Below are positions 1-64,000 of a DNA stretch of 64,000 nucleotides, in pieces. The DNA comes from Lepus europaeus (Eukaryota; Chordata; Mammalia; Lagomorpha; Leporidae). The notes under the pieces were generated by a model. It was not told the origin of the DNA. It made no database searches and worked only from the letters and a program-made list of their open reading frames with translations. Numbering within the stretch: the first letter of the stretch is position 1; the number at the start of each line of letters is the position of its first letter. A program made the translations under genes and the position numbers. The stretch covers positions 10,636,540-10,700,539 of the forward strand of contig NC_084831.1 of NCBI RefSeq assembly GCF_033115175.1, given 5' to 3'.

Positions 1-21
1 CGAATGCCCACTACCACTCAC

Positions 22-318
22 TTTGTAAAGATTTGTATTTATTTGAAGGGCAGAGAGACAGAAACAGAAAAATCCCACCCACTGGTTGACGCCTCAAATG
101 ACCACCACTGCTAGGGCTGAGCCAGGAGCTCAATCCAAATCCCCCTCACAGGTGACAGGTAACCAATGACCTGAGTCCTCGCTGCCACCTCCCAGGTCTC
201 TATTAGCAGGAAGCTGGACTCTGGAGCTGAGGAGCTGGGAACTGAACCCGGCACTCAGATGTGAGGCTCGGGCTTCTGACCTGGCAGCTTCCCTGGAAAG
301 CTAAACTCCTGCTCTGTT
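22..318 (-). mobile_element. CSINE, diverged
   Basis: Reverse-oriented copy: T-rich head with 'tttatttgaagggcagagag', then 'cccactggtt' and the 'ccaggagctc' block. It is an older copy without a clear TSD. Confidence 0.75.
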
Positions 319-349
319 TAATTTTTTAATTCAATTCTCTCAGTTTTTT

Positions 350-664
350 TAAAAAATCTTAATTATTTATTTGAGAGGTAGAGTTACAGACAGTGAGAAG
401 GAGAGACAGAGAGAAAGGTCTTTCATCCACTGGTTTACTCCCCAAATGGCCACAACAGCCAGAGCTAGGGCAATCCAAAACCAGGAGCCAGGAGCTTCCT
501 CTAGGACTCCCATGTATGCACAGGAGCCCAAGTGCCTGGGCCATCTTCCACTGCTTTCCCAGGCCATTGCAGAGAGCTGGATTAGAAGAGGAGCAGCTGG
601 GTAGAACTGGTGCCCATATGGATTGCCAGTGCTGCAGGCAGAGGATCAACCTACTGTGCCAGCC
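350..664 (-). mobile_element. CSINE
   Basis: Full-length reverse copy from 'aattatttatttgagaggtagagttacag' (in part) to 'ctgtgccagccc'. Short open frames in it on both strands are SINE-internal and not genes. Confidence 0.9.
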
Positions 665-989
665 CTCATTCATTTATTTTTAAGTGTCTAATTCAATAAT
701 TTTATTAACCTTGGGCAACCATTACCACAACCTAGTTTTAGAGCAGTTTTATCATCCCTAAAATTTCCCTCATTCCTGTAAACAAGTTTTTATAAAGGGT
801 TCATTTTTGTGGTTAATTAGAATCACAACTAACAAGTCCCAGAAATTTCATTTTGCCTGGCTTCCACTTGCTGCTGGCAGGCAAGAAGGGGATTGCAAAA
901 GTCTGTCAACAAGTGTTAGAAGAAAACGCCATAAGCTGATCAACAGCTGTTTGCTTGAAACACTTTATTCATCCACTCTAGCTGTTTTT
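665..989. other. Non-repetitive spacer
   Basis: About 325 bp of AT-rich single-copy-looking sequence between two SINEs. No convincing gene, RNA or control element is seen. Confidence 0.5.
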
Positions 990-1338
990 TTAAGATTTAT
1001 TTATTTATTTGAAAGGCAGATATATATATAGAGAGAGAGAAGGAGAAGTGGGGGGGGGGGGAGGGAGGGAGAGAGATCTTCTATCTGCTGGTTCACTCCC
1101 CCAAATGGCCACGGTAGCTGGGGCTGGGCCAGGCTGAAGCCAGGATTCAGGAGCTTCTTCTAGGTCTCCCACGTGGGTACAGGGTCACTAGGACTTGGGC
1201 CACTTTTTGCTGCCCTCCCAGGGACACTCACAGGGAGCTGGATCGGAAGTGGAGTAGTAGGGACTTGAACCAGTGCCTATATGGGATGCTGGTGCTGCAG
1301 GTGGTAGCTTAGCCTGCTATACCACAGTGCCAGCTCCT
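990..1338 (-). mobile_element. CSINE with internal GA/poly-G tract
   Basis: Reverse copy. The GA-rich segment after the head has expanded into a (TA)n, (GA)n and poly-G tract at about 1020-1075. The body ends at 'accacagtgccagctcc'. Confidence 0.85.
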
Positions 1339-1700
1339 CACTCCAGCTTTTACTAAGTGTCAGCCAAGAGCCACACAATGGTTAAGTTTGTCAGGGATAT
1401 AAGAATGGAATAATAGCTGTCTTCCTCTGGAAGTAAGTTGAATGTGAGTTCAACAGCATACAATCTAGGTTTAAAGTTCAATAGTTAATAATTTGGGGTG
1501 TGTTGTTTCAGATTGGCGTGACATTTGGACTTCAACTTCCAGAAGATAAAATAAAGAAACAAGGACTGCATTTACTTTCCCATCTAAAACAATCAAAATA
1601 TGGACAAAAAATAGGATGGATAGATGGAAGGAAGGAAGGAAAGAAGGAAGGGAGGGAGGGAGGAAGAAGAGAGAAGCGAAGCGAAAGAGAAAAAATGGTT
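1339..1700. other. Spacer with GGAA microsatellite
   Basis: No gene seen. A purine-rich (GGAA)n/(GGGA)n tract lies at about 1618-1692, a simple repeat immediately 5' of the next SINE. Confidence 0.55.
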
Positions 1701-1995
1701 TTGGGGCAGGCATTTGGCACAGTGTTTTAGATGCTGCTTGTGGGCCAGCATGTGGCATAGCAGGTAAGGCCACTCCCTGTGATGCCAGCATCCCATGAGG
1801 GTGCTGGTTTGTGTCCTGACTCCTCCACTTCAGATCTGGCTCCTGGCCAATATCATGAGAAAAGCAGCAGAAGATGGCCCGAGTATTTGGGCCCCTGCCA
1901 CCCTTGTGGGAGACCCATTAGAAGCTCCTGGCTCCCGGCTTCTGCCTGACCCAACCCAACCATTGCAGCCATTTGGGGAGTAACCAATGGATGGA

Positions 1996-2050
<55 letters not shown>

Positions 2051-2086
2051 CAAATAAATAAATAAATCTTTAAAAAAAAAAAAAAG
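1701..2086 (+). mobile_element. CSINE, with duplicated 5' end
   Basis: Plus copy with two successive SINE-like starts ('ggcaggcatttggcacag' and 'ggccagcatgtggcatag'). This suggests one truncated copy followed by a full copy. It ends in a long (CT)n at 2000-2046 and an 'aaataaataaataaatcttt' tail. Confidence 0.8.
2000..2046. repeat. (CT)n microsatellite
   Basis: About 47 bp of near-perfect CT dinucleotides, an expansion of the pyrimidine tract at the 3' end of the surrounding SINE. Confidence 0.95.
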
Positions 2087-2355
2087 GTGCTTGGACACCC
2101 ACATCCCATATTGGAGAACACGGTTTGAGTCCCAGCTCCTCCACTTTTGATCCAGCTTCCTGGAATACAACAGATGATGGCTCAAGTAGTTGGATCCCTT
2201 CCACCACCCACCTGATAGACATGGATGGAGTTCTGGCTCCTGGCTTCAGCCTGACCCAGCCCTGGCTGTTGCAGGCATTTGGGGTGTGAACCAGGAGATG
2301 GGAGATCTCTCTGTGTCTCTCAGTCTTTCAAATAAAATGCATCTAGAAAAAAAAA
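2087..2355 (+). mobile_element. CSINE, 5' truncated
   Basis: Starts directly in the A tail of the preceding copy, at the 'cccacatcccatattgg' region. The A-box part is missing and it ends 'caaataaaatgcatctagaaaaaaa'-like. Confidence 0.8.
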
Positions 2356-2890
2356 GCACACTAAATAATAGGAATCCTGTTGTCACCTCAGCTTATGGCC
2401 TTGAGACTTTCCAAGCTACAGTGGCGGGAAGGACCATGGAGGCAGAGCTCAGTGGAATCCCTGTGCAGAGACAGAGCTGAGAGTCTGGGGAGAACAAGGC
2501 AGCCACAATGCAATGGCAAAGTACTAGAGAGAGTGGAGCAGTAGAGAGCCAGAACTCAGGGATCGGTATTCAGCAGACCACGGCTCAGCATACGTGTGTG
2601 AGAAAACTGCCCAGGGCCAGGGAAGAACATGAAAGACAGCAGGTGCAAAGCAGCTGGTGTGTACACTGCACTGGACCCGGTGCTACTCCTCCCAGCCACT
2701 CGGGGAACTCCTCCTCTGTGCGCAATGGGAAGGTACTTGTCTCACCTGGAGGAAACAGTGAGTGCTAGGGTTGCATTGCTCTGGTCCTGCCTCACAAGCC
2801 TAAAAGCGAGACCCCAAAGAATCACATAGTTTCCAAGTAACACTTCAAGAAGCCTTACAAGATACAATAGCATCCTGCACTCAGCGGGAG
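2356..2890. other. Unassigned segment, no recognised gene
   Basis: About 535 bp with moderate GC and weak open frames of under 100 codons. The purine-rich, ATG-containing texture could be a fragment of an L1 5' region or an LTR, but no family can be named from sight. Confidence 0.35.
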
Positions 2891-3125
2891 GCAGTTAGCC
2901 GAGTCCCGGGGTCATGCCTGGCTCCGGGTCTTGATGCAGTCCCTAAGCTGCCGCCGAGATGGCGCAAGTACCTGGACTCCTGCCACCTCAGAGGGAGACC
3001 TGAACTGCTTCCCTGGCTCCTGGCGTTGGCCTCGGCTCAGCCTTGGCCAATGTAAGCATTTGGGGCGTGAACCAGCAAATGAGGGCTCACTCTTTTTCTC
3101 TCTCCCTCAAACTTTTTTTGAAAAA
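2891..3125 (+). mobile_element. CSINE, diverged and truncated
   Basis: The 'agatggcgcaagtacctgg' block and 'ggggcgtgaaccagcaaatg' are recognisable. The 5' end is degraded. Confidence 0.65.
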
Positions 3126-3487
3126 GATTTATTTATTTATTTTTTTTTTTTTTTATTTTTGACAGGCAGAGTGGACAGTGAGAGAGAGAGACAGAGAGAA
3201 AGGTCTTCCTTTTGCCGTTGGTTCACCCTCCAATGGCCGCCGCGGTAGCGCGCTGCGGCCGGCGCACCACGCTGTTCCGATGGCAGGAGCCAGGTGCTTC
3301 TCCTGGTCTCCCCTGGGGTGCAGGGCCCAAACACTTGGGCCATCCTCCACTGCACTCCCTGGCCACAGCAGAGAGCTGGCCTGGAAGAGGGGCAACCGGG
3401 ACAGGATCGGTGCCCCGACCGGGACTAGAACCCGGTGTGCCGGCGCCGCAAGGCGGAGGATTAGCCTGTTGAGCCACGGCGCCGGCC
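3126..3487 (-). mobile_element. CSINE, young
   Basis: Reverse copy with a long T tract, 'gacaggcagagtggacagtg', then an intact B-box complement (gactagaacccgg) and 'gccacggcgccggcc' at its end. High similarity to the copies at 4456 and 27031 marks a recent subfamily. Confidence 0.95.
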
Positions 3488-3501
3488 AAAGATTTATTTA
3501 T

Positions 3502-3831
3502 TGGGTCTAGAGCTGTGGCATAATAGGCTGAGCCTCCTGCGGTGCCGGCATCCCATATGGGTGCCGGTTCGTGTCCTGGCTGCTCCTCTTCTGATCCAGC
3601 TCTGTGCTGTGATCTTGGAAAGCAATGGTTGATGGCCCAAGTACTTGGCCCCTGCACCCACGTGGGAGACCCAGAGGAAGCTCCTGGCTCCTGGCTTCAG
3701 ATTGGCCCAGCTCTGGCATTATGGCCATTTGGGAAGTGAACCAGATAGAAGATAGAAGACCTTTCTCTCTGTCTCTCCCTCTCTCTATCTGTAACTCTGC
3801 CTCTCAAACAAATAAATGAAATCTTAAAAAT
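3502..3831 (+). mobile_element. CSINE inserted in the tail of another
   Basis: Plus copy from 'gggtctagagctgtggcata' to 'aaataaatgaaatctt'. It is flanked on both sides by 'aagatttatttatt' (3489 onward and about 3832 onward), a TSD made from the head of the reverse SINE that follows. Confidence 0.85.
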
Positions 3832-4276
3832 AAGATTTATTTATTTGAAAGGTAGAGTGACAGACAGGGAGAGACAGAGTGCCCACAACAGCCAGGGCTG
3901 GGCAGGCCAAAGCCAGGAGCCCGGAACTTCTTCCAGGTCTCCTACATAGACGGCAGGAACCCCAGCACCTGGGCCATCATCTGGCACCTTCCCAGGCAGT
4001 AGCAGAAAGCTGGAATCAGGAGTTCCATCCGTTGGTTCACTCCGCCTGGGCTGCAACACTCAGGGATGGGCCAGACTGAAAGAGGAGTCAGGAACTCTGT
4101 CCACGTCTCTCATGTGGGTGCCATTGGCCCAAGCACTTGAGGCATCATCTGTTGCATCCCAGGACATATTAGCAGGGAGCCGGGTCAGAGGCAGAGCAGT
4201 TGTGACCCAGGGCTCTGTTATGAGATGTGCACATCCCAAGCGGTGGCTTAACCCACTGTGCCACAATGTCAGCCCT
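3832..4276 (-). mobile_element. Two fused CSINE fragments
   Basis: The 'gttcactccgcctgggctgc' block reappears mid-way, so 3832-4022 and about 4023-4276 are parts of two reverse copies joined together. It ends 'ccactgtgccacaatgtcagccc'. Confidence 0.7.
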
Positions 4277-4455
4277 GAGCATTCATATCTTCCAGAATAA
4301 GAACATGATTTTCATAAGCTTTTACAAAATGGAACCCCATGGATTCTACACATCATTGTGCTGGATGTCTGCATATCTGATTTTCTTATATCTTTTGAAA
4401 TTTTCTCTCCCATAAACAGGACAATAATAAGCTGGTCTTCAATTCTTAGTCTTTT

Positions 4456-4822
4456 TTTTTTTTTTTTTTTTTGGAGTATTTTTTTTTTTTTCCTTTTTGA
4501 CAGGCAGAGTGGACAGAGAGAGAGACAGAGAGAAAGGTCTTCCTTTTGCCGTTGGTTCACCCTCCAATGGCCGCCGCGGTAGCACGCTGCGGCCGGCGCA
4601 CCGCGCTGTTCCGATGGCAGGAGCCAGGTGCTTATCCTGGTCTCCCATGGGGTGCAGAGCCCAAGTACTTGGGCTATCCTCCACTGCACTCCCTGGCCAC
4701 AGCAGAGAGCTGGCCTGGAAGAGGGGCAACCGGGACAGGATCGGTGCCCCGACCGGGACTAGAACCCGGTGTGCCGGCGCCGCAAGGCGGAGGATTAGCC
4801 TGTTGAGCCACGGCGCCGGCCC
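4456..4822 (-). mobile_element. CSINE, young, with TSD
   Basis: Perfect 15-bp TSD aattcttagtctttt at 4441-4455 and 4823-4837. The T tract is interrupted (ggagta). The body is nearly identical to the 3126 copy, including the B-box complement. Confidence 0.97.
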
Positions 4823-4881
4823 AATTCTTAGTCTTTTGATTCAGATCCACAGGTGTGTCCTCATCTGATGCTTTCTTTCTT

Positions 4882-5144
4882 AATTTTTACTAATTTCAAA
4901 TTCAGAGAGAGAAAGAGAGATCTCCTATCCAGTGGTTCACTCTCCAAGTGACTGAAATGACCAATCCAAAGCCAGGAGCCTGGAACTCAGCCTGGATCTC
5001 CCCCATGTGTGTGGCAGGGACTGAAGTACTTGAGCCATCACCTGCTGCCTTCCAGGGTGTATAGCAGCAGGAAACTGGAGTTGGAGGCAGAATGTCTTGA
5101 ACCTGGGCACTTTAATAGGGGATGCAAGCACTAGAAGCAGCCTT
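4882..5144 (-). mobile_element. CSINE, diverged
   Basis: Reverse copy: 'cagagagagaaagagagatc', 'ccagtggttcactctccaag', 'ccaggagcctggaactcagc'. Confidence 0.75.
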
Positions 5145-5255
5145 TCTTTAAAAAAAAAATATATATAAATATTTGACAGTGACAGAAAAAAAGGGGGAGA
5201 GAGATAGAAAGACGTTTCATCCATCGTTGGTTCACTCCACAAGTGGCCACACAGA
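5145..5255 (-). mobile_element. CSINE fragment (3' part only)
   Basis: Only the tail half survives: 'aaatatttgacagtgacag' and 'gttggttcactccacaagtg'. Confidence 0.65.
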
Positions 5256-5299
5256 GAGGCTGTGTAGCTAGAGTTCACAGAGGTCATTAAATTGTTTTG

Positions 5300-5613
5300 G
5301 GAGCAGGTATTATGATACAAAGGGTCAGGCCATTCTTGTCATACCAGCACCCACACTGGAGCGCCACTTGAGTCCTAGCCGCTCTGCTTCTGATCCAGCC
5401 CCCTACTAATCACCTGGGAAGACAGCGGAGGATGGCCCAGGTGCTTAGGCCCCTGCCACCCATGTAGGATACCAAGATGGAGCTCCAGACTCCTGGCTTC
5501 AGCCTGGCTCAGACATGGCCACTGAGGCCATTGTGGAGTAAACTAGTGGATGGAAAGTCTCTCTCTCTCTCATTCCCCCCACCCCCCGTCTAATAAATAA
5601 ACCTTTAAAAAAC
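5300..5613 (+). mobile_element. CSINE
   Basis: Plus copy ending 'aataaataaacctttaaaaa'. Imperfect TSD of about 9 bp (ttgttttgg before, ctgttttgg after). Confidence 0.8.
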
Positions 5614-5681
5614 TGTTTTGGTATAAAATCAGTTATGAAAATGAGGTAATTGCTATTGCTATTTGAATAAGGTTATTGCTT

Positions 5682-6015
5682 TTTTTTTTTTTTTAAGATG
5701 TCTTTCTTTATTTGAAAATCAGAGTCAGAGAGAGAGAGGGAGAGACAGAGAGAGAGAGATTTTCCATCCACTGATTCACTTCTCAGATGGCCACAATGGC
5801 CAGGACTGGGCCAGGCCAAAGCCAGGAGCCAGGAGCTTCATCTGCATCTCCTATACGAATGGTAGGGGCCCAAACACTTGGGCTATCTCCTGCTGCTTTT
5901 CCCAGGGCATTAGCAGGAAGCTGGATTGGAAGTGCAACAATCAGAATACCAATTGTTGCCCATAGGGGATGCCGGCATCCCAGGTGGAGGCTTTCTGTGC
6001 CACAATGCTGGCCCC
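5682..6015 (-). mobile_element. CSINE
   Basis: Reverse copy with T tract, GA-rich stretch and 'gtgccacaatgctggcccc' end. The short direct repeat attgctttt occurs on both sides. Confidence 0.85.
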
Positions 6016-6509
6016 AGGGCAATTGCTTTTCGAAGTATGCATCAGGCCAGCTGGTAACCTGTACCTGGAAGCCCCTGCTCTAAACACAATGAATCAGAAC
6101 GTGCTTTATAACAAGAGCCCCAAGTGGCTGCTGGACACACCCAAGCTTGAGAAACACAGACCTCCCTGGTCATGCTTACCCATGCGTGAAAACAAGGGGT
6201 AGAGACCTGCCATCATATTTCAGAGGTTGATGATTAAAAAGAAACAAGTGAATTTAATCCAAATATGTTGGGGAAAGAAGAAATAACAAACCCTCTAATA
6301 AATAACAAGCTGTATACTAGTCCAAAGTACACCACAACAATTCTGGATTGGAGGTGCTCAACAGCAAAAAGCAGACTGCCACTGTTGTCAGATATCCCAA
6401 AGACAGTCATATATATATATGTGTGTGTGTGTGTGTAATATAATTATATGTATGATATATAATGTATATTATGTGTATGATATAATTATATGTATGATAC
6501 ATAAACTTT
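6016..6509. other. Spacer with (GT)n/(AT)n microsatellite
   Basis: No gene seen. A compound (AT)n-(GT)n-AT-rich tract lies at about 6408-6500. Confidence 0.55.
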
Positions 6510-6572
6510 TTTTGAAGATTATTTATTTCATTTGAAAGTCAGAGTTACACAGAGAGAGAAGGAGAGGCAGAG

Positions 6573-6615
<43 letters not shown>

Positions 6616-6882
6616 CTTCCATCCACTGGTTCAATCCCTAGATGGCCACAATGGCTGGAGCTACGCCAATCCGAAGCCAAGAGCCAGGAGCTTCTTCCGG
6701 GTTTCCCAGGTGAGTGCAGGGACCCAAGGACTTGGGCCGTCTTGTACTGCTTTGCCAGGCCATAGCCGAGAGCTGGATCGGGAGTGGAGCAGCCAGGACT
6801 TGAACAGGTGCCCATATGGGATGCCAGCACGGCAGGCGGTGGTTTTACCCACTACGCCACAGCGCCACCACCACCCCTGGGC
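6510..6882 (-). mobile_element. CSINE with (GA)n expansion
   Basis: Reverse copy flanked by the direct repeat cataaacttttt (about 6500 and 6884). Its GA tract is expanded to about 35 bp at 6577-6612. Confidence 0.9.
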
Positions 6883-6908
6883 CATAAACTTTTTAAAGTT
6901 AGATTTGA

Positions 6909-7208
6909 GGGGTCAAAGTTGTGGTGCAGCAGGTTAAGCCATAAGGCCAGCATCCCCTGTGAGGGCTGGTTTAACTCCCCGCTACTCCAATTCAGACCCA
7001 GCTCCAGGGAAAGCAACGAAAGATGATTCCGGTGCCTGGGTCCCTGCCACCCATGTGGGAGCCCGGGATGGGGTTCCTGGCTCCTGGCTCCTGGCTTTGA
7101 CCTAGCCTAGCTCTGACTGTTGCGGGCATTTGGGGAGTGAACCAGGGGAACATCTCTTTCCCTCTCTCGTATCACTCTGGGTTCCAAATAAATAAATCTT
7201 TTAAAAAT
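6909..7208 (+). mobile_element. CSINE
   Basis: Plus copy from 'ggtcaaagttgtggtgcagc' to 'aaataaataaatcttttaaaa', abutting the CpG island that follows. Confidence 0.85.
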
Positions 7209-7713
7209 AATCAACTCGAGTCTTTTCTGGATCCATGTGCAGTGGGTTACCCTTCAGTCAGAACTAACAGACACCGCAGAACCCCAGCGGCGCCTTTCTC
7301 AGACCTAACCCACGCGGACCCAGAAGGAAGCCACGCCTGGGACTCCCACCAGGGACTGATTTCTGGGCTAGCCACAGCCTCAGCCACACCCCTGCCCGAA
7401 ATGCAGTCTGATCCGGCTCTCTCCAGCTGCGGTGGCCGAGGCAGGGAGCCGGGGGTGGACCGGGCCCCGGCAGCGCGGTCCTGCGGCACCTGAGCCGCCA
7501 GGTCATCCTCAGAGCGTCCGGCATGCTCCGACCGCGGAGGCCGCGACGCTAGGGTTCAGTCTGGCAGGGGGCTGCCACCCGGGGCTCCTGTGGGAGCCAA
7601 AGTGGCAGCCGCGACAAGCCCTGGCAGGCGCCGGGGAGCACCAAGCCAGGTAACCTGCAAGGGCGAACCTCAGCGGACTGAGGCCAGCGTGCGGCGGGGA
7701 GAGGCGGCACCGG

Positions 7714-7726
7714 GTCACCTAGCAAC
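7714..7726 (+). promoter_or_regulatory. RFX X-box motif
   Basis: GTCACC-T-AGCAAC fits the RFX consensus GTNRCC(N0-3)RGYAAC with no mismatch. X-boxes are typical of ciliary gene promoters. Binding is inferred. Confidence 0.55.
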
Positions 7727-7753
7727 GAGGAGGCGAGCGCACGGCCGCCAGGC

Positions 7754-7758
7754 ATTGG
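7754..7758 (-). promoter_or_regulatory. Inverted CCAAT box
   Basis: ATTGG in context GCATTGGCTG, the reverse of an NF-Y CCAAT box, 28 bp after the X-box. Confidence 0.45.
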
Positions 7759-7769
7759 CTGGCGCGTGC

Positions 7770-7775
7770 CACGTG
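7770..7775 (+). promoter_or_regulatory. E-box CACGTG (USF/MYC/MiT type)
   Basis: Palindromic CACGTG in context gccacgtgacc, 12 bp after the inverted CCAAT box. Confidence 0.5.
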
Positions 7776-7823
7776 ACCAGCCGCCACTGTCCAGTGGGAG
7801 AGTTCGCTGAGGGCGCGTGCTGC

Positions 7824-7835
7824 CGCGCAGGCGCA
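7824..7835 (+). promoter_or_regulatory. NRF1-like site
   Basis: CGCGCAGGCGCA matches YGCGCAYGCGCR with one mismatch at the central Y. Confidence 0.4.
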
Positions 7836-7995
7836 AACGTCGTGGCGGGGCCGGCGGCGCGGAGCGACGGGGCCGCCTCTGCCTGGTGGGACAGCCCTGG
7901 CCTGAAGGGTCGTTGCTGCGCCGGCTGTGGTGAAGCAGCGAAAGCGGTAGTGAGGCCAGCTTGGTTTGCAGGTGCATTTCCTCAGAATAGCAATG

Positions 7996-8003
7996 TGACG
8001 TCA
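7996..8003 (+). promoter_or_regulatory. Full CRE palindrome
   Basis: TGACGTCA, the perfect CREB/ATF site, on the 3' shoulder of the island. Confidence 0.5.
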
Positions 8004-8839
8004 GGGGTAGCCTCGGCCACCGGTACCCGCGGGAACAGAGACCTCCGAGGGCGGTCCACGCCTGCCCACGAGGCCGGCGCTCGGCCCTACAGAGAGGGGC
8101 GCGGAGTGGGGGTGCCGCGTCGGCGCCGAGCGGGGGCTGGTCTGGGGCGGGCCGGGGCGCCCTGGGAAAGCGGTGGATTTGGGTTCCCGTTTGGCAGAGT
8201 TCTGGCCCGCTGGTCCACGCCCTGGATTCCCGCGAGGAGCTCGGCGTGGGTGGCCGGAACCCGCTGCCCCCGGCGGTCCGCAGCCGGCGTCGCTAGTGGG
8301 TTGTGCGGCCTCGCCTGGGGGGTGGGGGCAGCCTCCCGTCAGTCAGCACGGCACTTCGCGTGATCCAGGTTCTGACGCTTGGGACGCCACGACCAGGATG
8401 CGTGGGGACTGGGCCACAGGCGAAAAGCCCTCCCAGTGAGAGAGGGCCTGGAGGACACAGCGGGGCCGGTGCAGCCCCTCTCGCCTGGCTGGGTTTAAGC
8501 TCGCATCCCACGTTAGAGCCCCTGGCCAGGGTCCAGCTCTGTCCCTGCCGTCACCCAGGAGACCAAGGTCGAGTCCCAGGTCCTCCCCGGGCTCCCACTG
8601 TTGTGGGCTTTGGGGGAGTGAGCCCGAGGAGGGGAATCTGTGTGTGTGTGGCTCCGCCTTCCAAGTTAAAGGGAGAGGTAAAGTCCCCTCTAGCAAGCAG
8701 ACGGGAGAAATGTGTTGGCTCTGCCTTCAGAACCTGTTCAGGATCTCAGCTGCCACGTGATCGGATCCCCATGGTCCCGTGATCTTCCACCCGGTTACGT
8801 TGTTGCAGTAGCCCAACTAGTCCACTCTGGCCTTCACAG

Positions 8840-9120
8840 TCAAAGCGAGGTGGTTTTTGTTTTTTGGGGTTTTTTTTTGTTTTGTTTTGAAGCTGAGTTC
8901 CAGCTGGTTCACTCCCTGAAACACCTCCAACAGCAGGACCGCTGCTACAGCCAGGAGTTGGCGCTCAGTCCACATTTCTGTGTGGGTGGCAGGCACCGGA
9001 CTACCTAACTGCCGAGTCATCTTCCGTCTGGACCCAGGGCGCACACCAGGAGCAGTCTTGGGTGGTCTGTGGGGGTCTGTCCAGAGTGGCATCTTAACTG
9101 CTAGGCCAAGCACCACCCCC
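8840..9120 (-). mobile_element. CSINE, old
   Basis: Degraded reverse copy: T/G-rich head, 'ccagctggttcactccctga', 'gtgggtggcaggcaccgg', end near 'aggccaagcacca'. Confidence 0.6.
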
Positions 9121-9130
9121 AAAGTGATCT

Positions 9131-9213
9131 TTTTTTTTATTATTATTATTCGGAAGGCAGAGTTACTGAGAGAGAAGAAGAGAGCAGATTCTCCCATCCA
9201 CCTGTTTGCTCTC
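9131..9213 (-). mobile_element. CSINE, 3' part, split by a solo LTR
   Basis: The head of a reverse SINE (T tract, 'cggaaggcagagttactgag', 'ctcccatccacctgtttgctctc') stops abruptly at an LTR. The rest of the same SINE resumes at 11617. The outer TSD of the SINE, aaagtgatctttttt-like, is at 9121 and again (aaagttatcttttt) at about 11860. Confidence 0.85.
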
Positions 9214-9507
9214 TGCCGGAGTCCAGCTCCAGCCAGTCCAGGGGTTCCCGGAGGTGTGGGAGGAATGAGAGACACTCACAGCAAGGCTGATGGCCTGGCT
9301 CAGATGAGACAGCACCAGACTTTATTTTTATACCCTAAATTACATCTGCTGTTCATTTTACACATTCTTTACTGTTCTCATAAATTTCCATCCACTTAGA
9401 ACCATTGACCTTGTACTGTGTGTAACCCTTCCCTAATTCCGATTTCCATAGCTGTGTAACAATTTCTTTGATTTTAAATATTTACTTGATATTTAAGATA
9501 CAATACA

Positions 9508-9853
9508 GGCCGGCGCCATGGCTCAACAGGCTAATCCTCCACCTTGTGGCGCCGGCACCCCGGGTTCTAGTCCTGGTTGGGGCGCCGGATTCTGTCCCGG
9601 TTGCCCCTCTTCCAGGCCAGCTCTCTGCTGTGGCCAGGGAGTGCAGTGGAGGATGGCCCAAGTCCTGGGGCCCTGCACCCCATGGGAGACCAGGAGAAGC
9701 ACCTGGCTCCTGGCTTCGGATCAGCACGGTGCACCAGCCACAGTGTGCCGGCTGCGGCGGCCATTGGAGGGTGAACCAATGGCAAAGGAAGACCTTTCTC
9801 TCTGTCTCTCTCTCACTGTCCACTCTGCCTGTCCAAAAAAAAAAAAAAAAAAA
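9508..9853 (+). mobile_element. CSINE, young, in the LTR
   Basis: Starts GGCCGGCGCCATGGCTC, B-box GGTTCTAGTCC, A tail. TSD agatacaata/agatacaaca at about 9497 and 9854. Confidence 0.95.
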
Positions 9854-9915
9854 GATACAACAGAGACTCAAAAGTGATGCTAAATTATATAATAATTGAT
9901 TACAAAAAACATAAT

Positions 9916-10210
9916 GGGGGCTGGCACTGTGGTGCAGTGGGAAGTGCTGGCATCCCATATGGGTGCTGGTTCTAGTCCTGGCTGCTCCTTTTCCGACCCA
10001 GCTCTCTGCTATGGCCTGGGAAAGCAGTGGAGGATGGCCCAAGTCCTGGGGTCCATGCACCCACATGGGAAATGGGAAGAAGTCCCTGGCTTCAGATCGT
10101 GTAGCCCTGGCTGTTGCGGCCATCTGGGGAGTGAACCAGAGGAAGACCTCTCTCTGTCCCTACCTCTCTCTGTAACTCTGTCTTTTAAATAAATAAAAAA
10201 TCTTTAAAAA
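9916..10210 (+). mobile_element. CSINE in the LTR
   Basis: 'gggggctggcactgtggtgc' to 'aaataaataaaaaatcttta'. Confidence 0.9.
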
Positions 10211-10275
10211 GCAAAACAAAGTGGTTATTTTGCAAAGAATTAGAACATCTACTTTTAGTTTTATAACAATTGATT

Positions 10276-10597
10276 GGGGTTGGCTCTGTGGCGCAGTGGG
10301 GTTAACACCCTGGCCTAAAGTGCCAGCTCCCATAGCCTGTTCTAGTCCCAGCTGCTCCTTTTCCAATCCAGCTCTCTGCTGTAGCCTGGGAAAACAGTGG
10401 AAGATGGCCCAAGTCCTTGGGCCCCTGCACCCACATGGGAGACCCAGAAGAGGCTCCTGGCTCCTGGCTTCCAGCTCCAGTTCCAGCTGTTGCGGCCATC
10501 TGGGGAGTGAGCTGGCGGATGGAAGACCTCTCTCTCTGTATGTACCTTACTCTGTAACTCTGTCTTTTAAATAAATAAAATAAATCTTTAAAAAAAA
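10276..10597 (+). mobile_element. CSINE in the LTR
   Basis: 'ggggttggctctgtggcgca' to 'aaataaataaaataaatctt'. TSD about aattgat on both sides. Confidence 0.9.
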
Positions 10598-10718
10598 ATT
10601 GATCATGAAGATTGGAACATTTATCTTTTAGTTTAACTCTATTAGTAACCACAAACACCCTGTTTAAACAAACCCATTCATTACACATGTCCTTTCCATA
10701 ACCCTTCACTATTTAGTT

Positions 10719-11054
10719 TTTTTTAAAAGATTTATTTATTTATTTGAAAGAGTTACATAGAGAGAGAGAGAGGAGAGGCAGAGAGAGGGAGAGAGGTCTT
10801 CCATCTGCTGGTTCACTCTCCAATTGGCTGCAACAGCTGGAGCTGTGCTGATCCAAAGCTAGGAGTCAGGAGTTTCTCCTGGGTCTCCCACGCGTGTGCA
10901 GGGGCCCAAGGACTTGGGCCATCTTCCACTGCTTTCCCAGGCCATAGCAGAGAATTGGATTGGAAGTGGAGCAGCCAGGTCTCAAACTGGCACCCATATG
11001 GGATGCCGGCACTTTAGGCCAGGGTGTTAACCCACTGCGCCACAGTGCCAGCCC
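10719..11054 (-). mobile_element. CSINE in the LTR
   Basis: Reverse copy flanked by tatttagtttt repeats (about 10710 and 11059). Ends 'cgccacagtgccagccccc'. Confidence 0.92.
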
Positions 11055-11616
11055 CCTATTATTTAGTTTTAGTAGCTCATTTAAGACTCACTGACTTCGG
11101 TAACTGCTTTATGTTCTTTCCACCAGGCCACACGTACTAAGGTATTTACCACTGTTTGTGTTTCTCAGCCACTCAAATTATTAACCCTTATTTACAAGTC
11201 CTAAATCCATGTCAGGACACGCTCTCAAGTGGATTATAGCAGGAAACTGAGGACCTTTCTCAAAGACCCTCTTATCCCTAACCTACATCAGGTCTAACTG
11301 CATACCATACACCTGACAGTGTAGAACCCCCTCTAGGCTTTTATTACAGATAACTGAAGCATCAGAGGGGTTGGATTACTCTAGGAGGATCCAGTCCATC
11401 CAACAGCTCAACCGTCACTGAGATCATTTTGAACAGAAGTTGTTTTTCACAGATTTCCAAGAATATAGCGATCATCAGTGAGACCACCAGGAAACTCTGG
11501 CTTTCTTGTATAGAATATAATTATCAATATAAAATAAAACCACCAAGAGGACCGCAGTGGAGACAGACCTCCTGCTGTGACCTTGTCAGACAGCCAAAGC
11601 TGTCTTGGCCTCTTCA

Positions 11617-11857
11617 GCTCTCCAAATGGCTGCAATGGCCAGAGCTGGGCCAAGCAGGAGCCAGGAACCAGGAGCTTCATCCAAATCTCCCACATGGGTG
11701 CAGGGGCCCAAGCACTTGAGCCATCTTCTGCTGCTTTCCCACACACATTAGCAGGGAACTGGATCTGAAGTAGAGCAGCCAGGACTTAAACCAGCGCCCA
11801 GAGGGGATGCCAGTGTTACGGGCAGTGGTTTAACACACTGTGCCACAACGCTGGCCC
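11617..11857 (-). mobile_element. CSINE, 5' part, continuation of 9131-9213
   Basis: Resumes at 'gctctccaaatggctgcaat' exactly where the left part stopped and ends 'gtgccacaacgctggccccc'. Confidence 0.85.
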
Positions 11858-11864
11858 CCAAAGT

Positions 11865-12700
11865 TATCTTTTTAACATACAGGCTATGTCATGTCACTTC
11901 TGTGCTCAAAACACTCTAATGGCTTCCCACTTCAGTCAGTAAGAGCCAGCATCATGGGCACTGGTTCTAGTCCTGGCTGCTCCTCTTCTGATCCAGCTCT
12001 CTGCTGTGGCCTGGGATAGCAGTGGAAGGTGGCCCTTGGTCCCCTGCACCCGCGTGGGAGACCCAGAAGAAGCTCCTGGCTCCTGGCTTTGGATCAGTGC
12101 AGCTCCGGCCGTTGCAGTCATCTGGGAAGTGAACCAGCGGGTGGAAGACCTCTCTCTGTCTCTCCCTCTCACTATATGTAACTCTACCTCTCAAATAAAT
12201 AAATAAATATCTTAAAAAAAAAAAAAAACAGCGTCTTTACAGTCCCCACACTGTCTGGCCTCACAGTTTGCTGTTTACCCTTCAGCTAATTTGCTGATCC
12301 TCAGGAACGCTTGCTCTTTGTGTTGCTTCTAGAACAGGGTACGAGGGCTTTCTCCTTTAGGTCTCTGTACCTGTTGGGACCTGTGCTGAGTATTCTCCCC
12401 AGATGTCCCCAGGATTTCCTTCATTTGTCTGCTCCAATGTCACCTTATAAAAGACCCCCTGTGTAAAGTGACAATCACTCCATGCCAGAGTCTCCCAACC
12501 CACCCCCAACACTCCTTTCCCACTGCTTGCTTTTTTCCCCTATATGTAACACTTAACCACAGTCTGACACATTTTACATGTTCTTTGTCTGCCACTCCTT
12601 GCTGGAATGTAAACTCCATGCCAGTAGGCACTTGTTGGCTGCTGCACCACCACTATCTAAAACAATGTCGGCCATGCAATAGACATTCATAATTGTTGAA
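11865..12700 (+). mobile_element. L2 LINE 3' end, interrupted
   Basis: 'tatgtcatgtcacttctgtg', 'cactctaatggcttcccact', then after a SINE 'cccacactgtctggcctcac' and 'ctggaatgtaaactccatgc', followed by a decayed end near 'atagacattcataattg'. These follow the order of the mammalian L2 3' consensus. It is an ancient relic, interrupted by the CSINE at 11942-12228. Confidence 0.8.
11942..12228 (+). mobile_element. CSINE, 5' truncated, inside L2
   Basis: Begins in the 'gagccagcatcatgggcact' region and ends with '(aaat)n ... cttaaaaaaaa'. The A-box end is missing. Confidence 0.88.
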
Positions 12701-12857
12701 GTCATGTGTTCATGCCCAGTGTGGTTTTATTGCTTATGATGAGTGGACCAAAGTTGGTTCAAGTGGCTAAAGGACTTGGAACATAGCCACAGTATTCATG
12801 ACTCAGCGTTGGCAGTGCCCACCTAGAACACTTGGCGTCTTAAAAGCTGGCTTTTTG

Positions 12858-13522
12858 TGGTTGGTGTCCCGGTGCAGTGTATTAAATTGTAGCTTGCAGG
12901 CCGGTGCTGCGGCTCACTAGGCTAATCCTCTGCTTGTGGCGCTGGCACACCGGGTTCTAGTCCCGGTCGGGGCGCCGGATTCTGTCCCGGTTGCCCCTCT
13001 TCCAGTCCAGCTCTCTGCTGTGGCCTGGGAAGGCAGTGGAGGATGGCCCAAGTGCTTGGGTCCTGCACCCCATGGGAGACCAGAAGGAAGCACCTGGCTC
13101 CTGGCTTCGGATTGGTGCAGCGTGCTGGTCGTAGCGGCCATTTGGGGGGTGAACCAACGGAAGGAAGACCTTTCTCCCTGTCTCTCTCTCTCTCACTGTC
13201 TAACTCTGCCTAGCCAAAAAAAAAAAAAAAAAAAAAACCTAGCTTGCAGTGCCGGCATCCCATATGAGTGCCTGTTCAAGTCCCATCTGCTCCACTTCTG
13301 ATCCAGCTCCCTGTAATGCGCCTGGGAAAGCAACAGAAAGATGTCTCAAATGCCTGGGACCCTGCCACTCTTGTGGGAGACCTGGATAGTTTTCTAGGCT
13401 CTTGGCTTTGGCCTGGCTCAGTCCAGCCATTGCAGCCATTTGGGGAGTGAACCACCAGATGGAATCTCTCTCTCTTTCTCTCTCTCTGTAACTCTGCCTC
13501 TCAAAGAAATAAATCCTAGAAT
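12858..13522 (+). mobile_element. CSINE split by a younger CSINE
   Basis: Outer copy: 'ttggtgtcccggtgcagtgt' up to 12899, then continues at 13240 ('tagcttgcagtgccggcatc') to 'aaagaaataaatcc'. The two halves join in register once the inner copy is removed. Confidence 0.85.
12900..13239 (+). mobile_element. CSINE, young, nested
   Basis: Perfect 10-bp TSD tagcttgcag (12890-12899, 13240-13249). A-box and B-box regions intact, 23-base A tail. Confidence 0.97.
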
Positions 13523-13546
13523 AGATCAATAAAAGAATAGATCAAC

Positions 13547-13842
13547 GGGTTGGTGTTGTGGCACAGTAGGTTAAGCTGCTGCTTGAGAGACCAGCATCCG
13601 GTATCAGCTGCTCCACTTCCCCTCCAGCTTCCAGCTAATGCGCCTGAGAAGGCAGTGGATGATCGCCCAGGAGCTCGGGCCCCTGCCACCTATGTGGAAG
13701 GACAGGAAGGAGTTCCAGGCTCCTGGCTTTAACCTTGCCTAGCTCTGGTTGTTGAAATCATTTAAGTCCAGATGGAAAATTTGTCTCTCTCTGTCTCTAT
13801 CTTTCAAATAAATAAAACGCATAATTTTTTTAAAAAAAAAAA
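13547..13842 (+). mobile_element. CSINE
   Basis: TSD agatcaac at 13539-13546 and 13843-13850. Confidence 0.93.
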
Positions 13843-13919
13843 AGATCAACAAAGCACTTTTCAGATGGCAAAAAGAGTAAGTGAAATCAACTTGTGTCAG
13901 TTCAAAAGGTTGTTGGGAG

Positions 13920-14248
13920 GGGCCGGTGCTGTGGTGTAGCGAGGAAGGCTGCCGTCTGCAGTGCTGGCATCCCATATGGGCTCTGGTTCGAGTCCCGGCT
14001 GCTCCTCTTCCAATCCAATTCTCTGCTATGGCCTGGGAAAGCAGTAGAAGATGGTCCAAGTCCTTGGGCCCCTGCACCTGCATGGGAGAACTGGAAGAAG
14101 CTCCTGGCACCTGGCTTCAGATCCATACAGCTCCAGCCATTGCAGCCAATTGGTGAGTGAATCAGCAGATGGAAGACCTCTCTTTCTCTGCCTCTCCTTC
14201 TCTCTGTGTGTAACACTTTTAGATAAATAAATCTTTAAAAAAAAAAAC
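13920..14248 (+). mobile_element. CSINE
   Basis: 'aggggccggtgctgtggtgt' to 'aaataaatctttaaaaaaaa'. Confidence 0.92.
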
Positions 14249-14286
14249 AAATAATATCTTTATACCTTTTTAAAATGCAGGTAACA

Positions 14287-14702
14287 TGTCCGGTGCCGTG
14301 GCTTAACAGGCTAATCCTCCGCCTTGCGGCGCCGGCACACAGAGTTCTAGTCCCGGTTGGGGCGCTGGATTCTATCCCGGTTGCCCCTCTTCCAGGCCAG
14401 CTCTCTGCTATGGCCCGGGAAGGCAGTGGAGGATGGCCCAAGTCCTGGGGCCCTGCACCCGCATGGGAGACCAGGAGAAGCACCTGGCTCCTGGCTTTGG
14501 ATCAGCGCGATGCGCCGGCTGCAGCGGCCATTGGAGGGTGAACCAATGGCAAAAAGGAAGACCTTTCTCTCTGTCTCTCTCTCTCACTATCCACTCTGCC
14601 TGTCAAAAAATAAATAAATAAAAATAAAAATAAATTTAAAAAAAGAGACACCTCTATGCATTGGAGGTAGAGCCCTTCTAAAAAAAAATAATAAAATAAA
14701 AT
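14287..14702 (+). mobile_element. CSINE with apparent 3' transduction
   Basis: A perfect 15-bp TSD (aaaatgcaggtaaca, 14272-14286 and 14703-14717) encloses a young CSINE (14287 to about 14644), then about 35 bp of non-SINE sequence (14645-14679) and a second A-rich tail (14680-14702). The extra segment lies inside the TSD and so came in with the element. Confidence 0.9.
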
Positions 14703-14717
14703 AAAATGCAGGTAACA

Positions 14718-14999
14718 GAACCTGCCTTGTGGTGCAATTGGTTAAGTCACCACCTGCTATGCTGGTATCCCATATTGGAGCACTGGTTTGGTTCTGGCCA
14801 CTCCACTTTGAATCTAGCACCCTGTTAATGTGCCTAGGAAGGCAGCAAACTGCCACCCATGTGGGAGACCTAGATGGAATTCCTGGCTTCAGCTTGGCTC
14901 AGCCTTGGCCATTGTGGCTATCTGGGGAGTGAAACAGCAGATGGAAGATCTATGTCCCTCTGTGTGTAACTGCCTTTCAAGTAAATTAAAAAAATTTTA
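14718..14999 (+). mobile_element. CSINE, diverged
   Basis: Plus copy 'ccttgtggtgcaattggtta' with an internal gap after 'aggaaggcagcaaac'. Confidence 0.8.
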
Positions 15000-15057
15000 A
15001 GGCTGGTAACCTCAGAGTGATCTTTTTGTTCAGCCATCATTAATACCTTAGTGTGTT

Positions 15058-15397
15058 GGGGACGGCGCTGTGGTGCAGCGGGTTAAAGCCCTGGACTGAA
15101 GGGCCGGCATCCCATATCGGCACCAGTTCAAGTCCTGGCTGCCCCTCTTCTGATCCAGCTCTCTGCTGTGGCCTGGGAAAGCAGTAGAAGATGGCCCAAG
15201 TCCCTGGGCCCCTGCACCCATGTGGGAGACCCAGAAGAAACACCTGGCTCCTGGCTTTGGATCGGCACAGCTCCAGCTGTTGTGGCCAACTGCGGTGTGA
15301 ACCAGTGGATGGAAGACCTCTCTCTCTCTCTCTCTCTACCTCTCTGTAACTCTTTCAAATAAATAAAATAAATCTTTAAAAAAAAAAAAAAAAAACT
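15058..15397 (+). mobile_element. CSINE, first of a tandem pair
   Basis: 'ggggacggcgctgtggtgca' to 'aaataaaataaatctttaaa'. It shares its outer TSD (ccttagtgtg at about 15047 and 15689) with the next copy. Confidence 0.92.
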
Positions 15398-15686
15398 GGG
15401 GCCGGCGCTATGGCTCATTTGGTTAATCCTCTGCCTGCAGCTCCGGCATCCCATGTGGGCGCTGGGTTCTAGTCCTGGTTGCTCCTCTTCCAGTCCAGCT
15501 CTCTGCCTGGGCCCTGCACCCACATGGGAGACCAGGAGGAGGCTCCTGGCTCCTGGCTTCGGATTGGCGCAGTGCCGGCCGTGGTGGCCATTTGGGGAGT
15601 GAGCCAACGGAGGGAAGACCTTTCTCTCTGTCTCTCTCTCTCACTATCTAAAAAAAAAATTTTTTTTAATTAAAAAAAAAAAAAAC
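15398..15686 (+). mobile_element. CSINE, second of a tandem pair
   Basis: Young copy lying directly in the A tail of the 15058 copy. It lacks its own TSD, as expected for insertion into poly(A). There is an internal deletion in the 'tggcctgggaaagcagtgga' block. Confidence 0.9.
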
Positions 15687-16327
15687 CCTTAGTGTGATTT
15701 AGTTCATATCCTTTCTTGAGAACAGGTTTAGAAAAGAAAGTGAAAAAAGTAGGAGCACCTGAGAGCTAATAGGAACACGTAGGGAGAAAGTGCAGGTGTG
15801 GATAAAGGGGCATGAAGATAAGCTTGCCAAGGACAAACCTTGGCTTGTTTTGTAGCTGGCCCCGGGGTGACTCTGATAATCAAAGTACATATTGATCTCT
15901 AGCTCCAACCTTTTGAGTAGGCAAATTTATGGCACCTGAAATTAGAGTTGAGCAAAGTCTGTAATTATCTGAAATGTTCTTGATAACTTGGTGAGTCCAG
16001 GTACATTGGAAATAAAGAGGTGTTGACTCAGAGTCTGGTGGGACTGAAGGCTCTCAGATCTCAGGGAAGGGAGCAGTGTCACACCACCAAGTGCACAGGA
16101 TCCTGGCCTACAAAATAGGGATTCTGGGTTAAAGTGAAATGAGTGAAACAAAGCACGGCCGGCTATCAGCAGAAGGGCTAGGCACAAAGTAGGTGAGGGG
16201 CTTCCTGAGCAACCTAAGCAGGAACTAACTGATAAGGGGAACCTTGAAGAACAGTATATACTTGCTTTTAAAAAAATAGTTCATAAAATGTAAAATATTT
16301 ATGGTATTTGGAGGGACTTAGGGTTTT
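15687..16327. other. SINE-free spacer
   Basis: About 640 bp with no SINE and no recognisable gene. Low-quality open frames only. Confidence 0.5.
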
Positions 16328-16610
16328 TTTGTATTTTTATTTAAAGATTTATGTTTTGAAAGGCAGAGTACTGAGAGGAAGATGCAGAGGGGAATTCCCA
16401 CCCACTGGTTCACTTAGCAGGTGGCTGCAACAGCCGGGGATGGGCCGGGCTGAAGTCAGGACCCTGGACTCCACCTGGGTCTCCCACATGGGTGAGAGGG
16501 ACCCACGCACTCGGGCCATCTTTCACTGCTTAACATACTAGCTGGCACCCAAATGGAATTCCATCGTCTCAGGGATCTACTTAATTCCCCGTGCCACAAC
16601 ACCAGACCGG
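16328..16610 (-). mobile_element. CSINE, old
   Basis: 'aaagatttatgttttgaaag', 'cccacccactggttcactta', end 'gtgccacaacaccag'. Confidence 0.75.
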
Positions 16611-16647
16611 GATTTATTTCTTACTGTGGGTGTCTTTGAAAATCAGT

Positions 16648-16746
16648 CCGGGACAGGCATTGTGGCACAGTGGGTTAGACACCATTTTGGGTGCTCTCAG
16701 CCCACATCCAAATGCTGGTTTGAGTTGCAGCTATTCCTTTTCTTTT
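16648..16746 (+). mobile_element. CSINE fragment, 5' end
   Basis: 'gggacaggcattgtggcaca' through 'ggtttgagttgcagctattc'; cut by the following copy. Confidence 0.75.
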
Positions 16747-16761
16747 TTTTTAAGATTTATT

Positions 16762-16971
16762 GGGGTCAGCGCTGTGGCACACAGGTTAAAGCCCCAGCCA
16801 GCAGCACTGGCATGCCATATAAGTGCCGATTCTGCTATGGCCTGGGAAAGCAGCAGACGATGGCCCAAGTCCTTGGCTCCTGCACTCAAGTGGGAGACCC
16901 AGAAGAAGCTCCTGGCTCTTGGATTCAGATTGGCCCAGCTCTGCTATTTGGGGAGTGAACCAGTAGATGGA

Positions 16972-17009
<38 letters not shown>

Positions 17010-17046
17010 CTCTCCATAACTCTGTCTTTCAAATAAATATTTTTAA
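16762..17046 (+). mobile_element. CSINE
   Basis: 'ggggtcagcgctgtggcaca' to 'caaataaatatttttaag', with a (CT)n tract at about 16975-17005. Confidence 0.88.
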
Positions 17047-17091
17047 GAAAACTGAGGAAACTCATTTAAAATATTAAAAATAAATAAAATT

Positions 17092-17220
17092 GTATTTATT
17101 TATTTATTTATTTGAAAGGCAGAGTTACAGAGAGAGAGAGAGAGAAATCTTCTATCCACTGGTTCAGTCCCCAGATGGCTGCAATGGCCAGAGCTGGGCC
17201 TATCTGAAGCCAGGAGCCAG
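17092..17220 (-). mobile_element. CSINE 3' half, left arm of an inverted pair
   Basis: 'tttatttgaaaggcagagtt' to 'ccaggagccaggagccagg'. It faces the 3' half at 17225, which lies on the other strand. Confidence 0.88.
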
Positions 17221-17224
17221 GAGC

Positions 17225-17345
17225 CAGGTCCAGCCCTGGCTGTTGTGGCCATCTGGGGAATGAACCAGTGGATGGAAGACCTCTTTCTCTGTCTCTCCCT
17301 CTCTGTGTAATTCTACCCTTCAAATAAACTAAATTGAATCTTAAG
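17225..17345 (+). mobile_element. CSINE 3' half, right arm of an inverted pair
   Basis: 'ccagccctggctgttgtggc' to 'caaataaactaaattgaatc'. Its reverse complement aligns with 17092-17220 along the whole length. Confidence 0.88.
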
Positions 17346-17559
17346 AAATAAATAAAATCTACCTGAGTAGATGCCTTTGCTAATCTGCTCTTTCTGGTAG
17401 AGAATAATTAGGCAAGAACCTAAAAGTATAGAAACTCGGCAGGCGGAGACTCTGTAGGGATGAACGTCGAGGCTTTGGAGCACAACAAAGTGATTCCACA
17501 TGGAGGATGTGGTCAGAGCATCTGTACTCTGCTTCAAGTTAGAAACAGATGCTTCACTG

Positions 17560-17700
17560 TTTGAAGAGTCTGCCACACACTAGCTGCGAGAACTTGGGCA
17601 AGTTAATGAAAGTCACCGTGCCTCAGTTTCCTTATCCACGATGTGGGAATGATGGTGCCTGTCTCTGAGGGCACTTAGAGGGCTAAGATGAGGGCTTACA
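17560..17700 (+). mobile_element. MIR relic
   Basis: 'acttgggcaagttaatgaaa' and 'gtgcctcagtttccttatcc' are MIR core/3' landmarks. Confidence 0.8.
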
Positions 17701-17714
17701 TGTATCTGTACAAA

Positions 17715-17925
17715 ACAGTGGTTAAGACACCGAGCTCCAGTCAGACAGCTTGGTTTAAATCCCGAAGCTGCCATCTGCTACTTGTGTTTCCTTGGGCAGG
17801 AGGTTGTCTTCTCTCTATCCCTCACGGAGATAATACCTGGGAGGATTTTTGTAAGGATCTAATGACTTGGCACACACAAAGTGCTTAGAAGAATGCCCGA
17901 TATAAAGTAAGCACTCAGGAAATGT
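17715..17925 (+). mobile_element. MIR relic
   Basis: 'aacagtggttaagacaccga' through 'agtgcttagaagaatgcccg' and 'aagtaagcactcagg' follow the MIR consensus end to end, directly after the previous MIR. Confidence 0.85.
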
Positions 17926-18213
17926 GGGCCTCACACCCAGAGGTGATCAATACATCGGACTCATTCTCCTGCTCTAGAGCAGGATTCCAGCTCCGAGACT
18001 TTCCTCCCAGCCACCACTCCACACCATCCTTCGACTTAACAGCTGGAAATCTCTTGAGCCATCTGCAGTTGCAAATAATGCAGGTGCAAAGTCCACCGTC
18101 TGAGCCAGATTCCAGCAGACCATTAACTGAGCCGAGTCCAGAAGGGGTTAGGCCTGAGAGGGAAGGAGCTGTAGGGACGGTGCTCAGGGCGGCTCTCTTA
18201 AGAGAGGCAGGAA
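17926..18213. other. Spacer, nothing recognised
   Basis: About 290 bp of moderate-GC sequence. Weak open frames on both strands overlap here but have no recognisable homology. Confidence 0.45.
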
Positions 18214-18544
18214 GGCCGGCGCCGCGGCTCACTAGGCTAATCCTCTGCCTGCAGCGCCGGCACCCCAGGTTCTAGTCCCGGTTGGGGCGCCGGATTCTGT
18301 CCCAGCTGCTCCTCTTCCAGTCCAGCTCTCTGCTGTGGCCTGGGAAGGCAGTGGAGGATGGCCCAAGTGCTTGGGTCCCTGCACTCACATGGGAGGAAGT
18401 ACCTGGCTCCTGGCTTCGGATCGGTGCAGCGCGCCCGCCACAGCGGCCATTTGGGGGTGAACCAATGGAAAAAGAAGACCTTTCTCTCTGTCTCTCTCTC
18501 TCTCACTGTCTAACTCTGCCTGTCAAAAACAAACAAACAAAAAA
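18214..18544 (+). mobile_element. CSINE, young
   Basis: 'ggccggcgccgcggctcact' start. TSD agagaggcagga about 18201 and 18545. Confidence 0.95.
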
Positions 18545-18557
18545 AGAGAGGCAGGAG

Positions 18558-18880
18558 AAGCTGGCACCGTGGCTCACTAGGTTAATCCTCCTCCTGCGGC
18601 ACCAGCATCCCATATGGGCACCGGTTCTAGTCCTGGCTGCTCCTCTTCCAGTCCAGCTCTCTGCTGTGGCCCGGGAAGGCAGTGGAGGATGGCCCAAGTC
18701 CTTGGGCGCCTGCACCGCATGGGAGACCAGGAAGAGGCACCTGGCTCCTGGCTTCAGATTGGCGCAGCTCCGGCCGTAGCAGCCTTTGGGGGGTGAATCA
18801 ACGGAAGGAAGACCTTTCTCTCTCTCTTTCTCTCACTGTCTAACTCTATCTGTCAAATAAATAATTTTTTAAAAAAAGAG
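18558..18880 (+). mobile_element. CSINE
   Basis: 'agctggcaccgtggctcact' to 'caaataaataattttttaaa'. Uses nearly the same purine-rich target as the previous copy. Confidence 0.93.
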
Positions 18881-18996
18881 AGAGAGGAAGGAGGGAAGGG
18901 TTTGGGGACTTTAGACCAGGAAGCCTCTGTCATGCAAGCTTGGTGGATCTTGGTGGAAAGAGGTGGTAAAATAGCTCCATTGCACTTTTCACCAAG

Positions 18997-19331
18997 AGGG
19001 CGCCAAAGGCGAAGCAGGAAGCTCCTGCTCATCCCAAAACTGACAATATCCTGGGGAAAGCACCCCCGGGAGAAACAAGCTAGAGCATTATGCTGTCATC
19101 AGTTCCCCCAACCACTGAGTCTGCCATAAAGAAGACAGATGACAACACCACACTCGTGTTCATCGTGGATGTCAAGGCCAACAAGCACCAGAGGAACAGG
19201 CTGTGAAGAAACTCTAGGACACTGACACGCCGAAGTCAACACCCTGATCAGGCCTGACGGAGAGAAGGCCTGTGTTCAGCCACTCCTGACTGTGATGCTT
19301 TGAATGTCGCCAACAAAACTGGGTCATCTAA
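18997..19331 (+). pseudogene. RPL23A: RPL23A processed pseudogene (large ribosomal subunit protein uL23)
   Basis: The region matches the RPL23A mRNA without introns. The start codon is AGG instead of ATG (18997). A short N-terminal coding stretch is followed by a large internal deletion (about 19030-19060), then the C-terminal half is recognisable: HYAVI-, ESAIKKT-, [15 protein letters not shown]-like codons, with frameshifts and a terminal TAA at 19329-19331. Typical RPL23A 3' UTR text (gagtccagctgg, then after a SINE ctaaatataaatg...catcataaaaaa) continues to about 19745, ending in the retrocopy A tail. It is not functional: start lost, internal deletion, frameshifts. Confidence 0.88.
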
Positions 19332-19350
19332 ACCGAGTCCAGCTGGATAC

Positions 19351-19697
19351 TTTTTTTTTTTTTTTTTTTTTGACAGGCAGAGTGGACAGTGTGAGAGAGA
19401 GACAGAGAGAAAGGTCTTCCTTTTGCCGTTGGTTCACCCTCCAATGGCCGCCGCAGCCGGCACACTGTGGCTGGTGCACCGCGCTGATCCGAAGCCAGGA
19501 GCCAGGTGCTTCTCCTGGTCTCCCATTGGGTGCAGGGCCCAAGCACTTGGGCCATCCTCCACTGCACTCCCGGGCCACAGCAGAGAGCTGGCCTGGAAGA
19601 GGGGCAACAAGGACAGAATCTGGCACCCCAACCAGGACTAGAACCCGGTGTGCCGGTGCCGCAGGCGGAGGATTAGCCTATTGAGCTGCGGCGCAGG
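19351..19697 (-). mobile_element. CSINE, young, in the pseudogene 3' UTR
   Basis: 12-bp TSD ccagctggatac (19339-19350) / ccagctggctac (19698-19709), both from RPL23A 3' UTR sequence. Confidence 0.97.
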
Positions 19698-19747
19698 CCA
19701 GCTGGCTACTTCTAAATATAAATGTTTTTTCATCATAAAAAAATTAG
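19698..19747 (+). pseudogene. RPL23A: RPL23A pseudogene 3' end and A tail
   Basis: Remaining 3' UTR of the retrocopy, displaced by the SINE. Ends in 'catcataaaaaaatt'. Confidence 0.8.
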
Positions 19748-19751
19748 CCCC

Positions 19752-20074
19752 TCCAGTGCTGTGGTGCAGCAGGTTAAAGCCCTGGCCTGCAGCACCGGCA
19801 TTCCACATGGGCGCAGGTTTGAATCCTGGCTGCTTCATTTCTGATCCAGCTCTCTGCTGTGGCCTGGGAAAGCAGTAGAGGATGGCCCAGGTCCTTGGGC
19901 CCCTGCACCCACATGGGAGACCCAGAAGAAGCTCCTGGGTCCTGGCATTGGATTGGTTCAACTCCAGCCTTTGCAGCTATTTGGAGAGTGAATCTGCAGA
20001 TGGAAGACCTCTCACTGTGTGTCTCTACCTCTCTCTCTAACTCTTCCAAATAAATAAAATCTTTTAAAAAAAAA
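19752..20074 (+). mobile_element. CSINE
   Basis: TSD tagcccct on both sides (about 19744 and 20077). Confidence 0.93.
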
Positions 20075-20269
20075 ATAGCCCCTATTGCAAGTATAAGGAC
20101 CTTGGGCCTGAGTCCTGGTTTCACATAGATGGAGTACATCTTGCTTACAGGGGTGTGTTGATTGTATATTGTTTCTTGGGTTTCCTGTCTCTTAACTGAC
20201 ATTCTCCAAGTCCAATCCATTATAAAATCCTGTTGACTTTTCAATTCTCTCTCTAGTGGGAGCATCTGG

Positions 20270-20532
20270 ACTAGGGGTTCCACTCTGGAGTGCCGGCGTT
20301 GGATGCCCAGTTCAGTTCCTGGCTCCAGCTTCCTGTTAACGTGGATCCTGGAGGCAGTGGTAATGGCTCGAGTAGTTGGGTCCCTGCCACCCAAGCAGGA
20401 GACCTGGATTGAGCTCCTGGTGCCCAGTCTCAGCCTGCACCATTACTGGCTGTTGCAGCCATTTGGAGAGTGAGCCAGTGAATGCTAGCTCTTCATATCT
20501 CTTTGCCTGCCTTTCAAATAAAAAAAAAAACA
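20270..20532 (+). mobile_element. CSINE, old
   Basis: 'gagtgccggcgttggatgcc' to 'caaataaaaaaaaaac'. The A-box region is degraded. Confidence 0.75.
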
Positions 20533-20696
20533 AACTCTCTCTAATCCATCTGCTCCCCTCAACTGCCATCTCTCTAACCCATCTTTTTTCTCATCTACAC
20601 CCCTGCAGTAGCCCCATAGACATTTTTCTGGTTCCCTTTTGTCCCATTACAACTTATTGTCCACTCAGCAGCCAGTGTGAACTTGAAAACTTTAGT

Positions 20697-20838
20697 AGCC
20701 TTTTTTTGAGCTATAAATCACATATCATACACATCATCCATCGGAAATGTACAATTCAATGGTCTTTAGGATCTTCACAGGGGTGTGTAACCATCATCAC
20801 AGTCAATTTTAGAACATGTTCATCACTCCCAAGAAAGG
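20697..20838 (-). mobile_element. L1 3' UTR relic, part 1
   Basis: On the + strand 'ttgagctataaatcacatat', 'gtacaattcaatggtcttta' and 'tcatcactcccaagaaa' are the complement of the old mammalian L1 3' end. It is interrupted by about 550 bp and resumes at 21391. Confidence 0.8.
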
Positions 20839-21390
20839 ATAGGAACAGAAATAACTCAAGCCTTTCCCAACATGACAGGTGTCCATCCATCTTCCAACCA
20901 GTGTATCCATCTCCAGCTCCAAACCAATCAGGAGCAAGTAGTATCCAGGCCCTAATTGCAAAAGACCCCCTACTACCTTGTTAGGGAGTTTCCCAACCTG
21001 CAGGCAACCCAGAATGGCCCAAGGTGACTGATATGTGACCTTCCTGGGGTATTGGCAGTGAGCAGCACAGTCATCTTGAGTGTGTCTTATGCAAAAAGAA
21101 GAAGGAGAAACAGCACCTGAGCAGAGCACAGGAGTGTCCTATGCCAAGGGACAAGCCAGAACTGCAGTCTGATGTAGACCGAAGTGGTGTGTGCAAGCAG
21201 AAATCGCCACACCTCCCCAACTGCATAACACCACTCGTTCAGCTCCCATCCTGAACCAGTGGGGGAAGCTCCTCTCACTAGGCTGGCTCCCTCTTGCTGG
21301 AGCAGAAGCCCCGAGTAAGCCTTGTTTGGGTTGTACCTTGACCTCTTGTCAGTTTCTAGGTGCAAGTGAGCCAAATAGCCTAGAGTTGGT
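20839..21390 (+). mobile_element. Probable solo LTR (class I-like) inside the L1
   Basis: About 550 bp inserted into the L1 3' end, bordered on both sides by aagaaa-type sequence. The right end ('gcagaagccccgagtaagcc ... cttgtttgggttgtaccttg') resembles the R/U5 of gammaretrovirus-type LTRs. Clean TG...CA ends were not found, so the assignment is tentative. No coding region. Confidence 0.45.
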
Positions 21391-22018
21391 AACAAAAAGA
21401 AACCTTGTACCCTTACTCACTTCCCACATAGCTCCACTCTCTCATCTTCCAGGAGCCCTAGGCAACCCCTCTGTCTCTATGAGTTTGCCTTTTCTGGATA
21501 TCCCCGTATTATTGGAGTCACAATATGTGTCTTTGTGGCTGGCTTACTTCACGTAACATAAAACACATTGTAGTATATAGCAATACCTCTTTTTATTTCC
21601 AAATAATATCATATGTGCATGCCACGCTTTCTTTATCCATTCGTCAGATGATGGATACTGGGGTGGGTTCTACCTTTCGCCTTTTATGAATAACCCCGCT
21701 GTGAACACTCAGGGGCGCATTGTCGTCCAGATGAACGTTTTCATTCCTCTTGGGCATATTCTCAGGAGTGGGATTTCTAGATCACACGGTAACTTTGTAG
21801 CTCTCTTTTTGAGGACTTGCCAAACCATTTTCCAAAGTAGCTGCACCATCTCCCATTACTACCAGCAGTGTATTAGGATTCAAATCTCCTCACATCCTCA
21901 CCACCACTTATCCTGTTTTTATCTTTTTATTACAGCCATCTTGTGGGTGTAAAGTGGTATCTCATTATGGTTTTAATTTGCATTGCCATTTTATTATGCT
22001 CACTGTTTCTTTGGGTCA
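21391..22018 (-). mobile_element. L1 3' end relic, part 2
   Basis: 'aaaaagaaaccttgtaccc', 'tccattcgtcagatgatgga', 'ccattttccaaagtagctgc', 'gtaaagtggtatctcattat' appear in the expected antisense order of an old L1. Heavily mutated. Confidence 0.85.
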
Positions 22019-22520
22019 AAAATTCAAAACCAGTACAGTGGAGATGGCTCCATGATGTCTGGAGCCTCAGCTGGAAAGAATGGAAGGCTGGAGGTGACTC
22101 ACCACTTGGGAGGAGAACCTTGGGTTGCACGCTTGGAGGGGTTTCCTGACTATCAGCTTTGACCTCAGCCTGGAGCACCTACCCTGGGTGCCTTCTCTCC
22201 ATGCGGCCTCACCACAGGTGGTAGCATGGTTTCCTTCAGAACATAGCTGCTGGGTTTCAAAAGCAAGTGTTGCAAGAGGACCAGGCAGAAGGTGCATCTC
22301 CCTTTATGTGGAGAGATGGCCACTGATGTCAGCCGGTGTCACTTCTGCCAGGGGCAGTCTGCCACGACTCGAATGGACCAACGGATGCCCCACTTCTTCA
22401 TGGGAGGAATCTCATGACCTTACTGTAGGAAGCGCAGGCAGGACAGAGCTGTCACTGGGGCCAACTTTGGAAAACAAAGTCTGCCAGACTTGGGACCTGA
22501 GCACCACTAGAAAAAAAAAA
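22019..22520. mobile_element. Ancient repeat remnant, family unresolved
   Basis: Phrases such as 'agctggaaagaatggaaggc', 'ttcaaaagcaagtgttgcaa' and 'gtgtcacttctgccagg' recur in old mammalian interspersed repeats. Orientation and family were not fixed. No gene seen. Confidence 0.4.
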
Positions 22521-22674
22521 AAAAAACAAAACAGGAAAAAGCAGTTGACTCATGATTTCAACTTCAGCTGATTCCTCACCACCACCTGGCAATCCTATAC
22601 CATTTCTCTGCCCAACTTGCAAAGGTTATTTCAAACCTTCTCCACTGTGGAAGGCACTACGTACGTCCTTATTT

Positions 22675-22984
22675 TTTTAAAAAAGATTTATTTATTTTAC
22701 TTGAAAGAGTTACAGAGAGGCAGAGAGAGAGAGAGATCTTCCATCCACTGGTTCACTCCCCAAATGTCCACAACTGCTGGAGCTGGGCCAATCAGAAGCC
22801 AGGAGCCAGGAGCCTGCTCCCAGTCTCCCACACTGGTGCAGGGGCCCAAGCACTTGGGCCATCTTCCACTGCTTTCCGAAACGTTAGCAGAGAGCTGGAT
22901 TGGAAGAGGAGCAACCAGGACCTGAACCGGTGCCCATATGGGATGCCGGCACTGCAGGCAGAGGCTTTTCCTGTTAACCGGCCG
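22675..22984 (-). mobile_element. CSINE
   Basis: Reverse copy, the last SINE before the DDI2 promoter. Ends 'gaggcttttcctgttaaccg'. Confidence 0.92.
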
Positions 22985-23300
22985 CCGTATGTCTTACTAA
23001 TACTCGTTCCCAACCCCTTTTCTCCTGACAATGTCCACTAAAGAGGCTTCAAAAGTTAAACACATTCCCAGCCTCTCTTGCATCCACAAACGTGTGACAC
23101 TGCGCCGCCCAGGGAGATGTACACAGAAATCTGCGAAGGAACTTCTGGACGAGCTCCTGCCTCGGGTGGGAAACTGACGGCTGGACTGGGGGCAGCCAGC
23201 CACAGGGCAGCCCTCGGGAAAGGCCGCAGGACTGCAGAAGCCGCGGTCCTGGAATCGCCGGGCTTCTGAGTCCATGCAGCCGTCTACCTCCTCGCTCCCA
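22985..23300. other. Promoter-proximal spacer
   Basis: No gene seen. 'acattcccagcctctcttgc' may mark an ancient interspersed repeat. GC and CpG content rise toward the DDI2 island. Confidence 0.4.
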
Positions 23301-25030
23301 TTCTGCTAGGAAAAAACCCTTCGCCGTGGCTCCCGGGGCGCAATCGGCCAGCGCGCGGTCCTTGTAAGAAAACGAGTCCTTATTTGTTTAAGCCACTGGC
23401 AGGCTTCCTGCCCCTCGTAGCTGCTGGGACCCCTCTCCCCCCACCCTGGGGGCGCTCAGCTGCCGATTCTCTTTCCAGCCGCAAACCTCAGCTCCTCCGG
23501 GGCCGGGACGGCCGAGCCTCTGCGGCCTCCCTCCTGCTCCGGGCGTCCCGGCCCGGACAAGGGGAAGTGGGAGCGGATCCGGAGATGCCGACCTCGCCCA
23601 GGTGTCCTTACGCATCCCCGCACCCCCACCCACTGGTCTCCGTCCGGCCCGCAGGTGGCAAGGGTTTCCAGGCTTTGCCCGACAAAGGCGCTGCACCATT
23701 GCAGGGGCTCCAGGCAGAGCCGCAAGGAGGGGGAATGGCGCCTCGCAGGAAGCGAGCTCGTCTCTCGGAGATGCGCCTTGAGAAATACGTTTGCATCTGC
23801 GGAGGCATGGCTCCCGCACTGGCCCGATCACTCGCATCTCTATGCGTTTTCGCACCGGCGCCGCCTAGCACACGCCTGTCGGATGCGCAAACCAGAGGGT
23901 GGAGCCCTCCACCGTCCACAGCGCCCGCGCCGCCCTCGCCCGCCCCGCCCGGCGCCCGGCGCCCGGCGCCCGGCTGCCCGCCCACGCCCCTGCCCGCTCC
24001 GCGCGCTCCGCCCCTCCCCCGGCTGCCCGCCGCCGCGTCCCGGCCCCGCCCCGCCCCGCGTCGCGACGGCAGAGCCAGCGAGGCGGGCTTTACGGCAGCC
24101 GCGTTGCGGCGGGGCGGGGCTCCGGGCGGCCGGCGCGCTTGGCGGCAGCGGTGGGAGGCAGGCCGGCAGGCAGACGGACTCGCAGGCGGGTGGTGGCGGC
24201 CGTGCTCGCTGGTGAGGGCGGGAGGGAGTGAGTCACTGAGCGTGTGTGAGGGAGGGAAGGAGCGAGCGAGCGAGCGAGCAGCCCGCGCCGCCCTCCCGCC
24301 AGCGCCAGCCAGGCCCCGCCGCACCGCCTGCCCTCCGTCCCGCGCCCAGGCCGGGCCGAGCCGAGCCGGGTCGGGCCCGGGCCATGCTGCTCACCGTGTA
24401 CTGTGTGCGGAGGGACCTCTCCGAGGTGACCTTTTCCCTCCAGGTCGACGCCGACTTCGAGCTGCACAACTTCCGCGCGCTGTGCGAGCTCGAGTCCGGC
24501 ATCCCCGCAGCCGAGAGCCAGGTACGCCGTGCGGGAGCGGGGCCCCCGGAGGCTGGTCCCGCCTGCCCCGGGGCCTCACGCGCTCCGTCTGCTACTGGTG
24601 GCGAGTCGGGGGGCTGGGGAGGGGGCGAGGGGCGCAGGGCTGGCCGAGCCCGTCGCGCCCCCGCGTCCGGGAGGGAGCTGGGGCCGCCGCTGCCCCCGCA
24701 GCAGCCCGGAGAGCGAGCGGGGACCCGAGCGCAGACGCGCCCGCCGCAGCGAGAGGGGCGCAGCCCTCCCCGCCTGGGTCCTTTCTCCCTTGCCGACCCC
24801 GAGTTCGGGGTGTCGTGGACCTGAGCAGCAGCGCCGTGGGTCGCTTCCCCCCCAGCCAGGAATTCCAGTTGCGATCCCTGCGGTGGATGGACGCCCGGGG
24901 CTCCTGCGCGAACGCGCGCGGTTTGCCTTGGCGTGGACAGGTTGGCCTCTCACGGGAAGGGAAAAGTTCGCCTCGTCTCGAGGGCTTTGGAAATGCCCTC
25001 TTGTCCCTACACACGCGTTTCTGGGGAAAC
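23300..25030 (+). promoter_or_regulatory. DDI2: DDI2 CpG-island promoter
   Basis: About 1.7 kb of CpG-dense sequence, most extreme at 23,900-24,400 with many GGGCGG/CCGCCC-type Sp1 sites and no TATA box, surrounding DDI2 exon 1. This is the usual architecture of a broadly expressed gene. The transcription start is not fixed by sequence alone. No SINE lies between 22,985 and 26,944. Confidence 0.85.
24384..24521 (+). CDS. DDI2: DDI2 exon 1, start of ubiquitin-like domain
   Basis: Codons 1-46, [12 protein letters not shown]... to AAESQ, the first two strands and helix of the ubiquitin-like domain. The ATG (24384) has G at -3. An in-frame TGA at 24237-24239 with no ATG in between supports this start. 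Donor CAG-gtacgc, phase 0. Confidence 0.97.
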
Positions 25031-26590
25031 TGCCCTTTAAAATGAAAAAAAAAAAAAAAAAAAAAGGAGTTACCGGTTCAACTCAGGTCGTTTGTTCCTG
25101 GGCCCTCTTTCCTGGTGGTAAGCCAGGGCCCCGTCGTCGGGGTCCGGGCAGAGCTTCGTGCTCTCTAAGGTTGTTTGCTCGTGGCTAATCACATCGTCCC
25201 GGTGTGATTTCCTGGTTTCATTTTCCAAACCTGCTGGAGAAGTTCGGCCCCGCTTGCGTTTTAAATGAGCGGAGCAGTTACTGTCGGGACGCCTTGGGGT
25301 CGCCCCTAACTGGTCTTTATCGAGCAGAGAGCGGTTGCACCAGCACCCTTGGGTCCCCACTGGGTCCAGTGGCCTTGGAGGACATGCCCTAACCCTGAGG
25401 GTTTCAGAAGGCGCCGCAGCCCCAGAACGTGGACCTTGATTTCCTCCTGTAGTTATGAAATAGTTCCAAAAACCACTGCCCGGCTACAGCTCGTCCTGCC
25501 CTGCCTTATGGTAAACAATGTGTCAATATTGTGTGCCGAAGTAGGACTCCCTTACACAACGCGAACCTTAGACCCTTGGCATACAGCTGTGTATGAAACG
25601 GGATTATCACAGGGCAAGAGCGGCACTCAAATATGTCGTCTGGCAAAAACTACAAAGAAATTGGTAAAAGGGATTTCTTTTTTCTTGCAACTTCTATAAA
25701 AAGCTACTCCACCATTCCTGTCTGCAAATGCCTTATGTGGGGAACTGGGAAAGGACAGTTTAAAGAGGAAAAGCTTCCACAGTTCCGTCCCTGTGACGGT
25801 TCCAATACCCTGGTTACAATCACCAGCTGACAGGGACATAAAAAATTAAAATGTGAAGTGAAGTTGAGAAAAGACGGCACTTAGATTTTTTTTTTTCTGT
25901 TCCTGCACATTGTGAGATGACTATAACAAAAATTTTAATTAAAGAGAATGTCAGATTGAAAGTCACTTAATCTTATGATTAAGACAGGCCATACAATGCC
26001 AGTTCAGAAAGTTAGGAACACCTAATTGAACAATTAGACTAGCTCCAAGTTCATTCTTCTTTATTATGTCAGCGTTTTGGCATTTACGTCCTTCCCAAGC
26101 CGAATTAGCATATCGAAACCTGGGCTCCAGCTCCCCGCAGCCTGTGAGGTGGTTGTAAACAGCTGGGATTGGTCTGTCCTGTGGCTCCTTTGTAACCTGA
26201 CAACACTGTATCCATTTTAAGGTGGCTGGTGGTCGCCTTTCCCTTGCCCATCAGGCAGGAACAGGATCCACCCCAGACACTTGAGTCATTTCCTTTCCCC
26301 AGTCATAAAAGTAAACATGGTTGCAGTTTTGCCCACAGACATATCATTTTCACTTACTTGGTCCCTCCCTCTTACCTTCCAGGGTTCTCCATATTACTCA
26401 TTTTTCCCTTCCTCTCATAGTTCTCCCATCCTGTTTATCTCCTGTCCCTCACCCGCTCTCAGCCCTTCACCTTCCTTTTCTGACTCCCTTTCTTGGGGGT
26501 GGACTTTTTCATGTTCCTGGCTCTGCCCTGCCCCGCCCCGCCCCTGTATGCCCAGATCACCTCTCCAGACTTGCCTTCATGTATCCCTAT
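25031..26590. other. Intron 1, SINE-free 5' part
   Basis: About 1.5 kb downstream of the CpG island without SINEs: a poly(A) run at 25045-25065, then ordinary single-copy-looking sequence. No second gene seen. It may hold intronic control elements, but none can be named. Confidence 0.5.
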
Positions 26591-26611
26591 CGGTGAAATG
26601 CAACGTGCTGC

Positions 26612-26690
26612 ATATATATATATATATATATGTAAATATATACATATATACACATATATATGTAAATATATATATATACACCTCACGATA
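26612..26690. repeat. (TA)n-rich microsatellite
   Basis: Interrupted TATA/CATATATA tract of about 80 bp, followed by more AT-rich sequence. Confidence 0.9.
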
Positions 26691-26944
26691 TACACCAAAG
26701 TAGTGTTTGCTATGCATGTGCATATGTAATACACTGTATTTTGTCTGTAACTGACATGCATTGTGTGTGTGTTATAAAGGCAAAACATTAAGGAAGGATG
26801 AACTGAAATGAAAAGGAAAAAGTAAAATGTTTTCTGTGCTCTTCCTGTGTTCTTGAACGTACATGCCTGCCACCCATTAGGGATCACTAGTTCAGAGTCC
26901 AGTCTCCGACCCCAGCATCAACTACGCACAAGAATGCACTTGGA

Positions 26945-27560
26945 GGCCGGCGCCGTGGCTCACTAGGCTAATCCTCCGCCTAGCGGCGCCGGCCCACCCA
27001 GTTCTAGTCCCGGTCAGGGCGCCGGATTCTTTTTTTTTTTTTTTTAATTTTTTATTTTTGACAGGCAGAGTGGACAGTGAGAGAGAGAGAGAGAGAGAGA
27101 GAAAGGTCTTCCTTTGCCGTTGGTTCACCCTCTAATGGCCGCTGCGGCCGGCGCACCGCGCTGTTCCGATGGCAGGAGCCAGGTGCTTATCCTGGTCTCC
27201 CATGGGGTGCAGAGCCCAAACACTTGGGCCATCCTCCACTACACTCCCTGGCCACAGCAGAGAGCTGGCCTGGAAGAGGGGCAACCGGGACAGGATCGGT
27301 GCCCCGACCGGGACTAGAACCCGGTGTGCCAGTGCCGCAAGGCGGAGGATTAGCCTGTTGAGCCACGAGGGCGCCGGATTCTGTCCCGGTTGCTCCTCTT
27401 CCAGGCCAGCTCTCTGCTGTGGCCAGGGAGTGCAGTGGAGTCCTTGGGCCCTGCACCCCATGGGAGACCAGGAGAAGCACCTGGCTCCTGCCTTCGGATC
27501 AGCGCGGAGCGCCGGCTGGCCACAGCGGCCATTGGAGAGTGAACCAACGGCAAAGGAAGA

Positions 27561-27600
<40 letters not shown>

Positions 27601-27640
27601 ACTGTCCACTCTGCCTGTCCAAAAAAAAAAAAAAAAAAAA
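26945..27640 (+). mobile_element. CSINE, young, split by an inverted CSINE
   Basis: Outer copy: pieces 26945-27030 and 27369-27640, TSD gcacttgga at 26936-26944 and 27641-27649. Contains A-box and B-box regions and (CT)n plus A tail. Confidence 0.96.
27031..27368 (-). mobile_element. CSINE, young, nested in opposite orientation
   Basis: Perfect 14-bp TSD gggcgccggattct (27017-27030, 27369-27382) taken from the outer SINE itself. Confidence 0.97.
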
Positions 27641-27649
27641 GCACTTGGA

Positions 27650-28079
27650 AAGGTGTGAATTTCTAACAGCTCTAGTCTGATTATAGTAGTTGCAATGCAG
27701 TGATAACAAATTTAGAATAAAACCCATCTCAGCTTGTCCATGTGAGGAAAGCTGGGCGTGTTCCATCTCACGCGAGTGTGGACTTGGAAGCCAGTCCTGG
27801 CCCTGTTGGATGCTTTGATGCAGACTTGCCTGGTGAACTTCAAACAGTGATCAGAACTTGGCTTTACTGTAAATTAAGTGTCTTGTACTTCTGAAACCTC
27901 GTTGTAATTTGCCTCTGTAGGTGGTATGTGGTAAAGACCTGTGCACACTGGAAGGGCCCTGAGATGAAAGGCATATTTAAATCCCAAATAACAGCAGTGA
28001 CTGTGGTTCTGGAACTGCAGTGCTCACACAGCATGATTTTTAAAACACTGTTTTAAACCAGTAGAAGCTGAAATTTTCT
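27650..28079. other. Intron 1 spacer
   Basis: No gene or clear repeat recognised. Confidence 0.45.
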
Positions 28080-28640
28080 ATTGTAACTAGTTTTAGCATG
28101 TTTATTTCTGCAGACAATGTGTTTCTTTTCTGATAAATACTGTGTATGAGTCATTACAGAAACCTGTAATATATAGAAAAGAATAAAAAACATAGTCACT
28201 TATTTCCTCATAAGCCATAACTGCAGTTTATTTTTTATAATGTATTTTTAAGCCGTTTTCCTTTACATAGTTAATGTATCTTTTAAATATCATGGCCCTG
28301 AACTATAATTATATATACAATTTCATGTTTTCCTTTAGTCAACATTATATTGTTGGTATTTTCCTATAACACTTCAAATTCTTCAGATTTATAAATTCTT
28401 ACTACATCAGAATGTGTGGTATACCATCAGATAGATGTGTTACAATTTACTTAGTGATTTCCCTGTTGCTGGGCACTTGAATTGTAGAAAATTGGCAATA
28501 AGAGTAACATTGCATGGACATATATGTTTTTAAGGCTTTGTCCCTCAATTCTGATCAATTTCACAGAATAAATTAGATATGGAATTGTCAGGTTAAAGGC
28601 ATAAACTTTTTGAAAGGCTTTTGGTGACTGTTGGCGAATT
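28080..28640 (-). mobile_element. Old L1 3' relic
   Basis: Antisense L1 landmarks in order: 'ggtattttcctataacactt', 'tttacttagtgatttccctg', 'ttgctgggcacttgaattg', 'aattgtcaggttaaaggcat', 'tgaaaggcttttggtga'. Strongly decayed. Confidence 0.6.
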
Positions 28641-29051
28641 CCATTCCAGGAGGGTTGCAGAAGTCATGATGGCTGATACTGGGACAGTAGTGTGTTGCAT
28701 ATTGTGGGTGTTCAGTTAGTGAGAGTGCTGTTACAAGCCAGTCAGATGTGATTCTAAGGGTTTGGTGGGCAGTTAATGGTCCTTAATGCCAGAAATGTAT
28801 TGCTTATTTGTTTTTACATTTTAAGCTTTTATTCTGTGCGAAAGATGCATAGGAGAGTGAGGGCCCTGTCTAAAGGAGAGAGGTAAATCTGGGTTCATAC
28901 CGAGTACCAGGAACCAGCCACATGGAAGAGCATCCAGGCCAGGAAGCATGGGACAGGTGGCCAGAAATGTATTGTTAAGATTAAGAAAAATGTGACCTCA
29001 TGCTTAAAGAGGTTGGAATTTTAGTAATTACTTTGTTATTACATGTGGATT
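28641..29051. other. Intron 1 spacer
   Basis: About 400 bp with no recognised feature. Confidence 0.45.
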
Positions 29052-29064
29052 AAGATTAGAATTT

Positions 29065-29385
29065 TTTTTTTCTTTTTGACAGGCAGAGTGGATAGTGAGA
29101 GAGAGAGAGAAAGGTCTTCCTTTTTGCCGTTGGTTCACCCTCCAATGGCCGCTGTGGCCGGCGCATCGTGCTGATCCGAAGCCAGGAGCCAGGTGCTTCT
29201 GGTCTCCCATGCGGGTGCAGGGCCCCAGGACTTGGGCCATCCTCCACTGCCTTCCCAGGCCATAGCAGAGAGCTGGCCTGGAAGAGGGGCAACCGGGATA
29301 GAATCCGGCGCCCCAATCGGGACTAGAACCCTGTGTGCCGGCGCCACAAGGCGGAGGATTAGCCTGTTAAGCCACGGCGCCGTCC
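29065..29385 (-). mobile_element. CSINE, young
   Basis: 13-bp TSD aagattagaattt at 29052-29064 and 29386-29398. Confidence 0.97.
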
Positions 29386-29401
29386 AAGATTAGAATTTAA
29401 G

Positions 29402-29488
29402 GAACCCATGTTGTGGTGCAGTAGGTAAAGCTGCCACCTGCAATGCCAGCATCTCTTATGGGTTCGAGTCCTGGCTGCTTCACTTCCA
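29402..29488 (+). mobile_element. CSINE 5' half, left arm of an inverted pair
   Basis: 'acccatgttgtggtgcagta' to 'gagtcctggctgcttcactt'. It carries the A-box/B-box part only. Confidence 0.85.
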
Positions 29489-29612
29489 TCTTCCACTGCT
29501 TTCCCAGGTGCATTAGCAGGGAGCTGGATAGGATGTGGAGCGGCTGGGACACTAACCAGCACCCGTATGGGATACAGACCAGCTTTACCCTGTATGCCAC
29601 AGTACCAGCCTT
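29489..29612 (-). mobile_element. CSINE 5' half, right arm of an inverted pair
   Basis: 'atcttccactgctttcccag' to 'gtatgccacagtaccagcc', the 5' half of a reverse copy joined directly to the forward 5' half before it. No 3' half of either copy is present. Confidence 0.85.
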
Positions 29613-29696
29613 GCAGATTAAAACTTAACAGCTGTATAAAATTTCCTCTTGTATACTCATAAATGCAAAATATGAATTTTGAGCATTGTAGCTTGT

Positions 29697-30023
29697 TTTT
29701 TTTTTTTTTTAAGTTTTTTTGTGTTTGTTTTTGAAAGATATTGTGATGAGAGGGAGAGACAGAGCTCTTCTGTCTGCTGGTTCCTTCCCAGAGTGTCTGC
29801 CACAGCTGGGGCTGGGCCAGGCAGAAGATAGGAGCCAGGCGGTCCATGAATTCTATCCTGCGAGTGGCAGGCAGGAACCTTTATACTTAGACCATCAGCT
29901 GCTGCTTCTGAGGTGCAAGTGAACAGGAAGCTGAATCAGAAGCAGAGTAACTGGGACTCCAGCCCACATTCAGGGTGGGATGCAAGCACCCCAAGCCTCA
30001 GCGTAACCCGCTGTGCCTGGCCC
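29697..30023 (-). mobile_element. CSINE, old
   Basis: T tract, 'tgaaagatattgtgatgaga', 'ctgtctgctggttccttccc', end 'ctgtgcctggccc'. Confidence 0.8.
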
Positions 30024-30203
30024 ATACTGTGCTTTGCGCTGGGTGACGGGCCTGGTGGAAAGCATCACTAGTGCAGTCGCTGGACCCCCCTGGGTTTGGA
30101 GTAGCAGATTTTGAAGCCATTGGCCTCGTAAATACTCAGGTGAAGTTGCAACATAACACAGATTTATTTTGAGACTTAAGCTGTAGATGATTGTCTTAAC
30201 TCT

Positions 30204-30499
30204 TTTTTTTTTAAAGGTTTATTTTTTTGTTTGAAAGTCAGAGTTACAGAATGGCCTAGACTGAGAGAGGTCTCCATCCTCTGGTTCACTCCCCAAATGG
30301 CCGCATGGCCAGAGCTGGGCTGATGCGAATTCAGGAGCTTTTTCTTGGTCTTCCACGCAGGTACAGGGGTCATCTACTGCTTTCCCAGGCCAAAGCAGGG
30401 AGCTGGATCCTAAGTGGAACAGCCAGGACTTGAATCGGTGCCCATATGGGATGTGGCACTAAAGGCGGTGGCTTAACCTGCTAATCCACAGTGCTGGCC
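30204..30499 (-). mobile_element. CSINE
   Basis: 'tttgaaagtcagagttacag' to 'aatccacagtgctggcct'. Confidence 0.88.
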
Positions 30500-30538
30500 T
30501 TCTCCTTTTTTTTTTTTTTTTTGGGAGATTTATGTATT

Positions 30539-31165
30539 TTGGGGCTAGCTCTGTGGCATAGCCACCTGCCGTGATGGCATCCATGTGGGCACCGGTTCAA
30601 TCCTGGCTGCTTCACTTATGATCCAGCTCTCTGCTTTGGCCTGGAAATAAAGTAGAAGATGACCCAAGGGGCCGGCGCCGTGGCTCACTTGGTTCATCCT
30701 CCACCTTCAGTGCCAGCATCCCATATAGGCACCAGGTTCTAGTCCCAGTTGCTCCTCTTCTAGTCCAGCTCTCTGCTGTGGCCCGAGAAGGCAGTGGAGG
30801 ATGGCCCAAGTGCTTGGGCCCCTGCACCCACATGGGAGACCAGGAGGAAGTACCTGACTCCTGGCTTTGGATTGGCTCAGCGCTGGCCATAGCAGCCATT
30901 TGGGGAGTGAACCAAAGGAAGGGAGATCTGTCTCTCTGTCACTATCTATAACTCTACCTGTCAAATAAACTAAAAAAAAAAAAAAAAAGACCCAAGTCCT
31001 TGGGCCCCTCCCGTGTGGGAGACCTGAAAGAAGCTCCTGGCTTCTGGCTTCGTATCAGCCCAGCTATAGCCGTGCGGTCATTTGGGGAGTGAACTAGAGG
31101 ATGGAAGACCTCTCTGTCTCTGCCTCTCTTTGTAACTCTGCCTTTCAAGTAAATAAATCTTAAAA
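30539..31165 (+). mobile_element. CSINE split by a younger CSINE
   Basis: Outer copy: 30539-30668 ('ggggctagctctgtggcata' to 'agatgacccaag') and 30989-31165 ('gacccaagtccttgggcccc' to 'caagtaaataaatctt'). Confidence 0.88.
30669..30988 (+). mobile_element. CSINE, young, nested
   Basis: 'gggccggcgccgtggctcac' to an 18-base A tail. TSD gacccaag (30661-30668, 30989-30996). Confidence 0.95.
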
Positions 31166-31190
31166 AGAAAAAAGATAAAAATGACAAACT

Positions 31191-31480
31191 TAAAAAAAGA
31201 TTTATTTATTTATTTGAAAGATCTTCCCTCTGCTGGTTCACTCCTCAAGTGGCTACAATGACCAGGGCTGGGCCAGGCCAAAGCCAGGAGCCAGGAGTTT
31301 CATTGGGGTATCCCACATGTGTGCAGGAACCCAAGCACTTGGGCCATCCTCGATGCTTTTCCAGGCACATTAGCAGGGAGCTGGATTGGAAGAAAAGCAG
31401 CTGGAACCCAAACCAGTGCCCACGTGGGATCCCAGCATCACAGGCGGTGGCTTTACTCAGTACCCCACAGAGCTGGCCCC
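31191..31480 (-). mobile_element. CSINE
   Basis: 'agatttatttatttatttga' to 'taccccacagagctggcccc'. Confidence 0.88.
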
Positions 31481-31505
31481 AGTTGTCTTACCCTTAAACC
31501 TGTTT

Positions 31506-31772
31506 TGAAAAATTATTATTTTATTTATTTAAGAGACAAAGCTCTTATCCACTGCTTCAGTTCCCAGCATTACACATTACTGGGACTGAGCAAGGCCAAA
31601 TCCAGGAACTCATTCCATGTCTCGCATTTGGGTGGCAGGGACCCAACTACTTAGGCTATCACTGCTGGCTCCCAAGGTTTGCATTAGCAAGAAGCTGGAG
31701 TCAGGAGCCAGAGCCAGTTATCAGACGCAGGCACTCTGATGTGGGATGCAGGCACTTAACCACTAAGCCCTT
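31506..31772 (-). mobile_element. CSINE, old
   Basis: 'ttttatttatttaagagaca', 'tccactgcttcagttcccag', end 'acttaaccactaagcc'. Confidence 0.75.
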
Positions 31773-31795
31773 TTAGGCCCATTTTAACAAAAAGA

Positions 31796-32078
31796 GGGAT
31801 ATGCATTTGGCACAGTGGGGTAAGACGTCTACATTCTGTATCAGAGTGCCTGATTTGGGTCCTGGCTCCTCTACGTCCAGTCTAGCTTTCTGCTAATATG
31901 CAGGTGATGACACAGATGCTTGGGTCCCTGTACCAGGTGGGAGACTCAGATTGAGTTCTGGGCTCCTAGCTTTGGTCTGGCCCAACCCAGCCCTGGCTTT
32001 TGTGGGCATTTAGGGAGTGAATGAGTGGCTGAAAGATCTTCCTCTGGATTTCTGCCTTTCAAATATAATAAAAGTAAA
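31796..32078 (+). mobile_element. CSINE, old
   Basis: 'gcatttggcacagtggggta' to 'ctttcaaatataataaaag'. Confidence 0.78.
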
Positions 32079-32107
32079 TAAAAACTTTATTTAAAAGATC
32101 AGTTCTT

Positions 32108-32330
32108 GAGGCCAGGACTGTGGCACAGTAGATGAAGCTGCACTTGGGAAGGCAGCAGATGATGTCCAAGTGCTTGGGCCTTTGCTATCAATGTGGGAAA
32201 GCCAGGTGAAGTTCATGGCTCCTGGGTTTGGCCTGGCCCAGCACTGACTGTTGCAAGTGTTTGGAGAGTGAGGAAGTGAATGGAAGATCTCTGTCTCTCT
32301 GTTACTCTTTACAAGTAAATATTATCTTAA
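32108..32330 (+). mobile_element. CSINE with internal deletion
   Basis: Jumps from 'agtagatgaagctgc' straight to 'acttgggaaggcagcagatg', losing the B-box region. Confidence 0.78.
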
Positions 32331-32346
32331 AGTAAAATAAAAATAG

Positions 32347-32662
32347 TGTCTTGCGTTGTGGCGCAGTGGGTTAGGCCACCACCTGCATGCTGGCATCCCA
32401 TATGGACACCATGTCTTGGATGTTCCACTTCCACTCCAACTCCCTGCCGGTGCACCTGAGAAAACAGTGGAAGATTGCCCAAGTACTTGGGCCTCTGCTA
32501 GCCACATCAGATGGAGATCCTGGCTTCTGGTTTCGGCCTGGCCCAGCCCCAGCCGTTGGCAGCCATTTAGGGAGTGAACCAGTGGATGCAAGATATTGCC
32601 CTCTCTGTCTCTCCCTCTGTCTGTAACTGCCTTTCAAATAAAATAAATCTTAAAAAAAAAAA
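32347..32662 (+). mobile_element. CSINE
   Basis: 'tcttgcgttgtggcgcagtg' to 'caaataaaataaatcttaaa'. Confidence 0.88.
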
Positions 32663-32696
32663 TCCATTCTTTGTGGCAATTATCTTTGTATTGTTT

Positions 32697-32991
32697 AAAG
32701 ATTTATTTATTTATTTGAAAGTCAGAGTTACGCACAAAGAGAGGTGTCGTTCGTCTGCTGATTTATTCCCCAATTAGCCACAATGGCCGGAGCTGTGCCA
32801 ATCCAAAGCCAGGAGCCAGGAACATCTTCCAGGTCTCCCACGTGGGTGCAGAGGCCCAAGAACGTGGGCCATCTTCTGCTTTCCCAGGCCATAGCAGAGA
32901 GCTGGATTGGAAGTGGAGCAGCCAGGACTCAAGCTGGTGCTACAGGCAGTAGCTTTACCCGCCACGTGACAGCGGGTAAATTGTCAGCCCT
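32697..32991 (-). mobile_element. CSINE
   Basis: 'aaagatttatttatttattt' to a decayed 5' end near 'acgtgacagcgggtaaattg'. Confidence 0.85.
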
Positions 32992-33429
32992 GTGACAGTT
33001 CTTCCTTAAGCTTTAGTTTATCTTACTTTAGACTAAATTGCAGCACACCTGCTGCTTTGTCAGCTTGGAGAACATTTGTTGCTCATCCAGGTTCCCCTCT
33101 CTAATATTCATAGGAAATTAGAGCAAATAGCAATTTTCCATATTTCACATGTGTGCCTAATGTTACAAAGTTGGAGCTTCCATTTTTATTGTTGATTTTA
33201 CTTTTTAAAAATGATATTGTCTGAAGGAAGTATTGTGGCAACAGTCTTGGGATGATGTGGGCATCTGTAAAGTGGGAGTCCAGAGAACCAGGAGTTGGTC
33301 CTGTCCTTTCATCAGGTTCAGGGCAGGAGGATGCATCGAGCAATGGACACTTGGATCCTCTGGTGGGTGGAGGCCCTTAATGATGATCATGCGCGGCTCA
33401 GGTCACCCAGCTCATTCAGCTGTTTGGGG

Positions 33430-33930
33430 GTTGGTGTGCTTTATGGTCAGACAGATGTGGTGCCAGTCCCAGTTCTCTTATTAGCCTGTGTTCATTTACC
33501 TGTCCATAAAAATGGGACCAACAGGGGCTGGCATTGTGGTGTGGAGAGTAAAGCTGCCTTCCGCAGGGCTGGCATCGTGTGTGGGTGCTGGTTTGTGTCC
33601 CAGCTGTTCCACTTTGATCAGCTCCTGGTGAACAGCCTGGGAAACAGCAACAAGAGACATCCCCAGTATTTGGGCCCTTGTCACCCACATGGGAGACCCA
33701 GATGAAGCTCCTGGCCAGGGCCTGGCCCAGCCTTGGCCATTGTACATTGTGGCCATCTAGGGAGTGAGTGTACCAGTGGATGGAAGATATTCTCTCACTC
33801 TAACTTTTTCAAGTAAATAAATAAATCTTAAAAAAAAAGAATGGGGCCAGTAATAGCTACCTCATACAGTGATTGTGAGAGCATATGTAGAGTATGTGAG
33901 AGACTGAGAACCTGCTATGATGCCGGCTTG
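33430..33930 (+). mobile_element. MIR relic interrupted by a CSINE
   Basis: 'tttacctgtccataaaaatg' and, after the SINE, 'taatagctacctcatacagt' are adjacent in the MIR core/3' consensus. This matches one ancient MIR cut by 33527-33838. Confidence 0.65.
33527..33838 (+). mobile_element. CSINE in MIR
   Basis: 'ggggctggcattgtggtgtg' to 'aaataaataaatcttaaaaa'. Imperfect TSD aatgggacca/aatggggcca. Confidence 0.9.
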
Positions 33931-34449
33931 GCAGCAGCCCACTCTGCGGTAGGGCTGGCTCCTGTTGTAATTTGGCTTTTTAAGTAGTATGTCCAGCTGG
34001 AGAAGAATTCAGGGATCTTGGGGATAGGATCGTTTTTAATCCTCTTGGGATTGATTCCTCATTGTAAGCACATACATTTTCCCTTATGAGTACAGTTAGG
34101 GTAAGTCACTGCTCCGGGAGACAGATCCTAAATATACCGACAGTTTAGTTTCTGAACTAGAAAGTTAAAGAGTGGTCGTAGACTGCTGGTGACTTCGTTA
34201 CAGTTGGCTTCACAGCGTTGATGCCACGGGGGCGAGCCTGCCCACGTGGTGTTTCTCTTGGCATGCCATCTCTTTCTTGCACATCTCAACCTCTGACACT
34301 CGTCACTTCTGATTGATGGGTGTTTTAACAGGCAGTCCCACAGTTCCAGTATGACTATTATATGCAGAAATTGTTGATTCTATTGTACTTTCACCGTGAG
34401 AAATGGCCTTTAAAATGGGTATGCAGCTGGGATGATGGAGTTTTCCTTG
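33931..34449. other. Intron 1 spacer
   Basis: About 520 bp with no recognised feature. Confidence 0.45.
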
Positions 34450-34795
34450 CTTTTTGTTTTGTTTTGTTTTTTGTTTTTGACAGGCAGAGTGGATAGTGAG
34501 AGAGAGAGACAGAGAGAAAGGTCTTCCTTTTTGCCGTTGGTTCACCCTCCAATGGCCGCTGCGGATGGCGCATCGTGCTGATCCGAAGCCAGGAGCCAGG
34601 TGCTTCTCCTGGTCTCCCATGCGGGTGCAGGGCCCAAGCACTTGGGCCATCCTCCACTGCCTTCCCAGGCCATAGCAGAGAGCTGGCCTGGAAGAGGGGC
34701 AACCGGGATAGAATCTGGCACCCCAACCGGGACTAGAACCCGGTGTGCTGGCGCCGCAAGGCTGAGGATTAGCCTGTTAAGCCACGGCGCCGGCT
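34450..34795 (-). mobile_element. CSINE, young
   Basis: Head is a (GTTTT)n tract, then 'gacaggcagagtggatagtg' through 'ttaagccacggcgccggc'. Direct repeat ccttg on both sides. Confidence 0.95.
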
Positions 34796-35720
34796 CCTTG
34801 TAGTTTCTTGAAACATGTTTCAACTGTGCAGATTGAGAGTTAGGTCTTAGAATACTTTTTCTAGTCATGTAGAAAATTTGTAAAGTAAAATTGGACCTGT
34901 AAGTTCTGCAGACTATTTTTTTTCCTCATCCCCCAAAGGATTCAGTTTTGGAAGGAACTAAATTCAGTTCCTTGTTATGTTCCTTATATCAGCACACATT
35001 TTGAGAATAGTTAGGACAGAATTGTGTTTTTCCTTCCCCCCAGTTTAAATACTGTATTTTCAGTTTCTCTGCCAGGTAACCTTACAAGGAGAGCTTTGAA
35101 AATACTGTAGAATGGTAGTGTAGCAGAAAGACCTGCAAGGGACAGCTGTAATGATTGCTTGCTTGACAAACAGGAAATGTGGGTCCCGGACCAGCTGGGT
35201 CGCAGAGCCAGCACTTCAGTTCTTCAGTGTGCACATGGCTGGTGAGAAGCACATGGTCAGGAAGAAAACCTTTCACGGCCTGACTTCATGCTGAGTGCTG
35301 CTCTGGGGTATATAACATTGCAGAGCAGTTCTTGTGCCCTTGTATGGTGAAATCACAGGAAACTTCGTCTGTGTGTTCATTCTTCTCCTTCCGCAGTACC
35401 TTCTTTCCTTGATTTCTGTGTGCTCAGGTTTTCTTCAGTGTTCAAGTATATATCATAAAAACACTTTTATTTGTTGTATATCCCTGAGCCTTTTTTCCAC
35501 TCTTGTTTAATTGTTCTTTTCTGAATGCCTTTCACTGTTGTTTTCCAGTCATAGACATAGGAGTGACAAAGCCTGAAGATGGTGGAAGAGATAGATGCAG
35601 GGGGTGTGCTGCCGAGCAGGGTGCATGTTCACAAGTGTGTGTGTTGTGAGCATGGCCAGAATAAATCATTCCCATTTCCCTCCCCACTCAAAATTAAATG
35701 TAAAATTACGTTGTTTCTTT
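34796..35720. other. Intron 1, SINE-free stretch
   Basis: About 925 bp of single-copy-looking sequence with no gene. Nothing specific recognised. Confidence 0.5.
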
Positions 35721-35721
35721 T

Positions 35722-36166
35722 TAGTTTTTAATGTTTGTAGTTATTTATTTGGAAGGCAGTGATCTTCCATCTGCTGGTTTATTGCCCATATTCTCTAAAC
35801 AGCTGGGGCTGAACCAGGCTAAAGCCAAGATCTTTGAACTCTATCTGGGTCCGCCACATGGGTGGCAGGGACCCAAGTATTTGAACCATCATCTGCTGCC
35901 TCCCAGTGTGTACTCCAGCAGGGAGCCAGATCAGATCTTCCATCTGCAGGTTCACGCCCAAAATGCCTACAGCGGCTGAGGCTGGGCCGGGCTGAAGCCA
36001 GGAGCAGGAACTCCATCTGGGTCTCCACATGGGTGGCAGAGCCATCATCTGCTGCCTCCCATGGTGCACGTTAGCTGTAGGCTGGATTGGAGGCAGAGTT
36101 GGGACTCACTGCGGGATGTGGGCTTCCCAGGTGGCAGTTTTCCCGCTGCTCTGAAAGCCAGTCCTG
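35722..36166 (-). mobile_element. Two fused CSINE copies, old
   Basis: The block 'gatcttccatctgc-ggtt' occurs at about 35761 and 35935, each followed by a 'gggtctcc/gggtccgcc-acatgggtggcag' block, so two reverse copies are joined in tandem. Confidence 0.75.
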
Positions 36167-36229
36167 AGAGCATCGGTTTTAGATGGGCCCTTCTCTAGTT
36201 ACCTGTGACCTGTAAAGTTCTCCAGTAAA

Positions 36230-36500
36230 TCACGTGGGTGGGTGGTAGAAAGACCCTAAGCAAATAAATACTGTGTTGGGGGACATTTTAAGTAGGTTAA
36301 TAGGGAAGGGCTCTGAAGAGGTAATGTTTCTACAGAGACCTAAATAAAACCGTACTGGAGAAAGGACATTCCTCAGGTAGAGAGAAAAACCAGCGAAACT
36401 GCCCCGAGGGGAAAGTTGATCCCTGTGGTGTGGAGTGGGGTCGGAAGGGGAGCCAAGGGCTAAATTCTGGGTTTTGAACAAGGGATGACTCTGATTGGGA
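36230..36500 (+). mobile_element. Ancient L2/MIR-class relic
   Basis: 'agggctctgaagaggtaatg' and 'cagagacctaaataaaac' resemble an old, widespread mammalian repeat. The family is uncertain. Confidence 0.35.
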
Positions 36501-36575
36501 GGAAAACTCTGGTCTTTCTGCTTTGTTCTCAGTTACGGCTCAGTGCTTTACATTGGGAATCTCTTCTCGTTGTAG

Positions 36576-36705
36576 ATCGTCTATGCTGAAAGACCACTCA
36601 CAGACAACCACAGATCCCTGGCTTCTTACGGCTTGAAAGATGGGGACGTTGTGATTTTACGGCAGAAGGAGAATGCAGACCCTCGACCTCCGGTGCAGTT
36701 CCCAA
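36576..36705 (+). CDS. DDI2: DDI2 exon 2, rest of ubiquitin-like domain
   Basis: Codons 47-90 (split), IVYAERPLTDNHRSLAS... to PPVQFP. It completes the UBL fold (KDGDVVILRQKE strand). Acceptor cgttgtag, donor CCAA-gtaagc, phase 1. It follows a 12-kb first intron. Confidence 0.97.
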
Positions 36706-36749
36706 GTAAGCATCGCCCATGGCCCAGCACCCCCGCTCGGGCATCAGGA

Positions 36750-36965
36750 GCTGGCAGACCGTGATGGTTCAGTTTTCAGTTAGCTTTAGACTCAGACTGC
36801 CTGACTGCCTCCTGCCTGCCGTATGACCTCGCACAGGTTATTTAACTTCTGTGAGTCAGTTTCTTCTGTAAGGTGTTCCATAATTAACCCCAGCTCCTAG
36901 AGTTGGTGTGAGAATAATGCGTGGAGAACCTTCAGCACATAGCAAGCTGTCAAGAAATGTTAGCT
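36750..36965 (+). mobile_element. MIR relic
   Basis: 'tttagactcagactgcctga', 'tgacctcgcacaggttattt', 'cttctgtgagtcagtttctt' follow the MIR order. Confidence 0.7.
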
Positions 36966-37118
36966 GCTGTTGGTAATTGGTAATTTTATGGTGATCTTTA
37001 TCCTTGGAGAGGACTTGAGAGATGATGTGAGCTGGTGATTCCTGACTGACTTCTGCTACTTTGTGTCTGGCCTTCAGTAGCCTTTGTGGAGTTTGTTATT
37101 TTGTTATTTTGTGGGCTT

Positions 37119-37385
37119 TTTTTTTTTAAGTTTTATTTATTTATTTGAAAGGCAGAGTGACAGAAAGAGAGTCAGATCTTCCATGTGCTGGTTCACTTCC
37201 CAAATGGCCACAACAGCCCGTTCTGGGCCAGATCGAAGCCAGGAACTCCATACGAGTGCCCCATGTGGATGACAGAGGTCCAGGTTCTTGGGCCATCATC
37301 TGCTGCCTTCCCAGGTGTAGTATGAGGAAGCTGCATCAGAATCGAAGTAGTACAGCTTCAGCCTAACCCACTGTACCCCAGCAGG
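37119..37385 (-). mobile_element. CSINE
   Basis: 'tttatttatttatttgaaag' to 'aacccactgtaccccagc'. Truncated before the 5' end. Confidence 0.85.
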
Positions 37386-38185
37386 CACTTGTACCCGCCT
37401 TGCCCCTGATTTTTAACTCGGCTGTAGGGGAAGAGTTCTCTTTATTTATCAGTAACAGAAGCTCAGATTTTAAATGAATGTCATCAGAGGGACATGGCTA
37501 AGAAATGAATTGTACAGGAAGTAAAACTTGATGCTTTTGCATTAGACTGAACTTGATAAAATACACAGCTGTTCCACAGTTTCCCTAGGCTGTGTTAACC
37601 ACGTGAAAAGCTCACGTATCTTAGATGCTTCATCCAGAACAGGTGTTTATAGTCTGCACACTGTGCTTGGGGATTTAGGAAGGTTCTCCGTCCTGAAATG
37701 GTAAGCAGAACTGTTTAGATGTGGGCGTGTGTGCGTGCTTGATGAGACAAGGGCCACTGCTTGCTTCAGCTGCTCGAAGGGGCTTTTGGTGTGTGTGTTT
37801 TCCAATCCCTGCCATATTCTGGTTGAGTTCTAGGTCACCTGTTTTCAAGGCTGTGGTGACAGAGGGTAGGGCGGTGTCTGAGTGGTGACAGTCCCCAGCT
37901 TAGGGCACAATGCTTTCATTCAGCCTGAAACCGGAGCTGGGAGGCTGTTAGCACTGGCTCCAGCGGATCTCCGTTACATTAGCCCCTTGGGGTTACTGCT
38001 GAAGTTTTGGGAAAGATTGGTAGTTCAGATATGCCAGTTAAGAAAACCCAAATCTTTCTTTGGTTAGTTTGATGACATTGTTCTTGAGACACATTTTTTT
38101 TTTCTTCTGTGTGCTGTTAAGATTGAGAGAGCTAATAGTTGGTAAAGGGAAGAGTAAAAAGTAAACAAGTTTTTAAAAATCATTC
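37386..38185. other. Intron 2, no recognised feature
   Basis: About 800 bp of single-copy-looking sequence. Short open frames only. Confidence 0.5.
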
Positions 38186-38475
38186 TGGGGGTGGACACTT
38201 GGCTTAGTGGTTAGGGCACCACATCGGATTCCTACAGCCTGGATTGAAGTGCCTGGGTTTGAGTCTCAAATTTGTGCTCAGTTCTGGCTTCCTGCTGGTG
38301 TGTACCCAGCAGCAGCTGTGATGACTGAGGTGGTGGGTCCCTGCCACCCGCATGATCTGGATGGAGTTCCCAGCTCCTAGCTTCAGTCTGGCCCAGCCGT
38401 AGCCATTGTGGCCATGTTGGGGAGTGAACCAGGGAAGAGAATGCTGTCTGTCTCTCAAATAAGTAAAAATTACTC
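38186..38475 (+). mobile_element. CSINE, old
   Basis: 'gggggtggacacttggctta' to 'tctctcaaataagtaaaaat'. Confidence 0.78.
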
Positions 38476-38885
38476 TAAAGTGAGTGGCCTCCCTAGATAA
38501 GATGTAACACTGGTGGAGATAAAATTCTTCAACGTGCAAAGAAGGCCTGCCCATGTATGTTTTGCTGGTTGGTACAGCTTAACAGCCTCACAGAGACCAA
38601 GCCATTCCACTCTGTTGGTTGGGAGCACCCACACCCACCCAGCTGTAGTCTCTTTGAAGAAAATCCTTGGTTGAACTCGGGCTGAGAGGCAGAAACTGCC
38701 TGAGATAAATCGTTACCTTTTCTATTTGAGGTCCCAAAGCCCTCAGCCTGTCCCAGACTTGGCAGCTTTGAGCATTAAATGCATTTGTGGGGTTGCAGAA
38801 ACAGGGACTCATTCAGGCCTAGACCCTCATTCTTGACCCTCATTCTTGCTCTGCTTATTTACTTCTCTCTCCTTTTTCTGTTTTT
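38476..38885. other. Intron 2 spacer
   Basis: About 410 bp with no recognised feature. Confidence 0.45.
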
Positions 38886-39213
38886 AAATTTTTTTAAAGA
38901 TTTATTTATTTGCATTTGTAAGTTACAGAGGGAGAGAACAGAGAGAAGAAGGAAAAAAGAAATCTTTGATTGCTTGTTCACCCTTCAGATGGCCACAACT
39001 GCCAGGGCTGAGCCAGGCTGAAGTCAGGAGCTGCATCCAGGTCTCCCACATGGGTGGCAGGGGCCCATGGACTTGGGCAGTCTTCCACTGCTTTCCCAGG
39101 CCATCAGCTGGGAGGTAGATCAGAAGTCGAGCAGCCGGGACACCAACCAGTGTTCATATGGGGTGCTGGCGTTGTAGGCAGCAGTTTTACCCAGTATGCC
39201 ACAACACCGGCCC
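38886..39213 (-). mobile_element. CSINE
   Basis: 'ttttttaaagatttatttat' to 'gccacaacaccggcccc'. Confidence 0.9.
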
Positions 39214-39227
39214 CTTCTTTCTTTCTT

Positions 39228-39500
39228 TTTTTAATAAAAGCTTTATTGAGATCTAATTCACATATCATTCAACTGATCCATTTAAAGGATACAAGTCAGT
39301 GTTGTTTAGTATGTTCACAGAGTTGCACAACCATAACCACAGTTAAGTGTAGCACATTTTCCTTAAAAAGAAACCCTGTATCTGTTAACAGTCATTTCCA
39401 ATCTCTTGGTAGCCCTATGCATGCGCTGATGTACTTTGTCTCTTTTTAGCTCTTGTGGGTGTTTCATATAAATGGAGTCATGTAATAATGGGGTCATCTG
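39228..39500 (-). mobile_element. L1 3' UTR relic
   Basis: 'aaaagctttattgagatcta', 'cacatatcattcaactgatc', 'gttgcacaaccataaccac', 'aagaaaccctgtatctgtta', 'ttcatataaatggagtcatg' in antisense L1 order; the same family as 20697-22018. Confidence 0.85.
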
Positions 39501-39590
39501 TGTAAGGATTACAGCTCCCTTACTTTCATTTCAGTATAGTCAGCTTAGGTCAGAGTGTAGAACTTGGGTGTGTAGCTGCTGCTGCTGCTT

Positions 39591-39850
39591 TTTAAAAAGA
39601 TTTATTTATTTGAAAGGCAGAGTGAGAGATTGATTGATTGATTGATTGCTTCTATCTGCTGGTTCACTCCCTAAATGGCTGCAATGGCTGGGGCCGGGCC
39701 AGGCTGAAGCCAGGGCCAGGAACTTCATCCAGGTCTCCCACGTGGGTGCAGGGGCCCAGGTACCTGAGCCATCCTCTGCTCTTCTCCAAGGCACATCAAC
39801 AGGGATCTGGATCAGAGGCAGAGCAGCCAAGAGTTGAACCTGCCCCTGTT
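39591..39850 (-). mobile_element. CSINE with (TGAT)n
   Basis: 'agatttatttatttgaaagg', then a short (TGAT)n/(GATT)n tract at 39629-39648, 'ctatctgctggttcactccc'. 5' end missing. Confidence 0.85.
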
Positions 39851-39944
39851 GTAACTTTTAAATCTGATAGATTTTGGTGTCCTTAACCCTGAGAATCTGT
39901 GCCAATCTCTGCTGTTTTTTTCTCCTGTAAAACAATTATGCCTG

Positions 39945-40275
39945 CGGGGCTGGCACTGTGGCATAGCAGGTAAAGCCACTGCCTGTGGTGCTGGCATCCT
40001 ATATGGGCGCAGGTTTGAGTCCCAGCAACTCCATTTCCAATCTAGCTCTCTGCCGTGGCCTGGGAAAGAAGTAGAAAATGGCCCAAGTGTTTGAACCCCT
40101 GCAGCTGCATGAGAGACCTGGAAGAAGCTGAAGGCTCCTGGCTTCAGATCAGCCCAGCTCCAGCCATTGCGGCCATCTGGGGAGTGAACCAGTGGATGGA
40201 AGACCTCTCTCTCTCTCTCTCTCTCTCTGCTTCTGCCTCTGCCTCTTAAATAAGTAAATACATCTTTGAAAAAAC
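39945..40275 (+). mobile_element. CSINE
   Basis: TSD aaaacaattatgcc at about 39930 and 40276. Confidence 0.95.
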
Positions 40276-40370
40276 AAAACAATTATGCCAGCAAACTGCC
40301 CAGGGGCATCAGGAGTGGGCAGTGACAGGCAGATGGAAGTACAGTTCAAAGAACAGTTAAGAACCTCGTG

Positions 40371-40722
40371 ATGGAGCGGCACTGTGGCGTAGTGGATAAA
40401 GCCGCTGCTTGTGGTGCTGGCATCCCATATAGGTGTGGTTTGAGTCCCAGCTGCTCCACTTATGATCCAGCTCCCTGCTAAGGCACCTGGGAAAGCAGTG
40501 GAGGATGGCCCAAGTCCTTGGGCCCCTACACCCATGTGGGAGCCTGTAAGAAGCTTCCTGGCTCCTGGCTTCGGTCTGGCCCAGGTCCAGCCCTTGCTGC
40601 CATTTGGGGAGTGAACCAGTAGTTGTAAGATCTCTGTCTCTATGTATCTTCCTCTCCTTCTCTAGTAACTCTTTCAGATAAGGAAATAAATAAATCTCAA
40701 AAAAAAAAAAGAAAAAGAAAAA
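40371..40722 (+). mobile_element. CSINE
   Basis: 'tggagcggcactgtggcgta' to 'aaataaataaatctcaaaaa'. Confidence 0.9.
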
Positions 40723-40864
40723 CCCTTCTGAGCCATTGTGTTGAGCACACACTTGCAGAATTTAACAACAAGCTGTCCACTTGGTGAGGACGGTAGTGTT
40801 TACTCATGTCAAAGATCTCGGAAACGTGTCAGAGCAGACTAGGGCTTTTCTCAAGACTGTGTCC

Positions 40865-41162
40865 AGGGGCTGGTATTGTGGTACAGCAGGTTAAGCTGTT
40901 GCCTGCGACACTGTCATCCCATATGAATGCTGGTTTGAGTCCTAGCTGCTTCACTTCTGATCTAGCTTCCTGCTAATGCACCTGGGAAAGCCATGAAAGG
41001 TCCCAGGTACTTGGACCTTTGCCGCCCATATGGGAGACCTGGACGGAGTCTCAGGCTCTTGGCTTTGGCCTGACCCACTCCTGGCCATTGTAAGTGAACC
41101 ATCGAATGGAGAATCTCTTCCCCTCCAAGTTTGCCTTTCAAATAAATAAAACTTCTAAATTA
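40865..41162 (+). mobile_element. CSINE
   Basis: 'aggggctggtattgtggtac' to 'caaataaataaaacttctaa'. Confidence 0.87.
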
Positions 41163-41484
41163 GAAAGGAATCACATCTAGAGTTATATTTACTGAGTCTG
41201 GTTTTAGTTCCTCAAAAAAAAAAAAAACTTGATACCTATTCTGGGATACTTTATCAGCCAAAAATTTGGGGTTTCTACTGTTACTTGCCCCCCTTTCTTT
41301 TTTATTGTTTCACTCTGAGACTGCAGTCTTCATGTTCAAAATCTGTGAGAAAGAGCAAGGGAAAAAGCATTAAGTCTAGGATCACCATTTGCTGCTGTTA
41401 CACACTGCAATGTTTGCTGTTTCCTTCAAACACTTGTTTTTTGTGTAGTTACTTGAGTAAGCTTTGAGTTGATTTTCCCAACAG

Positions 41485-41718
41485 GCTTACCCCGGATAGA
41501 CTTCAGCAGCATCGCTGTGCCTGGCACATCCAGTCCCCGGCAGCGTCAGCCAGCCGCAGTGAAGCCGTCCCACTCCTCTGGAGAAATGGCTGCATCTCCT
41601 CAGGGCTTGGACAATCCAGCCTTGCTCCGAGACATGTTGCTGGCCAACCCACACGAGCTGTCCCTGCTGAAGGAGCGCAACCCACCCCTGGCCGAAGCTC
41701 TGCTCAGTGGAGATCTTG
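41485..41718 (+). CDS. DDI2: DDI2 exon 3, linker and start of helical domain
   Basis: Codons 90-168: [14 protein letters not shown]..., a Ser/Pro/Gln linker ([19 protein letters not shown]), then [20 protein letters not shown]-, the first helices of the Ddi helical domain. Compared with remembered human sequence the linker is one residue shorter (SHSSGE against SHSSPGE). Acceptor ttcccaacag, donor CTTG-gtaagc, phase 1. Confidence 0.96.
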
Positions 41719-42489
41719 GTAAGCTCATCCACCTGGAAGACCCAGCTGACCTGGCTCAAGTGCAGATGAGGAGAGACTCAGACAACTGGTGCCTGCCACC
41801 AGCCCGCTGTGCCACGTGATTGGGGGAACACACCAGGGAGCTGAGTGTGAGAGACAAATCAGCCCTATGACAAGAGCTGAGTGGTAGAATTTTGGAACTG
41901 AAATCCATCTAGACCAGCCCCCTTGGTTTTCACTTCTCCTTTTTCTAGCAGCATATAACCCAGGTGCTGATACTGTGACCGAATATTTAATGAGCTCTTC
42001 TATAGAAGAGGGCCAGCCAGCCCCTGCTTGCAGCTGAATGCTTTCAGACTGAGGGCACAGCTCTAGTGCCTCAGGCCCGTGCAGCGAAACGGAACCCCTC
42101 CCTCTATCCTTGTGCACCCTAAACTTCGGAGCAGGTTGTTATTTGGAACTGTCCTGGGGCCGTTTTTTAATTAAAAGCATTTACTTTTAGTCATCTTTAA
42201 TTGTAAAGCTTCTGTAAGTGTCTCCCAGTTCACTCGTGGGTTTATGAAGCTGCACTGATTAAAATGTAGCAGACACCTGTAACTCATTCCTCAGTTGGCC
42301 ATGTTTAACACTGAGGTACTATTGACCTAGAGAAGTTAATGGATTTAAGTGTAAGCCCAGGTAACCCCATCAAGAGGCAGAACATTTCTCCACTCCAGAA
42401 AGTCTGGTTTGTTTCCTTTATTCAGCTTCCTCCTCTCATAGGCTAAAACTGTTCCAACAGTTATTATAGATTTGTTTTCTGGGTTTTTT
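41719..42489. other. Intron 3, 5' part
   Basis: About 770 bp of single-copy-looking sequence. The open frame that runs on from exon 3 to 41819 is intron read-through and not coding. Confidence 0.5.
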
Positions 42490-42725
42490 TATTTTATTTT
42501 TTTAAAAGAACTTTGAGGGCCAGAAAGCCATCTGCTTGTTCACTCCTGCCTTCAGCTCGTGGGGGCCAAACCTAGGAGCAGGTAACTCAACCCAGGTCTC
42601 CCGGGTAGTGGCTGAAACCCAATTACTTGACTCAGTATATGTTAGCAGGAAGCTGGAATCAGCTGGAGCTGGAGTCACATCTCAGTACTTGGATGTGGGA
42701 CACAGGTGTATTAACTAGTGGGCCA
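42490..42725 (-). mobile_element. CSINE, old
   Basis: 'catctgcttgttcactcctg', 'caacccaggtctcccgggta', 'tgttagcaggaagctggaat'. Confidence 0.65.
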
Positions 42726-42930
42726 GAAGTTTGGCTGCTTTTGAACTTCATGATGTATAGACTCAAAGAATATCTATTCAGTTGTGTTGGGCCTTTTTCA
42801 CTCAACTTAATGAATTTTAGGTCCATCCACTTTAGTAGTTCATATGACCATTATCTTGATTTCTCTAATTTCTTATGTTAGCATCTCTAATTGCTAAACA
42901 CCACAATGATGGCATATTTAAGTTTACACT

Positions 42931-43231
42931 TTTTTTTAAAGATTCATTTATTTAAAGGCAGAGTTGCAGAGAGAGAGAGAGAGCGAGATCCTCCATCCAC
43001 TGATTCACTCTCCAGGTGGCTGAGATGGGCCAATCCAAAGCCAGGAGCTTCCTCTGGGTCTCCTGTGTGAGTGCAGGGTCCCAAGCACCTGAGCCATCCT
43101 CTGTTGCCCTTCCAGGTGCACCAGCAGGGAGCTGGATTGGAAATGGAGCAGCCAGGACCCGAACTGGTGCCCATAAGGGATGCCAGCTTCACAGGCGGAG
43201 GCTTCACCTGCCATGCCACAGCGCTGGCCCC
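42931..43231 (-). mobile_element. CSINE
   Basis: Direct repeat gtttacac on both sides (about 42922 and 43234). Ends 'gccacagcgctggcccc'. Confidence 0.92.
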
Positions 43232-43625
43232 ATGTTTACACATTTAAATAGACCACAATATAAGAAACAGCATACTAAATTCATTTTGTTACATACATCT
43301 TGTAGCAAACTGTAGAAATGATCCATGAAAGGATAGTCTTTGTTAATAACTACATTTTGTAGCAAGCAGTGTTTTCTCTTTGCTAAGTTCCCTCCTTATC
43401 CATCAGGACACACAAACTATCAGTAGACTAACAGTAGTTTGGACTTAATTTATCTGGTTTAAGGCAGAGAGTGTTAGAAAGGAAAGGAAACTAGAAGAGG
43501 AAAAAGGAGATAGTATGGTACTCTGTCCTGTTTCTAGGTAACAGGATAATGAAGGCAATGTGGAGGAGGTAAGAGGACACATTTATTCGCCACTCATTTT
43601 CCATTGATGTAAAATGGAAAATTGG
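43232..43625. other. Intron 3 spacer
   Basis: About 390 bp with no recognised feature. Confidence 0.45.
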
Positions 43626-43950
43626 GGCTGGCATGTAGCATAGCAGGTTAATCTGCTGCCTGTGACTCCAGCTTCCCATGTTGGCATACCGGTTCAAGTC
43701 CCAGGTGCTTCGCTTCTGATCTAGCTCCCTAATAATTTATCTGGAAAAGCAATGGAGGATGGCCCAAGTACTTGGACCTCTACCACCCACATGAGAGACC
43801 CAGATGGAGCTCCTGGCTCCTGGCTTTGGCCTGGCCCAGACCGGGCTATTTGTAGTCATTTGGAGAGTGAACCAGAGAATGAAGTAACTCTATCTCTCCC
43901 TCTTTCTCTGTCCCTCTGCCTTTCAAATAAATAAATAAATATTTAAATAA
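43626..43950 (+). mobile_element. CSINE
   Basis: 'ggggctggcatgtagcatag' to 'aaataaataaataaatattt'. Loose duplication of aaaatggaaa/aaagtggaaa. Confidence 0.88.
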
Positions 43951-44223
43951 AGTGGAAAGTCATTATCTGAATAAAAATGATACAATGGGTAATTTCTTAC
44001 ATGAGTGGTAGATTATTACAAATCCTTTATTTCTTTTCACTGAATTTAAATAACAAAACAGTCTTCCCTCCAAGAAGAGGAAGTAAATGTAATTTGCTCA
44101 TTTCAGATAATTTTTAGTCATCCCCTCTACATGTTTTACAGTTGTGTTTTGAGAAATTGGTGTGGGAAGTCTGTTGGCAAATGAAATATAGTGATACTTA
44201 AGACTTTTTCCTTATTGTCGTAG

Positions 44224-44350
44224 AGAGATTTTCCAGGGTCCTGGTAGAGCAGCAGCAGGACCGGGCCCGGAGGGAGCAAGAGAGGATCCGTCTCTTTTCT
44301 GCTGACCCCTTTGATCTTGAAGCTCAGGCAAAGATAGAAGAAGACATAAG
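44224..44350 (+). CDS. DDI2: DDI2 exon 4, helical domain
   Basis: Codons 168-210: [20 protein letters not shown]... to AKIEEDIR, the charged helices of the helical domain ([14 protein letters not shown] is highly typical of Ddi proteins). Acceptor attgtcgtag, donor ATAAG-gtaacc, phase 2. Confidence 0.97.
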
Positions 44351-44715
44351 GTAACCTCAGTGTCTCGGGTCATTCTTTCCTCACAGTCTGACTCATACTG
44401 CAAAAGTTACAGATGCCTGACTTGATCCATTCTGTTCTCCTGAACTCCCTAACTAAAGCAGCTCCAGGTAGATTCTCCCAGGACGAGCAGAAGCCCTTAT
44501 CTAGTGAGGCCACCACACTGGTCCCATAGACTAGCTGGAAGGACATACTGTGTGTGTGCTGACCAAATCCAGGGACTGGACACGACTGGATTAGACAGAG
44601 GGACATCTCTGTGCAAATGGAGCCTGGTGGTCCTAAGTGTTTTTCTTCTGCAGTTCTCACACCAGCCTCTGGATAAACTGGTTTGCTAGACACGTTTCAG
44701 CTCCTATTTCTGTAA

Positions 44716-44840
44716 TGCCGTGGTTCTCACTCGAGGCTGCTTTAAAATCACACGAGAGGCTTTTACAACTGTGGTTGCTTGGGCTCTTTTCCCAGTTCTG
44801 ATTAACCAGAATCTTCAGGCCTGGAGCCTAAGGAAGTACC
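44716..44840. mobile_element. MER5A-type hAT DNA transposon relic
   Basis: 'ggttctcactcgaggctgct', 'aaaatcacacgagaggcttt' and 'tctgattaaccagaatcttc' match the MER5A layout in order. Confidence 0.65.
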
Positions 44841-46871
44841 TTAACACTGACCCGTCCTAGTCACAAGCAAGACATTGTTCTTCAGTGCCTTTGAGTAGAA
44901 GGATAGCGCCACCCCACCCTCCCCAGTCAGCTTGTGTTGGGACTCAGGAAGGTCTTAGTATAACTGAGAAGAGTGTAACTGCGATGATTCTGTTAGGCTG
45001 AGTAGCCTTTGAGCGGCTGTGCCATGATTCCTGGTTCCCAAATGAAACCTAACTCGGTCAGTATATTACGTTGTCAATTGGGAAGTCAAATAATGCTTTT
45101 TAAAATTTTCTTAATTTCTCTGATTTTGAAATCAGAAGTGTATTCTAAATTTTTGAATTGTGTGACAACACCAAGCCATTAACACATGTTGTATCAGATG
45201 TTGGTAAAATGTCTTTTAAAAACTCCTCACTTGTTAAATCTATTGAGAAAAGCAGGAAGATACTTACTTGTGTTCTCTAAACTAGATCATATTGCAGCTA
45301 GAAGTTTGCAGGAGTGGTTTCCTGCGACCCAGGAGGCAGGAGGGTTGGGAAGGCCTCCTCGGCAAACCATAGTGCAGTGAAATGGAGCAGGCCGTGTGGC
45401 TCCTGTGTCTCCCCAGGGAAGGAAGCAGGGTGACGCTTCCATTCTTGTGAAGGAGAAAACCTTGTGCCTCTGAAAAGCTTCTCCACGCACAGAGCCCAGG
45501 AGAGCCAGAGTAACTAGTGTTTTCTCTGAGGGCTTTTGCTGAGACTTAACCTGGCTGGGAGTCGACTGCTAGATCGGGGGACACAGTTACCTTTAGGGTT
45601 TTTCTAAGTTTAGTAATGGGCAGCCTGATAAAAGCTATGTGGTTACATCAAGTGCCTGTTAAGTTGTGTTTGGTCTGGCACACCAGTGAATGCACTGGCC
45701 ATATGTGCACTGAGGTGCGTTAGCCAGCGTGTCTGCCTAACTAAATTAAACAAGGGTGCCTTTGACCTTCTCAGAGCTTCCGTGTTTTATTACAAAGCAT
45801 CCGACACAGCCATCGCTCCAGTTGAGCCGAGAGTAATACTAGGAAAAAGGATGGGCACTGGAGCTTGGAGCAGGGCAGCAGCCTGGCTCCGTGAAGGATC
45901 AGGTAGTAAATATTTCAGGCCTTGCAGGCCATATGATCTCTTTGGCTCACATGCAGCTCTGATGCCACCACATACAACCAGCTGCAGACATGGGACGTGC
46001 CAGGGCGTGATGTCACTGTCGAAACCTGTTTACACAGACAGCCCCTGGTTTACAAGGTGGTTTACCCCAGCTCTTGACCCCAGTCTCTTATTGTCTCAGT
46101 CTTCAGGTAAGTGGCCCAGACACTGACCTAGTTTCCATTAATTTCAGTAGTGCTTGGTGATGTTTAAAAAAAAGATTGGGACTGAAGACATGAGATATTA
46201 GAGTAATCTTGAACTCCTTTTCATATGCTTTTCTCATATATGAATTTTTTAGAAATGATTTGATGAGCCAAGTGAACTATGATATATGTGTGTTCAGTTT
46301 TAATTGGTAGATGGGTGTTCTAAGCTTCTGCTCTTGTATCAGCAGCATGTTTGAGGTGTCTCATGCCTCTTAACAGTGCCGTGATGGGAAGTCACCTTCT
46401 ACAGGTGACAGAACCCTGTCCCAGAGGTGAAGCGTCAGGCACAGCACAGGCAGTTGAAAGACTTGTGTCTGTGTTCTGCTGGCAGATTGGGCACGGGAAG
46501 GGAACCCAGGTTCCCAGTAAATCCTCAGTTAAAACAGGGCATTCATGAAACCCTCACATTCTACAGGGTAAAAAGCGTCATAACCCTTGCTCTCCAGAAG
46601 TTTATTTCCCTGTTTCTGAGCTTGTAAAGGGACCATACTTGTCTTACATGAGGGTAAGTTTCATGCCTTCAGAGCCTCTGCCGCTGTGTATCTCACTACT
46701 TCCTGCTGAATCACGCTTTGCAAGGTGGGGCAGCAGTTTCAATTTCCATGACTTGGCTGCTGTATTTGGGGCAAAAGATATTACAAATCTGTTTTTAATA
46801 TTATGACTTTGAAATGGGTTTCTCTTCATGGAAATAATGCTGTTAGTGTACCCGGTTTTGATTTGTTACAG
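44841..46871. other. Intron 4, SINE-free
   Basis: About 2 kb without any CSINE, unusual for this window. Apart from one possible DNA-transposon relic near 45,900-46,040 nothing was recognised. Confidence 0.5.
45900..46040. mobile_element. Possible old DNA-transposon relic
   Basis: 'agtaaatatttcaggccttg' and 'caggccatatgatctctttg' resemble a common ancient non-autonomous DNA element. The family is not fixed. Confidence 0.4.
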
Positions 46872-46999
46872 GCAACAGAACATTGAGGAAAACATGACGA
46901 TAGCTATGGAAGAGGCCCCGGAAAGTTTTGGCCAAGTAGTGATGCTTTATATTAACTGCAAAGTGAACGGACATCCTGTTAAAGCCTTTGTTGACTCAG
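46872..46999 (+). CDS. DDI2: DDI2 exon 5, protease domain with catalytic Asp
   Basis: Codons 210-253: [20 protein letters not shown]-, then [22 protein letters not shown]. Asp251 of the DSG(A) triad is the retropepsin catalytic aspartate. The A of DSGA is supplied by exon 6. Acceptor tttgttacag, donor CTCAG-gtgacc, phase 1. Confidence 0.97.
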
Positions 47000-47322
47000 G
47001 TGACCTCTGTGTTTTGTGTCTCGGCCTTCCTCTCCAGCATCTTGCTGTGACATGGGAGGGGGAGGCACTTTTGTATCCTTTACAATGGATGTGGTCCTTT
47101 GGACTGCTAACTGACAAGCCTAGAAGTTAGTGTTTCACTTGCTGATTTTCTTAATGGCAATAGGTTTATTTCTGTCATCATTTCTTAACAAGTTTCGTAT
47201 TTTGTAGTGTTTCCTTTTGGCTTCCTATTTCCCTTATTTGGTACCCTGAATTTCTTGATTACTTCTATAAAAGAACTGGGATTGAAAAAGTTGAGAATAA
47301 GGAGCTGTAAGAATGAGCTGTG

Positions 47323-47680
47323 GGGGCTGGTGCTGTGCTGCAGTGTGTTAAAGCAGTTCCCTGTAGCTCCGGCATCCTGTATAGGCACTTACTTGAGTCC
47401 TGGCTGCTCCGTTCCCTAACCAGCTCCCTGCTAACACCTGGGAAAGCAACAGAGGATGGCCCAAGTGCTTGGACCCCTGCACCCACATGGGAGACCCAGA
47501 AGAAGCTCCTGGCCCAGCCTAGTCATTGCAGCCACTTGGGAGTGAACCAGTGAATGGGTGATTTCTCTCTCTCTGTCTCTGTCTCTGTCTCTGTCTCTGT
47601 CTCTCTGTGTCTCCTTCCCGTTCTCTGTAACTGTGCCTTTCAAATAAATAAATAAATCTTAAAAACAAACAAACAAACAA
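47323..47680 (+). mobile_element. CSINE with (CTCTGT)n
   Basis: 'gggggctggtgctgtgctgc' to 'aaataaataaatcttaaaaa' plus (CAAA)n. The pyrimidine tract has a CTCTGT hexamer expansion at about 47570-47604. Confidence 0.9.
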
Positions 47681-48073
47681 TCCATGCTTTAGCCTGGGTT
47701 ATGTGCCAACACTTTGCTAGGAATTAAGAGCAATGTAAGGCACAGTTCTTAAAGAACTGAAGAGCTGGGTAAAGAGACAGGAGTTTCCCGTTTGAGAGTT
47801 CAGGTAATTTGTGTGCTAACTGGCACCCACTAGACCACACCAGGCAGTATGGCATGAGTGTGCGACTGGGTGGTCTTAGCATCTTAATTCTTAGTGTCTC
47901 ACACAAGGCTGTGAGGGAGGTTGGGTACCTGGAGTGAGAGAAGCCCCTGCTCCAATAATACTTCCCTCCATTTGTTTATCTACAAAACTTGAGTACATTC
48001 CAGATTTCAGCTGTCTTGAATCACTTATGTTGAGATGTAGACTTTCCTGGAAAAAGTAAATCTTTGGTTCAAT
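47681..48073. other. Intron 5 spacer
   Basis: About 390 bp with no recognised feature. Confidence 0.45.
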
Positions 48074-48417
48074 TTTTTTTTTTTTTTTTTTGACAGGCAG
48101 AGTAGACAGTGAGAGAGAGAGACAGAGAGAAAGGTCTTCCTTTGCCGTTGGTTCACCCTCCAATGGCCGCTGCGGTAGGCGCGCTGCGGCCAGCGCACCA
48201 CGCTGGTCCGATGGCAGGAGCCAGGGACTTATCCTGGTCTCCCATGGGGTGCAGGACCCAAGCACTTGGGCCATCCTCCACTGCACTCCCTGGCCACAGC
48301 AGAGAGCTGGCCTGGAAGAGGGGCAACCGGAACAGGATCGGTGCCCCAACCGGGACTAGAACCCGGTGTGCCGGCGCCGCAAGGCGGAGGATTAGCCTAG
48401 TGAGCCACAGCGCCGGC
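48074..48417 (-). mobile_element. CSINE, young
   Basis: T tract, 'gacaggcagagtagacagtg' to 'gagccacagcgccggcccc'. Short direct repeat caatt around it. Confidence 0.95.
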
Positions 48418-48427
48418 CCCAATTGGT

Positions 48428-48704
48428 TTATTTTTAATTTATTTATTTGAGAGAGGGCTCCTGTCTACTGGTTAACTCCCCAAATACCTGTAACAGCTAG
48501 GACTGTGCTAGGGCTGAAGCCAGGAGCCAGGAACTCAATCCAGATTTCCTGCATGGGTGACACAAATTACTTAAGCCATCTCCATTGCCTGCCATGGTCT
48601 ACGTTAGCAGGAAGCTGGAGTCAGGAGCCGGAGTTAGATATAGAACTACGCACTCCAGTATGGAAAAGTGGGCATCCTAAGTGCTTGTCCAAGCACCTGG
48701 CCCC
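48428..48704 (-). mobile_element. CSINE, old
   Basis: 'tttaatttatttatttgaga', 'ctgtctactggttaactccc', end 'caagcacctggcccc'. Confidence 0.8.
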
Positions 48705-48864
48705 TGATCATTCAGTTTAAAAGTCATCTGCTGACTGTTTTGTGCAGGCACTGGTGTTAAGTGCTTGGGTGTAAGACTAACTGGATTTTCATAGGGTTCC
48801 TGTGTGAGTGAAGGAGACAGATATATACTAGACCTCCATCTGCCACTCAGCACGGCCAATAAGC

Positions 48865-49050
48865 CCCATCCTAGGTGCTTTAAATATAGTTGATTTTATT
48901 TTATCCGTAGAATATATCTATGAGCTGTTTTCTTCTAGTCCTGTTTTACAGATAAGGAGAGAAGTAGAGAGGTGCAGTTACTGTTCCAGGTATACGAAGT
49001 TCATGTGTTGTGGATTTTGGATTTGTCCCAGTCTACTCTTAACCACGCTG
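48865..49050 (-). mobile_element. MIR relic
   Basis: 'cctgttttacagataaggag' and 'actcttaaccacgctgc' mark an antisense MIR. Confidence 0.75.
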
Positions 49051-49679
49051 CAAAAGTCAGATGAGGTTAGGTGGACAGAAAGGCCACTTCTGACGCTTCC
49101 CAGAAGAGACCAGGAATGTCTCCCCAGAAGAGAGGGCCTGTGAGCCGAGCTGTTCGTGGGCTGAGGATGTGAGACTGCACTGTGGCTGAGAAGAACAGGG
49201 GAGCAGTGGAAGTCCCTCTGGCCTGGCTCTGGCCTGGTGACATCCCTAGTCAGCCTTTTTGGGGAAGGTGGAGAGAGAGAAGGCAAGGAGAAAACAGCCT
49301 TCCCAGTTTCCCTCTTGCTTCCTTATTTCTGGGCCTCCTTGGGTCTGTCCTTCCTCAAATGCCAAGCCAGCACTTTGAGTTTATAAAGTGTAGGTGCCTC
49401 GTGAGTGGTGTGAACAGGAAGAAGTGTGGTTACTGGGAAACAGCCGTCGGTTGGGCAGGAAGTAGCTCTTGAGCCGGGCTGTAAAGTGCAGGTGGAACCC
49501 TGAGAAAGTGAAAGCAGGGGCGAGAGCTCTTTACAGGAGGGACAGAGTACTGTTCAAGTGTTGGACGGTAAGGCTGGAAGGAACCAGTGAGACCAGGGGA
49601 GGCAGGTCTAACGTGGCGATGAGCCTCGAAGTCGTCCTGTGAAGTTCGAAAGGAAAGGGCATTTGGCCAGGTGCTGAGA
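49051..49679. other. Intron 5 spacer
   Basis: About 630 bp. The purine-rich part from 49,440 may be an ancient L2-class relic. No gene seen. Confidence 0.4.
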
Positions 49680-49990
49680 AGCCCAGACCCCACTGGCATG
49701 CCCTGGTTCCCTACCAGCATCTGGCTCCTGACTCCAGCTTCCTGCTCACGCTGACCCCTAGAGGCAGTGGTGATAGCTCAGGTGGTTGGGTCCCTGCCAC
49801 CATTCTGGGTTACCTGGATTGAATGTCTGACTCCAGCTTTGACCCCAGCTGGGAGCCGTTTGGAGCATTTTGGGAGTGGACCAACAGATCTGAGTGTGCG
49901 CTTGCTCCCTCCCTCCAACCTCTTCCCTTCCGCTCTTCCTCTCTCTTTGCATCTCAGATAACAACCAAAAAGCATAGTTTCTAAAATAAA
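49680..49990 (+). mobile_element. CSINE, old
   Basis: 'gctcaggtggttgggtccct', 'tacctggattgaatgtctga', 'ttttgggagtggaccaacag'. The 5' part is decayed. Confidence 0.65.
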
Positions 49991-50998
49991 AGTGACCAAA
50001 ATATAGATAATGTAAAAAAGAAACAGTGAAAGCCATTACGATCTTTTGAACACATCAAGTAAGTGATTTGAAGAAGCTGATATTTTAGGAAAACAGCAGG
50101 GCAGATCAGGACAATTCTGTATACTGAAGAGTTAAAACTGTTCTTGCTTTAAGTGAAGTGGTTTGAAAGCCAGAGAAGTTGTCCACTTGAGTGAGCTAGG
50201 CTGATATCAAAGGTCAGAGGAGAAAGGTCAGAGGTAGCCGAATTACGTAAACCTTATTTACAGATTTGGGACAGAGTTAGCAGACAGAGGCTAGGAGTAA
50301 AGGAGTTAAAAGTGAACCGTGCCTCAGTTTTATAAAGACTAGTAGAAAATATTGGCAACGCTACAAAAATCCAAAGTGAGAGCTATTTGGGGGAGAGTCT
50401 TGTACCTGTTGGCTTTGAGATACACAGCGCAGCACACAGGAATGTAGAAGGCGAGTTAGGACTGCAGATGAAGACTAGAGACTGGCCTGCCTCCTGCACC
50501 AGCCGACTTCAGCTGAGTTCATGTGACAGGGAGAGAAAATACTTTAAAAGAGGGTCTAACTGGGGAGGAGTATGGGGAGTTCACTTCTAATTTTTTGGGT
50601 GACTACAGGATATATTTTTAACTGCTAAGCTGTAATGTCCCAAAGTTTGAAATAAAAATCACTTGGTAAAGTGCTTAGATCAGTGAAAGCTGCATAGAGT
50701 GTTAAGTTTTGTCTAACTTTATGTTGCCGTGTGCAGACACAGTGGTCATCATTTGAACTTTTAGGAGGTCCTTGTCCAGTTTTCTTTCTCTTGATAGTTT
50801 TAAAATATTCTTTAATTATTACATTGCAAAGTAATATTCTTTTCCTCATTAAGTTTCCATACTGTGTTTCAGATGCTAATGTGTGAAAGTGAAAGTTCAA
50901 ATAAGGTGGGCAGGACATCTATTAGATAGGAACAATGTCACAGAGAAAAACCTTAAGGTGTGCTTGCTTTCTGCCTTGTTCTTTATGTTGTATTTCTT
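49991..50998. other. Intron 5, SINE-free stretch
   Basis: About 1 kb of AT-rich sequence with no recognised gene or repeat. Confidence 0.5.
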
Positions 50999-51235
50999 AA
51001 AAATTATTTTTTGTTTATTTGGAAAGCAGAGAGATCTTCCATCCACTAGTTCACTCCCCAAATGCCTACAACTCCTGGGGCTGGGTCAGGCCAAAGCCAG
51101 GGGTCTGGAACTCCATGCAGGTCTTGCATGTGGTTGTGGCAGGGACCCAAGTACCAGCACCATCATCTGCTGCCTCCCAGGGTCCGTGTTAGCAGGGAGC
51201 TGGATCAGCAATGCAGTGCCAGATGCCCCCTTAGT
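50999..51235 (-). mobile_element. CSINE close to exon 6
   Basis: 'tttgtttatttggaaagcag' to 'cagcaatgcagtgccagatg'. 5' end truncated, 71 bp before the exon 6 acceptor. Confidence 0.8.
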
Positions 51236-51306
51236 TTATGCTGTGCTTTGAATCTTGCCACAAATGTGGATTGTTTACATTATCTGATGTTTCTGTCCCT
51301 CTCCAG

Positions 51307-51435
51307 GTGCCCAGATGACTATTATGAGCCAAGCTTGTGCAGAAAGGTGTAATATAATGAGATTGGTGGACCGTCGGTGGGCTGGAATTGCCAAAGGAGT
51401 GGGCACCCAGAAGATTATTGGAAGGGTACATCTAG
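51307..51435 (+). CDS. DDI2: DDI2 exon 6, protease domain
   Basis: Codons 253-296: [20 protein letters not shown]... to KIIGRVHL, following the catalytic DSG in the retropepsin fold. Acceptor cctctccag, donor CTAG-gtgagt, phase 1. Confidence 0.97.
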
Positions 51436-51977
51436 GTGAGTAGGGTAGTGGATTTTTAAATGGTTTTTTTTTTTTTTTCTCTATATGGATTCATCTAATC
51501 CCAATAAACCTAACTCCTAGAAACTTTAAATCCCACATTCTGTCAACATAGGATTTACATGTTTCTGCTGGTTGCAAAGTAACTAGACTTCCCAGTTCCA
51601 GCTCCTCAGACATAATCCCTTGCAGTTATTTTAGCTGATGTATTTTGGTACTTACCTCCACTCGAAATGGAAAGATTGTACAGCTGTTTACTGGTGGAGC
51701 TGTGTGAATACCTTTGAGTGCTGAGTCATCTACTTGAACACAATTGCTTTTCTGTCTAGTATTTTTTTGTTAGAATTAATAACTATCTTCCTTTTTGCAA
51801 TATCACTTGGTTTGTTATGTGCTAGTCAGACACTTCCTTCTTGCTACATAAATTTCCTTTAAGTAGATTCAAATACAGTGGGTATCATATACATATCATG
51901 CTGTCAAAGACACATCTTCCAAGCCTGGACTAGTGCTAGTTCCAAACCTGCTACTTAGTTGCTGTTTTGGAGTCTCC
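51436..51977. other. Intron 6 spacer
   Basis: About 540 bp with no recognised feature. Confidence 0.45.
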
Positions 51978-52294
51978 TTTTTTTTAAAGATTTATTTATT
52001 TATTTGAAAGAGTTACAGAGAGAGAGAGAGAGAGATCTTTCATCTGCTGGTTCACTCCCCAATTAGCTGCAACAGCCAGAGTTGCACCGATCGGAAGCCA
52101 GGAGCCAGGAGCTTCTTCCCGGTCTCTCATGTGGGCGCAGGGGCCCAGGCACTTGGGCCATCTTCTGCTGCTTTCCCAGGCCATAGCAGAGAGCTGGATC
52201 AGAAGAGGAGCAGCCAGGACTAGAACTGGCGCCCACATGGGATGCCAGCGCTGCAGGCAGAGGCTTCAATCACTCCGCCACAGCGCCGGCTCCT
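51978..52294 (-). mobile_element. CSINE
   Basis: 'tttttaaagatttatttatt' to 'ccgccacagcgccggctcc'. Confidence 0.92.
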
Positions 52295-52395
52295 CAAGGG
52301 CTGAGTAAGGATTACAATCACGTGCACCATAGTGATATAGCTAACGTTTTTAGAGTAAAAGAGGCAAATCATAGCTCAAAAATATAAAACAATAA

Positions 52396-52725
52396 GGCCG
52401 GCGCCGCGGCTCACTAGGCTAATCCTCCGCCTTGCAGCGCCGGCACACCGGGTTCTAGTCCCGGTCAGGGCACCAATCCTGTCCCAGTTGCCCCTCTTCC
52501 AGGCCAGCTCTCTGCTATGGCCCGGGAGTGCAGTGGAGGATGACCCAAGTCCTTGGGCCCTACACCCCATGGGAGACCAGGAGAAGCACCTGGCTCCTGC
52601 CATCGGAACAGCGCGGTGCACCGGCCGCAGCGCGCTACCACGGCGGCCATTGGAGGGTGAACCAACAGCAAAAAGGAAGACCTTTCTCTCTGTCTCTCTC
52701 TCTCTCACTGTCCACTCTGCCTGTC

Positions 52726-52748
<23 letters not shown>
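52396..52748 (+). mobile_element. CSINE, young
   Basis: 14-bp TSD atataaaacaataa (52382-52395 and 52749-52762). A (TA)n run lies at the end of the A tail. Confidence 0.97.
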
Positions 52749-52756
<8 letters not shown>

Positions 52757-52762
52757 CAATAA

Positions 52763-53101
52763 GAAATAAGTACAAAGGTGATAAAAACTAAGAAAACCTA
52801 CAAACAACACAGAAACCAGGAGGGTTGATGAAGGAGCAGAGTGTACAGGAGGCTAGCTACTAAGTCTGAGAAATGACTAGGCTGTGTACTGGGCATGCAT
52901 TTCCTGCACTTCAGCTTGTAAGATCTGTTTATAACGGTTTAAATATATATGAATATACATATATATTTTTGTTTTCCATCAGAGGAGTGTTTGACAAAAG
53001 GGACAGGCGAACCCAGGCCTTGATGTTGTCTCTTGTTCAGCAAGCAGAAACTTGATTATAACAGGCAATGATGAGCTGTTTCTTTTTAGAGGTTAATTTA
53101 A
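52763..53101. other. Intron 6 spacer
   Basis: About 340 bp with no recognised feature. Confidence 0.45.
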
Positions 53102-53445
53102 TATTTTTTTATAAATCTTTTAAAAAAAGATTTATTTATTTTTCTTGAAAGTCAGAGTTACACAGAGAGAGGAGAGGAAAGGCAGAGAGAGAGGTCTTCC
53201 ATCACTGGTTCACTCCCCAATTGGCCGCAATGGCCGTAGCTGCACTGATCCGGAGCCAGGAGCTTCTTCTGGGTCTCCCACGTGGGTGTAAGGGCCCAAG
53301 GACTTGAGCCATCTTCCACTGCTTTCCCAGGCCATCAGCAGGGAGCTGGATCAGAAATGGAGCAACTGGGCCTCAAACTGGCGCCCATATGGGATGCCGG
53401 TGCTTCAGGCCAGGGCGTTAACCCTCTGCGCCACAGTGCCAGCCC
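53102..53445 (-). mobile_element. CSINE
   Basis: TSD gttaatttaa on both sides (about 53091 and 53450). Confidence 0.93.
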
Positions 53446-53507
53446 CTGGAAGTTAATTTAAAAGATTCAAAGTGTGCAGATTTTAGTTCCCTTTTAGAAA
53501 ACCTTAG

Positions 53508-53856
53508 GCCGGCGCCGTGGCTTAACAGGCTAATCCTTCGCCTTGCGGCGCCGGCACACCTGGTTCTAGTCCCGGTCGGGGCACCGGATTCTGTCCCGGT
53601 TGCCCCTCTTCCAGGCCAGCTCTCTGCTGTGGCCAGGGAGTGCAGTGGAGGATGGCCCAAGTGCTTGGGCCCTGCACCCCATGGGAGACCAGGATAAGCA
53701 CTTGGCTCCTGCCTTCGGATCAGTGCGGTGCACCGGCCGCAGTGTGCCGGCTATGGCGGCCATTGGAGGGTGAACCAACGGCAAAGGAAGACCTTTCTCT
53801 CTGTCTCTCTCTCACTGTCCACTCTGCCTTTAAAAAAAAAAAAAAAGAAAGAAAGA
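53508..53856 (+). mobile_element. CSINE, young
   Basis: TSD gaaaacctt (53497 region and about 53857). (GAAA)n at the end of the tail. Confidence 0.95.
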
Positions 53857-53913
53857 AAACCTTTAGACGTGTATAGGAAGGAGATGTTAATATTGAACGA
53901 ATTGATCTCTTTA

Positions 53914-54210
53914 AAGATATAGTTATTTATTTTATTTGAAAAATAGAAAGATAGAGATCCCATCTGCTGGCTCATTCCCCAGATGCCCACAGTACTTGGC
54001 CTGGGCCAAGCTGAAGGCATTCGCCAAGGATTCCATCTGGGTCTCCCACATAGGTAGCAGAGGACCCAACCTCTTGAGCTGTCCCCTGTTGCCCACCAGG
54101 GTGTACATTAGCAAGTAGCAGGAATTGGGAGAAGAGCTGGGCTAGTACCCAGGCAGTCCAGTACAGGAGGTGTTCCAGGAAGCCTCTTAATCACCACATC
54201 AGGCATCTGC
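53914..54210 (-). mobile_element. CSINE, old
   Basis: 'tttattttatttgaaaaata', 'cccatctgctggctcattcc', 'tgggtctcccacataggtag'. Confidence 0.78.
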
Positions 54211-54220
54211 TCCTCGTCTT

Positions 54221-54415
54221 TGTAAAAATTGGAGAGAGAGGTACCATTCACTGGTTCATTGTCTGTATGTCCCCAACATTCCCGATCTGGGGGCTGAGCC
54301 AGGAGTCAGGAACTCAACCCAGGTCTCCCATGTGGGGCAGGGACCCCACCACTTGCGCTATGACCACTGCCTACCAGAATATGAATCAGTAAGAAGCTAG
54401 CGTCACGAGCTGGAT
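54221..54415 (-). mobile_element. CSINE fragment, old
   Basis: 'attcactggttcattgtctg', 'aactcaacccaggtctccca', 'aagaagctagcgtcacgagc'. Confidence 0.65.
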
Positions 54416-54419
54416 ACAG

Positions 54420-54748
54420 GCGCTGGTGTTGTATAAGGGTAAAGCCGCTGCCTATGATACCAGTATCCCATATGGGTGCCAATTCTAGTCCTGGCTGTTC
54501 CACTTCTGATCCAGCTCCATGCTAATGTGTCTGGGAAAGCAGTGGAAGATGGCCCAAGTACTTAGGCCCCTGTACCCACATGGGAGACTCAGAAGAAGCT
54601 CCTGACTCTTGGCTTCAGTCTGGTCCAACTCTGGCCATTGTGGCCATTTGGGAAGTGATCCAGCAGGTGGAAGATCTCTCTCCCTCTCTCTAACTCTGCC
54701 TTTCAAATAAGTAAAATAAATCTTAAACAAACAAACAAGAAACAGGAA
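54420..54748 (+). mobile_element. CSINE
   Basis: Perfect 13-bp TSD agctggatacagg (about 54409 and 54750). Confidence 0.95.
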
Positions 54749-54761
54749 AAAGCTGGATACA

Positions 54762-55050
54762 GGGGCAGGCATTGTGGTACAGGGGGATAGACTGCTTCCC
54801 ATCCAGCTCCCTACTAATGTGCTTAGGAAGGCAGCAGAAGATGGCTGAAGTACTTGGGCCCTGCCACCCAGGGGGGAGACCTGGATGGAGTTCCAGGCTC
54901 CAGGCTTCAGCCTGGACCAGCCCTGGACACTTGGGGCCTTTTGGGGTGTGACCAGAAGATAGAAGATCTCTGTCTCACTCTCTCTGTCTCTGTGCCTTAC
55001 AAATAAGTAGATCTTTAAAAAACAAACAAACAAACAAAAAAAAAAAAAAC
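54762..55050 (+). mobile_element. CSINE with internal deletion
   Basis: 'ggggcaggcattgtggtaca' jumps to 'cccatccagctccctactaa'. Ends in (CAAA)n and poly(A). Confidence 0.85.
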
Positions 55051-55066
55051 AGGATACATCGAACTG

Positions 55067-55348
55067 AGGCATTTATTTTATTTCTTTGAAAGGCAGAGTT
55101 ACAGAGAGAAAGAGAAGGAGAGACAGAGAGAAACAAATCTGAAGCTGGTTCAGGCCACAGCCAGGAGCTTCTTCCTGGTCTCCCAAGTGGGTGCAGGGAC
55201 CCAAGCACTTGAGCAGTTCTCTGCTGCTTTCCCACGCCGTAGCAGAGAGCTGGGTCAGAAGTGGAGATGCTGGGACTTGAACCAGGGTCCGTATGGATGC
55301 TGGCGCTGCGGGTAGGGGCTTCACCTGCTACACCGTAGCACCCGCCCC
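55067..55348 (-). mobile_element. CSINE
   Basis: 'ttatttctttgaaaggcaga' to 'acaccgtagcacccgcccc'. Internal deletion in the 'ccactggttcactccccaaa' part. Confidence 0.88.
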
Positions 55349-55638
55349 ATTATTTTTTAATCTTCAATGCTTGTCTTCCTCTCCACCTGAGCTTGAGTCC
55401 TAATGGCATCACCTGTCAAACCCGTGGTTCTACTGGATACCCTTTGTGAGTCAGCACCTTCACTGGTTCTTAAACTGATCGTTGGTTTTACCAGATTTTC
55501 GTGCTTGTCTTACCTGTTTGCCTTATTTGTCTTGGCTTCGACTGGAGGAAGCCGCGGCCGGAGTGACAGGTTCATTTCCAGAGCATGCCTGAGGCTGTGA
55601 AGCAAGGGTGAATAACCTCTTCCCTGTCTGTGCTTCAG
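55349..55638. other. Intron 6 3' end
   Basis: Single-copy-looking sequence. This starts a 5.5-kb zone without CSINEs that spans exons 7-9. Confidence 0.5.
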
Positions 55639-55742
55639 CTCAGGTTCAGATTGAAGGAGATTTCCTGGCGTGTTCCTTCTCGATCCTTGAGGAGCAGCCC
55701 ATGGACATGCTTCTGGGACTGGACATGCTTAAGCGGCACCAG
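55639..55742 (+). CDS. DDI2: DDI2 exon 7, protease domain
   Basis: Codons 296-330: [24 protein letters not shown]-, then [11 protein letters not shown], the second conserved hydrophobic-Gly element near the C end of the retropepsin fold. Acceptor tgtgcttcag, donor CACCAG-gtagcc, phase 0. Confidence 0.97.
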
Positions 55743-57160
55743 GTAGCCAGCAGCCTCACGCTAGTTCTGCATCGGCTTTTTGTATGTGGTGTGGCGATTA
55801 TCCGGTACCTGTTGGTCCAAGTACAGGAAAACCAAGGGGCACGAGTTTTCAAAATTGGAAGTCGTACAAAGGTTGACATGACATAGCCAAAAAAAATAGA
55901 ATCTGTCTTTGTCAAATCTCTCTGTGAATCTTAAAATTCTACTGTTTTAAGATTGCAGTGGACAGTTTGACCCCTTGTGTAAATTTTAAGATTCTAGTGT
56001 CTTGATGTTTTGATGTTTTACTGCAAGTGCAAGTTTTGTAAATCTTCACTAATTTTGGATGCTAATCAGATAGTACTTGGGAAGGACCCCAAAGTTAAGG
56101 CAGGTGTGGTAATATTTATAAAACTACTCTGAATCCTAATAATTTAAGGTATAGTGTTCTCTGGGTACTAAAGATTTCTCACAGCAGGGTTTTATATCCA
56201 GTTAATATTTTTTTCAGTATTATAAAGCTCTTAAAATAATGAAATTCTATAAAATAATTACATTGTTTTGATAAGATACTGCATTCTAAATAGAGGGGAT
56301 GAGTAGATGCATCTGTAAGTAGAAGCTATTTTCTTATATTTAATCATTGTATAGACAGAGGGGGGAATGTCTGGCCTGCAGGCCATATAAGGCCCACAGA
56401 ATCATTTGATCTGCTCCTGCCACGGCAGCTGCAGGCTGGCCTCCAAATTCAGTTAATCTGTAGCAGACCAGTTTTATGTTGATAATTTTTATGGCCTGCA
56501 AATGTTACAAAAATCCAAGCAGCAGAAAGTTTCCCCACCCCAGTATAGACCTGTAGTCTCCAACCTTATAGACATAAATCATATATGCCTATAACTGTCA
56601 TGTATTAAGTAGTTTAACACATACCAAAAAAAACATAGAATTGAAAGATACCAAGAGCATGACATAAAGAATACTTTTGTAGAGATTTCATTGCACATCT
56701 ACCACTTTGGAGACCATTAGCATAGTTTAAATGTATCTGTACTTTATATAATAAGTAAATGCAGCAAGAAAATAGGACTGTGTGACTGGTGTGGTCGAGC
56801 GCAGAAGGAAAGTGATTTGCATGTTCCTGAAAGTTGGGGCTGCTAGTTATGCCTAGCACCTTTCCAGATTTTGTACAATGAACATGTATTCATTTATCAG
56901 AAATGAACAGATGTCGTTTTAAATTAAAATAAATGCAAATTATATCCTATAAAATTATTCTGCTGTAAATGTCAAACATTTAAAAAAGCTGTCTAAATTA
57001 ACACAATATCACACGAGTTAACGTTTAAATACTCTATAAAGTCATTTTCTTGAAAATGTCCCTGTCCGTGGTGTTGTCCGAATGGAGTCTCAGCTGAGAG
57101 CGTAGATTTTCTGCTCTGTGTTTTAGCCGCTGTTGTCATGTTCGGTTTCTTCCCTCTCAG
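55743..57160. other. Intron 7
   Basis: About 1.4 kb, AT-rich, without CSINEs. A weak ancient DNA-transposon-like block lies at about 56,350-56,540 ('tggcctgcaggccatataag'). Nothing else recognised. Confidence 0.45.
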
Positions 57161-57338
57161 TGCTCCATCGACCTCAAGAAGAACGTGCTCGTGATTGGCA
57201 CCACAGGCTCACAAACCAGCTTCCTGCCGGAGGGGGAGCTGCCGGAGTGCGCGCGGCTGGCATACGGGGCTGTGCGGCCGGAGGAGATCGCAGACCAAGA
57301 GTTAGCAGAAGCCATTCAGAAATCAGCAGAGGATGCAG
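57161..57338 (+). CDS. DDI2: DDI2 exon 8, end of protease domain and C-terminal tail
   Basis: Codons 331-390: [20 protein letters not shown]..., then the acidic tail [19 protein letters not shown]. Between AYGA and VRPEE four residues remembered from human (GRED) are absent, a 12-bp in-frame difference. Acceptor tccctctcag, donor TGCAG-gtatct, phase 1, so either exon 9 or the acceptor at 62396 can follow in frame. Confidence 0.96.
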
Positions 57339-57685
57339 GTATCTGGGTCGACTGGAGCCCGTGAATGGATCTGGTTTTGCTGGGGAGCCGGGGAGGTGCT
57401 CCAGAGGTGGGGAGCGGTGCGGCCTGTGGCCCGTCTCACCAGCCAGCGGTAGACTGTGTGTCTGCTTGCTGCCTCCGCCCGTCTCTTACTGCAGCAGAGA
57501 AGATGCGGCGTTTCAGCAGATCCAGACACGTCTTGCTGTGTGCAGGATGCACTGGGAGTTACCTCGCTTAGACACATTTCGGTGGGCTTCCTGAAGGGAA
57601 TTGTAGCAGCAGGCACACACCTTTGTGTTCAGAATTATTTTCCTAAAAGTCTTTCCTCCTTCTAGGCCCATTTATTTTGAGGGAC

Positions 57686-57712
57686 AGCACTGTCACTGTC
57701 ACTGTCACTGTC
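57686..57712. repeat. (CACTGT)n short tandem repeat
   Basis: About four copies of the hexamer CACTGT in intron 8. Confidence 0.85.
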
Positions 57713-57930
57713 AGCAGCTCTCACTTTATAGATATGTGGTGGAAGTGCTGCCACTCAAAGCCATGAGAACAACGGCAGGAAGCACACGTGAATGTTAACC
57801 GGAGGGCACTGTCCATGCTGTCATTGAGAGTGCTGAAACAACATGTTAACTACTGAGGTGAAGCCACCTAATACTTTTTCCCAATGTCGATGGTTTTGGC
57901 TGGCCTGTTTAAGTCCAAGATGGAGCCGAG

Positions 57931-58084
57931 TGTTCTGGATAAAGTGGGGCAACAACGCAGTTTTACTGAATTCTCCATCTGGTAAAGAACAGTGAATCTG
58001 GGGTGTGTTCTGGATAACGTGGGGCGACAACGCAGTTTTACGGAATTCTCCATCTGGTAAAGAACAGTGAATCTGGGGTGTGTT
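57931..58084. repeat. 75-bp tandem duplication
   Basis: Two units, 57931-58005 and 58006-58080, start TGTTCTGGATAA and differ at only about 3 positions, with the first 4 bases of a third unit. It lies in intron 8 and has no similarity to the SINEs. Confidence 0.93.
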
Positions 58085-59517
58085 GACTTTCAAGTTTGGG
58101 TTATTTAAAGTCTTGAGCTGGAATCACTCACCAGTGTGACAGATGCCACATACTGCTTCTCTCGTACAGTGACATGTATCAGAGTTAACAGTCGAGGGAG
58201 TAACTTTCTCCTAAAGACAAGAGGGTAAGAACTTTAGAAACGAGCAGCCAGGGTCTGCCACACTTCCTGGAAAGCATTCGGACGTCCAGCCCTGTGCTCG
58301 TCAGGACGGGTGTGTGGAGCAGATGGAGGTTTGCAGGCTGGCCTTGTTCGGGATCTGTGCCCGTCAGCTTTTGGCTCAGTGTTACATAGAAGGCACAGCG
58401 TCGGTTGTGACCAGTGTTTTGTGGGAAGGGAAAGATTCTGAGCAACCAGACAGGAAGAAACTAACTTAATCGTTTTAATCTCTGCAGCAAGTTAGCTTGA
58501 GTGAGGTAGGCCTGCATACTCATCCTGTGTGGCTTTTGGAAGTAACTGGTCTTCTTGTGTGCTGTGTATTACTGTGAGGACACGTCGCCATTTTGTGGAA
58601 TTTCTCCCCTTCTATTTAAATTTAACTTCCACAGTCTTGGCATTGTTACTTGGGAATAACAATGCCGCCAGCAATGGTTTCTAGTACCAGTAACCGTTAC
58701 CCTCTTTGGGCGACTACCGTATTCTAATCAAAAGCACAAGAAGTTGAAACAGATACCACAGGTGCTTCCAGGCTCAGCGACGAGGGTGTTCCAGTGTCCG
58801 CGGATTAAAAGGGGTGGCTTCCCCAGAGCACTCACTGCCGACAGGGACGGCGTGCCGAGTCCCGTAAAGAGCTGTGGATCACATCCTGTGTCTTTGAAAT
58901 GCTGCTTCCCAGCATCGTTAACAGTCAAACTCTGGACACAGTGGGTGAAAGTGTTGTTAAAAATCATTTCTTTGGCAGATATTTTACATCAAAATATCTT
59001 CATCTTTTCTCTCAGTTGAGAAATTAGGTGCTACATCTGACAGACTTTTTGAAAATTGATTAGAAGGCAAAGAAGATAAGCCAGGATAGAACTGAAGGAG
59101 ATTCGGTTTGTTTGATTCTAAAAATGAATCTCAACTGAGAAAGAAAGTTGGAAAGTGACCATTCCATGTGTTCACTCACTTTTACTCCCTAACAGGGTTT
59201 CATAGTTAATTCCATTTGATGGGTCTACTTTTTTCACCTGCTGCGCGTGTTTGCCCTTGAATTCTCTGAGTAAATGGGTAAAATTAATTTCTTTCCAAGT
59301 TCTGTTAAAAATGTGTTGAAGTTGACATAGCCTATGTATTGTGGGAGAGCTGAAGCAACCAGCAGCTCCTCAGATGTCCAAACCGGAGGAACATTCCCCC
59401 CACTGACTCCACGAGTTCCTGATTTTAAAATGGCAAAGGAGTGGAAACTGTAACCCTGCACGCTGTGTGGTTTGCATCGTTAACCCAAGTTTGCTGTCTG
59501 TTTCCTAATTCAAACAG
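58085..59517. other. Intron 8, remainder
   Basis: About 1.4 kb without SINEs. No gene or named repeat recognised. Confidence 0.5.
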
Positions 59518-59534
59518 AGCGTCAGAAGCCATGA
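59518..59534 (+). CDS. DDI2: DDI2 exon 9, last five codons and stop
   Basis: With the split codon from exon 8 it reads E-R-Q-K-P-TGA, the known DDI2 C terminus. The acceptor is ttcaaacag. The rest of the exon is 3' UTR. Confidence 0.93.
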
Positions 59535-60819
59535 TGCATGTAGTGTGTGTGTGCTGCAGCTGGAGTGGGCCCCAGACCAGGTATTTATAGACGCCACGCT
59601 CCGCCTCCGTGCAGTGTCATCCAGTCTGAACTTGTCTGTGCTGCCGCAGTCTGGAAGTCGGCTTCTGCCATGCATTCCACCTGTGTGATCTGGTTACAAC
59701 CAGCCTGTACGTGCACTTGTATGTTGGCGCACATGCGTGCGTAAGAGTAGATTCCCGTTTAAAATTGTGTGAGTTACAAGAACGGGGCAGGGAATTTCAG
59801 CAAAGACAGCGTCTGCTAGCTCTGCCACATCTGTTTGGAGTACCAAGTGGAGAACACTGACATCACAGCCCTGTGTTGTTGGGAGTGACTTTTCTTTGTA
59901 ATGCATTTTAGGAACTCCTTTCCTCTGAAAAACTAAGAGCTCTTTTTTTCACATTGTTGTGTATGACCACCTGGAGTTTTGAGGGGTAGGGGGAAGAAGA
60001 GATTTTCATTGCGTTGAGAAAGAAATGGAAACTTCAACTTGACCAGGATCACAGAGCCTGTAACATAGGCAAGACTTGCATTTTATTCTTGCAACAGCAG
60101 CTGAGTCTTTGCTTTTTCCCTGTGTCCCTGGCCTGACATTCTCCATGGGAGGCACTTGAGTTCCATTGCCCTGTGGTGTAAATGTGATACATGGCCACCT
60201 GAGGCTGTCAGCTGACAGAGCAGGAGGAAAAGTTGCTGCTAAGTGGGCAGCCCTAGCTCTCACAGGGGTTTGCAGGCTGGTTGTAATCAGACACATCGCA
60301 TTTAACTTCTTCTCTCTCCCCTGGGAAGGGTGGGTAAAACAGGCCGAGTCTGATTGTTCTGGATGCCCATTCTCATCTTCTGTTGCCATGTAGTACTGAC
60401 CCCGTCCTCCCTCCACGTAGCACTTAGGCCAGTGAATCTGACCGTGTCCACTGCCGGAGGCCTGTGCTGCTTTTCTCATGAGTACAAAATCCATTGAGCC
60501 CATGTTCACCTTGACCTCCCCTGGTTGTTTATCAGTGCATAGCAGTGCCAGAGGCCTTCTCATCCTCCTCTGTGTCACCAGCACAGGTATTTCACTACAG
60601 TGCAGTTTTTTCTGTTCGCATCAGTTCGAAATCGAACCTCTTCCAGAGTCAGCCTTAGAGATTGATAATAACTGTGTTTCTGGATTCTAGTGGATGTAGT
60701 TTAAACTGAGACAAAGGTTGTTTCTCTGCTTATTGCTAATGTTCATTCCAAAGCTTGTGTTGCACCTGCCCAAAAAGATTGTCCTGTGAAGTCATCTTTG
60801 TTACCAGCCTTTGGACTTT

Positions 60820-61131
60820 TAAAAATTTTTTATTTATTTTCATTTTATTTGAAAGGCAGAGAGACAGATAGATCTTCCTTCTGCTGGTTTACTCCCAAGA
60901 TCCCTGCAACCTCCAGGCTTGTACTAGGCCCTAGCAAGGAGTCCAAAACTCAATCTGGCTCTCCCACATGGATGGCAGGGACCCAAGTACCTCAGCCATC
61001 ATCTGCTGCTGCCCAGGGAGCACATTAACACAGCTGGATTGTAAGCAGAGTAACTGGGACTCAAACCAGGCACTCCCATATGGGATATGGGCATCCCAAG
61101 CAGCAACTTACTGTGTCAAAACTCCCACCCC
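60820..61131 (-). mobile_element. CSINE
   Basis: 'cattttatttgaaaggcaga' to 'actgtgtcaaaactcccacc'. Confidence 0.83.
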
Positions 61132-61249
61132 TGGCTTTGAATTCAGTCTTACAATAAGTGCATAGAAGCTTATTTTAACTGGATGAATGGGAAAAAGAAA
61201 ATTGAAACTCATGTTTAAAGATACTGTTAGCTGTTCACACTGAGCTGAT

Positions 61250-61555
61250 TTTTTTTTTTTTTTTTTTTTGGTTAAGATTTGTTTATATATAAGAATTAGA
61301 GAGATATCTTCCATCCACAGGTTCATTCCCCAAATGGCCATAATGGCTGAGGTTGGGCCAGGCCGAAGCCAGGAGCTTCTGAGGGGTCTCCCACATGGGT
61401 GCACGGACCCAAGCACTTGGGCCATCCTCCCTGTTTTCCTAGGCCCATGAGCAGGGAGGTCGATCAAAAGTGGAGCACCAGGACTTGAACTGGCGCCCAT
61501 ATGGAATGCCTGTGCTGCGGGTGGTGGCTTACCCCACTGCGCCACAATGCCGGCC
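61250..61555 (-). mobile_element. CSINE
   Basis: TSD cacactgagctgat/cacactgagccgat (about 61236 and 61556). Confidence 0.94.
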
Positions 61556-61739
61556 CCACACTGAGCCGATGGCTAGGTCTGCCACCTTATTTGAGTGTTC
61601 ATTAAGTTGCAGTTAACCTAGATAGTCACTGCCTATTGAACAACTATTATGAACTGTCTCTTCGCTACTCCACCAGGTTCCTTTAAAGAACATAACTGTT
61701 CTTAGCACAGTTGTACTCTATTAATGTGGTAACTGTAGT

Positions 61740-61818
61740 CCTTTATTTATATTGTTTATTGGAGGCAGAGGCACAGACAGAGACATCACATTCACTGGTT
61801 TACTCTCTAATCAGAGGT
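61740..61818 (-). mobile_element. CSINE fragment
   Basis: Only 'ttattggaggcagaggcaca' and 'ttcactggtttactctctaa' remain. Confidence 0.6.
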
Positions 61819-61954
61819 AGAATCGTGTTTGCTTCTTTGTCTTCTGGAAGTCCCTGAGCATCATGTAAATTCTCAAATTCCAAATTTCAGACATCTCATC
61901 ATTTGAGTGTGCACATTTGAAACATGAAAAGTGCATTGATATGAGAAGCATCCT

Positions 61955-62065
61955 ACTGCAAAGATTCTCGAGCCTTGTAACATGCTTAGGAATCACACAG
62001 GAGCTTATTGAAAATGAAAACGCCTAGATTTATCCCCCAGGATGCATACTTAACAAACATCCCAC
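61955..62065. mobile_element. MER5A-type relic
   Basis: 'tcgagccttgtaacatgctt', 'gaatcacacaggagcttatt' and 'cgcctagatttatcccccag' follow the MER5A order. Confidence 0.55.
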
Positions 62066-62360
62066 ATTATTTTAGGGCAAGTGGTGGACAAAGCACTCTT
62101 GGAGAAACTATCGAGGAGTTCAGAGTAAAGATCCGTGCGTGTTCTGCAGTCCCGAGCACTAACAGCCATGTGCGTGTTGTACCGAGAACATGCCTACCTC
62201 TTACTCTGGTTGCATGTTAAAACATCTGCCACCGTGAGAAAGAATTCTTCCACATTTTTAATTATCTCTGTGGGAGGACCCTGAGATGAAGGGCCTGATT
62301 TTATTTATTCTGTCCTGTTTAGACTTGTACCCCTGGTAATGCAGTGGCCCTTGTTAAGTG

Positions 62361-62395
62361 CTGATTAATCTTCCTTTCCCTTTTGTTCTGTATAG
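62361..62395 (+). promoter_or_regulatory. Strong splice acceptor in front of RSC1A1
   Basis: Branch-like CTGAT (62361-62365), pyrimidine tract from 62370 and TATAG ending at 62395. From 62396 the frame reads AG-CAA-AGT-GGT..., which completes codon 390 of DDI2 exon 8 (G|AG, Glu) and continues without a stop into the RSC1A1 ATG as codon 401. Confidence 0.75.
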
Positions 62396-64000
62396 AGCAA
62401 AGTGGTAAAGAATCTACCTCACTGGGAATGTCGTCCTCACCAACCTTAGATGGATCTGACCATCCAGCCCATTCTTCAGGACAGAGTCCTGAGGCCGGGA
62501 ACCCCGCGAGTCTTGCTCGCTCTGTACCTGCTTCAGTCTGCCCTGTCAAGCCCGATAACCCAGAGAGCACTGAACCTGAAGCTGCGACGGCCTGGAAGGC
62601 TTCAGATGGATTCCAGATAAACTCTGAAAAGAAAGACCACCTTTCTCTCCAGGGCCATTCTCCTTGTGCTTCTGCAGCAGCCCAGAGCCCAGCCATGCCT
62701 TTACAGCGTTCATCTGAAGAAGCAGGTGTTGCCGACAGCCTGGAGGTAGCTGCTGAAAGAAGCACCCAGGGCCTCCGATTTCATCTCCACACGAGACAGG
62801 AAGTGAATTTATCCATCACGACTACCAGGATGCATGAACCACAAATGTTTGTAGGTGAAGAAGGTTGGCATCCAGAAAATCAGAACCCGAGTCAAGTGAA
62901 CGACCTCCAGCAGCACCAAGAACCAGAGAACGAGCAGCACGAGGCGGTCCCACGGGACGCTCCGTGTGACACAGGGGACCTTGAACTTCCTGGAGAAAGG
63001 CAGCAGAAACAGGAAGTTGCTGACTGGGAAGCCACGATGAGAGGCGGTCATCTGCAGCAGAATGCGGGTCTTCCAGATCCAGGGGAGGGCGCCCTCCCTT
63101 CCGGACGCTGTGGCTGCTCGAACTCAGAAACACTTATGGAAGTGGGTGCAGCCGAACAGTCCCTGGTTGCTGCGCTGAGTTCCGCAGGCAGGCAGAATGC
63201 CAGTGTCGGGAATGGCAGTGCGTCTGATCTCACTTTGGGGAATCCCTCCATGGAAGTAGAGCTATCACCATGCAGCCCTTCGTCTGAGATCTTGAATGGT
63301 TCCATCCCCATTCAGGACCTGCAGCCCCCAGAAGGTAGTGTGGAGATGCCTGGGACAGACAGCGAATACGGCGGCCGTGCCTCCTCCTCCAGTGTCTGTG
63401 GCGGTAGTCAGCCCCCTGCAGAGTCCGCAGAAGAATCTTGTTCATCTATAACGACAGCCTTGAAAGAACTTCATGAACTTTTGGTCATTAGTAGTAAACC
63501 AGCGGCAGAAGCTGCATGTGAAGAGGTCATGTGTCAATCAGAAGGGACAGCTGAGGGGCAGCCGTGTAACAACCTTTCTGCAAGATGGACCGAAAATGAG
63601 CGTCGGACCCAGGATGAGGCGCGGCCACAGGTGTCGCGTGAGGCCATACCTGTGTCTGTGAAGACAGAAAAATTAACAGACACTTCACCTGACACCGGAA
63701 TAGAAGATGGAGAAAATACTACCTTCCAAGGTCCAGGTGGTGGCCTGTCAACTCATAACGGTGCCCCCAGGTCTGGGGGCTCAGTGCACGAGAGCCGTTC
63801 TGTCACTGTAACCGCAGCTGAAACATCTAGTCAATCACACTGCACCTTAGGTGTGGAAATTTCACCCGGACTTCTAACAGGTGAGGGGGATGCACTCAGT
63901 CAGACTTCCGAGCAGACTAAGTCTTTGCTGGTTAAAGACTTGGGTCAGGGCACACAGAACCCAGCACCAGACAGGCCTGAGACCAGAGAAGACGTCTGTC
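62396..64000 (+). CDS. DDI2: Alternative DDI2 terminal exon (predicted DDI2-RSC1A1 fusion)
   Basis: Inferred coding exon when exon 8 is spliced to 62396. It adds EQSGKESTSLG, then the whole RSC1A1 frame, in place of the ERQKP terminus. The predicted product keeps the DDI2 UBL, helical and protease domains and gains the long disordered RS1 region. The UBA domain known at the end of RS1 would lie beyond the window. The acceptor quality, the matching phase and the absence of stops are seen; actual use of the junction is inferred. Confidence 0.6.
62428..64000 (+). CDS. RSC1A1: RSC1A1, regulatory solute carrier protein RS1, 3' end cut by the window
   Basis: Intronless frame of 524 complete codons, open at the window edge. 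The human protein is about 617 residues, so about 75 residues including the UBA domain are missing. RS1 lowers surface levels of transporters such as SGLT1 (SLC5A1) by acting on vesicle release at the trans-Golgi network, and also affects their transcription. It has no signal peptide or membrane segment and is Ser/Glu/Gln/Pro-rich and probably disordered. Recognised landmarks: start MSSSPTLDGSDHPAHSSGQSP, QGLRFHLHTRQE- (about residues 115-126), MHEPQMF, ELHELLV with an LxxLL-type LHELL at 348-352 in the nuclear-shuttling region, and LGVEISPGLL near 480. The regulatory tripeptide QSP is at 19-21 and 86-88. The human QCP site is ARP here (398-400). The ATG has G at -3. Confidence 0.93.
   Translation, partial: MSSSPTLDGSDHPAHSSGQSPEAGNPASLARSVPASVCPVKPDNPESTEPEAATAWKASDGFQINSEKKDHLSLQGHSPCASAAAQSPAMPLQRSSEEAGVADSLEVAAERSTQGLRFHLHTRQEVNLSITTTRMHEPQMFVGEEGWHPENQNPSQVNDLQQHQEPENEQHEAVPRDAPCDTGDLELPGERQQKQEVADWEATMRGGHLQQNAGLPDPGEGALPSGRCGCSNSETLMEVGAAEQSLVAALSSAGRQNASVGNGSASDLTLGNPSMEVELSPCSPSSEILNGSIPIQDLQPPEGSVEMPGTDSEYGGRASSSSVCGGSQPPAESAEESCSSITTALKELHELLVISSKPAAEAACEEVMCQSEGTAEGQPCNNLSARWTENERRTQDEARPQVSREAIPVSVKTEKLTDTSPDTGIEDGENTTFQGPGGGLSTHNGAPRSGGSVHESRSVTVTAAETSSQSHCTLGVEISPGLLTGEGDALSQTSEQTKSLLVKDLGQGTQNPAPDRPETREDVC

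Follow-up and report, generated by a model that had tools for sequence, protein, structure and literature searches.

The window, a stretch of 64,000 nucleotides from Lepus europaeus (C6:10636540-10700539 of its own assembly), carries on its plus strand the gene for DDI2 and, downstream of it, the larger part of the RSC1A1 reading frame, which codes for RS1 (Table 1). The exons of DDI2 were placed by tblastn with human DDI2 as query, and their borders were set by GT-AG and frame. The eight exons spliced in this way form an open frame. In proteasome recovery, DDI2 acts as the activating protease of NRF1/NFE2L1. According to Pfam, the protein predicted here comprises an N-terminal ubiquitin-like domain (UBL; PF00240, E 2.9e-06, 27.4 bits, above the cut-off of 25.4), a helical domain preceding the protease (PF24669 Ddi2_HDD, E 2.9e-29) and a retroviral-type aspartic protease (PF09668, E 4.1e-52) whose translation contains FVDSGA. 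When exon 9 is used, DDI2 has 394 aa and the C-terminus AEDAERQKP-stop. The weak C-terminal UIM reported for DDI2 (PMC4962041) lies in exon 8 and, judged from the exon structure, would stay in an isoform with the ERQKP end as well as in one with an RS1 tail. No Rfam matches were obtained within 50000-64000.

Table 1. Positions of the DDI2 exons, the RS1 reading frame and the elements of the candidate junction in the window.
Feature	Position	Strand	Basis or remark
DDI2 exon 1, coding part, UBL	24384..24521	+	tblastn placement, GT border
DDI2 exon 2	36576..36705	+	tblastn, GT-AG borders, frame
DDI2 exon 3	41485..41718	+	tblastn, GT-AG borders, frame
DDI2 exon 4	44224..44350	+	tblastn, GT-AG borders, frame
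DDI2 exon 5, G codon of catalytic DSG split across 3' border	46872..46999	+	tblastn, GT-AG, frame
DDI2 exon 6	51307..51435	+	tblastn, GT-AG borders, frame
DDI2 exon 7	55639..55742	+	tblastn, GT-AG borders, frame
DDI2 exon 8, donor CAG/gtatct, phase 1 end	57161..57338	+	GT border, frame
UIM core LAEAIQKS in DDI2 exon 8	57302..57325	+	cf. human LAEALQKS (PMC4962041)
DDI2 exon 9 start, completes E, then RQKP-stop (short C-terminus)	59518..59534	+	acceptor score 5.59
CTGAT, branch-point-like, A at 62364	62361..62365	+	sequence
Pyrimidine tract and acceptor AG, ...ttttgttctgtatag	62366..62395	+	score 10.94
EQSGKESTSLG, eleven open codons (first split), acceptor to RS1 ATG	62396..62427	+	translation
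RSC1A1 (RS1) ORF, continues past window edge	62428..64000	+	translation

RS1 possesses a possible start of its own (ATG 62428), from which the frame runs for 598 aa to a stop ending at 64224 in continued numbering; the protein ends in ILPPLGFPAADVDRILRAGFTLQEALGALHRVGGNADLALLVLLAKNIVVPT. Its UBA-like C-terminus is thus located outside the window, in the adjoining bases of the same genome. The QSP motif, a part of the RS1 regulatory domain (PMC7462918), occurs twice in the exon, at residues 30 and 97, and RS1 has been studied as a separate protein (PMC7462918). A scan for the two signals AATAAA and ATTAAA found neither from the ERQKP stop to 64511, past the stop of RS1. The mRNA with the ERQKP end therefore probably continues through RS1, and a single transcription unit can end both ways. 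This agrees with array annotations in which one human transcript cluster (PMC7013750) and one mouse entry (PMC5499001) name DDI2 and RSC1A1 jointly. Translation of RS1 by scanning from such a long DDI2 mRNA was considered and rejected, because 46 ATGs precede RS1 between exon 9 and its start (59518-62427); with scanning from the cap being unlikely, RS1 requires either its own promoter or a splice. Of thirteen 500-base blocks computed from 57339, those before RS1 have a CpG ratio of at most 0.55 and none resembles a CpG island, though such an absence proves little.

An earlier note on this DNA had proposed that exon 8 can be joined in frame to RS1 (57338^62396), and the elements on which it built this splice were all recovered. 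Exon 8 does end in phase 1 at 57338; the consensus acceptor with CTGAT and pyrimidine tract is found where it was claimed, ending at 62395; the split codon and the ten codons following it are open up to the RS1 ATG; and DDI2 exons 1-8 joined to the RS1 exon read through 924 aa up to the window edge with 0 stops. If the following 224 bases of the same genome are added, the fused frame closes at 998 aa with the C-terminus of RS1. The branch-point-like CTGAT has its A 31 bases ahead of the last base of the acceptor AG. Exon 9 and the RS1 exon both start with AG and both complete the same E codon. Just upstream of the acceptor, the RS1 frame is closed by a stop at 62362-62364, so that RS1 can be read only via a splice or from a start of its own, and use of the neighbouring AG (62396-62397) would lead to a stop three codons on. 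The splice-compatible architecture is real and the fusion isoform a candidate, for which no report was found in the searched literature, most subscription journals lying outside its scope. Besides Sivá et al. (2016; PMC4962041), the papers examined that name both genes do so in expression tables, a gene list and an abbreviation list. Four papers that at first looked like linking DDI2 with splicing or readthrough contain the term just among their references, in three cases within a DOI. Use of the junction today, in a regular isoform that is minor or restricted to certain tissues, is a prospect that we rate slightly below an even chance.

To the acceptor at 62395 an approximate position matrix assigns the second-highest score of nine acceptors in the DDI2 gene, after that of exon 6 (12.9), and the acceptor of the ERQKP exon scores lowest of the nine. 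In 57359-62440, 5 of the 365 AGs score at least as high, the site itself counted and the others being located at 57666, 59016, 61277 and 61443, and 40 equally strong acceptors (about 0.6 per kb) occur on the plus strand of the window. When the ATGs of the window were treated as mock starts, an in-phase, open and equally strong acceptor was obtained for 18 of the 867 plus-strand ATGs, a count that takes in the start of RS1 and may take in others farther on in its frame, and for 18 of the 939 minus-strand ATGs. Chance alone thus accounts for about 2% (36/1806), and the in-phase acceptor of one genome is suggestive, not decisive, and lends the junction modest support.

The identity of the RS1 C-terminus was assessed by profile, structure database and pairwise comparisons. 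Full-length RS1 of the hare was without a Pfam match up to E 10; scanned alone, the last 58 residues had UBA (PF00627) as sole match, with E 0.052 and 13.9 bits, less than the cut-off of 22.4. For human RS1, the full length yielded no Pfam match up to E 1, and the end scored 13.6 bits. A PDB search with the last 47 residues returned, up to E 10, nothing besides NUB1 (E 0.018), FANCG (E 0.021) and the yeast Ddi1 UBA (E 0.82), and of these we judge the FANCG hit to be a chance helical match. In a ten-piece UBA panel, into which NUB1 was put because the RS1 end had matched it, the hare sequence reached z 10.1 with yeast Ddi1, 10.0 with NUB1 UBA2 and 5.9 with the next piece, NUB1 having the higher raw score (60 versus 53 for yeast Ddi1). 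With a shorter piece of human RS1, NUB1 was ahead on both z (9.0 versus 8.1) and raw score. Mud1, the Ddi1 ortholog of S. pombe, was middling (z 4.4 with the hare sequence and 5.3 with the human piece). The match to Ddi1 reaches into an FP ahead of the first helix, an extension picked after the PDB result. The comparison of the RS1 UBA with that of Ddi1, as envisaged in the earlier note, has a divided outcome: yeast Ddi1 shares the best z, but NUB1 is level with it and Mud1 does not stand out. Taken as similarity scores, these values agree with an origin from Ddi1, short of proof. The RS1 exon had no confirmed relative in viral, bacterial and archaeal contig collections, a result uninformative on conservation.

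Evidence on the ancient transcript end is provided by a retrocopy. Searches of the same genome with the DDI2 protein gave at least nine matches (27 candidates scored), comprising the eight home exons and DDI1, and those with the joined exon 8-RS1 query gave at least three, comprising the two home exons and DDI1 at C9:92608664. DDI1, the sole DDI2 retrocopy among the matches listed in the genome, is an uninterrupted, intronless copy with 77% identity over residues 1-393 and no internal stop. Its tail reads DSGRKKH-stop and corresponds to the ERQKP exon, not to RS1: past the junction, 11 of 17 bases agree with exon 8-exon 9 and 5 of 17 with the RS1 junction, and among 525 AG-preceded 17-mers from 57340-64200, exon 9 being one of them, only two reach 11 matches. 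From this difference it appears most likely that the mRNA founding DDI1 ended in ERQKP. Beyond the tail, the 3' flank of DDI1 bears no clear likeness to the continuation of either exon; it scored 26 against the exon 9 side (shuffled maximum 30) and 29 against the RS1 side (shuffled maximum 28, 20 shuffles each), the latter value being judged unconvincing. A retrocopy with the RS1 junction was not among the matches listed for the joined query in this genome. The retrocopy documents the short isoform for the ancient germ line and is still compatible with a minor long one; it counts against the RS1 fusion as the main form and against routine use of the RS1 junction, its tail having the exon 8-ERQKP junction instead.

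Sivá et al. (2016; PMC4962041) have described a loss of the UBA from vertebrate Ddi1-like proteins and the present place of this domain within RSC1A1, a vertebrate-specific gene apparently inserted into the ancestral DDI2 locus, invertebrate relatives of DDI2 being reported to end in a UBA. The transfer of the UBA to RSC1A1, the core inference of the earlier note, is therefore not new. The hare locus shares with the human and vertebrate arrangement described there the neighbouring pair of genes, the UBA-less DDI2 with its UIM and an RS1 whose C-terminus is, in the hare, UBA-like, and our reading shares with that study the derivation of this UBA from ancestral DDI2. It differs in that an insertion of RSC1A1 was proposed by these authors, whose main text contains neither the word exon nor splice; we found no mention there of a joint DDI2-RSC1A1 product. 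As to RSC1A1 being the expanded last exon of a Ddi1-type gene, the published UBA link and the phase-1 acceptor agree with the proposal, but growth of the exon as against insertion is unproven. With its phase-1 acceptor, the 5' end of RS1 fits exon growth better than insertion, and we lean slightly towards RS1 being the ancestral last exon, overgrown but still preceded by its in-phase acceptor.

According to this model, the last exon of the ancestral Ddi1-type gene would have coded for a linker and the UBA. In vertebrates this exon would have been enlarged into the long coding exon of RS1, and a small upstream exon with the ERQKP-stop would have taken over as main end of DDI2. RS1 would hence have come to lie in the 3' UTR of DDI2 and be made mainly as a protein of its own from its own start. 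The acceptor at 62395 would be that of the old last intron, still intact, and skipping of the ERQKP exon would yield a 998-aa protein of UBL, HDD, protease, UIM, RS1 and UBA, so that one old gene could have two alternative endings.

Alternatively, RSC1A1 may be a separate gene that was inserted or arose in the 3' region of DDI2 and captured the UBA; the acceptor would then be an unused relict or a chance site, and the two proteins would always be separate. We hold this to be a tentative possibility, the less probable of these two histories. It accords with the novel-gene insertion described by Sivá et al. (2016; PMC4962041), with a DDI1 retrocopy that carries the ERQKP end only, and with the density of equally strong acceptors on the plus strand and the number of passing mock starts. 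It leaves to coincidence, however, that a strong in-phase site stands exactly where the ancestral exon would begin, and the many ATGs between exon 9 and RS1 demand a separate promoter or a splice, while a CpG-island-like block, for what little its absence proves, does not lie ahead of RS1. That the C-terminal domain of RS1 is unrelated to Ddi1, being UBA-like but of other, NUB1-like origin or a convergent three-helix bundle, would suit the lead of NUB1 in raw score and E value and the Pfam score under the cut-off but is improbable, given a UBA-like region directly downstream of a gene with UBA-ended invertebrate relatives, in compatible splice phase, and a Ddi1 match that includes the FP before the first helix, although this extension was chosen post hoc.

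The domain order of the hypothetical 998-aa product would equal that of yeast Ddi1 (Vsm1) and invertebrate Ddi1, which consist of UBL, HDD, RVP, linker and UBA. In yeast, residues 344-395 between protease and UBA have a part in binding the t-SNARE Sso1, in which phosphorylation is involved (PMC11012796), and Ddi1 inhibits exocytosis via Sso1 binding (PMC11012796, PMC5028754). RS1 in turn slows the release of SGLT1 vesicles from the Golgi and is modulated by kinases and the QSP motif (PMC7462918). RS1 would thus take the position of the exocytosis-inhibiting linker of yeast Ddi1, and both restrain exocytosis, an analogy that we offer as a new lead; we found it drawn nowhere in the searched literature, Sivá et al. 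(PMC4962041) included. The piece of linker in yeast has about 50 residues as against about 550 before the UBA in RS1, and the two are likened by place and effect, not by sequence. By further extension, the restraint of exocytosis by RS1 may be a heritage from the Ddi1 linker. However, White and coworkers, as cited by Sivá et al. (PMC4962041), found that human or leishmanial Ddi1 rescues a yeast ddi1 knockout and that secretion repression depends on the UBL and on the catalytic Asp220. As human Ddi1 is without an RS1 part, not all of the secretion effect depends on the linker.

The widest reading of the locus would be that the UBA was never lost in vertebrates but became optional, DDI2 being switched by splicing between a short protease form and a long one of UBL, protease, RS1 and UBA, with RS1 as the overgrown Ddi1/Vsm1 linker, and that the NRF1-cleaving protease and sugar-transporter traffic share a gene and an ancestry. 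We consider this unlikely as a whole, the yeast rescue by human Ddi1 having somewhat lowered the probability that we give it. If true, an isoform with the UBA would be of direct relevance to how DDI2, lacking a UBA, chooses substrates marked with ubiquitin; a knockout of either DDI2 or RSC1A1 could hit a product common to both; and RS1, which at full length has no Pfam family, would gain an origin and a likely ancestral function.

The intronless DDI1 retrocopy of DDI2, found elsewhere in the same genome, has an open frame of 419 codons, and its tail records the junction of DDI2 exons 8 and 9.

Exon 8 itself reads AYGAVRPEE at a point where human DDI2 carries four additional residues, AYGAGREDVRPEE, an in-frame difference of 12 bases. 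The intron following this exon contains a 75-base tandem duplication (copy identity 96%).

Between the ERQKP exon and RS1 lie two stretches which resemble lagomorph SINE copies; one of them is the source of an acceptor-like poly-T site.

Coordinates of the features (window positions unless stated; L005, the C9 stretch with the retrocopy)
Feature	Position	Location
DDI1 retrocopy	L005 1669-1692	within C9:92607641-92608849
Site of the 12-base difference from human DDI2	57269-57274	DDI2 exon 8
Tandem duplication	57930-58079	
Presumed SINE-like stretch	60828-61140	
Presumed SINE-like stretch	61240-61560	
Poly-T site	61277
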